From Candidatus Sulfotelmatobacter sp. (GTDB taxonomy: Bacteria > Acidobacteriota > Terriglobia > Terriglobales > Acidobacteriaceae): 42,752 nucleotides of DNA. A program made the position numbers and the translations under genes. Below the pieces are notes generated by a model. That model saw only the letters and a list, made by a program, of their open reading frames with translations, was not told where the DNA came from and did not search any database. The number at the start of each line of letters is the position of its first letter. Positions within the stretch are counted from its first letter, which is position 1. Where the stretch lies: the NCBI GenBank assembly GCA_030041415.1, contig JASHNX010000166.1:1-42752 (forward strand), written 5' to 3'. Of this stretch, positions 1 to 42,752 are shown piece after piece.

Positions 1-965
1 AAGATCTTAAAGATCTCGAATTCGGCCTCCAGCACGGCGTGGATGCTGTCGCTCTCTCGTTTGTTCGCTCCGCCGCCGATGTGGAATTGGTTCGCGAAAT
101 CGTGCGCGGCCACGGTGCAGATACCCCTCTCATCGCCAAGCTCGAAAAGCCGCAAGCCATCGATCACCTCGAGGAAATCCTCGAAGCGGTCGACGGCGTT
201 ATGGTCGCGCGCGGCGATCTCGGCGTCGAAATGCCGCCGGAGAAGATTCCCGCCATCCAGAAACATGTCATCCGCCGCTGCGCCGTCTGGCGCAAGCCCG
301 TCATCACCGCCACGCAGATGCTCGAATCGATGATCGAAAATCCCCGTCCTACGCGCGCCGAAGTCAGCGACGTGGCCAATGCAATTTTCGATGGCACTGA
401 CGCCGTCATGCTCTCCGCAGAGTCAGCTAGCGGAAAATATCCCCGCGAAGCCGTTTCCATGATGTCGCGCATCGTCATCGAGGCCGAAAGCCAGATGGAA
501 GAATTTACCCCTCCGCGCCGCCGCCGTGACCGGCACGGTCTTTCAGTAGCGGAAACGATCTGCGAATCCATCGCCCACGCCGCCGAAGATCTGCCCATGG
601 GCGCGATTGCCGTCTTCACCGAGACCGGCAACACCGCCCGCATGATTTCCAAATACCGCCCCAAGGCCGCCATCTACGCCTTCACTCCCAACATAACCGT
701 CGCCCAACGCACCCACATGTACTGGGGCGTTCACCCTATGAAGTGCGAGCCGAAACTTTCCAGCGACAGCATGGTGGACGTGGCCGAACATGAACTGCTC
801 AGGCGGCGGCTGCTCAAGAGCGGCGACGTGCTCGGCGTGGTCGCCGGCACGCGCCAGGCCTCGGGTTCTACTAACTTCATGCGCTTGCACACTGTCACTC
901 CCGAAGAGGCAGACGCTGTTTTCGTGCCCACGCCCAGGCGCGCCCCTCGCAGCCAGAGACTATAA
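1..965 (+). CDS. pyk: Pyruvate kinase, C-terminal part (5' end outside window)
   Basis: Last enzyme of glycolysis, phosphoenolpyruvate + ADP to pyruvate + ATP, cytosolic. The reading frame is open from base 3, so the gene starts before the window; 320 residues are visible. Seen: the barrel segment with the catalytic Lys region (AKLEKPQA), the metal/substrate strand VMVARGDLGVE, the signature ITATQMLESMI followed by NPRPTRAEVSDVANAIFDG, and the SAESASGKYP loop (Ser where many homologues have Thr, SAET). The C-terminal allosteric-type domain follows (FTETGNTARMISKYRP). The tail after residue ~300 is Arg-rich and probably disordered. The next gene begins 9 bp after the stop. Identity is certain; only the N-terminus is missing. 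Confidence 0.97.
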   Translation, partial: DLKDLEFGLQHGVDAVALSFVRSAADVELVREIVRGHGADTPLIAKLEKPQAIDHLEEILEAVDGVMVARGDLGVEMPPEKIPAIQKHVIRRCAVWRKPVITATQMLESMIENPRPTRAEVSDVANAIFDGTDAVMLSAESASGKYPREAVSMMSRIVIEAESQMEEFTPPRRRRDRHGLSVAETICESIAHAAEDLPMGAIAVFTETGNTARMISKYRPKAAIYAFTPNITVAQRTHMYWGVHPMKCEPKLSSDSMVDVAEHELLRRRLLKSGDVLGVVAGTRQASGSTNFMRLHTVTPEEADAVFVPTPRRAPRSQRL

Positions 966-966
966 T
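961..966 (+). promoter_or_regulatory. Perfect -10-like TATAAT just before a start codon
   Basis: TATAAT overlaps the pyk stop codon and ends 8 bases before the ATG at 975. No good -35 is seen 17 bases upstream. If used, transcription would begin at or next to the ATG, giving a leaderless message. The downstream gene has no well-spaced Shine-Dalgarno (GAGG lies 1 base from ATG), which fits. Confidence 0.3.
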
Positions 967-974
967 CGCGAGGT

Positions 975-1262
975 ATGTCGGAGGAATTCCTATCGGTGGC
1001 AATCTGGCATCCCGCCCGCGGCATGGAGGCCGCTGCGCTCGCCACCGTTCATGAAATCTCGGGCATCGTTGCCCGCAAGAATTATGGCCGCGATCTTCTC
1101 TACCGCAGCGGCTCTTCCTACGTGCTGCTGCGCTACTGGAATTCGGAAGCCGCTCGGCTCGCCGCTCACGAAGATCCCGATATGCTGCGCTGCTGGGCGC
1201 GCCTGGGAAACGAAATTCAGATCGTGAAGGTGTTTGAAAAACTGGAAACGGTCCCGAAGTAG
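975..1262 (+). CDS. Small ABM/Dabb-like hypothetical protein
   Basis: 95 residues, no signal peptide. The pattern, a short strand (LSVAIWHPA), a helix, then FLLYRSGSSYVLLRYWNS-like strands and a C-terminal strand (IQIVKVFEKLE), resembles the small ferredoxin-like barrel proteins of the ABM/Dabb group, but no catalytic motif is visible, so function is unknown. It sits 9 bp after pyk and 13 bp before the hydrolase, so the three may be co-transcribed, although a TATAAT right before its ATG could give it its own leaderless transcript. The ATG has GAGG only 1 base upstream. Confidence 0.75.
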   Translation: MSEEFLSVAIWHPARGMEAAALATVHEISGIVARKNYGRDLLYRSGSSYVLLRYWNSEAARLAAHEDPDMLRCWARLGNEIQIVKVFEKLETVPK

Positions 1263-1275
1263 AGGGTGCATAATC

Positions 1276-1956
1276 ATGCCTCGTCAGCCCGCTCCGGAAG
1301 TTTTCACCGACATCACCGTCGATCCCTTTGTGCGCGGATGGCTTCATCGTCCCGCGGCGGCCAGCGGCGACGTTCTGCTCCTCACTCACGGTGCTGGAGG
1401 CAACTGCAACGCGCCGCTTCTTGTCGCGTTCGCCGAAACTTTCTCTTCTGCAGGATTTCTCGTCCTGCGCTGCGATCTCCCCTACCGTCAGAATCGCCCC
1501 TACGGGCCGCCTGGCCCCGGCGACGCCAAACGTGACCGCGCCGGATTGAAAAACGCCCTTACTGTCCTCGCCAAAATGGCCTCACACCGCGCTTTCATCG
1601 GCGGCCAATCCTACGGTGGACGCCAATGCAGTATGCTTTGCGCCGAACATGAGAACGCCCCCGTCATCGCTGGCCTTCTTCTGCTTTCCTATCCGCTTCA
1701 TCCTCCCGGCAAGCCTGAGCAGCTCCGCACTCAGCACTTCACCGATCTCCGAACGCCAACACTCATCATCCAAGGCACGCGCGACGCCTTCGCTTCCATC
1801 TCCGAGCTTGAGCAAGCCATCAAGCAGATTCCCGCGAAAACCCGGCTCGTGCCGGTCGAAGGCGCAGGTCACGATTTAGGATTCAAAGGGAAAAATAAGA
1901 AAAGCGACTTGCCAAGGAAGATTGCGACGGAATTCGAATCGTTCTTTATGCAGTGA
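1276..1956 (+). CDS. Alpha/beta hydrolase (KANL3/Tex30-like)
   Basis: 226-residue cytosolic alpha/beta hydrolase of the dienelactone-hydrolase-like, KANL3/Tex30 type; substrate unknown. Seen: LLTHGAGGN (oxyanion loop), nucleophile elbow GGQSYGGRQ (Ser), IIQGTRDAF (acid Asp) and GAGHDLGF (His), in the proper order. The reading frame is open from 1234, but ATG 1276 is preferred because GAGGG lies about 9 bases upstream and the product then begins just before the first beta strand. Placed after the small ABM-like gene, probably one transcript with pyk. An esterase acting on small carboxylic esters is a guess from the fold only. Confidence 0.85.
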   Translation: MPRQPAPEVFTDITVDPFVRGWLHRPAAASGDVLLLTHGAGGNCNAPLLVAFAETFSSAGFLVLRCDLPYRQNRPYGPPGPGDAKRDRAGLKNALTVLAKMASHRAFIGGQSYGGRQCSMLCAEHENAPVIAGLLLLSYPLHPPGKPEQLRTQHFTDLRTPTLIIQGTRDAFASISELEQAIKQIPAKTRLVPVEGAGHDLGFKGKNKKSDLPRKIATEFESFFMQ

Positions 1957-1980
1957 GTGACGTCAAAGCTCCCAAAGCCA

Positions 1981-2197
1981 ATGTCATTCCGAGCCGCGCC
2001 GAAGGCATGGCCAGGAACCTGCTTTCGATTCTGCGAATCAACCGCCTACCACGCTTGCCATTCCGAGCGCAGACTGCGCCGCCCAACCCACCAGTAACGC
2101 TTGTCATTCCGGGCACGAGCGTCGCGCTTAAGCCAGCAGTAATCTTTGTCATTACGAGCGCAGCTTTATCGCGCGAGGAACCTGCTTTTGAGGGGCT
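1981..2197. repeat. Array of four degenerate GTCATTCCGAG repeats
   Basis: In the spacer between the convergent hydrolase and rhomboid genes, a GTCATTCCGAGC-like core occurs near 1983, 2063 (GCCATTCCGAG), 2104 (GTCATTCCGGG) and 2149 (GTCATTACGAG). Copies 2-4 are each preceded by a related CC(A/T)..AGTAA/ACCACGCTTG-like stretch, and copies 1 and 4 are followed by AGGAACCTGCTTT. This looks like several units of a dispersed intergenic repeat stacked in one site. No coding potential is apparent. Confidence 0.75.
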
Positions 2198-3043
2198 CTA
2201 ATTCACCCACCCCGATTTCGACCCGCCGTTTCCCTTGCGCGCATCGTCATCCGGAGGAATATAGTTCCCATGCTCGTCGAAGTGCACGTCGCGGTCATGC
2301 TTGCGCATGTAGACTTCAAACTTTCTCGCCGCCCGCCGCCGCCGCCATCGGTAGTATTCATTGCGCATGCTGAAGTACCGCTCTGAAGCCGAGAAGCTCA
2401 GTCCACGGCGCGGCATGAATTTCAAATACAAATATCCGAAGAGCAGTCCGCCCAGGTGGGCAAAGTTCGCGACGCCGCCGGTTTCCTGGATCGCTCCCAC
2501 CAGCGTCAAAAACACAATCCCCCAGACGAAATATTTCGCCTTGATCATGAAGGGCAGCGGAAACATCATGATCTCGCTCTCGCCGTACGTCATGCCGAAC
2601 GCGACCAGCAACCCGTAAATCCCGCCCGAAGCGCCAATCGTCGTGGTCAGCGGGGTTACGCCCGGCAAATGCGCGTAGCTGACTGCCACGGTTGTTACCG
2701 CAGCCGCCACCGTGCAGAAGAAATAAAACTCCAGAAATCGCTGCGATCCCCAATCGCTCTCCAATTGCGAACCGAACATCCACAGCGCCAGCGCGTTAAA
2801 CAGCAGGTGCAGTAAACCGAAGTGCAGGAAGGAATATGTGATCAGCTCCCAGATCATCCCATGCATCACCTGCACGGGAATCAGGCCAAAATAAATGCGC
2901 ACCCAGTAATGCACTTCCGGGGCTGCCAGCTCCAGCAGCGCCATCAGCAAATACACGCCTGCATAAATAAGAATCAGCCGCTTCACCCAGCGGGTGAACG
3001 GTGGCAAGCTCAACGAAAATGTACGTCCGCGACTGAATGCCAC
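2198..3043 (-). CDS. Rhomboid family intramembrane serine protease
   Basis: 281-residue polytopic inner-membrane protease that cleaves transmembrane segments of other proteins. Seen: about six membrane segments between residues 22 and 208, the H74/H79/N83 cluster in HFGLLHLLFN, the catalytic Ser139 in IGASGG, and catalytic His196 in NFAHLGGLLFG. After the last helix comes a cytoplasmic Arg-rich tail of ~70 residues (WRRRRAARK, then acidic/Gly). Start is GTG at 3043, with only a weak GAGA upstream; no better in-frame start precedes the first helix. It faces the upstream hydrolase across a repeat array and follows the M28 peptidase gene by 100 bp. Substrate unknown. Confidence 0.93.
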   Translation of the reverse strand: MAFSRGRTFSLSLPPFTRWVKRLILIYAGVYLLMALLELAAPEVHYWVRIYFGLIPVQVMHGMIWELITYSFLHFGLLHLLFNALALWMFGSQLESDWGSQRFLEFYFFCTVAAAVTTVAVSYAHLPGVTPLTTTIGASGGIYGLLVAFGMTYGESEIMMFPLPFMIKAKYFVWGIVFLTLVGAIQETGGVANFAHLGGLLFGYLYLKFMPRRGLSFSASERYFSMRNEYYRWRRRRAARKFEVYMRKHDRDVHFDEHGNYIPPDDDARKGNGGSKSGWVN

Positions 3044-3143
3044 AATCTCTTAATCCGTTACAAGCATCTCTGCCACGACCAAGGGAGGGACGAAATCACG
3101 CTACAAATCCCAAGGAGTATGGTATCAGCTTACCCGCCGCAAC

Positions 3144-4544
3144 TCAGTGCTCTGGCGACGGCACCACCGGCAAGCTTCGATGTCCCTGCGCGTCGACCGC
3201 CCTCACCCCAAAGATGACATTATCCTTCGAAACCTTCACGGTCGCGCGCGTCACCACCCCAACCTTTTGGACGTATTCCCATTCCGGAGACGTCGTCGCC
3301 CGCCATAGAATTTCATACTCCGTCGCCCGGCCGCCCGGTGATGCATCCCACGTCATGGTTGAATCGTTCTCCAGGTTTTTCGTCAGCAGATGTACATTCG
3401 CCGGAGGCGCCGGCGCCGACGCTAGCGACGCCAATGTCCCCGCATTCAGCCGCGCCACATCGGCCACGTAATCAAAATCCACAAACTTCGAGAGATCGCC
3501 GTATTCGATGCCATTCTCCGTTCGTACGTTCTGGTGCTGATGGTGGAAATCTTCTCGATATTCCGTAAACCGCACTGCCGCAAACCCCTCCTGATTGAAC
3601 GAATAATGGTCTCCCCCGCGCAAATACCGGTCCAACCGGAACACCAGCGTCGGCTTAGCGCCCGCATCGTAACTGCCGCCCACGTCGTAGATATATCGTG
3701 CCAATTCCCGCGACGGCGAATCGTTCTCCCCGCCCAGCGAGCGAATCCGGCGAATGTCCTGGTCTGTGGCCGCGGCTGGCAACCCCTCCGAAAACACCCG
3801 CACTACCGCATGATCCTGTTCCGCGCTTTTGTCTCCGCCAACAATGTCGTTATTCAAAACCGCTTCCACGTCCCATCCCTGCTGCTTCGCCATTTCCGCA
3901 AAATGATGGCTCCCGTTCAAACCCTGTTCCTCGCCCGCAACCGTCAAAAAAACAATCGTTGCCGGGAACTTCATCTTGCTCAGCACTCGTGCGCACTCTA
4001 GGCTCACCGCTGTGCCGCTGCCATCGTCGTTCGCCCCCGGCGCGTCATCCGTGATGTTGAGTGTGTCGCTGTTCCGCGAATCGTAATGCCCGGTCACCAG
4101 CACGATCCGCTTCGCGTTCTCCGGATCGGAACCTTTCAAAACCGCATAAACATTGGTGATTACCGTAGGCTGCGGAATGCGATCCGCCGGCTGTTGCGTA
4201 AACGAATCAGTCTTCACTTCCAAACACCCGCCGCAGTCTTTCGAATATCGTTCGAATTCCGCTTTGATCCACTCTCGCGCCGCTCCAATCCCGCGCCCCG
4301 CCACAATCGATGCATCGTCCTGCGCGGAAATCGTCGAACGCGTTCCAAAACTCACCAGCTTGTCGATGTTCGCCTGGATGCGCTCCGCCGAGACTTGTTT
4401 CAATGCCGCCACAATCTGAGGGTCAACCGGCATCGGCCCCGCGGTTACCGCCGTCCCCGCATTTTGTGCCTTCATTCCTCCGCCAGCCGCCAGCATCAGC
4501 CCGACAACACACATCCAACTTTTGCTCTTTCGAGGTGAAATCAT
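3144..4544 (-). CDS. Secreted M28 family zinc aminopeptidase
   Basis: 466-residue exported peptidase, expected to remove N-terminal residues from peptides outside the cytoplasm with two zinc ions. Seen: signal peptide (Lys/Arg start, hydrophobic residues 11-23, likely cut after AQ/A around 27-34); zinc and catalytic residues in order H153 (TGHYDSR), D173 (GANDDGSG), E205/E206 (AGEEQGLNGS), D233 (NNDIVGG) and a late His in EDFHHQHQN. The last ~85 residues after a Pro/Ala linker form a fibronectin-III-like domain (MTWDASPGG, YEILWRA). The ATG at 4544 has GGAG five to six bases upstream. Specificity (leucine, glutamate or other) cannot be read from the sequence. Confidence 0.93.
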   Translation of the reverse strand: MISPRKSKSWMCVVGLMLAAGGGMKAQNAGTAVTAGPMPVDPQIVAALKQVSAERIQANIDKLVSFGTRSTISAQDDASIVAGRGIGAAREWIKAEFERYSKDCGGCLEVKTDSFTQQPADRIPQPTVITNVYAVLKGSDPENAKRIVLVTGHYDSRNSDTLNITDDAPGANDDGSGTAVSLECARVLSKMKFPATIVFLTVAGEEQGLNGSHHFAEMAKQQGWDVEAVLNNDIVGGDKSAEQDHAVVRVFSEGLPAAATDQDIRRIRSLGGENDSPSRELARYIYDVGGSYDAGAKPTLVFRLDRYLRGGDHYSFNQEGFAAVRFTEYREDFHHQHQNVRTENGIEYGDLSKFVDFDYVADVARLNAGTLASLASAPAPPANVHLLTKNLENDSTMTWDASPGGRATEYEILWRATTSPEWEYVQKVGVVTRATVKVSKDNVIFGVRAVDAQGHRSLPVVPSPEH

Positions 4545-4718
4545 TTAGGCTCCCGAATCGACAGTCTGGTTGAAAACGTACGGTTCAAGAAACAACGCGC
4601 CACTAAAGACTGACCGAGAAGATACTGGCCGAAAGACGAAAACGGATTGAAAAGAATTGTCAAGTTCCGCGCCGCTGCGTCCCGCCCGAGATTCCGCCCC
4701 TCGCCGGCGTCCTACCCC

Positions 4719-4747
4719 TTGACCTCCGGCGGGGAAGAATCTAAATA
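4719..4747 (+). promoter_or_regulatory. Sigma-70 type promoter for the zinc-ribbon gene
   Basis: TTGACC (4719-4724), a 17-base spacer, and TAAATA (4742-4747). Transcription would start near 4754, about 50 bases before the ATG at 4803. Strongest -35/-10 pair noted in the window; it lies in the 258-bp spacer between divergent genes. Confidence 0.65.
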
Positions 4748-4802
4748 TTATCAAGGAGCATCAAGACCTCATTGAGCGCTATCGAAGCGGAGTGTAGAAA
4801 TC

Positions 4803-4997
4803 ATGGTTCTTTGTCCTGAATGCGAAACCGATTTGGACGTCGAAGAAGACGAAGTTGACGAAGGCGAAATCGTCTCCTGCCCCGAGTGCGGCACCGACTT
4901 CGAAGTGGTCACGACCAGCCCCCTGGAATTGAAGGCCATCGAAGAGGGTTACGTCGATGAGGAGGAAGAAGTGGAGAGCGAAGACGGTGACGAGTAG
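4803..4997 (+). CDS. LysW-like zinc-ribbon protein
   Basis: 64 residues, very acidic. Two CPEC knuckles (residues 4-7 and 27-30) form a zinc ribbon like that of LysW, the amino-group carrier protein of lysine/arginine synthesis in Thermus and archaea. The phrase GEIVSCPECGTDFEVV and the following SPLEL are LysW-like, but the carrier C-terminus EDWGE is not present: this protein ends EDGDE. The terminal Glu on which LysX would load the substrate is kept, the Trp is not. No lysX, lysZ, lysY or lysJ genes are nearby. It may be a true carrier, or only a LysW-related zinc ribbon. A promoter lies at 4719-4747; the next gene overlaps its 3' end. Confidence 0.85.
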   Translation: MVLCPECETDLDVEEDEVDEGEIVSCPECGTDFEVVTTSPLELKAIEEGYVDEEEEVESEDGDE

Positions 4998-5418
4998 CCT
5001 GCGCCGCTTGTCTTTCCGTGCGCATCTCCTCCTTTGCTCCTTCGCGATTATTTTTCTCGTCGCTGCTTCGACCCCGCGCCTGTTTCCCTCGGCCCATGCC
5101 GCCCCCAGTAAACTCAAACCCACGGACGATTACGCCCTTATCTTCGGTACGGTATGGGGACCGGATAACCATCCTGTTTACGGCATCAAAGTCGAAATTC
5201 GCCGTGCCCCCGGCAAAAAGCCGCACTGGGAGCTCTATTCCGACCACGCCGGAGAATTTGCCCAGCGCGTTCCAGCTGGCGAAGCCGACTATGTCATTAC
5301 CGCCGATCTCAAAGGCGTCAAAACCAAAGACGGTCAACCGGTGCGCTTGCAGGAGCCGGTCACAATCCACGTGGAATACGACGAGCGCGTCGATATGAGT
5401 TTGCATCTCACGCGATAG
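4957..5418 (+). CDS. Exported carboxypeptidase-regulatory-like domain protein
   Basis: 153 residues. An Arg/Lys-rich start is followed by a hydrophobic segment (LLLCSFAIIFLVAAS) and a likely cut near AHA/A, then a single beta-sandwich of the carboxypeptidase D regulatory type (IFGTVWGPDNHPVYGIKVEIRR ... DHAGEFAQRVPAGEADYVI). Such domains bind or scaffold outside the cell; no enzyme motif is seen. Start ATG 4957 (AGAGGG 8 bases before) overlaps the zinc-ribbon gene by 41 bases; GTG 4987, with GGAG 10 bases upstream, would overlap it by only 11 bases and leave a shorter n-region, so the start is open. A related protein is encoded at 6566. Confidence 0.8.
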   Translation: MRRKKWRAKTVTSSLRRLSFRAHLLLCSFAIIFLVAASTPRLFPSAHAAPSKLKPTDDYALIFGTVWGPDNHPVYGIKVEIRRAPGKKPHWELYSDHAGEFAQRVPAGEADYVITADLKGVKTKDGQPVRLQEPVTIHVEYDERVDMSLHLTR

Positions 5419-5429
5419 GCAACTAGAAT
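5401..5429 (+). promoter_or_regulatory. Possible promoter TTGCAT-N17-TAGAAT
   Basis: TTGCAT (5401-5406), exactly 17 bases, TAGAAT (5424-5429), about 40 bases before the ATG at 5469. The -35 overlaps the end of the previous reading frame. TAGAAT also occurs before hemB and lepA. Confidence 0.45.
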
Positions 5430-5468
5430 TCCTTCCACTGCCCCCGTACGCTCGCCAGGAGTGTTCGT

Positions 5469-6569
5469 ATGCGCCATGTAACGTTTGCATCCGGCACCGC
5501 GTTCGTCGTGCTTCTTTTCACTGCTTCTCTCTGGCCGCAAGTTTTCCACACCGCCTCCGGCCCGCATTTCTTCGCCGCCATCTCGCCGCAGGACTCCTCG
5601 ACCCAGGAAGAATCCAACTCTACTGGCACCGATACTGAGCCTGCTCGCGCCTTTCGCGCGTCCGTTCGCGTTCTTTTCGATCACGAGAAATTCGACGATC
5701 TCGAGCGCATAGCTGCCAAGGCGCGGTCGGGAAAAGAGCGCTTCCGCGGTGGCTCCTGGAAACTATATGCCTTCTACGAAATGATCGAGGGTCCCGGTAC
5801 GCTTACTTCCACCGACGCAGTCTGGAACGCCCACATCGAACGGCTGCAACGCTGGATCGCCGCCAGGCCCGATTCCATTACTCCGCGGGTCGCTCTCGCC
5901 AAGGCATATTTAGGACTGGCCTGGAAGGCGCGCGGGAATGGATACGCCAAAACCGTCACGCAGCAGGAATGGGGCGTCTTTAAGCAACGCGTGCAGCAGG
6001 CTCGAGATACGCTGGAGCAGGCGCAATCGCTCCCACAAAAAGATCCGCAATGGTTTCGCGACATGCAGACCGTCGCGCTCGCTCAAGGATGGGAGCGTAA
6101 GCAGGAAGACGATTTGCTTCAGCAGGCAAGCAGTTTCGAGCCCGCCTATTTCTATTATTACTATGCCCACGCGAACTATCTTCTGCCGAAGTGGTACGGC
6201 AAGCCGGGCGAGGCGGAATCGTTTGCTCAAACCATAGCCGACCGTATTGGCGGGCCAGAGGGTGATTTCGTCTACCTTCGAATTGCCTACGACCTGAATT
6301 GCTGTAAATCGAAGCAGCAGATGCCCGGTCTTTCTTGGGATCGGGTAAAGCAGGGATTTGCCGCACAGGAGCAACTTTACGGCATCACCAACCGCCAGTT
6401 GAATGCCATGGCGTTCATGGCGGCGCGCCAGGGAGATCGAACCTTCGCGGAGCAGATGTTCTCCCGCATCGGCGACAATTGGGATGAGGTAGTCTGGCAC
6501 AGCAAGGAAAAATTCAACGACAGCAAGAGCTCACTTTCATTAGAAAGGCCTGTCCAAGCGAAGCAATGA
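5469..6569 (+). CDS. Exported DUF4034-like protein
   Basis: 366 residues. N-terminal signal peptide (hydrophobic residues ~9-24). The body is helical with TPR-like spacing and contains phrases I associate with DUF4034: FDDLERIAAKAR, GGSWKLYAFYE, RVALAKAYLGLAWKARGNGYA, EPAYFYYYYAHANYLLPKWYG, GGPEGDFVYLRIA. The molecular function of the family is unknown. The ATG has AGGAG 7 bases upstream, and a candidate promoter lies at 5401-5429. The stop overlaps the next start (ATGA), so the two are probably translated together. Family assignment is from memory of the motif set. Confidence 0.8.
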   Translation: MRHVTFASGTAFVVLLFTASLWPQVFHTASGPHFFAAISPQDSSTQEESNSTGTDTEPARAFRASVRVLFDHEKFDDLERIAAKARSGKERFRGGSWKLYAFYEMIEGPGTLTSTDAVWNAHIERLQRWIAARPDSITPRVALAKAYLGLAWKARGNGYAKTVTQQEWGVFKQRVQQARDTLEQAQSLPQKDPQWFRDMQTVALAQGWERKQEDDLLQQASSFEPAYFYYYYAHANYLLPKWYGKPGEAESFAQTIADRIGGPEGDFVYLRIAYDLNCCKSKQQMPGLSWDRVKQGFAAQEQLYGITNRQLNAMAFMAARQGDRTFAEQMFSRIGDNWDEVVWHSKEKFNDSKSSLSLERPVQAKQ

Positions 6570-6982
6570 ATCTGTCATCAGGTCGTGATCGGCAACCAGT
6601 TTTTCATTGCTATTCTTATTTTCGTCGAACTCCGTACTTTGTCCCGCTCCTCGCTCTTGCCCTCCTGTTTGCGGCGTCCTTGCCTCTGCGCGCCACTCCC
6701 GACAAGAAAAATCAGCAGCTGGGCCGCCTCCTCTACGGCAAAGTCCTCGATCAGCGCGACAATCCCGTTCCCAACGCGGTCGTCTATCTCACCAACTCCC
6801 GCACCCACGCTGTAAAAACCTACATCATCGGGGAAGACGGCACGTATCGTTTCCCTGGCCTCGACACGGTCGATTACGAGGTTTATGCCCAATATAACGG
6901 CCATAAAAGTGATACCAAGTCGGTCAGCCAGTTCGATGACCGCCCGCAGGTCTATATCGATCTCAAGATCAACACTCAATAA
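6566..6982 (+). CDS. Exported carboxypeptidase-regulatory-like domain protein
   Basis: 138 residues. The start overlaps the DUF4034-like stop by 4 bases (ATGA), implying translational coupling. Hydrophobic segment 25-42 ends in PLRA/T, a likely signal-peptide cut after a long n-region. The mature part is one regulatory-like beta-sandwich: LYGKVLDQRDNPVPNAVVYL, EDGTYRFPGLDTVDYEVYAQYNG. No catalytic residues. Same architecture as the protein at 4957, suggesting duplication within this cluster or a shared envelope role. An internal ATG would shorten the n-region only if a later start were used; none has a better ribosome site. Confidence 0.8.
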   Translation: MNLSSGRDRQPVFHCYSYFRRTPYFVPLLALALLFAASLPLRATPDKKNQQLGRLLYGKVLDQRDNPVPNAVVYLTNSRTHAVKTYIIGEDGTYRFPGLDTVDYEVYAQYNGHKSDTKSVSQFDDRPQVYIDLKINTQ

Positions 6983-7071
6983 AAGCTGTTGCCCAATAAG
7001 GTGCCATACAACTTTTTCGTCGTCTTCGGGTTCAATTCAGGTAGAACAATGTTGTAGTCGGAGGAAATACC

Positions 7072-7668
7072 TTGAACGCACTGCACTCTTTTTTCAGCAA
7101 GAACCGCGCTCTGGCAGCGGTGTCCGCTACTTTTGTTTTGATGGCCGTGGCAGTCGTGTCGCTTCGCGCCCAGCAGGGATCGATGAGCCCTTACCAGAAC
7201 GAAGGCGATGGCGTCAGCGTCGGCGGCAAATGGATGGTCTTTCGCTCAGAAGATAAAATGACCGGCGCCAAAAAAGCCCGTTTCGAACTCATGTCCAATA
7301 ATTATCTGCGTGCCGATCCTAACTCCAAGCCGCGCGTGGAACTAGTCTGCACCAACGGCAAGTACGAATATTCCGACTTCAACCCCGGCGAGCGTCTCGG
7401 TCGACCCGACTATCCCGGTTTCTGGGGACAGCCGAAAATGGAAGTCATGGTCCGCATCGACGGATATCACGATCATAAAGGCTGGAACTGGGTTCGCGGT
7501 CACTTCCTCGCCATGGATAAAGGCACCATCCGCGGCATGCTCGGCGGCGAAGTGTTCAACATCGAAGTCAAGACTCGGTCTGGCCCTCAGATCGCCGAAT
7601 TCTCTCCGGCCGGTATCGATCTCAGCGAAGTCAAGCGGGCCTGCGACTTAACTCCGCACAAGCCGTAA
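7072..7668 (+). CDS. Exported protein of unknown function
   Basis: 198 residues, not recognised. Start is TTG at 7072, chosen because GGAGG (7060-7064) sits 7 bases upstream. A signal peptide is clear (hydrophobic LAAVSATFVLMAVAVVSL, cut near RAQ/Q). The mature part is rich in short strands and aromatic residues (GKWMVFRSEDKMTGAKKARF, DYPGFWGQPKMEVMVRID, GWNWVRGHFLAMDKG), suggesting a beta-rich domain. One Cys pair-like spacing (C in VELVCTNG and KRACDL) could form a disulfide. It closes the run of exported proteins beginning at 4957 and is followed by a strong hairpin. Confidence 0.75.
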   Translation: MNALHSFFSKNRALAAVSATFVLMAVAVVSLRAQQGSMSPYQNEGDGVSVGGKWMVFRSEDKMTGAKKARFELMSNNYLRADPNSKPRVELVCTNGKYEYSDFNPGERLGRPDYPGFWGQPKMEVMVRIDGYHDHKGWNWVRGHFLAMDKGTIRGMLGGEVFNIEVKTRSGPQIAEFSPAGIDLSEVKRACDLTPHKP

Positions 7669-7692
7669 TATCGCCAGTTTGTCTGTTGAGTG

Positions 7693-7735
7693 CCCCACTT
7701 CCCGCCTCCGCTGCGGGAAGTGGGGTTGTCGTTTC
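7693..7735 (+). terminator. Perfect 13-bp hairpin, likely terminator
   Basis: CCCCACTTCCCGC (7693-7705), a 7-base loop, GCGGGAAGTGGGG (7713-7725), then TTGTCGTTTC. The T run is interrupted, so intrinsic termination may be partial. It lies 25 bp after the stop of the preceding gene. Confidence 0.55.
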
Positions 7736-7751
7736 AACCAGCCTTAACCGG

Positions 7752-7802
7752 CGTCATCCTGAGCGTAGCCGTTTTCTCCAGGCGGAGCGAAGGATCTCGC
7801 GC
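7752..7802. repeat. Dispersed GTCATCCTGAGC-type repeat
   Basis: GTCATCCTGAGC at its left end and GAGCGAAGGATCTCGCGC at its right, the layout of the dispersed repeat seen at 8551, 38547 and 42432. Non-coding spacer. Confidence 0.6.
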
Positions 7803-7891
7803 GAATCGGAGCCGCGCTTTATCGCCTCTCCGGTAACTTGCACTTCCTTGGCCTCTCTGTTCCACTAAACCAGTCCGCAACGCGAGACACC

Positions 7892-8479
7892 ATGGACGCA
7901 ACCGTAGTTCAGGGCGCAATGATCCTGCTCTTCGTCGTCGGGGTCTTCGTCTACTCCGTCATGCTCTACAACGAGCTCGTCCGCTTGCGCAACGATAACG
8001 ACCGCGCCTGGGCCAACATCGACGTGCTTCTTAAGCAGCGCCACGATGAGATTCCCAACCTTGTCGAAACCGTTAAGGGATACATGCAGCACGAGCAGCA
8101 AACCCTGCTCGCCGTCACTCAGGCTCGCGCCGCGTCCATGAATGCTGCCAGCATCCGCCAAAAAGCGCAGGCCGATCTTGCCATGACCGGCGCGCTGCGT
8201 GGCCTCTTCGCCGTCGCCGAGAATTATCCTCAACTCAAAGCCAACGAAAATTTTCTCAAGCTGCAGACGCGCATCAGCGAACTCGAAGAGCGCATCGCCG
8301 ACCGCCGCGAATTCTTCAACGATGACGTCAATACCTACAACACCCGCATCGGCCAGATTCCCTATGTCTTCGTCGCCAGCTACATGAAATTGAAGCGCCG
8401 CGACATGTTCCAGGTCTCCGACGAAGATCGACGCCTGGTCGAAGTCAAATTCCAGAATCAGAACGCGGCTGGCGCTTAA
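7892..8479 (+). CDS. lemA: LemA family protein
   Basis: 195 residues. One N-terminal membrane helix (residues ~8-24, ILLFVVGVFVYSVMLYNELV) followed by the long helical LemA domain: NDRAWANIDVLLKQRHDEIPNLVETVKGYM, then LRGLFAVAENYPQLKANENF and ELEERIADRREFFNDDVNTYN, ending FVASYMKLKRRDMFQ. Such proteins sit in the inner membrane with helices outside; their role is not settled. ATG 7892 is taken because it directly precedes the membrane helix; the reading frame runs back to a TTG at 7838 through repeat sequence. No strong ribosome site is seen. Confidence 0.92.
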   Translation: MDATVVQGAMILLFVVGVFVYSVMLYNELVRLRNDNDRAWANIDVLLKQRHDEIPNLVETVKGYMQHEQQTLLAVTQARAASMNAASIRQKAQADLAMTGALRGLFAVAENYPQLKANENFLKLQTRISELEERIADRREFFNDDVNTYNTRIGQIPYVFVASYMKLKRRDMFQVSDEDRRLVEVKFQNQNAAGA

Positions 8480-8550
8480 TCGCATTCCCTCCTGCGCTGT
8501 CATCCTCAGCACTCCCAACTAAGCTGTCATGCCTCGCGCTTTCTCCCCAC

Positions 8551-8612
8551 TGTCATCCTGAGCGGAACTTCTTCGCGCGTCGCGCGAAGAAGTGCAGTCG
8601 AAGGACCCCTTA
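8551..8612. repeat. Dispersed repeat with perfect 13-bp palindrome
   Basis: GTCATCCTGAGC, then ACTTCTTCGCGCG (8567-8579), one base, CGCGCGAAGAAGT (8581-8593), then GCAGTCGAAGGACC. The palindrome sits in the middle of the dispersed-repeat frame, where other copies carry different sequence. Confidence 0.7.
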
Positions 8613-8733
8613 GCTCTTCTTTCCCCCGATCCACCGTCAGAATCTGTCCCATCCCGATAATTCCAACAACTCCTTCCTCCGATTTCCCGCAACTAACCTC
8701 AGATGGACGACTACACTATTCAAAGAGAGGTCG

Positions 8734-9108
8734 ATGAACATGAATAACCTGCTGAAGTCCGTTCTTAAAACCGTGGTTTACATTCTCGATCAGACAGAGG
8801 ATGCCGCGGGAGATGTCCGTCATCGCGTTTCGAAGGGGGTTGACCGCGTCAGCGACCGAGTGTCCGATTTGCGCGACCGTGCACAGGATATCTATTCCGG
8901 CAACCAGGATCACACCCTGCGCAACGTTCTCACCTTCGTAGCCGGAGTCGGCGTCGGAGTCGCGACCGCCGTCTTGTTCGCGCCCGCCAGCGGCGATGAA
9001 ATTCGCAGCCAGATCGGCGAAAGGGTTCACGATATCCGGGGCCGCGTCCGCGACCGCTTCTCCTCCGAATCTGGCGAGAGGTCGGCTACCGGAACCGAAG
9101 GCGCCTAA
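8734..9108 (+). CDS. YtxH-like small membrane protein
   Basis: 124 residues. Amphipathic N-terminal half with repeated RVSDRVSDLRDRAQD heptad-like charges, one membrane helix (~65-83, VLTFVAGVGVGVATAVLFAPASG) ending in the ...APxSG(D/E)E(I/L)R motif of YtxH proteins, and a charged C-terminal helix. YtxH proteins are found in stress operons but lack a defined activity. AGAGAGG (8724-8730) is 9 bases from ATG 8740 and only 3 from ATG 8734, so translation may begin at 8740. A terminator-like hairpin follows. Confidence 0.85.
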   Translation: MNMNNLLKSVLKTVVYILDQTEDAAGDVRHRVSKGVDRVSDRVSDLRDRAQDIYSGNQDHTLRNVLTFVAGVGVGVATAVLFAPASGDEIRSQIGERVHDIRGRVRDRFSSESGERSATGTEGA

Positions 9109-9144
9109 AGGCGCGCCAAAGCCGGCAACGAATGGTTTGGGAAG

Positions 9145-9211
9145 GGCACGGCTTTAAGCCGTGCCATCAAGGGCTGCCTTGGATGAGGGCTTTAGCCCCT
9201 GAGTTTTTTTT
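9145..9211 (+). terminator. Repeat hairpin plus terminator before hemB
   Basis: GGCACGGCTT (9145-9154) pairs with AAGCCGTGCC (9156-9165), a dispersed-repeat hairpin; next GGGCT/AGCCC (9187-9198) is followed by CTGAG and eight T (9204-9211). The second hairpin with its T run is a plausible terminator for the YtxH-like gene. Confidence 0.55.
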
Positions 9212-9290
9212 GATTATCTATGAGATGGCTCCCGGCGGATTCTGCGATATCCCGTCATGAACAACCTGCGGCGTTCGCTCGAGATACCTT

Positions 9291-10376
9291 TCACGCCAGC
9301 AGCTTGGCGGCATCTTTCGCAAAATACGTAAGGATCATGCTCGCTCCCGCGCGCCGGATGCTCTGCAGTGACTCCATCATTACGCGTTCGCGCTCAATCC
9401 AGCCATTCTTTGCTGCCGCTTCGATCATCGCGTACTCGCCGGAAACCTGATACGCTGCCAGCGGCAGATCGAACCGCAGCCGCGCCGCCGCAATTATATC
9501 CAGGTACGGCATCGCCGGTTTCACCATGATCATGTCCGCGCCTTCTTCGATGTCGAGCTCAATTTCCCGCATCGCCTCCCGCAGGTTCGCTCCATCCATC
9601 TGATAAGAACGCCGGTCGCCGAATTGCGGCGCAGAATCGGCCGCCTCGCGAAACGGTCCATAAAATCCCGAGGCAAACTTCGCCGCGTAAGAAAGAATCG
9701 GCGTGTTGATGAAATTCGCCTCGTCCAGCGCTTTCCGGATCGCTGCTACTCGCCCGTCCATCATGTCTGATGGCGCAATAATATCGATGCCCGCGCGCGC
9801 CAGCGATACCGCAGTTCGCGCCAACAGCTCGAGACTTGCGTCGTTGTCGATTTCAAACTGCTGCTCGGCGTGTGTCGCAACCTTCGCCGTCGTCTTTTCG
9901 GTCGGCCGTTTCTTTTCCTTCGGGCTCGCCACAGCGATCGCCGCAGCGCCCAGTGACTTTGGCCCCGGTGTCTTTCGCACAATCCCGCAATGCCCATGCG
10001 ACATGTATTCGCATAGGCACACATCGCCCATCAAAACCAGTTGCGGGACCTCCCGTTTCATCGCCCGCGCGGCTTGTTGCACAATCCCGTCGTCCACCCA
10101 CGCTCCCGTCGCAACTTCGTCTTTCGTTTCCGGGAGTCCGAACAGAATCACAGCCGGTACGCCCAGAGCCCGCACGTCCTCGGCCTCCTTCACCGCCTGA
10201 TCTACCGACAAATTAAACACTCCAGGCATAGACCTGACTTCTTTGCGGACGCCTTCCCCCGGACAAACAAACATCGGGTAAACAAACGCCTCGGGAGTGA
10301 GACGCGTTTCTCGAACCATATTGCGAAGTTGCTCGGTGCGGCGAAGCCGGCGAAGACGGGTGATCGGGAAGGCCAT
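9291..10376 (-). CDS. hemB: Delta-aminolevulinic acid dehydratase (porphobilinogen synthase)
   Basis: Condenses two 5-aminolevulinate to porphobilinogen in tetrapyrrole synthesis; cytosolic homo-octamer in the family. 361 residues against the usual ~325-335. Seen: Zn cysteines C120, C122, C130 ([14 protein letters not shown]), [10 protein letters not shown], Schiff-base lysines K233 ([14 protein letters not shown]) and K286 ([12 protein letters not shown]), YQVSGEY. Between HGHCG and DNDA lie 45 residues (132-176) where E. coli has about 7; the extra stretch is Ala/Lys/Thr-rich and probably a loop. ATG 10376 is preferred over GTG codons at 10385/10382. Divergent from the kinase gene. Confidence 0.95.
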
Positions 10377-10428
10377 AAGCACCACCTGACGAAGCTACCA
10401 ACGGTTAAAAAACGCCTGGAACCCATTG

Positions 10429-10437
10429 ATTCTAACA
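10429..10437 (-). promoter_or_regulatory. Extended -10 (TGTTAGAAT) upstream of hemB
   Basis: On the minus strand TGT-TAGAAT reads toward hemB, about 52 bases before its ATG. No convincing -35 at 17 bases, but a TGn extension can compensate. Confidence 0.3.
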
Positions 10438-10552
10438 GCTTGCGAGCTGCCAATCCTTGTGTTGTAAATCACAGCTCTGTGTGACGAAAGTAATCATCGG
10501 TTTTCCGAAAGCAATCTGGGAACGGCGGTTTTCCTCCGTAAAATGACAGCGG

Positions 10553-12304
10553 ATGAGTCCGTTCCAACGCCATCGTTGGTTTTTGCTCGCCGGCGTAATC
10601 ACCCTGGCATTCGCCGTAGTGTCGCTCATCGTTCCTCGCGGCCATACGCTGACCGCCATCTTTGATGTTGGCTATTTTGTCTTCATGGTTGCGGCCTGCG
10701 TGGCCATGCTCGCCACTGCGTGGTCGCAGCGGGGTGTCAATCGCACCTTCTGGCTCTTGATGGGTTCTGGCTGCTTCCTTTGGGCTTGCGACTCCGCCGC
10801 CTGGAACTATTACGAAGTCTTGCGTCAGGCTCCAGTCCCCCGCGACTGGTTCATGAACGTCATCCTGTTTCTCCATCTCGTCCCCATGATCGCCGCGGTT
10901 GGCCTGCGTCCCCACCGTTCCGAGCGCGAGCCGAGATTCCGCGGTGGAACTCTCGAATTTCTTCTCTTGCTGGTTTGGTGGTTGTTTCTCTACGCCTTTA
11001 TTGTTTTTCCGCCACAATACGTATCGGCAGATCCCACCTTGTATGGGAGAAATTCCGCCGCTCTCTATCTCGTCGAAACCGGTGTCCTCATCCTCGTGAT
11101 GGGCATCGCCGCACGCGGCGCTACCGGTGGGTGGCGATTGATCTACGTCAACCTGATGGCTGCCAGCACCCTCTACGCTCTCGACTCTCAGGGTCTCAGC
11201 CTGGCGATGGACACCGCGAATTATTATTCCGGCAGCCTCTACGACGTTCCTCTGATCGGCACCGTCTGCTGGCTCGCTGCAACCGCTCTCACGGCACCGC
11301 AGTGGCATCCCGAGCCCGCGTCCGTCCACGATAACGACAAGTGGGGAGCCGTCGTCTTGCGCATGGCTACGCTCGCCATTCTTTCCTTGCCATTAATTGG
11401 ACTATGGACTTTGCTATGGGATCGATCGCCGCTTCCCAGCCGCATCTTCAGGCTGTTCGCTGTCTTAGCGGCGATGCTCGCACTCGGAGGGTTCCTGTTT
11501 GTCCGGCAATACCTGCAAGATCGTGCACTCATCGGTCTGCTCAACAATTCCCGCAGTAGCTTCGAAAACGAGGAGAGGCTGCAGTCGCATCTCGTGCAAC
11601 GCGAAAAATTAGCCTCTCTCGGACAGTTGGTCGCTGGCGCCGCGCAGGAAATCGATCAGCCTCTCACCGCGATCATGGACTACTCTGAAAAACTCTGGTC
11701 CCATCAGCGCCTCACACCCGAGCAGGACGCGTTAGTCCGCAAAATTGTTGGCCACTCGCAGCGCACCCGCGACCTCATAGCCAACCTATTGAGCTTTTCG
11801 CAACAGAGCTCCGCTGAGAAAAAAATGGTCGATCTCTCTGTACTCCTGCAGCGCAGCGTCCAGATGCGCGAATTGCGGCTGCACGAGAAGAACATTCGCA
11901 TCGAAACTGCCATCGACGGCGATCTTCCGCTCGTCTGGGGCGACGGCCACCAGCTCTTCCAGGCTTTCGTTCAGATCGTGGAAAATGCCCTCGACGCGCT
12001 GGAAGAAGCCGGCGGGGGCCTGCTCCTCGTCACCGCTCAGCATGAAAAGAACGAGATCGTCGTCCACTTTTCCGATACTGGCACGGGCATCAAGGAACCC
12101 GATCGCGTTTTCGACCCTTTTTACACCACCAAGCCCATCGGGAAGGGCACGGGTCTCGGACTCAGCGCCGTCTACGGCGTCGTGCGTGATCACCAGGGCC
12201 AGATCACCTGCCACAACCAGTCCGAAGGAGGAGCTGTTTTCGTACTTCACTTGCCCATTGCTGTGGAGCCGCTGGCGCAGGGGGCCGGAACTGGCGGAGA
12301 CTAG
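10553..12304 (+). CDS. Membrane sensor histidine kinase with Gln in the H-box
   Basis: 583 residues. Eight or so membrane segments between residues 9 and 318, a short coiled coil (~335-352), a HisKA-like dimerisation helix, then a HATPase_c domain. The H-box reads AGAAQEIDQPLTAI: the phospho-accepting His is Gln365 (CAG at 11645-11647). The ATPase boxes are intact: N-box (VENALDALEEAGGG), DTGTGIKEPD, FDPFYTTK and GTGLGLSAVYG. So it can probably bind ATP but not autophosphorylate at the usual place. It could be a pseudokinase, a heterodimer partner, or use another residue. No response regulator is adjacent; an SseB-like gene starts 26 bp later. Confidence 0.92.
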   Translation: MSPFQRHRWFLLAGVITLAFAVVSLIVPRGHTLTAIFDVGYFVFMVAACVAMLATAWSQRGVNRTFWLLMGSGCFLWACDSAAWNYYEVLRQAPVPRDWFMNVILFLHLVPMIAAVGLRPHRSEREPRFRGGTLEFLLLLVWWLFLYAFIVFPPQYVSADPTLYGRNSAALYLVETGVLILVMGIAARGATGGWRLIYVNLMAASTLYALDSQGLSLAMDTANYYSGSLYDVPLIGTVCWLAATALTAPQWHPEPASVHDNDKWGAVVLRMATLAILSLPLIGLWTLLWDRSPLPSRIFRLFAVLAAMLALGGFLFVRQYLQDRALIGLLNNSRSSFENEERLQSHLVQREKLASLGQLVAGAAQEIDQPLTAIMDYSEKLWSHQRLTPEQDALVRKIVGHSQRTRDLIANLLSFSQQSSAEKKMVDLSVLLQRSVQMRELRLHEKNIRIETAIDGDLPLVWGDGHQLFQAFVQIVENALDALEEAGGGLLLVTAQHEKNEIVVHFSDTGTGIKEPDRVFDPFYTTKPIGKGTGLGLSAVYGVVRDHQGQITCHNQSEGGAVFVLHLPIAVEPLAQGAGTGGD

Positions 12305-12330
12305 AGAAGTACTCAATCAGGAAACAAAGC

Positions 12331-12828
12331 ATGCTGGAAGTTCTTTGGGATAAGATCACCGGCTCAGATCCGCTCACTCGTGCCATGCGCGGAGCAGACT
12401 CACAAAAGTTTGCCGAAGTATTTTCGCGGTCGACCGTCGCTTTTCTGCAGCTCCCCCGTGGCTGCGAGAACGGGCTTGATCCGAATCTCTCGCGCGAGGA
12501 GTTGCTGGCTCATTTGAGAGCGGATGCACAGGATCTTGCGCAAACGAGTGAGTTCATTCCGTTCTGCCGCACGCGCGATGGCCGTAAGGCGCTCCCGTTA
12601 TTTACCGGGAAAAATTTCGCCCAACAATTCGTCCACGCATACACAATTCAGGCGAAGCGAATCATGGAATTTGCAGTGATTGGCGTGCAGGGAAGGACAG
12701 CAGTACGTCTGTTTAACGGTGCGGATTCCCTAGTCTTCAACCCTTCGACGAAGCACGAGTACGAGCTGCCATACGAATTCTTTGCCCGTCTGCGAATGAT
12801 TCCCAGCAGCGGAGGGACACAATTCTAG
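12331..12828 (+). CDS. SseB-like domain protein
   Basis: 165 residues, soluble, no signal peptide. The middle and end (RKALPLFTGKNFAQQF, then AVRLFNGADSLVFNPSTKHEYELPYE) resemble the SseB N-terminal domain, in which a strand of hydrophobic residues is followed by LPLFTS and, later, a VLNPG-like turn and ELP. Function of the family is poorly defined. ATG has AGGAAAC upstream. It begins 26 bp after the histidine kinase stop, so the two are likely one transcript; whether it is functionally tied to that kinase is unknown. Confidence 0.65.
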   Translation: MLEVLWDKITGSDPLTRAMRGADSQKFAEVFSRSTVAFLQLPRGCENGLDPNLSREELLAHLRADAQDLAQTSEFIPFCRTRDGRKALPLFTGKNFAQQFVHAYTIQAKRIMEFAVIGVQGRTAVRLFNGADSLVFNPSTKHEYELPYEFFARLRMIPSSGGTQF

Positions 12829-12866
12829 CGGGGTTGCCCCGCCCTTATCCGCATCCCTTGCGGATT
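12828..12866. repeat. Double-hairpin dispersed repeat
   Basis: GCGGGG/CCCCGC (12828-12833 with 12837-12842) followed by ATCCGCA/TGCGGAT (12847-12853 with 12859-12865). Same two-hairpin layout as the element inside mutS2 at 13845-13890. It begins right after the SseB-like stop. Confidence 0.55.
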
Positions 12867-12926
12867 GCGTGGGAGAAAGCTCCATCTCGCTTGACCAAAA
12901 TTCCGCTCCGCTCTCCTGTACCATAA

Positions 12927-15413
12927 ATGGCGATGTCTCTCGCCTACTCTTCGGCCCGCGTCCTTGAGTTTGACTCTCTCCTCGAATTGCTCCGCGGCTA
13001 CGCTTCCTCGCCGCTCGGGCGAGCCAGAATTGCGTCTCTCGCCCCGTCCATCGACCTTTCGTGGATTGTCGAGCAGCAAGAGTTTGCCGAAGAGATCCGC
13101 GAATTTCGCCGTGTCGGCGGCCGCTTTGAATTCACTGGCCTTCTCGACGCCACTAAATCCATCGAGAAATCGCGCATCGCCGGGTCAACCCTCGAAATTT
13201 CCGAAATTCGCGACATTCTGCTCGTGGTCAATCGCGTCGCGGAGTGGCGCGAAATCGCTTTTCATCCTCCCGCTGCCATGCGTACGGAATGGCTGCGCAC
13301 GCGCTCGCTCTCCGAAACGATCGCCGACTTCGGCTCGTTCCTGCGCTTCTTCCGCAACAAGATCGATGCCGATGGCGCGCTCGAAGATAATGCTTCTCCC
13401 GGTCTTGCCCGCATTCGCCGCGAAATCGAAAAGCAGCGCCGCGAGATTCAGCAATCCTTGCAGGGATATCTCCGCCGCTTATCCGAAGGTGGTGCCGCTC
13501 AGGAAGAACTGATCACAATTCGCGGCGAACGTTTCGTCATCCCCGTCAAAGTCGAACAGAAACGCCGCGTCCCCGGCGTGGTCCACGGCGCGAGCTCCAG
13601 CGGCCAAACCGTTTTTGTCGAGCCCCTCGAAACCATCGAGCAGAACAACGAACTCGTGCGCCTGCTCGATGAAGAGCTTGCCGAGATTCACCGCATCCTT
13701 CTCGAGATGACCGCGCGCATCGGTGAAAATGCCGACGCCATCCTCGCCGCCACTTCAGCACTTGCTGAACTCGAGTTGCAATTCGCCAAAGCCCGCTTCG
13801 CCGAAGATTACAACTGCGTTGCCGTAAAACTTGATCAAGAATCATGTAGCGACGGCCACCCCCGGCCGTCGATGGCGGGCGCAGCCCGCCTGCCCAGCCT
13901 CATTCTCCACAACGCGCGCCATCCTCTGCTCGAGCGCAACCTGAAAGGGAAGAAACTCAACGTAATTCCCATCTCCATCGAACTCGAAGGAGACCGTCGT
14001 CAGCTCATCATCACGGGCCCGAACACCGGCGGCAAGACTGTCACTCTCAAAACCATTGGCCTGCTCGCGCTCATGGCGCAATCCGGCATCCCGGTTCCGG
14101 CCGATCGCGCCGAACTTCCCGTCTTTGACGCCGTGCTCGCCGACATCGGCGACTACCAATCGATCGAGCAGAATCTCTCCACGTTTTCCGCCCACGTCAC
14201 CAACATCGATTTCATTTCCCGCACCGCGACTCCCACCTCCCTCGTCCTGCTCGACGAACTTGGCTCTGCCACCGATCCCGAGGAAGGCGCCGCGCTCGCC
14301 GTCGCCATCGCCTATCATTTCGAGCAAATGGGTTGCATCACCGTTATCTCCACTCATCACACCTCGCTCAAGGTCTACGCCGCGAACACCCCGGGCGTGG
14401 TCAACGCCTCGGTCGGCTTCAATGAAACAACCCTGCAGCCGACTTACGAATTGAAGATCGGAGTGCCCGGAGCATCTGCTGGAATCAACATCGCCCAGCG
14501 CCTTGGCCTGAATCCCGCAATCATCGCCGGGGCGCGTGCGAAGCTGAGCTCACAAGCGCAGGACGTCAGCAAATTTCTCGACAAGCTGCATGCCGAACTC
14601 CGCGCCGCCGATGCCGAGCGACTGCTCCTCCGAACGGGCCAACTAGAGCTGGATTCAGAGAGACAGCGCTTGGCGGTTGAAGAAAAAAAAGCCCAGCAGG
14701 CCAAGGTTCGCGATCTCGAAAAAAAGCTGGAAAGCGTTCTGCGCGATTTCGAATATCAGGCGCGGGAAGCCATTAACGCAATTCAGGACCGTGCCGCCGC
14801 GCAGAAAGCTTCAAAAGACGCCGAACGCCGTGTCGCCAAACTGCGCCGCGAATTTCGCGAGCAGTTCGATTCCGCCGTTGTCGCCCATTCCACCGGCGCT
14901 GATCGCGGTGATCCTCACGCCGAGCCGCAAAAAGTAAAGCAGGTTTCCGAAGGAGACACCGTCAAGCTGAAATCTACTGGCCGCTCGGCGAAGATTTCTC
15001 GTCGGCTTGATGACGATCACTTCGAAGCGCAAATCGGCCCCATGAAAATGAAAATTTCACGCGACGATATTGCCGAAGTGTTCGCGCCTGCACGCCCCGC
15101 TGATTCTCCGGTCAAGGCTGCGCGCGCCCACGGCGTCTCCGTTCAGCTTGAGAACGAATCCGAAACCGCGCCTTCCGAAATCAACGTCATCGGCTACAAC
15201 GTCGACGATGCCACCCGCGAAGTCGAAAAATTCGTCGACCGCGCCTTCCTCGCCGGACTGCCCCGCGTCCGCATCGTCCACGGCAGCGGGATGGGCATCC
15301 TGCGCAAAGCCCTGCGCCAGGCCCTGCAACAGCACCCGCATGTGGAATCCGTCGCCGAACCTCCGCAAAACGAAGGTGGCGGTGGTGCCACGGTAGTCGA
15401 GTTGAGGGTGTAA
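12927..15413 (+). CDS. mutS2: Endonuclease MutS2 with in-frame repeat
   Basis: 828 residues. MutS2 lacks the mismatch-recognition domain of MutS and acts on branched DNA or collided ribosomes in studied species. Seen: core/lever helices, Walker A GPNTGGKTVT (364-371), LLDELGSATDPEEG (Walker B), STHHTSLK, a coiled-coil region with many Glu/Lys/Arg (~555-650), and a C-terminal Smr domain (INVIGYNVDDA; HGSGMGILRKAL). Residues ~306-322 are encoded by a palindromic dispersed repeat (13845-13890) lying just before the conserved NARHPLLE strand of the ATPase domain. Start ATG 12927 or 12933; no ribosome site is clear. A gene of ordinary length otherwise. Confidence 0.95.
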   Translation: MAMSLAYSSARVLEFDSLLELLRGYASSPLGRARIASLAPSIDLSWIVEQQEFAEEIREFRRVGGRFEFTGLLDATKSIEKSRIAGSTLEISEIRDILLVVNRVAEWREIAFHPPAAMRTEWLRTRSLSETIADFGSFLRFFRNKIDADGALEDNASPGLARIRREIEKQRREIQQSLQGYLRRLSEGGAAQEELITIRGERFVIPVKVEQKRRVPGVVHGASSSGQTVFVEPLETIEQNNELVRLLDEELAEIHRILLEMTARIGENADAILAATSALAELELQFAKARFAEDYNCVAVKLDQESCSDGHPRPSMAGAARLPSLILHNARHPLLERNLKGKKLNVIPISIELEGDRRQLIITGPNTGGKTVTLKTIGLLALMAQSGIPVPADRAELPVFDAVLADIGDYQSIEQNLSTFSAHVTNIDFISRTATPTSLVLLDELGSATDPEEGAALAVAIAYHFEQMGCITVISTHHTSLKVYAANTPGVVNASVGFNETTLQPTYELKIGVPGASAGINIAQRLGLNPAIIAGARAKLSSQAQDVSKFLDKLHAELRAADAERLLLRTGQLELDSERQRLAVEEKKAQQAKVRDLEKKLESVLRDFEYQAREAINAIQDRAAAQKASKDAERRVAKLRREFREQFDSAVVAHSTGADRGDPHAEPQKVKQVSEGDTVKLKSTGRSAKISRRLDDDHFEAQIGPMKMKISRDDIAEVFAPARPADSPVKAARAHGVSVQLENESETAPSEINVIGYNVDDATREVEKFVDRAFLAGLPRVRIVHGSGMGILRKALRQALQQHPHVESVAEPPQNEGGGGATVVELRV
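13845..13890. repeat. Palindromic dispersed repeat inside mutS2
   Basis: GACGGCC/GGCCGTC (13851-13857 with 13864-13870) followed by GGCGGGC/GCCCGCC (13874-13880 with 13884-13890). Two adjacent hairpins as in the intergenic element at 12828-12866. Read in frame as part of MutS2 without a stop. Confidence 0.75.
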
Positions 15414-15523
15414 GACCTTGATGGGAAATTCGGAGGGGTCCTACCCGAAGCTCTTGCAGGAACAGACCATGCTTACGCACATGCCCGCCCGAGAGCACGC
15501 GGCATGCCCACTGGGGTGAGAGG

Positions 15524-16258
15524 CTATTTTCTTCCGAGCGCCAACCCGCCTAGCGTGCCGGGCTGCACTGTAATGACATCTGGGCCAGTGATCTGACCTG
15601 CGACGATGGGCTTGTCGGGAACGGTCTCGTAAGCATATCCAGTCAAGGTGCCGCTAACGTCGCCGAATTGCCGAAGGTGTCCAATCGCGACGCTGAGCCT
15701 GGCCCAGCCATAGTGAACCTCGCCGTCAACGACGAATTTTAATCCCAAATACCGATCCCTGATGCCGTTGCCTCTGCCGGCCCACGGACCCAGGTCGGAA
15801 CCCTGGCTGCCGCCATTTTTCTTGAAAAGCTCCGCTGCCATGAATGGGACACGAACCGAGAAGTTGGCTTCTGGCCCAATTTGGGCACCGGCCGGCAAAG
15901 CGGAGGCTGCAGAAAAGAAATAGCCGCCGCCACTACTAAAACGTCTACCGGCAACCACGTTGTCGGCATTTTGGTCTCCAGATGGAAACAATCCTATTTC
16001 TGTGCCCGAGCTGCCCCTGTAGAAATCCGTCCGCAATAGAAAATCATCGACGCCGTCGTGGTTCAGATCAATGTATAAAGGTGAGCCCACGTGCGTAACC
16101 TGATCTGTCGGCGTATAGACAACCTTCGCCTCGGACGTCCCAGCCAATGCCAGCACACTCACTCCCGCTGCGCTAGCCATCTGCGCGTACGCATTGAGTT
16201 GCCGGTTAAGCGAATCGGAAATCCTGAACGTCTTGCGGGACCGGGGAGCTCTGGACAT
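15524..16258 (-). CDS. Exported protein with acidobacterial N-terminal module
   Basis: 244 residues. The N-terminus (SLNRQLNAYAQMASAAGVSV, then LALAGTSEAKVVYTP) has a hydrophobic helix and a cut-like SEA/K; I recall this LNxQLNxYA...LALA...A(K/R)xVYTP module at the start of several acidobacterial exported proteins. Next comes DLNHDGVDDF, an FG-GAP/EF-hand-like Ca site, then a beta-rich body (YLGLKFVVDGEVHYGWARL, GYAYETVPDKPIVAGQ). It ends GTLGGLALGRK, possibly a shortened sorting-type tail. ATG 16258 has GGAG 8 bases upstream. Function unknown. Confidence 0.75.
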   Translation of the reverse strand: MSRAPRSRKTFRISDSLNRQLNAYAQMASAAGVSVLALAGTSEAKVVYTPTDQVTHVGSPLYIDLNHDGVDDFLLRTDFYRGSSGTEIGLFPSGDQNADNVVAGRRFSSGGGYFFSAASALPAGAQIGPEANFSVRVPFMAAELFKKNGGSQGSDLGPWAGRGNGIRDRYLGLKFVVDGEVHYGWARLSVAIGHLRQFGDVSGTLTGYAYETVPDKPIVAGQITGPDVITVQPGTLGGLALGRK

Positions 16259-16403
16259 GGTTCTTTCTCCGAAGGCATTTCATTCCGTACGGCCCCATCA
16301 AGGTTAATGTTTCCATTGTTAAAATCGGATGATTTCACATCTATCCCGCGGTCATGCTCGAGCCGGTTCTAATGGCACTGTCCGCCGCCATTTTCAACAG
16401 CTC

Positions 16404-16460
16404 TGTCATGTTGAGCGGAGGGCATCGCCGATAGGCGATTCCCTCAGTCGAAACATCCCT
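16404..16460. repeat. Dispersed GTCATGTTGAGC-type repeat
   Basis: TGTCATGTTGAGCGG at the left, an internal hairpin ATCGCC/GGCGAT (16424-16439, flanked by AGGG/CCCT), and TCAGTCGAAACATCCCT at the right. It lies in the 281-bp spacer between the divergent genes at 15524 and 16540. Confidence 0.6.
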
Positions 16461-16539
16461 ACCCGGGTGGGTAATCGATGTTACTTTAGCGATTCCGGCG
16501 GATTGACCATTCCGTGCACGAGCGGTGTCTACTCTAGCC

Positions 16540-17637
16540 ATGGGCAAGAAGATCGCGCGCGTCCTGGCGTGGTTCTTAGCGGCAGTGTTGGCATCGATTC
16601 TCTTGCTCGCCGCAGCAATTCGCGTTGATCAATATGTGCTCCGTTACCGCGCCGAGCGCCTGCAGTCTGATATTCGCTCGCTCGAATTGCGAAAAAGCAC
16701 ATTCGCCGACGCACGGCGACTGGAGGATCGCTGGTTCGATAACACGAAAGAAAAGGTCTGCCGGCCGTCTTGGTGCGATCTGGACATATCCGTGAACAAC
16801 ACAAGCGCGCGGCACCTCGGGTTTCTCTTGAATCACCTTGCAATTCGTGCCATCTATCACGCACTCGGTGGACGTGTCGCGGGCGCCTATGCCTTCATTC
16901 AGGTTCGAGACAACATAGTATGGGGAAAGGGCATAGGCCTGAGCATCGAGACCTTGGATACGGAACCCGACGGTAGACGCGTCGAATATGAGTTGATGGG
17001 CAGCATCGGAACTGACTCTTCTCCCCTGTGGGTACGGGCTCCACATCCCGAGTATGCGATCGGCGGGCCCACCGCATGCACGAGTTGCGTGGAGGGATGG
17101 GTGAAATTCACTCCCTTTGCCGACCCGCGAGACGTTTTGCGCCTCACCGACCTCAATTTCGCGTGCATCACCCGGTGGCGGCATTGCACTAAACAAGCAG
17201 ACACCCTTCCCACGGCTTGGAGAGAACTACAGGCAGAAATAGCGCAAGGCGCGGAGAATGATCCAAATCCTTGCACACCTGCGATCATTCGAAGCCTCAG
17301 CCGCCAGACCCACCGCTTGGAACTTCTGAAAGTCATCAAACTAAGACCTGACCCCAATTTGCCCATGATGACAGTTCGTCGACTACCAGAGAGTACGCCT
17401 CAACGTCCTGATCAGTGGCGGGAGTTCGACCTCGTTGGGGACCATATAGGCGTGGGCGCCGCTCACCTGGGCGAACAGTTTCTGATGTTCGACAATCGCG
17501 CGTGTTTGGTGGCTCCGGCCACAGAGGAAAACTTGGAGGCCGCACGATTGGGTGCAGCCGAAGGATGGATAAGCCCGGCGCACCCGCTGGACCTGCCGTT
17601 TGGAAAACCGAGCCCTCCTAAAATTGACGTTCACTAG
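16540..17637 (+). CDS. Membrane-anchored protein of unknown function
   Basis: 365 residues, not recognised. One N-terminal membrane helix (VLAWFLAAVLASILLLAAAI), then a coiled-coil-prone stretch (YRAERLQSDIRSLELRK) and a large extracytoplasmic part with about nine Cys, some in close pairs (VCRPSWC, ACTSC), suggesting disulfides. ATG 16540 is taken; the frame also has a GTG at 16525. Base usage is slightly less GC-biased than neighbours, which may reflect recent arrival or weak selection. Nothing nearby suggests a role; mutS2 and dnaG flank this and the preceding gene. Confidence 0.65.
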   Translation: MGKKIARVLAWFLAAVLASILLLAAAIRVDQYVLRYRAERLQSDIRSLELRKSTFADARRLEDRWFDNTKEKVCRPSWCDLDISVNNTSARHLGFLLNHLAIRAIYHALGGRVAGAYAFIQVRDNIVWGKGIGLSIETLDTEPDGRRVEYELMGSIGTDSSPLWVRAPHPEYAIGGPTACTSCVEGWVKFTPFADPRDVLRLTDLNFACITRWRHCTKQADTLPTAWRELQAEIAQGAENDPNPCTPAIIRSLSRQTHRLELLKVIKLRPDPNLPMMTVRRLPESTPQRPDQWREFDLVGDHIGVGAAHLGEQFLMFDNRACLVAPATEENLEAARLGAAEGWISPAHPLDLPFGKPSPPKIDVH

Positions 17638-17747
17638 ACTTGCGGACCTGCCTGCCTCGCCACCCTTTTGGCCCTGGTCGTAGCATTTATGAGGCTCGGG
17701 CTTTTTTGCAACCCCATTTTTCCATCTCAATCCACCGGCAACAGTGG

Positions 17748-17767
17748 TCTTCCACAACTTCTCCACA
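17748..17767 (+). promoter_or_regulatory. Two TCCACA motifs before dnaG
   Basis: TCTTCCACA (17748-17756, 7 of 9 to TTATCCACA) and TTCTCCACA (17759-17767, 8 of 9), 77-96 bases before the dnaG start. Candidate DnaA-binding sites only. Confidence 0.35.
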
Positions 17768-17843
17768 ACAATCCTCTTTCCATGTATTCCCGTTCACCGC
17801 TCCCATGCCCCACAATTCCCTCGGAGCAGTGTAACTTTCTTAC

Positions 17844-19775
17844 ATGGCCAACCCCGGCGATTTCGCGTACACCGTCAAGCAGCAGGCCGACATCGTCCGC
17901 ATCATCGGCGACTACGTCAAGCTGAAAAAGGCCGGCGCGCAGAATTATTCCGGCCTCTGCCCGTTTCACGGTGAGAAGACGCCGTCGTTTTCCGTGCACG
18001 CCACGCGGCAGTTCTATCACTGTTTCGGCTGCGGCGTCTCCGGAGACGTTTTCAGCTTCGTCCAGAAAATCGAAAACATCACCTTCCCCGAGGCCATTCG
18101 GGTCGTCGCGCAGAAGCTGGGTATCCCGCTGCCGAAAGCAACGTACTCGAATCCCGCGGAAGCCAAGGAAGCAAAGTTGCGCTCGCAGCTTCTCGATGCC
18201 CACGAACGCGCCACCGCATTTTTTCAGGAATGCCTCAATCGCCCCGAAGGCGCCCGCGCCCGTGAATATCTTGCCGGCCGCGGCCTCGACGAAAAAACCA
18301 TCGCCGAGTTCCGCATCGGCTACGCTCCCGATTCCGGCTTCCTCCTGCGTGACCGCCTCGCCAACGAATTCGCCGAAGAAGTCCTGCGCGAAAGCGGACT
18401 ATTTTCATGGAAAGAAGCGCTGAGCGGCGAGCAAAATCAGATTCCTCGCTCCGCTCGGAATGACAAGAGTGAAAATGGTTCGCGAACGACCAACGACCGA
18501 CGACCGACGACGCTTTACTCCAAATTTCGCAACCGCATCATGTTCCCCATCGCCAACGACGCCGGCAAGATCATCGCTTTCACCGGACGCACTCTCTCCA
18601 CCGACGAAAAAGCCGGGCCGAAATATCTCAACTCGCCCGAAACTCCGATCTATTCCAAGTCCAAAGTTCTCTTCAACCTCGATCACGCCAAAGAAGCCAT
18701 CCGCAAGCTCGATTACGCGATCCTCGTCGAAGGACAGATGGATTGCATTTCCGTCTACGCCGCCGGATTTCACAACGTCATTGCCAGCTCCGGCACCGCC
18801 TTTACCGAATTGCAGGCCAAGCTCCTTGCCCGCTTCAGCAAGAACGTCGTCGTCAACTTCGATCCTGATACCGCCGGCGCCAAGGCAACCGAGCGCACGC
18901 TCGGCCTGCTCGTTGAAGAGGAATTTCAGATTCGCGTGCTCACGCTTGAGTCCGGTTTCGATCCCGATCTCTACATTCGCCGCAAGGGCAAAGACGCCTA
19001 CAGTGAAGCTCTCCGCGGCTCTCAGAAATACTTCGATTATCTGATCGAGCGCGCTCGTTCTCAGTTCGCCGCGCGAACGCCTGAAGGCAAGGTCAAAGCC
19101 GTCAACTATCTTCTGCCGCACATCCAGCGCATTCCCAACCGCATCGCCCGCGACGAGCTCGCGCAGGAAATCGCACAGAAGCTCGGCATCGATTCCGCCA
19201 TCCTGCGCCAGGAGCTTCGCCACGTCGCCTCCGATCGCTCGGCCAGTTCGATCAAACCTGCGCAGCAACTCCAGGTCACCGACGCCGAAAAAATCCTCAT
19301 TCGCGCTCTCGCGTCTTCGCGGCAAATGCAGCCCGAGGCCGAGCGTCTTTCCGCGCGTGATGGCGCAGAGGAAGAATTCGATCCCGCGCGTCAGGCCCAT
19401 TACATTCTTCAAGCCGAAAACCTGCATCGGGGTCTGGCTGCCGAATCGCTGATCGAGTCATTGCTCAACGCCGGCGCCGAAACTGCCGATGTGATGGATG
19501 TGCCCCGCTCGGAAGGCGAGCGCCGCATACTGGCCTCGATTTTGTTGAAGGAGGAAGATGAAGAGCTCACCGCCGATCGCCTGGAAGGCGCCGTTCGCGC
19601 CCTCCGTCGCATCCACTTGCGCCGCAAGCTCGAAGAAACCCAGCTCCAGCTGAAGCAGCCCACTCTCGCTGACGATAAGGCACGTATGCGCGAGCTACTG
19701 CTGCAGGTCGAGCGCCTCAGCCGTGCTCTGCGCGATCCTAATCTCGGTGAAGACGAGCTGAAACGAACCGGGTAA
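17844..19775 (+). CDS. dnaG: DNA primase with in-frame dispersed repeat
   Basis: 643 residues. Makes RNA primers for replication. Seen: CHC2 zinc finger C39/H42/C60/C63 (CPFHGEKTPSF, HCFGCGVSGD), polymerase N-subdomain, TOPRIM with E296 (ILVEGQMDC) and D340/D342 (NFDPDTAG), and a C-terminal helicase-binding helical region. Residues ~198-224 (QIPRSARNDK, then SRTTNDRRPTT) are encoded by the reverse complement of the GTCATTCCGAG...GAGGAATCT repeat plus a CGACCGACGA tandem stretch; conserved sequence resumes at KFRNRIMFPI. The insert keeps the frame, so the gene looks functional. ATG lacks a strong ribosome site. Confidence 0.96.
   Translation: MANPGDFAYTVKQQADIVRIIGDYVKLKKAGAQNYSGLCPFHGEKTPSFSVHATRQFYHCFGCGVSGDVFSFVQKIENITFPEAIRVVAQKLGIPLPKATYSNPAEAKEAKLRSQLLDAHERATAFFQECLNRPEGARAREYLAGRGLDEKTIAEFRIGYAPDSGFLLRDRLANEFAEEVLRESGLFSWKEALSGEQNQIPRSARNDKSENGSRTTNDRRPTTLYSKFRNRIMFPIANDAGKIIAFTGRTLSTDEKAGPKYLNSPETPIYSKSKVLFNLDHAKEAIRKLDYAILVEGQMDCISVYAAGFHNVIASSGTAFTELQAKLLARFSKNVVVNFDPDTAGAKATERTLGLLVEEEFQIRVLTLESGFDPDLYIRRKGKDAYSEALRGSQKYFDYLIERARSQFAARTPEGKVKAVNYLLPHIQRIPNRIARDELAQEIAQKLGIDSAILRQELRHVASDRSASSIKPAQQLQVTDAEKILIRALASSRQMQPEAERLSARDGAEEEFDPARQAHYILQAENLHRGLAAESLIESLLNAGAETADVMDVPRSEGERRILASILLKEEDEELTADRLEGAVRALRRIHLRRKLEETQLQLKQPTLADDKARMRELLLQVERLSRALRDPNLGEDELKRTG
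18438..18513 (-). repeat. Dispersed repeat plus ACGACCGACG tandem, inside dnaG
   Basis: Bases 18439-18466 are the reverse complement of the intergenic repeat core (GTCATTCCGAG ... GAGGAATCT without filler); bases 18484-18510 are degenerate ACGACC repeats. The whole stretch is open in the dnaG frame. Confidence 0.8.
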
Positions 19776-19900
19776 CGCGCGTACGGCACAGGCGCAAAAT
19801 CGGCCAAACTGCTTGAAACAAAACGCCATGCCGGACCATCTAAGTATTTAGTGGATTTACGCTTATCGGCGTGAGCGTAGGCTTCTGGCGAGGCAACTGA

Positions 19901-19937
19901 TAGACGGCGCGGCACTTATATGCTAAACTCTATAAGT
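19901..19937 (+). promoter_or_regulatory. rpoD promoter with inverted repeat over the -10
   Basis: TAGACG (19901-19906), 17 bases, extended -10 TGC-TAAACT (19921-19929). ACTTATA (19914-19920) and TATAAGT (19931-19937) form an inverted repeat with a 10-base centre that holds the -10, so a repressor site is possible. Confidence 0.45.
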
Positions 19938-20037
19938 TTGTGCTAGGTGCACAACTCCGCGCGGCCCCAGATCCCACCTATTCAAACGAAAACACGCTCC
20001 TCGGCGAGCGAATTGATGAATTTGAGGAATACACCTT

Positions 20038-21729
<1,692 letters not shown>

Positions 21730-21813
21730 CCGCTCCACGTACAAGAGTTAGTTGATAATCAAAGCCACGGGATTATCATAGTAAGTGTTTCGCGGACGTC
21801 GTTTGGTACCTAT

Positions 21814-21848
21814 AAGCCCTGAGCATCGCTCGGGGCTTTTGCTTTTTC
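21814..21848 (+). terminator. Strong intrinsic terminator after rpoD
   Basis: AAGCCCTGAGC (21814-21824), loop ATC, GCTCGGGGCTT (21828-21838), followed by TTGCTTTTT. Eleven-pair stem with one G-T wobble. Confidence 0.85.
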
Positions 21849-21977
21849 TGCCGCATAACTGCCCCACTCAATCCAAAACCGGGCTTGAATGGGCCACCCG
21901 TCCGCGGTTCATCACGTATTTCCTTTACACCGTCTAAGTTATTGAAAATTCGCGCGGCTCATTTTTGCGGCCAAATT

Positions 21978-22026
21978 TTATCCACACTTTTCCTCAGCCA
22001 TCCACAGGGAACTCTACCCCTCCACA
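21978..22026 (+). promoter_or_regulatory. Perfect DnaA box with further TCCACA motifs
   Basis: TTATCCACA (21978-21986) matches the E. coli DnaA consensus 9 of 9; CCATCCACA (21998-22006) and CCCTCCACA (22018-22026) are weaker and spaced 20 bp apart each. They lie in the 926-bp gene-free stretch between rpoD and dnaB. Confidence 0.45.
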
Positions 22027-22287
22027 GCTTCTGCACACAACCTCGCGCCTTTTCTGTTGCTCAACTCAACATTCTCCCGCAGAGTGGGTTCAGCGAAAAC
22101 GTGAGCACTCTCAAGTCTGTCGAACGATGATTGCGGTGACGCTGGCGGCAGCTGGCAATTCTCGAGGGTGAGTTGCCAGAGGGCACTTGGTAGCGCGCGA
22201 GCGCATGCCGCTTGCCCGGGCATTGCGGCCTCCTCCACTTCACGCTCATTGAGCGGGTTGGGCTGCTAGAGCACCGCGGCGGTTGCA

Positions 22288-22474
22288 CTGCGTGATTCTC
22301 CGAACCACGCAGCTTGATCGGTGCCGGTAAAAGTGGCACTCATTTGGGTTTTTACCCATGGGAGCGCTGTCGGACCGGTGACATCGTCTCGTTGCTCCTG
22401 GCAGCGAGAAGGGCGGAACTGAGAGATCCACGAACATGCGGCGCCGGGTGGCTGGCCTGGCGCCGCATTTGTTT
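22288..22474 (+). ncRNA. Candidate structured RNA ending in a terminator-like hairpin
   Basis: Successive hairpins: CTGCGTG/CACGCAG (22288-22312), GTGCC/GGCAC (22321-22339), TGGGT/ACCCA (22345-22358), CTCGTTGC/GCAGCGAG (22388-22408), then TGCGGCGCC/GGCGCCGCA (22437-22467) followed by TTTGTTTT. No match to tmRNA, RNase P, SRP or 6S that I can recognise. It may be a small RNA or the leader of dnaB. The rest of the rpoD-dnaB spacer shows no gene. Confidence 0.3.
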
Positions 22475-22655
22475 TGCCCTTGACTCTGCTTCGCTTTTTC
22501 TTCACTCTAGTCTGGAGCGCGCTTTCCGACCATATGGCATGGCCGAAAATTTTCATAATCATTCTGCGTTTTCCGAAGGCCGCGCCTCGCATTCACAGCC
22601 GTCGCCGATTTAGTTTGCCGAAGGCATTTTGAGATCTCGGGGAAACAGACAAGCC

Positions 22656-24020
22656 GTGGCCACGACCGATTACAGCATCAGCACTCTTCCGGCAAACGTA
22701 GAGGCCGAGCGCTCCATTCTTGGCGCCATCCTGCTCGATAACTTTGCCTATAACCAGGCGGCCGAGCATCTGCGCATCGAAGATTTCTCTCTCGATTCGC
22801 ACCGCCGCATTTACACCCGCATGGTCGATCTCGCCGAATCTTCGCGGCCGATCGACATGATCACCCTGATCGACGAGCTTGAGCGCCACAAAGAGCTTCA
22901 GGCCATTGGCGACGTCGCCTACGTCTCGAGTCTTCTGCACGGAGTCCCCGACCGTCCCAGCATCGAGCACTATGTCAAGATCGTCCGCGATCGAGCTTTG
23001 CTTCGCGGCCTGATTCACGCAGCGAACAGCGCCATCGCCCGCGCGTCCGATCAGTCTGACGCCGCCGAAGAAGTTCTCAACGACGCCGAAGCCGCCATCT
23101 TCCAGCTTTCCGAAAAGCGCATCGGACGGGGGTTTCTCGGCGTGCAGGAAATCGTTCGCGAATCGTTCGGCTCGGTTGACGCGCTTCTCCAGCGCGGCCA
23201 GCGCATCACCGGACTGGCTACGCACTACAACGATCTCGATGAAATGACCAGCGGGCTTCAGCGCTCCGATCTCGTCATCATCGCCGCGCGCCCCTCCATG
23301 GGCAAAACCGCGTTTGTTATGAATATTGCCGAGAACGCCGCCATCGAGGATCAGCAGGTGGTGGGTGTTTTCTCGCTCGAAATGTCGCGCGAAGCTTTGC
23401 TCATGCGGCTGTTGTGTTCACAAGCGAGAGTCGATGCCCACAAAATGCGCACTGGGTCTTTGTGGCAGGATGACACGCGCAAAGTTGTTCGAGCCATGGA
23501 ACAGCTCGCCCATGCTCCCATCTTCATCGACGACACTCCCGGCATCTCGCTGAGCGAGATGCGCGCCAAGGCGCGCCGTCTCAAGCAATCGCAAGGCAAG
23601 CTCGATCTGCTCATCGTCGATTATTTGCAACTGATGTCGGGCGGCAGCAAGCGCTATGAAAATCGCACGCAGGAAGTGTCAGCAATCTCGCGCGGCCTCA
23701 AGGCTCTTGCAAAAGAACTTGCTGTTCCAGTCATCGCTCTCTCGCAGTTGAGCCGCGCTCCGGAGAGCCGCGGCGGCGATCATCGCCCGCAGCTCGCCGA
23801 TCTGCGCGAGTCCGGCTCCATCGAGCAGGATGCCGATCTTGTGATGTTCATCTTCCGCGAAGAGGTCTACAAGCAGGATGATCCCGACCTGCAGGGCCGC
23901 GCGGAAATCATTATCGGCAAGCAGCGTAACGGGCCGATCGGCCGCGTGAATCTGGCTTTCCTGAAAAACTGCACCCGGTTTGAGACCATGGTCGAGGGCG
24001 GTTTGGCCCCGGAGGAGTAA
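22656..24020 (+). CDS. dnaB: Replicative DNA helicase DnaB
   Basis: 454 residues from GTG 22656. Hexameric 5'-3' helicase at the replication fork. Seen: N-terminal helical domain (LPANVEAERSILGAILLDN ... DVAYVSSLLHGVPDRPSIEHY), linker, RecA-like domain with Walker A ARPSMGKTAF, EMSREALLMRLL, Walker B LLIVDYLQLMSG, and the C-terminal QLSRAPESRGG and DLRESGSIEQDADLVMFIFR motifs. The frame is open back to TTG 22629 (product nine residues longer, GAAGG 5 bases before); GTG is preferred because the ATTDYSISTLPAN start fits the family. Separated from rpoD by 926 bp with a DnaA box and hairpins. Confidence 0.96.
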   Translation: MATTDYSISTLPANVEAERSILGAILLDNFAYNQAAEHLRIEDFSLDSHRRIYTRMVDLAESSRPIDMITLIDELERHKELQAIGDVAYVSSLLHGVPDRPSIEHYVKIVRDRALLRGLIHAANSAIARASDQSDAAEEVLNDAEAAIFQLSEKRIGRGFLGVQEIVRESFGSVDALLQRGQRITGLATHYNDLDEMTSGLQRSDLVIIAARPSMGKTAFVMNIAENAAIEDQQVVGVFSLEMSREALLMRLLCSQARVDAHKMRTGSLWQDDTRKVVRAMEQLAHAPIFIDDTPGISLSEMRAKARRLKQSQGKLDLLIVDYLQLMSGGSKRYENRTQEVSAISRGLKALAKELAVPVIALSQLSRAPESRGGDHRPQLADLRESGSIEQDADLVMFIFREEVYKQDDPDLQGRAEIIIGKQRNGPIGRVNLAFLKNCTRFETMVEGGLAPEE

Positions 24021-24567
24021 TTCCTCTGGTTACAGGAACTACTGTAGTTGTGGCGGGTAAATACCTTAGAACACGCAAGTTATCTTGCGCTGCTTTACCT
24101 GTGGAAATTCTTGTGGAATTGCCGCCAGCGCGAATAATATCTATCGGCAAAGCCGGTGAGGCGGATCACATTCTTTTCTTTTTTGTTCCCTAATGCGCTG
24201 AGTAGTAATCACTTATGCAATTCACTTCGCATTAACATGCCGAACGCTCGGCGCCCGCCGGAAGATTCCCGCTTCGGGGTTTTGCACATTTTGCCGTTTT
24301 AATGCTTTCGATTTTCGCGCCGGATACGACGCCTTTCGCGAAACGCAAATAAGTCGGGTGGTTGGACCAATTGCAGAAATGTAAACAATTGTCAGAGTCG
24401 CTTCCTGGCTCAACATAGGCCGGAAACCGCCGGAGATCACGCGCCCGGTCTGCGAAGCGTTCCCCGGCATTCGTTTACATAACTGCACCCAGGATCCCTG
24501 CGCCACATCTCGGAGAACGCATAAAGACGCATTGATTTATGCTCGCAAATTGACTAAATAAGTCGAT
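24021..24567. other. 547-bp gene-free spacer between convergent dnaB and lepA
   Basis: No reading frame with coding character. It holds two TGTGGA motifs (24100-24108, 24112-24120; reverse-strand DnaA-box-like, 7 and 6 of 9), a small CCCG/CGGG hairpin followed by GTTTTG (24268-24284), an AT-rich pyrimidine run near 24170, and TGTAAACAATTGT at 24380. Unusually long for a gap between converging genes. Confidence 0.6.
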
Positions 24568-26376
<1,809 letters not shown>

Positions 26377-26397
26377 AAACGTACGAGCCAACTATCG

Positions 26398-26406
26398 ATT
26401 CTAGCA
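26398..26406 (-). promoter_or_regulatory. Extended -10 (TGCTAGAAT) before lepA
   Basis: Minus-strand TGC-TAGAAT ends 7 bases before the TTG at 26391 and 21 before ATG 26376. If used, transcription would begin close to the TTG. No clear -35 or Shine-Dalgarno is seen. Confidence 0.3.
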
Positions 26407-26450
26407 GGGGTGGAATGCATTCCTGATTTCGGCGCGCTGCACGTAGTGCG

Positions 26451-26696
26451 CTACTTTGACCTGCCGAATAAATCCACAAATACCAGGAACGCCATAAGAG
26501 CACTCCCCAGCACCACGACAAGAAATGCGAGGGCCCCTACGGTTATGCCAATCCAGTAGCCAATCGGTTCTTTGTCCCTGCGAGAGGTGTGTCCTTTGAC
26601 TGTAAGGACACCGCTGCGAAAGGCTCTGTAATAACCTTTTCCGAGGAGGAACGCCACAGTTGCACAGAAGAAGAGTATGAAGAGTTCGCGCGCCAC
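26451..26696 (-). CDS. Small two-helix membrane protein
   Basis: 81 residues, unknown. Two membrane helices (residues ~4-20, FILFFCATVAFLLGKGYY, and ~48-75, YWIGITVGALAFLVVVL) joined by a basic loop TVKGHTSRRDKEPIG; this loop pattern (a strand then RRDKEP.GYW) is found in many small bacterial membrane proteins of unknown role. The GTG start at 26696 follows directly on an in-frame TAA and no ribosome site is seen, so the call is moderate. It lies just upstream of lepA in the same direction. Confidence 0.55.
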   Translation of the reverse strand: MARELFILFFCATVAFLLGKGYYRAFRSGVLTVKGHTSRRDKEPIGYWIGITVGALAFLVVVLGSALMAFLVFVDLFGRSK

Positions 26697-26804
26697 TTAA
26701 ATCGCGATTCGAGCGTTCTGTTGGTCAAATTCAAAGCAGCCCACTGTCCTCGCGCAAAGCACCCAACCATGCACGCCTGCCGACAGCTCATTTAACATCT
26801 TCCC

Positions 26805-27173
26805 ATGAGCAATCCGCCATTTCTCTCCATCGATCACGTGCAGCTCGCCATGCCCGCGGGCGAAGAACACCGAGCCCGTGCCTTCTATCGCGATCTTCTC
26901 GGCATGACCGAAATCTCCAAGCCGCCCGAGCTCGCAAAGCGTGGCGGATGCTGGTTCGCCAGTGGCAGCGTTCAGATTCATCTCGGAATCGAAGCTGATT
27001 TTCGTCCCGCGAAAAAAGCCCACTCGGCCCTGCACTGTGCCGACTATGCCAACCTTCTCGAACGTCTCCGTCACGCGGGAATCGAAGTCACCGAGCCTGA
27101 TGACATTCCCGGCATCCAGCGCTGTCACATTCACGATTGCTTCGGAAACCGTATTGAGCTGATCAGCGGCTAG
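26805..27173 (+). CDS. VOC (glyoxalase/bleomycin-resistance) family protein
   Basis: 122 residues, one or two beta-alpha-beta-beta-beta units: IDHVQLAMPAGEEHRARAFYRDLLGM, GGCWFASGSVQIHLGIE, HSALHCADYANLLERL, and the terminal DCFGNRIELIS. Candidate metal ligands are the first His (IDHVQLA), a middle His (IHLGIE or HSALH) and the Glu of RIEL. VOC members range from lyases and dioxygenases to drug-binding proteins, so the reaction cannot be named. ATG has no strong ribosome site. It stands alone between the small membrane protein and the amidohydrolase. Confidence 0.88.
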   Translation: MSNPPFLSIDHVQLAMPAGEEHRARAFYRDLLGMTEISKPPELAKRGGCWFASGSVQIHLGIEADFRPAKKAHSALHCADYANLLERLRHAGIEVTEPDDIPGIQRCHIHDCFGNRIELISG

Positions 27174-27267
27174 CGACAGACACCGAGCGATCCGCAAACA
27201 TGCACGCTGTCATGAGCGTCGCAATCCATTACAATTCGCACGTATCTTTTTCAGGGAGAAGCTACGC

Positions 27268-28725
27268 ATGCGCACAGTGTCTGCCGTCCTTTTTCTCTAC
27301 TCTATCTTTGCAGGCCTCGCACTCGCTCAAACCCTCTCGCCCGAAGTCAAACCCTTCGTCAAAATTGATTCCCCGGTCGTCGCCCTCACCCATGTCCGAG
27401 TAATCGACGGCACTGGCGCTCTCGCCCGCGAAGATCAAACCATCATTCTCAGTCGCGACAAAATCGAATCCATCTCCGACTCCGCGTCGGCAACCATCTC
27501 GCAAAACAAAGACACACAAGTTCTCGATCTTCACGGCTACACGGTCATCCCCGGCCTCGTCGGCATGCACGATCACATGTTCTATCCCATGGGCAACGGA
27601 ATTTTCGGCGAGATGGCCTACAGTTTTCCCCGGCTTTATCTCGCCGGGGGCGTCACGACAATCCGCACTACTGGCGCTCTCGAACCCTACACCGATCTCG
27701 AACTAAAGAAGCAAATCGATTCCGGCCAAACTCCCGGCCCGCACATCCACGTTACCGGCCCTTATCTCGAAGGCGCGGGATCGTGGGCCTTGCAAATGCA
27801 TCAGCTCACCGGTCCCGAAGATGCCACGCGCACCGTCAATTACTGGCTCGACGAAGGCGTCGACAATTTCAAAGCGTACATGTTCATCACGCGGGCCGAA
27901 CTGGGAGCGGCCATTCAGGCGGCTCACAAACGCGGTGCGAAGGTTACCGGACACTTGTGCTCGGTCACTTTTCGCGAGGCCGCCGATCTCGGCATCGACG
28001 ATCTTGAGCATAGTTTTTTTGTGGATACCGAATTTGAGCCCGGCAAGAAGCCCGATGAGTGCCCCGACAAATCTGAAGACCCAGTTCGGCTGGCAAGCCT
28101 GGATGCCAATTCAGGTCCGATGCACGATTCGATTCAATATCTGATCCAGCATCACGTTGCGATCACTTCGACCTTGCCCGTCTTCGAAATGGGTAGTTTT
28201 CCGGGACGGCCCACGCTTGAAAAGCGCGTGCTCGATGCGCTTTCGCCCGACGCACGTAGCGCGCTGTTATGGAATCGCGTGCGTTCCAGCGACACCGGCC
28301 TGCTCAGGCAGCGTTACGGAAGCGACGTTTCACCCTGGCCCGCGGCTTTTCAGAAAGAGTTAGAGTTTGAATATGCTTTTTCGAAAGCCGGAGGTCTGCT
28401 GCTTGCCGGCCTCGATCCCACCGGCATGGGCGGTGTCATCGCCGGATTCGGCGACCAGCGCGAAGTCGAATTATTAGTCGAAGCCGGATTCACGCCGCTC
28501 GAGGCGATTCACATTGCAACCTTCAACGGCGCGCAGTTTCTCGGCGAGGCCGACAAAATCGGTACTATTGCCGTGGGCAAGCAGGCCGATCTCGTCGTGA
28601 TCAAAGGCGATCCATCGAAGAAGATCGAAGACATCGAAAACGTCGAAACTGTTTTCAAAGACGGCATCGGCTACGATTCGGCAAAGCTCATCGAATCGGT
28701 ACGCGGCATGGTCGGCAGCCGCTAG
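27268..28725 (+). CDS. Exported amidohydrolase family protein
   Basis: 485 residues. Signal peptide (residues 1-20, cut near ALA/Q). Amidohydrolase barrel: HDH metal motif GMHDHMF, NFKAYMF (possible carboxylated Lys), TGHLCSVTFREAADLGIDDLEH (two His), GLDPTGMGG (Asp), and the closing EAIHIATFNGAQFLG ... GTIAVGKQADLVVIKGDP. Members of this exported imidazolonepropionase/prolidase-like group cleave C-N bonds of cyclic amides or dipeptides; substrate unknown. GGGAG lies 10 bases before ATG. Followed 27 bp later by maf. Confidence 0.9.
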   Translation: MRTVSAVLFLYSIFAGLALAQTLSPEVKPFVKIDSPVVALTHVRVIDGTGALAREDQTIILSRDKIESISDSASATISQNKDTQVLDLHGYTVIPGLVGMHDHMFYPMGNGIFGEMAYSFPRLYLAGGVTTIRTTGALEPYTDLELKKQIDSGQTPGPHIHVTGPYLEGAGSWALQMHQLTGPEDATRTVNYWLDEGVDNFKAYMFITRAELGAAIQAAHKRGAKVTGHLCSVTFREAADLGIDDLEHSFFVDTEFEPGKKPDECPDKSEDPVRLASLDANSGPMHDSIQYLIQHHVAITSTLPVFEMGSFPGRPTLEKRVLDALSPDARSALLWNRVRSSDTGLLRQRYGSDVSPWPAAFQKELEFEYAFSKAGGLLLAGLDPTGMGGVIAGFGDQREVELLVEAGFTPLEAIHIATFNGAQFLGEADKIGTIAVGKQADLVVIKGDPSKKIEDIENVETVFKDGIGYDSAKLIESVRGMVGSR

Positions 28726-28752
28726 TTATCGAGGCAACACGAAAATCCTCAC

Positions 28753-29322
28753 ATGCTGATTCTCGCCTCCGCCTCGCCGCGCCGCCAGGAGTTGCTCCGC
28801 AACGCCGGCATTCCGTTCATTGTCCGGCCCGCCGATATTGACGAAACTCCTATGTCTGGTGAGCTTCCGCAACCCTGCGCCGAGCGCCTCGCGCGGGAAA
28901 AAGCGCTCGCCGTCAGAAACCGTCGGGAGTTTCATGGGGAAGATTTCATCCTCGGCGCCGACACGATCGTCGTCATCGACGATCTGATTCTCGGCAAGCC
29001 GCGCGACGCCGATGATGCTGCTCGCATGTTGCGCCTGCTCTCCGGGCGCCGTCACTCGGTAATTACCGCAGTCTGTCTCCTCGGCTCGGCGTTGGAAGTC
29101 GCTTCCTCAGAAACGACTCTCGTAACCATGTCGGAAATCTCTGACAACGAAATCCGCGATTACGTCGCCACCGGCGAGCCCATGGATAAGGCCGGAGCTT
29201 ACGCCATTCAGGGCATCGCATCGCGTTGGATTCCCCGCATCGAAGGCGACTATCCAAACGTCGTTGGGTTGCCGATCGCGCGTGTCTATTGCATGCTCCG
29301 CGACAGGGGCGCACTGCCGTAG
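28753..29322 (+). CDS. maf: Maf nucleoside triphosphate pyrophosphatase
   Basis: 189 residues, cytosolic. House-cleaning enzyme that hydrolyses (d)TTP/UTP or modified nucleotides to monophosphates. Seen: N-terminal LASASPRRQELLRNAG, EKALAV, GADTIVVIDDLILGKP (catalytic Asp), SGRRHSVITAVCL, and GAYAIQGIASRWI with GDYPNVVGLP. The Gln in YAIQG and the dTTP/UTP-type layout agree with the YhdE branch. ATG 28753 lies 27 bp after the amidohydrolase stop. A 15-pair bulged hairpin follows about 136 bp downstream. Confidence 0.95.
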   Translation: MLILASASPRRQELLRNAGIPFIVRPADIDETPMSGELPQPCAERLAREKALAVRNRREFHGEDFILGADTIVVIDDLILGKPRDADDAARMLRLLSGRRHSVITAVCLLGSALEVASSETTLVTMSEISDNEIRDYVATGEPMDKAGAYAIQGIASRWIPRIEGDYPNVVGLPIARVYCMLRDRGALP

Positions 29323-29457
29323 ACATCGTAGCCCGATAGCTGCACGTTGCCGTTTCTTAACCGCTCTTAATTCCCCTCTTACGCTCGTTAGTTTCAACCG
29401 AAGATTCGAATTCGCCCAGGCCCACCTGCGCACAGCTGGGCGCCGTGAAATGCGCGG

Positions 29458-29496
29458 TCGACAAGCTCGTGTCGACGATCAATCGACACTTGTCGA
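29458..29496. repeat. Long bulged inverted repeat in the maf-phosphoesterase spacer
   Basis: TCGACAAG (29458-29465), CTC bulge, GTGTCGA (29469-29475), 7-base loop, TCGACAC (29483-29489) running into TTGTCGA (to 29496). About 14 pairs. No T run, so not a simple terminator. The remainder of the 337-bp spacer (29323-29659) shows no gene. Confidence 0.5.
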
Positions 29497-29659
29497 AGTG
29501 AGGGCGCAACACGCTTCGCCGCAGCAGAGGCGCGCCGTCACTTCACTCCGTAGTCACTGTAGGTTACGGACCTTCAAGCTCAGCGATTCTGTATGGCCGC
29601 GAGATTGCTTCCGTCCGCTGCGAGGATCTGCTTTACCTCGCTCAAGAAAAGGACCACCG

Positions 29660-31231
29660 ATGCCCTTCGTATCTCGAAGATGGCTTGATGCCGCCTTCAC
29701 ATTGTCGCCGCCCTTGCGTGCCCTGGCTCTGCGCATGAACGATTCTTTGTCTGAATTCGCTCGCGGGGCGAACAATCAAACAGGCCGGGGCCCGCATCGG
29801 AAAAAGCGAATCGCGGCGATCGGACTTTGCTTTTTACTAGCAGTAACGTCGACGCCGGCGCTGATCCTCAACGGGTGTGCCGGTTTCAGCAGTTCGATCC
29901 CCGCGGATCCTCCGAGTGCATTAGCGGGAAAATTCCAGCACATTGTGATCATTTTCCAGGAGAACCGCACACCCGATAATCTGTTTCACGATCCGACGCT
30001 GATCGCTCGTGGCGCAGACATCGCCACTACCGGGGTCAATTCTTCCGGCCAGACAATTCCGCTCACTCCAACATCCTTAGGCATCAGTTACGATCTCAGC
30101 CACACCCACGCAGCGTTCGTCAACATGTATGACGGTGGAAAGATGGATGGTGCGGATACAAATCCAGTCTACTGCTATGTGGCCGCGAATTGTCCCCCTC
30201 CGAACCCTCAATTCAAGTACGTGCGGGCATCTGACGTACAACCATACTTTCGGCTTGCAGAGCAGTACACGTTTGGCGATCGTATGTTTCAAACCAACCA
30301 GGGGCCAAGCTTTCCGGCACACCAGTTCATACTCTCTGGGACGTCCGCCCCAACGGCTACCAGCGAGTTATTCGCTGCCGACAATCCCACCGGAAACTAT
30401 GGCGGCTGCACTTCTCCTTCTGGAACCTTGGTTGCTCTGATCGATCCCTGGGGCGGTGAGTCCAGTTCCATGTATCCTTGTTTCGAACACCCCACGCTAA
30501 CGGACGAATTAAACGAAAAGGGAATTTCATGGCGTTACTATTCCGTCCCCGACGACTCCAATGGATATCTGTGGACCGCCCCGAGTGCAATCCGGCATAT
30601 CTGTGTGCCGAATGCCGAACCTCCCAATGCAACATCCTGCACCGGAACGGACTGGGTGAACAACGTTGTTCTCTACACTCTACGGAGCCCAGCGCCTGTG
30701 CTCACAGACATCAGGGACAACCGGCTCGCCGCCGTCAGTTGGGTTATACCATCCGGTCAAAATTCCGATCACGCGAACTCTACCGCCAATATTGGCGGAC
30801 CTTCCTGGGTTGCTTCCATCGTGAACGCGCTCGGAAACAGTTCTTACTGGTCAAACACTGCAATCATCATCGCGTGGGACGATTGGGGCGGTTGGTACGA
30901 CCACGTTCCTCCACCCGGAATAATTCGTAACACGAAGGTTTGGGGCTCGGGCTACGTCTATGGTTTTCGAGTGCCGCTGATTGTTGTAGCACCGTACGCC
31001 AAGGCAGGCTACATCTCACATGTAAACCACGATTTTGGCAGCATCTTGAATTTCATTGAACAGAACTTTGGATTGCCATCATTGGGTTATGCTGATGCAA
31101 GAGCAGACGACCTCGCCGACTGTTTCAACTTCAACCAGACCCCGTTGCGATTTCAGACCATTCAAGCGCCGCTCGATGCAGAGCACTTTCTGAATGATCA
31201 CACGCCGCCCACTGATCCGGATGACGATTAA
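29660..31231 (+). CDS. Lipoprotein phosphoesterase (phospholipase C/acid phosphatase family)
   Basis: 523 residues from ATG 29660. Phosphoesterase family PF04185-like: HIVIIFQENRTPDNLFHD at the start of the domain, then QGPSFPAHQFILSGTS, WRYYSVPDD, and AWDDWGGWYDHVPPP, with a late HDFGSILNFIEQNFG. These enzymes hydrolyse phospholipids or phosphate monoesters outside the cytoplasm. A hydrophobic segment (AAIGLCFLLAVTSTPALI) ends in the lipobox LNGC, so it is likely a lipoprotein, though with a long ~50-residue n-region. ATG 29660 has AAAAGGA six bases upstream; the frame is open to 29264, but that part lacks coding character. Confidence 0.87.
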   Translation: MPFVSRRWLDAAFTLSPPLRALALRMNDSLSEFARGANNQTGRGPHRKKRIAAIGLCFLLAVTSTPALILNGCAGFSSSIPADPPSALAGKFQHIVIIFQENRTPDNLFHDPTLIARGADIATTGVNSSGQTIPLTPTSLGISYDLSHTHAAFVNMYDGGKMDGADTNPVYCYVAANCPPPNPQFKYVRASDVQPYFRLAEQYTFGDRMFQTNQGPSFPAHQFILSGTSAPTATSELFAADNPTGNYGGCTSPSGTLVALIDPWGGESSSMYPCFEHPTLTDELNEKGISWRYYSVPDDSNGYLWTAPSAIRHICVPNAEPPNATSCTGTDWVNNVVLYTLRSPAPVLTDIRDNRLAAVSWVIPSGQNSDHANSTANIGGPSWVASIVNALGNSSYWSNTAIIIAWDDWGGWYDHVPPPGIIRNTKVWGSGYVYGFRVPLIVVAPYAKAGYISHVNHDFGSILNFIEQNFGLPSLGYADARADDLADCFNFNQTPLRFQTIQAPLDAEHFLNDHTPPTDPDDD

Positions 31232-31333
31232 GATCCGGAACCGCACATCAATTTGAGTCTTTGCGCCCTTCTGCGGTCGGAATTCGATAGCGCTTGTGGG
31301 CTAAGGCAGATAATAAAAGCGCTGGGCTTCGCG

Positions 31334-31507
31334 CTACGATTTCTTCTGTTCTTCTTTCTTCTTTTCTTCCGGCTCTTTCATCGCCTGTTTGAAGTTACGG
31401 ATACCTTCCCCCAAACCCTTGCCCACCGCGGCAAATTTGCTGGTGCCGAAAAGCAGCAGCGCGATCGCGATCACCAGCAGCCAATGCCAGGGCGAAAGCT
31501 CACCCAT
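31334..31507 (-). CDS. tatA: TatA-type twin-arginine translocase subunit (57 aa)
   Basis: 57 residues; forms the protein-conducting element of the Tat export system for folded proteins. Seen: MGELSPWHWLLVIAIALLLF (membrane helix), the FG hinge (LLFGTSK), an amphipathic helix (KFAAVGKGLGEGIRNFKQAM) and a Lys/Glu tail ending EEQKKS. GGAGG is 5 bases before the ATG. No tatB or tatC is in the window. It is downstream of the TonB/TolA-like gene on the same strand (gap 125 bp) and converges with the phosphoesterase. Confidence 0.93.
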   Translation of the reverse strand: MGELSPWHWLLVIAIALLLFGTSKFAAVGKGLGEGIRNFKQAMKEPEEKKKEEQKKS

Positions 31508-31632
31508 AACTTCCTCCCATCGGCCTCGAGCCCGAAGTCACAACGTCTCTAAATCGGCCGAATTTCTTACTAAAAGTCTAGGCCCATGCCCGCCGCCGAG
31601 TCAAAGTTCTCTGGCTGGCTGGCATCGCAGCG

Positions 31633-32724
31633 CTATTCCATCTCTTCTTTTGTGGGATTGTAGAAAAACCGGAAACGCAGCGCGAGATATTGTCCCTTGA
31701 ATTCGCCCGGCAGGGGCGGAAACGGGTTTGATGCGGTGATGCTCCCATACGCCGGCCGGTCAAGCGCGACATCGTTTGAGGACATCACGATTCTCAGTCC
31801 TTGCACGCTGCCATCTTTCATAATGGCGAACTCGATGGCCAGATTTCCGTGCTTCATCTCCGCCGATTCCGGGATCAGCGCATACCAGTTCTGCCGCACG
31901 TCGTGCAAAACGCGCTGCAAATAAGGGCCGAAATCCACTCCTTGCGTGTCGCTGAGAATCTCCAGATTCCCCACCTGCCGCCCGCGCGCTCCGGTCCCCA
32001 ATCCGAAATCTCCTCCGTCGCCGACCCCGCTTGCACGCCCCGCTGCGGCCGCTCGCGCCGCTTGCTGCACCGCGTCTCCTGCCGACATCGATCCTGCGTA
32101 CTTGCTGAACTCGTTGGCGACGTCCGGCTTAGGCAACTGCAACTGCGCGGTCTGCTGCGTTTCCTGTGGTGGCGGTTGCGGCCGCTGTTGTGGTGGGTTC
32201 TGTGCCACCTGCGGCCCACTTTGAGCCTGCGGCGCCGGCGCCCCAGCGTTCATGCCGGGACTTCCCGGTGGGGGCGTTAGAATTTTCCTCAACTCCTTGG
32301 GGTCGAGTTGTGGATGCCGCGACATCGCAATCCGGTCCTTATCGGAGAGCACGTTCGTCGCCCGGTGCGGGGCCTTCTGCAAATCTGGCGGCAAATCAAG
32401 GAAGGTTACATCTTTATCGGTCGAAAGAGGACGCGCAACAGCCACCACCGAGTGCATCCACGGGAACCACTTTGCCAGCCTCTCAGAATTCACGATCAGA
32501 ATGATCAGAACCAGGTGAACAATAATCGAAATCCATGCCGCCTCGCGCCGCCGCGAGCGCGCCAGATCGTCCTGCAGTTGAATCAGCAGGTGCGGAACTC
32601 GCGCATCGTCGTCCAGTTCCTTGTAAGCAGTCTCCCATCCCTGTCGGTCGTAGAGGCCGAGTTGCTCGGGCTGCGTTTTTTCGGGCGCGACCGGGTCCTG
32701 GAATGGAATTTGAGTGATCGGCAT
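31633..32724 (-). CDS. TonB/TolA-like envelope energy-transducer protein
   Basis: 363 residues. Cytoplasmic N-terminal ~70 residues, one membrane helix (~64-80, AAWISIIVHLVLIILIV), a long Pro/Gln/Ala-rich periplasmic spacer (~145-200, many PPQ), and a C-terminal domain of the TonB/TolA type (DFGPYLQRVLHDVRQNWYAL, IEFAIMKDGSVQGLRIVMSS, ALDRPAYGSITASNPFPPLP). It would couple inner-membrane energy or tension to the outer membrane. No exbB/exbD or tolQ/tolR is nearby. The long cytosolic start is not typical of TonB. ATG 32724 has no clear ribosome site. Confidence 0.85.
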   Translation of the reverse strand: MPITQIPFQDPVAPEKTQPEQLGLYDRQGWETAYKELDDDARVPHLLIQLQDDLARSRRREAAWISIIVHLVLIILIVNSERLAKWFPWMHSVVAVARPLSTDKDVTFLDLPPDLQKAPHRATNVLSDKDRIAMSRHPQLDPKELRKILTPPPGSPGMNAGAPAPQAQSGPQVAQNPPQQRPQPPPQETQQTAQLQLPKPDVANEFSKYAGSMSAGDAVQQAARAAAAGRASGVGDGGDFGLGTGARGRQVGNLEILSDTQGVDFGPYLQRVLHDVRQNWYALIPESAEMKHGNLAIEFAIMKDGSVQGLRIVMSSNDVALDRPAYGSITASNPFPPLPGEFKGQYLALRFRFFYNPTKEEME

Positions 32725-33160
32725 GAACTAAATGTATGACCCAGCCCTGTCGGTTAGACACACCACCGCGCTGCTGCGTTGCATTCGCCTTCCCAGCCTA
32801 CGCCACAGATCGGGTGCGGCCAAGCTTGTTTTATTTTCGCATCTTTCCAAGCCTTGTGCTTACTGACCAATGGGATACGGCTTGCGTCTGTAAACAATTG
32901 TAAAAACACGTTTTATTTTTTCCCGAGGGTTCATCGCGCATTCCCCTCGGACTTTTCCGCAGGGAATGCAGCTATTTTTGTCTTGGCCTCACCCCTCGCG
33001 GATTTGTAGCATACGTGGTCTGCCGAAGGGCGAGCGCAACGGCTTGCAGCAGCAACGTCCATAGCCTGATTCTGCAACCCGCCCAGTGGCGCCAGGTTTC
33101 GCTGAGAAGAAGACTTGCCGAGACGGAGAATCAAGGAGACAAAAACTACAAGGAGGGGGC
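32725..33160. other. 436-bp divergent spacer with terminator-like hairpin
   Basis: Between the TonB/TolA-like gene (minus) and the FlbD-like gene (plus). It holds an AT-rich stretch (32880-32925) with TGTAAACAATTGT, and GCATTCCC/GGGAATGC (32938-32945 with 32962-32969) followed by AGCTATTTTTG, which could end a short plus-strand transcript. No tRNA or protein gene recognised. Confidence 0.4.
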
Positions 33161-33343
33161 GTGGAACTCGTACTTTTTGAAGATGTGGATGGTATGGAAG
33201 TCTATGTGAATCCTGACAGGGTGATTTGGGTCAGAGAATATCCGACTGGAACTACGGTGATCAGCTGCGGACATGATGATAAATTCGCCGTCCGTCTGGC
33301 TCCGGCCCAGGCCGTTGCCGCTTTGGGCAAGGTTGTCCGTTGA
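33161..33343 (+). CDS. Small FlbD-like protein
   Basis: 60 residues from GTG 33161, chosen because AGGAGG lies 4 bases upstream; the frame continues back to 33086, where it has no ribosome site. The sequence (VELVLFEDVDGMEVYVNPDR, then VIWVREYPTGTTVIS) is a small all-beta/alpha protein whose spacing resembles FlbD of the flagellar fliL-flbD locus (a strand, a Gly-x-Glu turn, VNPD, then a strand and T(T/V)I). No flagellar gene is in the window, so the likeness may be structural only. Otherwise unknown. Confidence 0.6.
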   Translation: MELVLFEDVDGMEVYVNPDRVIWVREYPTGTTVISCGHDDKFAVRLAPAQAVAALGKVVR

Positions 33344-33418
33344 CGTGCCGACTTGAAGCGCCGTAGGCTCGTTCGCCGATCCCTTGAGTTCCGGTGCAAG
33401 TGACATGCTGCAAAACGC

Positions 33419-33445
33419 AACGGCGCCGCTGCGGCCAGCGCCGTT
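33419..33445. repeat. Inverted repeat between convergent small genes
   Basis: AACGGCGC (33419-33426), 11-base loop, GCGCCGTT (33438-33445), in the 177-bp gap between the FlbD-like and His-rich genes. No T run; could serve as a weak bidirectional end signal. Confidence 0.35.
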
Positions 33446-33520
33446 CGTTGGAAGACGTCAAGAGGCGAACCAGATCCTGCGACCGCACGAAAATCTATCC
33501 CGTAGCTGATTTTGTGCTTT

Positions 33521-33778
33521 TCAGTGCGTTTTCGTGAACTCGATCGCCGCGTTCAGCTCACCTTCAGCCTGCCTCAGATGTCCCTTTGCAGCCTCAGCAT
33601 GCCCTCCCATGTTGAAACTGTTGGCTTGTTGAATATTCTCGATCTCATGAATAGCCTCGTGCACATGATCACGAGTCTTTTCAATGTCATGCCAGTCATG
33701 AACTCTCTGGGCGATCGCAATCCCGCCCGCAAACGACAGGCACGAAGAAATAACGGCAATGGCAATAGATTTCTTCAT
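33521..33778 (-). CDS. His-rich periplasmic protein (SmbP-like)
   Basis: 85 residues from ATG 33778 (GAGAGGAAAACG upstream, spacing 7). Signal peptide MKKSIAIAVISSCLSFAGGI with cut near IAQ/R. The mature ~60 residues are helical with regularly spaced His (HDWHD, DHVHEAIHE, GGHAEAAKGHL), resembling the small metal-binding protein SmbP, which binds Cu/Ni. Metal binding here is inferred from composition only. The frame is open to 33883, but that part is spacer. A 9-bp inverted repeat sits just upstream (33794-33838). Confidence 0.7.
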   Translation of the reverse strand: MKKSIAIAVISSCLSFAGGIAIAQRVHDWHDIEKTRDHVHEAIHEIENIQQANSFNMGGHAEAAKGHLRQAEGELNAAIEFTKTH

Positions 33779-33793
33779 CGTTTTCCTCTCGGT

Positions 33794-33838
33794 GTTGTGG
33801 ACTTTCACACGCTCGACACGCCCAAATTTGTCCACAAC
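33794..33838. promoter_or_regulatory. 9-bp inverted repeat upstream of His-rich gene
   Basis: GTTGTGGAC (33794-33802) and GTCCACAAC (33830-33838), separated by 27 bases, 16-60 bases upstream of the start at 33778. The right arm includes TTGTCCACA, a high-GC DnaA-box form. Could be an operator or an RNA stem. Confidence 0.4.
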
Positions 33839-33923
33839 ATCCGCGAGAATATAAACCTGCCGTCGCGACGATACAAGTCCCATTCAAGTTCCTCCCACTC
33901 GAAAGGACAATAGGCGTAGCCAA

Positions 33924-34946
33924 CTATCGTTTGCCTTGCGTCATCCCGCCCAAGCCGATTTTTTGTCCGTGCTCGCGGATTGCCGTCACGATTTCGATGG
34001 CGAGGGCCAATGCGCGGCGGCCATCTTCCAGCGACACGGTTGGGGTCGAGCGCTTCTGGACCGCGTGCACGAACGATTTCACCTCCGCGTGCAGCGGCTC
34101 TTCCGAAGTTACTGAAGGTTTCAGCACTTTAATCTCGGGATTCACTGTCGGATCTCCGGCCCCGCCGTCGTCGGCGCCCACCCTGAACACCAGCACTTCC
34201 TGGCGTCCATAATCAATCGAGAGATATTGGCTCGGCTGGAAAAATCTCAGCTTGCGCACGCGCTCCGTCGATACCCGGCTCGCCGTAAAGTTGGCCACGC
34301 ACCCTGACTCAAATTCGATCCTGACGTTTGCGATATCCACTTTGCCGGAAAGAATCGGCAGTCCCACGGCGCGAACCTCCTTCACCGGAGATTTCGCAAA
34401 CGCGAGAACAATATCCAGATCGTGAATCATCAGGTCGAGAACCACGTCAACGTCAAGCGATCGCGGCGTAAATACGCTCAGCCGGTGCACCTCAAAGAAC
34501 ATTGGCTGGGTTAGCAGGGGAATCGTCGCCCGCACCGCCGGGTTGAATCGCTCCAGGTGTCCGACCTGCGCAACGCGTTTGTGAGCCTTCGCCAGCTGCA
34601 ACAATTCGTCGGCCTCGCTCAGCGATGCGGCCAGCGGCTTCTCGATCAGAACGTCGACTCCGGCCTTCATCAGTGCGCTTGCCACGACACAGTGGCCGAC
34701 CGTCGGCGCCGCCACCGACGCCGCTTGGATATCACCGTGCGTCGAGAGCATCTGCTCGATCGACCCGAACGACCGGCAGCCAAACTCGCTCGCTACCGCA
34801 TCCGCGCGTTCGAGGTCTGGGTCGACCACAGCTACGAGGCGCACCGGTTCGCCCTGTTTTTCGAGCTCTTTATAAACACGCGCGTGGTTGCGCCCGAAAA
34901 CGCCCACACCGATGACGGCAGCGGAGATCGGTTTTGCAGATTGCAG
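33924..34946 (-). CDS. Gfo/Idh/MocA family oxidoreductase
   Basis: 340 residues if read from CTG 34946. NAD(P)-dependent sugar dehydrogenase fold: Rossmann motif AAVIGVGVFGRNHARVYKEL, EKPLAAS (the conserved EKP Lys), GHLERFNPAV, DVVLDLMIHDLDIVLAF, then the C-terminal beta-sheet domain. The first ATG/GTG/TTG in frame is GTG 34907, which would begin inside the glycine motif and lose the first strand. Upstream the frame stays open to a TGA at 34956-34958 with CTG 34946 as the plausible start. Last gene of the fabZ-lpxA-lpxI run; GnnA, which makes the 3-oxo sugar for amide-linked lipid A, belongs to this family, but that role is unproven here. Confidence 0.88.
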   Translation of the reverse strand: MQSAKPISAAVIGVGVFGRNHARVYKELEKQGEPVRLVAVVDPDLERADAVASEFGCRSFGSIEQMLSTHGDIQAASVAAPTVGHCVVASALMKAGVDVLIEKPLAASLSEADELLQLAKAHKRVAQVGHLERFNPAVRATIPLLTQPMFFEVHRLSVFTPRSLDVDVVLDLMIHDLDIVLAFAKSPVKEVRAVGLPILSGKVDIANVRIEFESGCVANFTASRVSTERVRKLRFFQPSQYLSIDYGRQEVLVFRVGADDGGAGDPTVNPEIKVLKPSVTSEEPLHAEVKSFVHAVQKRSTPTVSLEDGRRALALAIEIVTAIREHGQKIGLGGMTQGKR

Positions 34947-35028
34947 GCAGGACTCTCACCCTGGCTGGTTGCCAGCACGAACAAGAGATTGTAAATGCAA
35001 GGAAACGAAAACGAGGAATCACGACCGA

Positions 35029-35517
35029 CTATTTTGCGGGGCTCTGCGCTTTTTTCAAAATCGCAATCTGCCCCGCGTGATAAAGCTCATGCTGCGCGAT
35101 CCCATGCAGCATGAAGTAAAAATCGTATTTCTTTCCGGGAACCTGATCCCAAAGCCGCGACTCGGGCAAAGCCTCTACTGTTTTCACCAGTTTTTCATGC
35201 GTGCGCTTCGCATCGGCAACTGCTTTTCGCCACGCCGCGGCGGTCGGTTTAGGAGGAATCGGAAAATTGTCTGTTCCTTCTGGCTGCCAGACTTTTCCGT
35301 CGAGTCGCCTCATCGCCGCATCGTCCCAGACTTCGATATGCAGCACCAGCTCCCAGATGCTGTGAACGTTCGCAATCGGTTTCGCCGCAGCCCCCGCGGC
35401 ATCGACATCGTCTAGCAATTCAAGCAGAGCCGGACCGTGCCACGCGTCGCCATCAAATGCGCGCCGCAGTTGCTCGGCAATAAGAATGGGTTGTGATCGC
35501 GATGTTGTCTGGGCCAT
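35029..35517 (-). CDS. DinB-like metal-dependent protein
   Basis: 162 residues. Four-helix DinB/YfiT fold with the three-His nickel/zinc site: NVHSIWELVLHIEVWDDA (His in the second helix) and LHGIAQHELYHAGQIAIL (HxxxH near the end). Family members include thiol transferases and stress proteins; activity unknown. ATG 35517. It lies 53 bp after lpxI and about 80 bp before the oxidoreductase in the same direction. Confidence 0.87.
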   Translation of the reverse strand: MAQTTSRSQPILIAEQLRRAFDGDAWHGPALLELLDDVDAAGAAAKPIANVHSIWELVLHIEVWDDAAMRRLDGKVWQPEGTDNFPIPPKPTAAAWRKAVADAKRTHEKLVKTVEALPESRLWDQVPGKKYDFYFMLHGIAQHELYHAGQIAILKKAQSPAK

Positions 35518-35570
35518 GCGCTAGGTTCGCCGATCGAAGCATGCTCAGTCAACCGCGTGATGAGGCCGTT

Positions 35571-36422
35571 TTATTCCCGCTCTGCCACTATCGCAATTTG
35601 CGCCGCATTCGCGGTGTCGAGCAGATGCTGCCGGTCCAGCAGCAGGCACTTTCCCCCATCGAGCGCGAGGCAGCTCGCACCTGCCGCCCGCATCACTTCG
35701 ATCGTTCTCACCCCGATCACCGGAACATCGAAGCGCATATCCTGATTCGGTTTTGCAATTTTCACTACCGTCAGCGTCCGGCTCAGCGTCGAAGCTTCCC
35801 CATACAGTGACCCCATGATCTGCCCCGCCCGCTCGATCGTGGCATCGGTTCCTTCCATAGCCTCGACCGCCACGCACGCCGCTTCCGCAATCACCACCGT
35901 CTGCCCAATATCATGCCGCGCCAGATCCCGCGCGACCATCCGGCCATAATCGATATTCCTGCGCTCCTGCTCCGTCGGCTGACGGTCCGTCAGCACGCCC
36001 GGCATCCCCAGCAGCGGTTCCAGCAGCCACGTCGAGTTTTCCAGCGTGATGCCTTCCTCGGCAAAAACATTGGCGACCGCACCCAGCAAGCTATCCGTAT
36101 TGCGTTTGCTCAGTGAAAGCAGAAGTTTCGCCAGCCGCCAATCTGGGCGGATCGCCGAAAAAATCTGCTTGTGCTTCACCTGCCCAGCCATCACCGCGCG
36201 ATGCACGCCTTCGCGGTGAAACAGGTCGATCAGTTTCGAAAGTTCTCCGAGCGACAGCCAATGCACCGACGCCGCGCCGCTGTTTTCGATCTCCGCGAGC
36301 GCTTCTTCTTTGATCGCGGCCACAACCACATCGAATCCCGCCGACCGAGCCGCTTCCAGCACGAGAAAGGGAAACTTTCCGTTGCCCGCAATGAGCCCAA
36401 GTTTTTTGTTTTGGGAAGACAT
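35571..36422 (-). CDS. lpxI: UDP-2,3-diacylglucosamine pyrophosphatase LpxI
   Basis: 283 residues. Splits UDP-2,3-diacylglucosamine to lipid X in the lipid A pathway, replacing LpxH. Seen: N-terminal LGLIAGNGKFPFLVLEAARS, the helix-rich middle (GEVK-like VMAGQVKHKQIFSAIRPDWR, LLGAVANVFAEEGI), and the C-terminal catalytic part with GTDATIERAG, VVKIAKPNQDMRFDVPVIG and AAGASCLALDGGKCLLLD. ATG 36422 fits the family start; ATG 36449 is also in frame. Neither has a clear ribosome site. Confidence 0.95.
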   Translation of the reverse strand: MSSQNKKLGLIAGNGKFPFLVLEAARSAGFDVVVAAIKEEALAEIENSGAASVHWLSLGELSKLIDLFHREGVHRAVMAGQVKHKQIFSAIRPDWRLAKLLLSLSKRNTDSLLGAVANVFAEEGITLENSTWLLEPLLGMPGVLTDRQPTEQERRNIDYGRMVARDLARHDIGQTVVIAEAACVAVEAMEGTDATIERAGQIMGSLYGEASTLSRTLTVVKIAKPNQDMRFDVPVIGVRTIEVMRAAGASCLALDGGKCLLLDRQHLLDTANAAQIAIVAERE

Positions 36423-36577
36423 GAGCTGAGCGCCGATCGAACGACGCATCAGTCTAGCACTTGGTCAGCAGAGGGAAGCCATGACGGGCCAAGTCCGAAT
36501 TGAGTTGCCCGACCCTCGCCACGTCTTCTGCGACAGGGTGGGCTGGTTGAGCCGGCGCGGCAAGGCATCCGCGCTCC

Positions 36578-37093
36578 TCACCGCACTTTTTCCCACACAA
36601 TCTTCCACCGCGCCACAGCCGGGTCGCTCCTCTCCACATCGCTGAAGATCAGCCGTTCGCCTTCAAAGCGATAAGGCCGAATCTGCCGCGATCCCACATA
36701 TCCCGGCACGCTCGCCACTTCCGGCAGATGAATTATCTGCTCCTGCTTCGCATCGATCTCATACCGGCCGGCATAAGCAAACGTTCCCTCTGCGGCAGAC
36801 AACTTCTCTTCGGGCGTGGCTTGCGCTGGACTTCCTTGTGCACGATCGGCCGATTTGAGGCGGTCGGAATTCGTCAGCACGGCGCACATGTAACCTTCGC
36901 GCTGATACATCAGAAAGCCCGTGGCGTGCGGTCCGAACGCGGGAAACGGACGCGTGCTGCCGTCCTTCAACGTCTCTTCCGTGGAGACAAGTTTCCACGT
37001 GCCCACAATTCGATCGCGAACATGCGCTTCCGCCTCATCCGTCACGGAATCTGCGGTCTGCTCCTTGGTCGTGGATATTGCCTGGTGTCGCAA
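36578..37093 (-). CDS. Lipocalin-like domain protein
   Basis: 171 residues. Lipocalin-like fold: RIVGTWKLVSTEETLKDGST opens the barrel (GTWKL signature), followed by GFLMYQREGYMCAVL and FAYAGRYEID, ending RWKIVWEKVR. No signal peptide. Ligand unknown. The start is uncertain: TTG 37093 (as given) or GTG 37045, neither with a good ribosome site; the barrel begins after both. It lies 25 bp after lpxA and 155 bp before lpxI, so it sits within the lipid A run but its role there is not known. Confidence 0.8.
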   Translation of the reverse strand: MRHQAISTTKEQTADSVTDEAEAHVRDRIVGTWKLVSTEETLKDGSTRPFPAFGPHATGFLMYQREGYMCAVLTNSDRLKSADRAQGSPAQATPEEKLSAAEGTFAYAGRYEIDAKQEQIIHLPEVASVPGYVGSRQIRPYRFEGERLIFSDVERSDPAVARWKIVWEKVR

Positions 37094-37118
37094 GGTAGGT
37101 GCACCGAACTGCCGCGGC

Positions 37119-37895
37119 TTACTTGATCACTCCCCGCTCCGCCCCTTCAATAAACTGGATCAGCCGGTCCACATCTTCGCTCCGTTCCCGCTCCACCTTC
37201 AGCTTCTGCAGCGCCTGCGAAGTATTCAGCTTCGACGCCAGCAAGGTCTTATACGCATGATGCAGTTTGCGAATGCGCTCTTTCGAGAACCCGCGCCGCT
37301 CCAGTCCGATCTTGTTCAACCCATATGCGTGCGTATCGCGCGAAGCCGAGGTCATCGAAAACGGCAGCACATCCTGCGTGATCGTCGTTCCGCCGCCAAT
37401 GTACGCATGCGCCCCAATCCGTACAAACTGATGCACCGGACACAGCGCTCCCACTACCGCCCACTCTTCCACCGTCACGTGCCCGGCCAGCGTTGCGCCG
37501 TTCACCAGCATGCAGTGGTCGCCGATCACCGTGTCGTGCCCGATGTGCGTATACGCCATGATCAGCGTGTGGCTGCCGACCCGCGTCACCCCGCCACCTT
37601 TTACCGTTCCGCGGCTGATGGTCACGCACTCGCGAATTTCGTTGTGATTGCCGATCTCGAGCCGCGTCGGCTCGCCCCGGTAGGTCACGTCCTGCGGTGC
37701 CATGCCGATCACGCAGAAGGGAAAGAAAGAATTATCGGAGCCGATCTTCGTCGGTCCCTCGATCGCCACATGGGAAATCAGCCGGCAATTCTCGCCCAGC
37801 TCCACGTCCGGCCCGATCACGCAATAAGGACCCACTTTGCACGATGCCGGTACACGCGCGCGGGCATCGATAATTGCGCTTGGATGGACATTCAT
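37119..37895 (-). CDS. lpxA: UDP-N-acetylglucosamine acyltransferase LpxA
   Basis: 258 residues; first step of lipid A synthesis, moves a 3-hydroxyacyl chain from ACP to UDP-GlcNAc (or the 3-amino sugar in some species). Seen: left-handed beta-helix hexapeptide repeats (residues 3-180), catalytic His120 in THIGHDTVIG, NGATLAGHV, VHQFVRIGAHAYIGG, and the C-terminal LERRGFSKERI helix. ATG 37895 fits the family start MNVHPSAIID; ATG 37943 overlaps the fabZ stop as ATGA and would add 16 residues, so coupling from that start is possible. Confidence 0.96.
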   Translation of the reverse strand: MNVHPSAIIDARARVPASCKVGPYCVIGPDVELGENCRLISHVAIEGPTKIGSDNSFFPFCVIGMAPQDVTYRGEPTRLEIGNHNEIRECVTISRGTVKGGGVTRVGSHTLIMAYTHIGHDTVIGDHCMLVNGATLAGHVTVEEWAVVGALCPVHQFVRIGAHAYIGGGTTITQDVLPFSMTSASRDTHAYGLNKIGLERRGFSKERIRKLHHAYKTLLASKLNTSQALQKLKVERERSEDVDRLIQFIEGAERGVIK

Positions 37896-37939
37896 TGCTT
37901 CGTTATCTGCTGGTGGCGCGCAGGTTACCGGAGCCGGAT

Positions 37940-38470
37940 TCATTCCGCCGCGCCATCCCCAGAGGAATCTCCCCGGCCGCGCTCGCTGTCGATCAGCTGG
38001 CACGACACGGTCGCTTCGGCAACTCTTTTGCCGTTGACATACGCGCAGCCGTGCATTTTCGCCGCAGTCATGCGCGGCACCGCGCGCCAGCCCGCAACCT
38101 CGACCTCAATCCGCAACTGATCCCCCGGTCCCACCGGCCGCCGGAACTTCGCCCGGTCGATGCCGGTGAACACCATTATTTTGTGGTCGCGGTCTTCGAC
38201 TTCGGTGAGCAGCAGCGCGCCGCCCGCCTGTGCAATCGCTTCCACGATCAGCACGCCCGGCATGATCGGCATCCCCGGAAAATGCCCGTTGAAAAACGGC
38301 TCGTTGATCGTGACATTTTTTATGGCCACAATCCGCTCTTTGCGCTTCAGTTCGAGCACGCGGTCGATCAACAGAAAAGGATAGCGGTGCGGCAGAATTC
38401 GCAGAATATCGTGAATGTCCAGCCCCGTTTTCGCCGCCGGTTCGTTCACGGGAGTAATGCTTTCCATCAT
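37940..38470 (-). CDS. fabZ: 3-hydroxyacyl-ACP dehydratase FabZ
   Basis: 176 residues (family usually ~145-150). Dehydrates 3-hydroxyacyl-ACP in fatty acid synthesis; competes with LpxA for the same acyl-ACP. Seen: LPHRYPFLLIDRVLE, catalytic His63 in NGHFPGMPIMPGVL and Glu77 in VEAIAQAGG, and FRRPVGPGDQLRIEV. The last ~20 residues (SERGRGDSSGDGAAE) are an extra disordered tail. Its TGA may overlap an lpxA ATG (ATGA at 37940-37943). First gene of the minus-strand cluster; divergent from the M20 gene. Confidence 0.96.
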   Translation of the reverse strand: MMESITPVNEPAAKTGLDIHDILRILPHRYPFLLIDRVLELKRKERIVAIKNVTINEPFFNGHFPGMPIMPGVLIVEAIAQAGGALLLTEVEDRDHKIMVFTGIDRAKFRRPVGPGDQLRIEVEVAGWRAVPRMTAAKMHGCAYVNGKRVAEATVSCQLIDSERGRGDSSGDGAAE

Positions 38471-38545
38471 AATCTGACTCGATCAGCCTGAGATTATACT
38501 GTACCGCGTCCTCGTTTCAGGGAAAGAGGGCTCCTCGACTCATGA

Positions 38546-38590
38546 TGTCATTCCGAGCAAGCCTCTTTTGCGCAGCGAGGAATCTGGGCG
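38546..38590. repeat. Dispersed GTCATTCCGAG...GAGGAATCT repeat
   Basis: GTCATTCCGAGCAAGCC at the left and GCAGCGAGGAATCT at the right, the full intergenic form of the repeat found reversed inside dnaG. It lies in the 223-bp divergent spacer between fabZ and the M20 gene. Confidence 0.7.
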
Positions 38591-38693
38591 AGCCGCGCGA
38601 AGCATCGCGTTTTTGGCGACGCAGTATCGCGCGTCCGGCTCGCATCCATATAAATCGAGCCATAACGAAAAAACGTCCACCGAGAGAGGGTCC

Positions 38694-39881
38694 GTGTTAC
38701 CTATACAACGAACGGGAAAATCCACTAATACATCCCACTCCCCCGCCCACGATCGCCTGCGCTACTTCGAGCAGCGACAGAATCAGATCGTCGAAACCAT
38801 TCGCCAGTTGGTCGAAATCGAATCGCCCAGCGACGACAAGCCGTCCCTCGCCCGCATAGCGGCACTTCTCGCGGAAAAATTCGAGGCGCTCGGCGGCAAG
38901 ACGCAAATCCATCGCAGCGCCGGATTCGGTGACAACCTTCAGGTCGATTTCGGCTCACCCGATTCTTCCCGCAAACCCGTGCTCCTTCTCGGACACCACG
39001 ACACCGTCTATCCGCTTGGCACGCTGGCTGCCATGCCCTGCAAAGTCGAGAATGGAAAGCTTCGCGGTCCCGGCGTGCTCGATATGAAGTCCGGCATCGC
39101 GCTGATCCTCCACGCCATCGAAGCTCTGCAGGCATGGCACGAAAAATTGCCTCGTCCCGTAACCGTCTTTCTGGTCTCCGATGAAGAAATCGGCAGCTAC
39201 TCTTCGCGTGCCATCACCGAAGCGCTCGCCAAGAAATCTGCCGGAGTGCTCGTCCTTGAACCTGCTGCCGGCCACGCCGCGGTCAAAACCGCGCGCAAAG
39301 GCGTCGGCGAATACACTCTGCGCGTGCAAGGCATCGCTTCTCACGCCGGTCTTGACCCGGGCAAGGGTCACAGTGCCATCGTCGAACTTGCACGCCAGAT
39401 CGCGGTTCTCGCAAAGTTCAACAATCTTCGCCACGGAGTCTCCGTCAATCCCGGCGTGCTCTCGGGCGGAACGCGAACCAATGTTGTTGCCGCCGAAGCG
39501 TCGGTCGGCATCGATGTTCGCATCCGCAGCGCAAAACAGGCCGCCGGAATTGATCGCCGCTTGCGCTCATTGAAACCCTTCGACAAGCGCTGCAAAATCG
39601 AGATCACGGGAAAAATCAACCGCCTGCCCATGGAGCGCACTGCTGGCGTCGCTGCGCTTTACGCAAAAGCCCGCGGCATCGCTTCGCAAATTGGATGGAA
39701 GCTCGGCGAAGCGGCCGTCGGCGGCGGCTCCGATGGAAACTTCACCGCCGGCCTCGGTATTCCCACACTCGACGGTATGGGCGGCGTGGGCGACGGCGCG
39801 CACGCCATCCATGAATTCATCGAAGTCTCAGAGTTGCCACGCCGCGCTCTGCTCCTCGCCGGAATGATCGAGAGCGTTTGA
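38694..39881 (+). CDS. M20 family metallopeptidase (glutamate carboxypeptidase-like)
   Basis: 395 residues from GTG 38694. Zinc exopeptidase: metal and catalytic residues in order LGHHDTVYPLG (His), GPGVLDMKSG (bridging Asp), SDEEIGS (catalytic Glu and Glu), LEPAAG (Glu), and AIHEF (last His); lid domain between residues ~180 and 290. No signal peptide. Closest in layout to carboxypeptidase G2/ArgE-like proteins; substrate unknown. GTG is chosen because GAGAGAGG lies just upstream (4-7 bases); the frame is open to 38568, but that part is a dispersed repeat. Confidence 0.92.
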   Translation: MLPIQRTGKSTNTSHSPAHDRLRYFEQRQNQIVETIRQLVEIESPSDDKPSLARIAALLAEKFEALGGKTQIHRSAGFGDNLQVDFGSPDSSRKPVLLLGHHDTVYPLGTLAAMPCKVENGKLRGPGVLDMKSGIALILHAIEALQAWHEKLPRPVTVFLVSDEEIGSYSSRAITEALAKKSAGVLVLEPAAGHAAVKTARKGVGEYTLRVQGIASHAGLDPGKGHSAIVELARQIAVLAKFNNLRHGVSVNPGVLSGGTRTNVVAAEASVGIDVRIRSAKQAAGIDRRLRSLKPFDKRCKIEITGKINRLPMERTAGVAALYAKARGIASQIGWKLGEAAVGGGSDGNFTAGLGIPTLDGMGGVGDGAHAIHEFIEVSELPRRALLLAGMIESV

Positions 39882-39895
39882 TCGAGGTCCGCGCA

Positions 39896-40228
39896 ATGCT
39901 CAAATTCATGGTCGTTATCTGCAAGCGTAAAGACATGACTCACGCGGAGTTTCAAAACTATCTGAGGAACGTTCACGGACCGATCGCCCGAAAACTTCCC
40001 GGCCTTCGCCGCTATGTGCAGAATTTCCCGCAGGAAGATGCCCAACGGAATCACCCCTCATGGGACGCCATCGTCGAACTTTATTTTGAGGATCGCGAAA
40101 GCATGGAAGCTACGTGGGCATCCCCCGAAGGTGCCGCTTCTGACGTCGACTTGCCTTTATTTGTCGATCTCGCCCGAACCACGTGGTCGGTGGTCGAAGA
40201 AGCCACACTGCTTGATACACGCTATTGA
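39896..40228 (+). CDS. EthD domain protein
   Basis: 110 residues. EthD/Dabb ferredoxin-like fold: LKFMVVICKRKDMTHAEFQN at the start (helix FQNYLRNVHGPIARKLPGL is typical of EthD), then YVQNF, DAIVELYFEDRESMEATWAS and the closing FVDLARTTWSVVEEA. EthD proteins often help degradation pathways; no partner enzyme is seen. ATG 39896 has GAGG 8 bases before; TTG 39878 overlapping the M20 stop is the alternative. Co-transcribed with the M20 gene in all likelihood. Confidence 0.85.
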   Translation: MLKFMVVICKRKDMTHAEFQNYLRNVHGPIARKLPGLRRYVQNFPQEDAQRNHPSWDAIVELYFEDRESMEATWASPEGAASDVDLPLFVDLARTTWSVVEEATLLDTRY

Positions 40229-40291
40229 ATCTGTCGCTTTTAAAAACTGGCCTCTCTGCCGATTGATCTGGCCATTCAGGGTCTTGAGCTC

Positions 40292-42334
40292 CTACCACAC
40301 CCGGCACCGGTTCTCATTCACCATCGGCGATTTCGCCGTGCAGTGAAACGCCTCCTGGAATTCCGGCATGTTCGAAACTACCCCATTTGTCCTGTATTTC
40401 TCCGGAGAATGCGGGTCCACCGTCGCCCTCAATCTTTTTGTCTCGTCGCGCGTCTGTCCGCACCAGCTCTGTCCGTATCCCACAAAAAATCTCTGCTCCG
40501 GCGTGAGGCCCTCGATCGGCTCCAGCTTCTGTCCCTTCGTATCTTCCTGCCACGCGCGATATGCCAGAATCAGCCCGCCCAGGTCGGCAATGTCCTCGCC
40601 CAACGTCAGCTTCCCGTTGATCTTGATGTCGTCGATGATCACGTAATTCGAATACTGAGTTGAAATGCAGCTCGCCCGTTTCGCAAACTCTTTTCCGTCT
40701 TCCTCCGTCCACCAGTCGAGCAAGTTTCCATGCGCGTCAAACTGCCTTCCCTCATCGTCGAATCCGTGCGTCAGTTCATGCCCGATCGTCCCTCCGGTAT
40801 CGCCATAATTTGGCGCCGCATCCGAATCCGGATCGAACGCCGGTGGCTGCAGCACTCCCGCCGGAAAATTAATGTCGTTCATCTGCGGATCGTAATACGC
40901 ATTCACTGTTGGCGGCGTCATCTCCCACTCGCCGCGATCCACCGGCTTGCCGATCTTCGCCAGTTGCCGGTTGAATTCGAACACCCGCGCCCGCTCCACA
41001 TTTCCCAGCTCATCCCCGCGCACGATTTCCAGCTTCGAATAATCCCGCCACTTGTCCGGATAGCCGATCTTGTTCGCCATCGCGTGCAGCTTCACCAGCG
41101 CCTGCTGTTTTGTCGTCGCCGACATCCACGGCAGGCTGTTGATGTCCTGCTGCATCGCGTCCTCTATCTCTTTCACCATCTTTACCGCTTCCTGCTTGGC
41201 TTCCGGGCTGAAATATTTTTCCACGTACACCTGTCCCAGAGCTTCTCCCAGGTCGTCGTCCACATTCTCTGTACATCGCTTCCATCGCGGCTTCAGCTCC
41301 TCCTCCCCCCGCAACGTTTTTCCATAAAACGCAAAGTTTTCATTCACAAACGCCGACGAGAGAAAGGCGGCATCGGCATGAATCAGGTGCCACCGCAAAT
41401 AGACCTTCCAATCCGCCAGGCTTTCTTTCTCCAGCTCCGCGTTCAGCGCCTTGAAGAAATTCGGCGACGCCACATTCAGCGAAGCAAGCGACGGCTTGCC
41501 GACCTTCGCAAAGTAAGCCGTCCATCCGAAATCCGGAGCAATCTTCTCGAACTCCGCCGACGTCATTTTGTGATCCAAATTTTTCGGCTCTCTTCGTTCC
41601 ACCCGTGTTTGCGACCCCTTGGCTAGAGCGGTTTCAATGCGCATCACCGTCTCGGATTCCGTCTTCGCCGTCTCGGCTGGATCGCCCAGCAGCTCGAACA
41701 TCTTCTGCACGTGCGCCAGATACTGCTTTCGCAACTCCACCGATTTCGCATCCTCTTTCACGTAGTAATCGCGGTCCGGAAGCCCTAAACCTCCCTGATC
41801 GGCTTCTGCGATCTCCTGGTTCGCGTCGCGAAAGTCCTGCGTCGATCCGAAGCGGAACAACACGTTCTCATCAACCATCACCGCCGCCGCGTCGGCCAGT
41901 TCTGTCTTGGAATCGATCTTCGCAATCCGCTCCAGTTCCGGCTTCAGCGGCTCCATTCCTTTCGCGTCAATCGCCTTCTCATCGACGCACGAAGCGTAGT
42001 AGTCGCCGATCTTCTGTTCCGGCGCGCTGCGCTTCGCGTCCGGCGCCGATGCCGTTTCGAGAATTCCTCTCAGGCGCGCCACATTCTCATCCTGCATTTT
42101 GGAATACGTATCCCATGACGATTGATCGGGAGGAATCGGATTTCTCTTGATCCATCCCCCGCACGAATACTGGAAAAAATCGGTGCACGGATCCACGCTC
42201 TGATCCATCGACGTGATGTCCAGCGCGGGCTCGTGCGTGGTGTTCGAAGCCGCCTGCTGCGCTGCAATCAGAGGGGTAACGCAAATCGATAGAAGAGCAA
42301 CGCTGCCGAGTCGAATCGCGAAGGCCCGAATCAT
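40292..42334 (-). CDS. Exported M13 family zinc metallopeptidase (neprilysin-like)
   Basis: 680 residues. Signal peptide (residues 1-25, cut near AQQ). The N-terminal lobe opens with DPCTDFFQYSCGGWI and continues through the family helices; the catalytic lobe has NAYYDPQMNDINFPAG, zinc motif HELTH in GHELTHGFDDEGRQFD, the third ligand Glu in GEDIADLGG, and the end RCRVW, which resembles the CxVW terminus of M13. It degrades peptides outside the cytoplasm; specificity unknown. The two start Cys (DPCTDFFQYSC) are conserved in M13. Converges with the EthD gene. Confidence 0.95.
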   Translation of the reverse strand: MIRAFAIRLGSVALLSICVTPLIAAQQAASNTTHEPALDITSMDQSVDPCTDFFQYSCGGWIKRNPIPPDQSSWDTYSKMQDENVARLRGILETASAPDAKRSAPEQKIGDYYASCVDEKAIDAKGMEPLKPELERIAKIDSKTELADAAAVMVDENVLFRFGSTQDFRDANQEIAEADQGGLGLPDRDYYVKEDAKSVELRKQYLAHVQKMFELLGDPAETAKTESETVMRIETALAKGSQTRVERREPKNLDHKMTSAEFEKIAPDFGWTAYFAKVGKPSLASLNVASPNFFKALNAELEKESLADWKVYLRWHLIHADAAFLSSAFVNENFAFYGKTLRGEEELKPRWKRCTENVDDDLGEALGQVYVEKYFSPEAKQEAVKMVKEIEDAMQQDINSLPWMSATTKQQALVKLHAMANKIGYPDKWRDYSKLEIVRGDELGNVERARVFEFNRQLAKIGKPVDRGEWEMTPPTVNAYYDPQMNDINFPAGVLQPPAFDPDSDAAPNYGDTGGTIGHELTHGFDDEGRQFDAHGNLLDWWTEEDGKEFAKRASCISTQYSNYVIIDDIKINGKLTLGEDIADLGGLILAYRAWQEDTKGQKLEPIEGLTPEQRFFVGYGQSWCGQTRDETKRLRATVDPHSPEKYRTNGVVSNMPEFQEAFHCTAKSPMVNENRCRVW

Positions 42335-42430
42335 AGAAGTGTTCTCTTTCCGGAGCGGACGCTCCGCACATCTTCAAAGGGAAAATTTATACAGTGGGCA
42401 AACTTGAAAGTAAAATCCCGAATTTCAGTG

Positions 42431-42475
42431 CGTCATTCCGAAGTCCCGCGCTTTGACCAGCGGGGCGAGGAATCT
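42431..42475. repeat. Dispersed GTCATTCCGA...GAGGAATCT repeat
   Basis: GTCATTCCGAAGTCCCGCG at the left and GCGAGGAATCTCGCGC at the right, in the 184-bp spacer before the DUF4097-type gene. Confidence 0.65.
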
Positions 42476-42518
42476 CGCGCAGGACGCCCGGCTGCAAACC
42501 GCCCAGACCTTATGCCCT

Positions 42519-42752
42519 TTAGCTTCGACTCAAACGGATCGATCCATCTCCCGTACGAATCGTCAGCAGATTTCCCCCGCCATTGATCTTGCCATGAACC
42601 TCGTTATGCTGAATCCTGCCCGCCGTCACCACCACCGGTAAATCCAGGTCGATGTGCCCATCGCCCGTGTGCAGGTCCACATCAGCGGCCAGATTCTCCG
42701 GCACTGCCAGCGTCACCGACCCATCCCCACTCTCGATCGTCCATCCCCCGGC
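42519..42752 (-). CDS. DUF4097-type beta-strand protein, C-terminal part (cut by window end)
   Basis: 77 visible residues, reading on past the window edge. Repeated short strands of the bactofilin/DUF4097 kind: ESGDGSVTLAVPENLAADVD, LHTGDGHIDLDLP and IRTGDGSIRLSRS at the C-terminus; the GDG turns every ~25-30 residues are typical. Such proteins are usually exported or membrane-anchored and of unknown role. The N-terminus, and any signal peptide, is beyond the window. Confidence 0.8.
   Translation of the reverse strand, partial: AGGWTIESGDGSVTLAVPENLAADVDLHTGDGHIDLDLPVVVTAGRIQHNEVHGKINGGGNLLTIRTGDGSIRLSRS

Follow-up and report, generated by a model that had tools for sequence, protein, structure and literature searches.

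A repeat-built, fast-changing linker in the DNA primase of Candidatus Sulfotelmatobacter and similarly arranged heptamer arrays at gene edges

The window, that is, the whole stretch of 42,752 nucleotides analyzed here, carries a dnaG gene on its plus strand (17844..19775) that encodes a DNA primase of 643 amino acids. The frame is free of stop codons over these positions, and the protein matches TIGR01391 (E 8.5e-128 in a profile search) and the Pfam families Zn_ribbon_DnaG, DNAG_N, Toprim, and DnaB_bind. Comparison with relatives and an AlphaFold model delimit an enlarged in-frame coding linker (18414..18515, plus strand), corresponding to residues 191-224 and leading from SGLFSWK to YSKFRNR, with 34 residues between SGLFSWK and YSKF. 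In the model, residues 193-220 have a pLDDT below 50 and lack secondary structure, and they are flanked by strands at residues 187-189 and 224-226. The 5' end of the linker is a degenerate heptamer array (18416..18432, plus strand; AGCGCTGAGCGGCGAGC, about 2.4 units) with a period-7 score of 6, under the cut-off of 8 applied to other arrays, followed by a junction, AAAATCAG, that by eye resembles the junctions of relatives. A dispersed palindromic core repeat found by pattern search occupies 18439..18464 on the minus strand, which reads GTCATTCCGAGCGGAGCGAGGAATCT. A tandem CGACCGACGA stretch, pointed out in the earlier note, is borne out as a 7-bp array of AACGACC (3.9 units) at 18485..18511 on the plus strand, ending 4 nt before YSKF. 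The M of AMYSKF was considered as an internal translation start past this 3' array and rejected, since by eye the codon is ATG in many relatives and ATC, CTT, or GTT elsewhere, as would be expected of a hydrophobic position and not of a start codon. A plasmid search using the insert of the window gave no match.

The 26-mer at 18439-18464 is the exact reverse complement of GTCATTCCGAGCGNAGCGAGGAATCT, and the 4.8-Mb genome to which the window belongs holds 10 copies of it at up to 3 mismatches, with none for the reversed control. A form of the core with a variable loop, GTCATTCCGAN{0,30}CGAGGAATCT, has 12 copies in this genome (control, 0), of which 7 read CGTCATTCC and 5, including the dnaG copy, read TGTCATTCC. 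By eye, the core has a 5-bp stem, ATTCC/GGAAT, that opens with AT and encloses an interior of at least 11 nt. Within the window, the 11-mer GTCATTCCGAG has 8 matches at up to one mismatch against 1.18 expected, and four exact or one-mismatch matches, spaced 45-74 bp apart, cluster at 1983..2177 (plus strand), in the stretch 1983-2185. The repeat in dnaG had been described as the reverse complement of one lying between genes near 38546 and 42431; it is indeed an exact dispersed copy, but those two sites (38547..38585, 39 bp, and 42432..42475, 44 bp; both on the plus strand and outside any ORF of at least 100 amino acids) are variants with a longer loop that have only the ends in common with it. 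The proposal that repeat DNA is translated without a stop within an essential enzyme holds, the frame of dnaG being open and the core reading IPRSARND. Among 18 core sites checked in the same genome, 3 fall within recognizable genes whose frame is uninterrupted (dnaG, a dnaE-type polymerase gene, and a gene for an ASPIC/UnbV protein); a fourth site belongs to an ORF that matches YchF in Pfam, where the core sits in a probable false N-terminal extension. More telling than the IPRSARND core are the surrounding 7-bp arrays and the way in which the linker as a whole turns over through the genus, which a single genome would not have disclosed.

The dnaG search took in 37 of 45 genomes of the genus, including the window's own, and 34 matched the protein; the linker was readable in 30 of the 37, the other seven giving no match, a fragment lacking the linker, or a primase-like protein that is more distant. 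Four of the genomes share their linker exactly with records that bear the name Candidatus Sulfotelmatobacter. Most of the sequences compared come from metagenome assemblies. All 30 readable genes have a long linker of 78-243 nt, and in all 30 its length is a multiple of 3 and it is free of stop codons, in agreement with the earlier suggestion of insert-compatible frames, as are the 3 of 18 core sites with open frames in recognizable genes. The interval from SGLFSWK to YSKF is 8-12 residues in 16 relatives chosen as short-linker cases. Measured from SGL to Y, the length is 14-18 residues in 14 relatives of the Granulicella/Edaphobacter type, 38 in the gene of the window, and 30-85 in the 30 genus genes; several other rows, missed or wrongly measured by the pattern used, were left uncounted. 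Sequences of the same order gave 22 and 24 residues in two pattern-matched cases and about 21-30 in four read by eye, and three further sequences gave 30 (L079), 34 (L093), and 38 (L080). The 27 or so added residues claimed for this linker are therefore right as to an enlarged in-frame segment and too many in number, since the excess is about 22-26 residues over short-linker relatives and 8-17 over same-order sequences. The same-order DnaG sequences L049-L060 have linkers of about 21-30 residues at the equivalent place, without heptamers obvious to the eye, which indicates that enlargement of the loop took place in more than one lineage; together with L079, L093, and L080, they show that a somewhat longer loop predates the genus. 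The hallmark of the genus is thus the repeat content of the loop, and not its lengthening per se. Alignment of DnaG from relatives, proposed earlier as a check, showed the linker at a shared position, long, and with different residues, and not an old conserved part of the protein.

Removal of four duplicates left 39 distinct inserts, 37 of them of at least 60 nt; nine other relatives also yielded a linker by pattern, two of them short. In the 37 inserts, self-match at a period of 7 is 0.418 against 0.235 and 0.224 in adjoining dnaG DNA, whereas a lag of 3 gives no such rise (0.289 against 0.281 and 0.252). Clear arrays stand at the 5' end of 24 inserts, at the 3' end of 32, at both ends of 22, and at neither end of 3, and the sequence of the heptamer varies from genome to genome. 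The arrays lie close to conserved sequence (medians of 8 and 9.5 nt), and the strand found to face outward at intergenic arrays does so in 15 of the 24 5' arms and 26 of the 32 3' arms. The ends of an insert are more complementary to one another within a genome than between genomes (mean score 12.1 against 7.9; 0 of 20,000 permutations), a signal due to 16 of the 37 inserts, which score at least 11; the other 21, among them all seven with an AACGACC 3' arm, score 9 or less, no better than between genomes. Local copying of one arm from the other was considered and rejected: by eye, the arms of 20 array pairs picked by hand from the matches listed are mostly not exact mirrors, so that each arm was apparently drawn from a pool. 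By eye, the inserts of L022, L034, L035, L039, and L040, which represent several species, contain another interior element, GGTGCCCCGTCC...GGACGGACAGGGCGGGGATTT and variants of it; it forms a strong hairpin and reads approximately GAPSxSVRxLDGQ.

These linkers have changed rapidly. On a tree of DnaG built without the linker, the class of the 3' arm changed at least 15 times among 29 labeled genes, against an average of 18.5 changes for shuffled labels, with 14 of 1000 shuffles at 15 or fewer, which points to weak inheritance combined with fast turnover. For example, L018 and L023 are 92% identical in the dnaG flanks and have almost no local similarity between their inserts, and another pair, 93.5% identical, has its arms in common and differs by a middle piece that carries the core. 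Three heptamers, counted in 45 genomes of the genus, were tested against the pool of the genome (a fourth was counted but left out of the test). With the dnaG copies subtracted, and across 30 genomes, a heptamer was more abundant in the rest of the genome where dnaG contained it than where dnaG lacked it (CGGGCTT, p 0.0003; GACTCNGG, p 0.009; AACGACC, p 0.04), p values that ignore kinship and rest on presence patterns fixed after the inserts had been inspected. Exceptions run in both directions, G013 and G027 having 28 and 15 copies of CGGGCTT and none in dnaG by pattern, and G024 and G000 (the window's genome) carrying the heptamer in dnaG and nowhere else. In the latter genome, the single double unit of AACGACC is the dnaG copy, and for this reason the insert of the window may be a relic. 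The AACGACC double unit, the sole heptamer searched class-wide, occurs in 36 of the 45 genus genomes against 10 in a sample of 200 from the class; of these 10, 2 belong to this genus and 2, with several copies, to another genus of the family. A filter by stop codons acting on the inserts failed in a first test (p 0.14), and a post hoc version gave p 0.005 on 6 cases.

Heptamer arrays are also found outside dnaG. A 247-kb sample of G018 has 13 arrays of period 7 and 0-3 at each remaining period between 4 and 13, but 13 at period 14 and 10 at period 15; a sample of G035 has 4, similar to or fewer than several other periods, and a 249-kb sample of the window's genome has 1. Pairing was scored for three heptamers (7, 7, and 5 genomes), with same-strand arrays up to 60 bp apart merged and neighbors counted within 300 bp; among the matches listed, neighboring arrays were inverted relative to each other, always in the same order (18 + 7 + 2 = 27 of 27), and same-strand pairs did not occur. 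Two of the 27 pairs come from dnaG itself, as the inserts of G036 and G029, and the check for an intergenic position covered part of the rest. A crude rule that takes the longest ORFs as genes placed 11 of 46 arrays in 60 loci within long ORFs and 35 between them. For these 35, read on the AACGACC or AAGCCCG strand, the gene edge under the same crude rule lies a median of 8 nt away on the outward side against 115 nt on the inward side, and it is within 20 nt outward for 24 of them (18 at 0-20 nt and 6 overlapping) against 3 inward. Other heptamer families, oriented by purine content, gave medians of 8 and 93 nt by this rule, the outward edge being nearer in 14 of 19, in a test that was not blind because several of the arrays had previously been viewed by eye. 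Of 83 arrays, 23 have an ORF-opening ATG no more than 45 nt away (random places, 17%; other side of the array, 6 of 83), and any start codon is as near in 31 of 83, against 39% of random places. With this link to start codons weak and with arrays adjoining stops as well as starts, the gene edge itself, whether start or stop, seems to count for more than translation initiation. Two heptamer hairpins of G018, 2.6 kb apart (L166:14364-14450 and L166:17011-17098), have nearly identical arms and related loops, which suggests that copying of the whole element is possible.

Similar inserts are present in several other housekeeping genes. Ten long ORFs from G013, G018, G025, and G010 that overlap or touch arrays were scanned against Pfam; three had no family, and seven were assigned to RsmH, Der, MnmG, ribonucleotide reductase, a DnaE-type polymerase, RibH, and MoaA, with the array near one end of the ORF in the last three. 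The RsmH region was readable in 14 of 30 loci, three of which lack an insert and the others of which have arrays, some together with the core; in RsmH of L287, GGTCGTT and AACGACC arms enclose native coding sequence and not foreign DNA. It is of note that in the window's own genome a dnaE-type polymerase (PHP, DNA_pol3_alpha; L007, G000:C236, ORF 3-1853, minus strand) carries the core in frame as EIPRFPRNDK, and in its PHP match 164 profile positions are spread over 207 residues. An ASPIC/UnbV FG-GAP protein of this genome (L008, G000:C140, ORF 172-3024, minus strand) has core-like copies in frame and the heptamer-like RPTGEDQRPATT, a composite that resembles that of DnaG. The RibH proteins of two species (L163:8137-8802, minus strand, G018; L260:1370-2512, minus strand, G010) have a C-terminal extension consisting of a heptamer array and a core-like repeat, the assignment to lumazine synthase resting on a Pfam match for L260 and on inspection by eye for L163.

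Taken together, these data make it probable that a permissive surface loop of DnaG has been refilled repeatedly from the repeat pool of the genome, with selection acting mainly on the reading frame. This reading takes up the observed position, frame, composition, and turnover of the insert, its partial match to the genomic heptamers, and its resemblance in layout to intergenic arrays and to the inserts of other coding sequences. The loop would be a translated, unstructured segment filled with repeats arranged as they are in those intergenic spacers of the host genome that carry repeats, with 7-bp arrays at the edges, one strand of which would tend to face outward to conserved DNA, and with a replaceable interior that may often be a short palindromic repeat. 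Once repeat-bearing, the loop may have had its contents exchanged and re-expanded many times with heptamers common in the host genome, versions that break the frame or carry a stop presumably being purged by selection. We infer that the loop has little effect on primase function and is near neutral, although neutral drift alone fails to account for the lack of a single short linker among the 30 readable genus genes. Exchange would proceed by copying or by recombination between arrays, and the mover might be a transposase of the REP type (Y1). Of the 45 genus genomes, 43 have Y1_Tnp matches, 4 of these matches being in the window's own genome, which makes such a REP-like mover possible at most. 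The window's genome is itself a poor example of the phenomenon, because it has no AACGACC double unit outside dnaG and the folding of its insert is not unusual.

Of the other explanations, the one that survives best, though it is unlikely, is that the insert is kept for the function of its peptide, as a disordered loop that modulates how the primase binds helicase, SSB, or DNA and in which only length and hydrophilic composition matter. The residues S, A, R, G, P, D, and E together make up about 70% of the inserts, and W and C are missing, a disordered-like composition; the consistently long linker of the genus, together with the somewhat longer linkers of same-order relatives, would also fit. 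The residues are, however, unconserved even where the genes are 92% identical outside the insert, and similar peptides appear in unrelated enzymes. Slightly less likely still is a function at the nucleic acid level, in which a coding hairpin would pause translation or stabilize the dnaG mRNA, so that complementary arms would be selected and would change together. The 16 inserts with complementary ends agree with it, as do the absence of short linkers in the genus and the 15 of 37 inserts that fold far better than their shuffles (z < -3), against 0 of 37 equal-length dnaG controls; on the other hand, 22 of the 37 fall short of this threshold, the ends are non-complementary in 21, and the intergenic arrays lie at starts and stops, including those of divergent genes, where one transcript spanning both arms would not be expected. 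A hairpin in the RNA as a general feature of the inserts was rejected for the insert of the window itself (z -0.5). We further disfavor, as improbable, one ancient insertion of a single palindromic element that has since decayed lineage by lineage: the one fixed site, the same orientation of the core in many genomes, and the GC-AAA(A)-n-CAG junctions that by eye are similar among inserts would be in keeping with it, but close relatives differ in both ends and interior, the arm class has changed at least 15 times, and the arms tend to match the heptamers of the present genome. An intein, an intron, or a translational bypass element, absent from the product, might be suspected from an insert in an essential gene with a hairpin in some genomes, but is very improbable, as all 30 readable linkers are in frame and stop-free, the Pfam search of the window's DnaG found no intein (Hint) domain, and self-splicing introns are longer than this insert.

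Repeated refilling of the DnaG loop might be one case of something wider. We consider it possible, and put it forward only tentatively, that a process in this genus handles unconstrained DNA as capped cassettes whose content, from one cap to the other, is exchanged en bloc, the outward-facing heptamer arrays tending to mark the junctions of free and conserved DNA at gene starts, at gene stops, and in a protein loop. If so, the primase loop would be a spacer inside an essential gene that is refreshed by the machinery of intergenic spacers. Some 30 essential primases sharing one fast-changing loop built of repeats make up a natural series, in which the old question can be tested directly whether a protein is harmed, helped, or left unaffected by repetitive or selfish DNA, and the dnaG loop is a natural test of how repeats may remodel an essential enzyme without breaking it. 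Outward arrays that hug gene edges provide a simple rule that may help locate the exchange of spacer DNA in bacteria.

Several elements of this picture have precedents. Rickettsia palindromic elements (RPEs) are described as sequence families of about 105-150 bp present in many unrelated genes, where they are read in frame in conserved housekeeping proteins and apparently tolerated (PMC10969869, PMC2229807). Like them, the dnaG insert lies in frame within the gene of a conserved protein and leaves the frame open, but its edges are 7-bp arrays that differ by species, its interior is variable, and it occupies one site throughout a genus of soil bacteria; the dnaG inserts do not form one family of about 105-150 bp with long terminal inverted repeats. 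GTAG/CGTC-tagged REPs are reported to be translated within genes, many of them for DNA synthesis or repair and including DnaE2; in recB of two Xanthomonas species, different REPs stand at about the same site, and between convergent genes most REPs lie within 20 bp of the 3' ends (PMC3733652). In the CGTC-tagged family, an unpaired CGTC tag is found at one end, the stem opens with complementary AT pairs, and the loop is 4-5 nt (PMC3733652). The core described here differs in being flanked by heptamer arrays, which are found at starts too, and in its short stem (5 bp by eye); the part of that report dealing with intragenic REPs makes no mention of DnaG (PMC3733652). The TAACTGA direct repeats of Beggiatoaceae, for which the report places most copies in one genome several nucleotides upstream of start codons, with related 7-mers intermixed, and which it sets beside Cyanothece strains that differ by 7-nt indels (PMC4679880), have the same tandem 7-bp period. 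They are, as reported, one heptamer traced through several phyla, whereas here the unit is specific to the genome, neighboring arrays form inverted pairs, and the arrays face stops as well as starts, some of them inside essential genes. In the mitochondria of Nematomorpha, inverted repeats are translated inside protein-coding genes with both arms encoding conserved protein (PMC6649704); in contrast, the arms here encode an unconserved loop. Our search of open-licence papers for heptamers of acidobacteria, for repeats of Sulfotelmatobacter, and for the sequence of the core showed nothing on this subject among the papers listed. In the sources cited, in-frame palindromes (Rickettsia), REPs in replication and repair genes (several phyla), and heptamers at start codons (Beggiatoaceae) are thus already known; the combination of genome-specific heptamer arrays facing outward at gene edges with a like cassette at a fixed primase site across a genus is apparently unreported in the open-licence literature, and it joins what have been three literatures, on palindromes within genes, on REPs in replication and repair genes, and on heptamers at gene edges.
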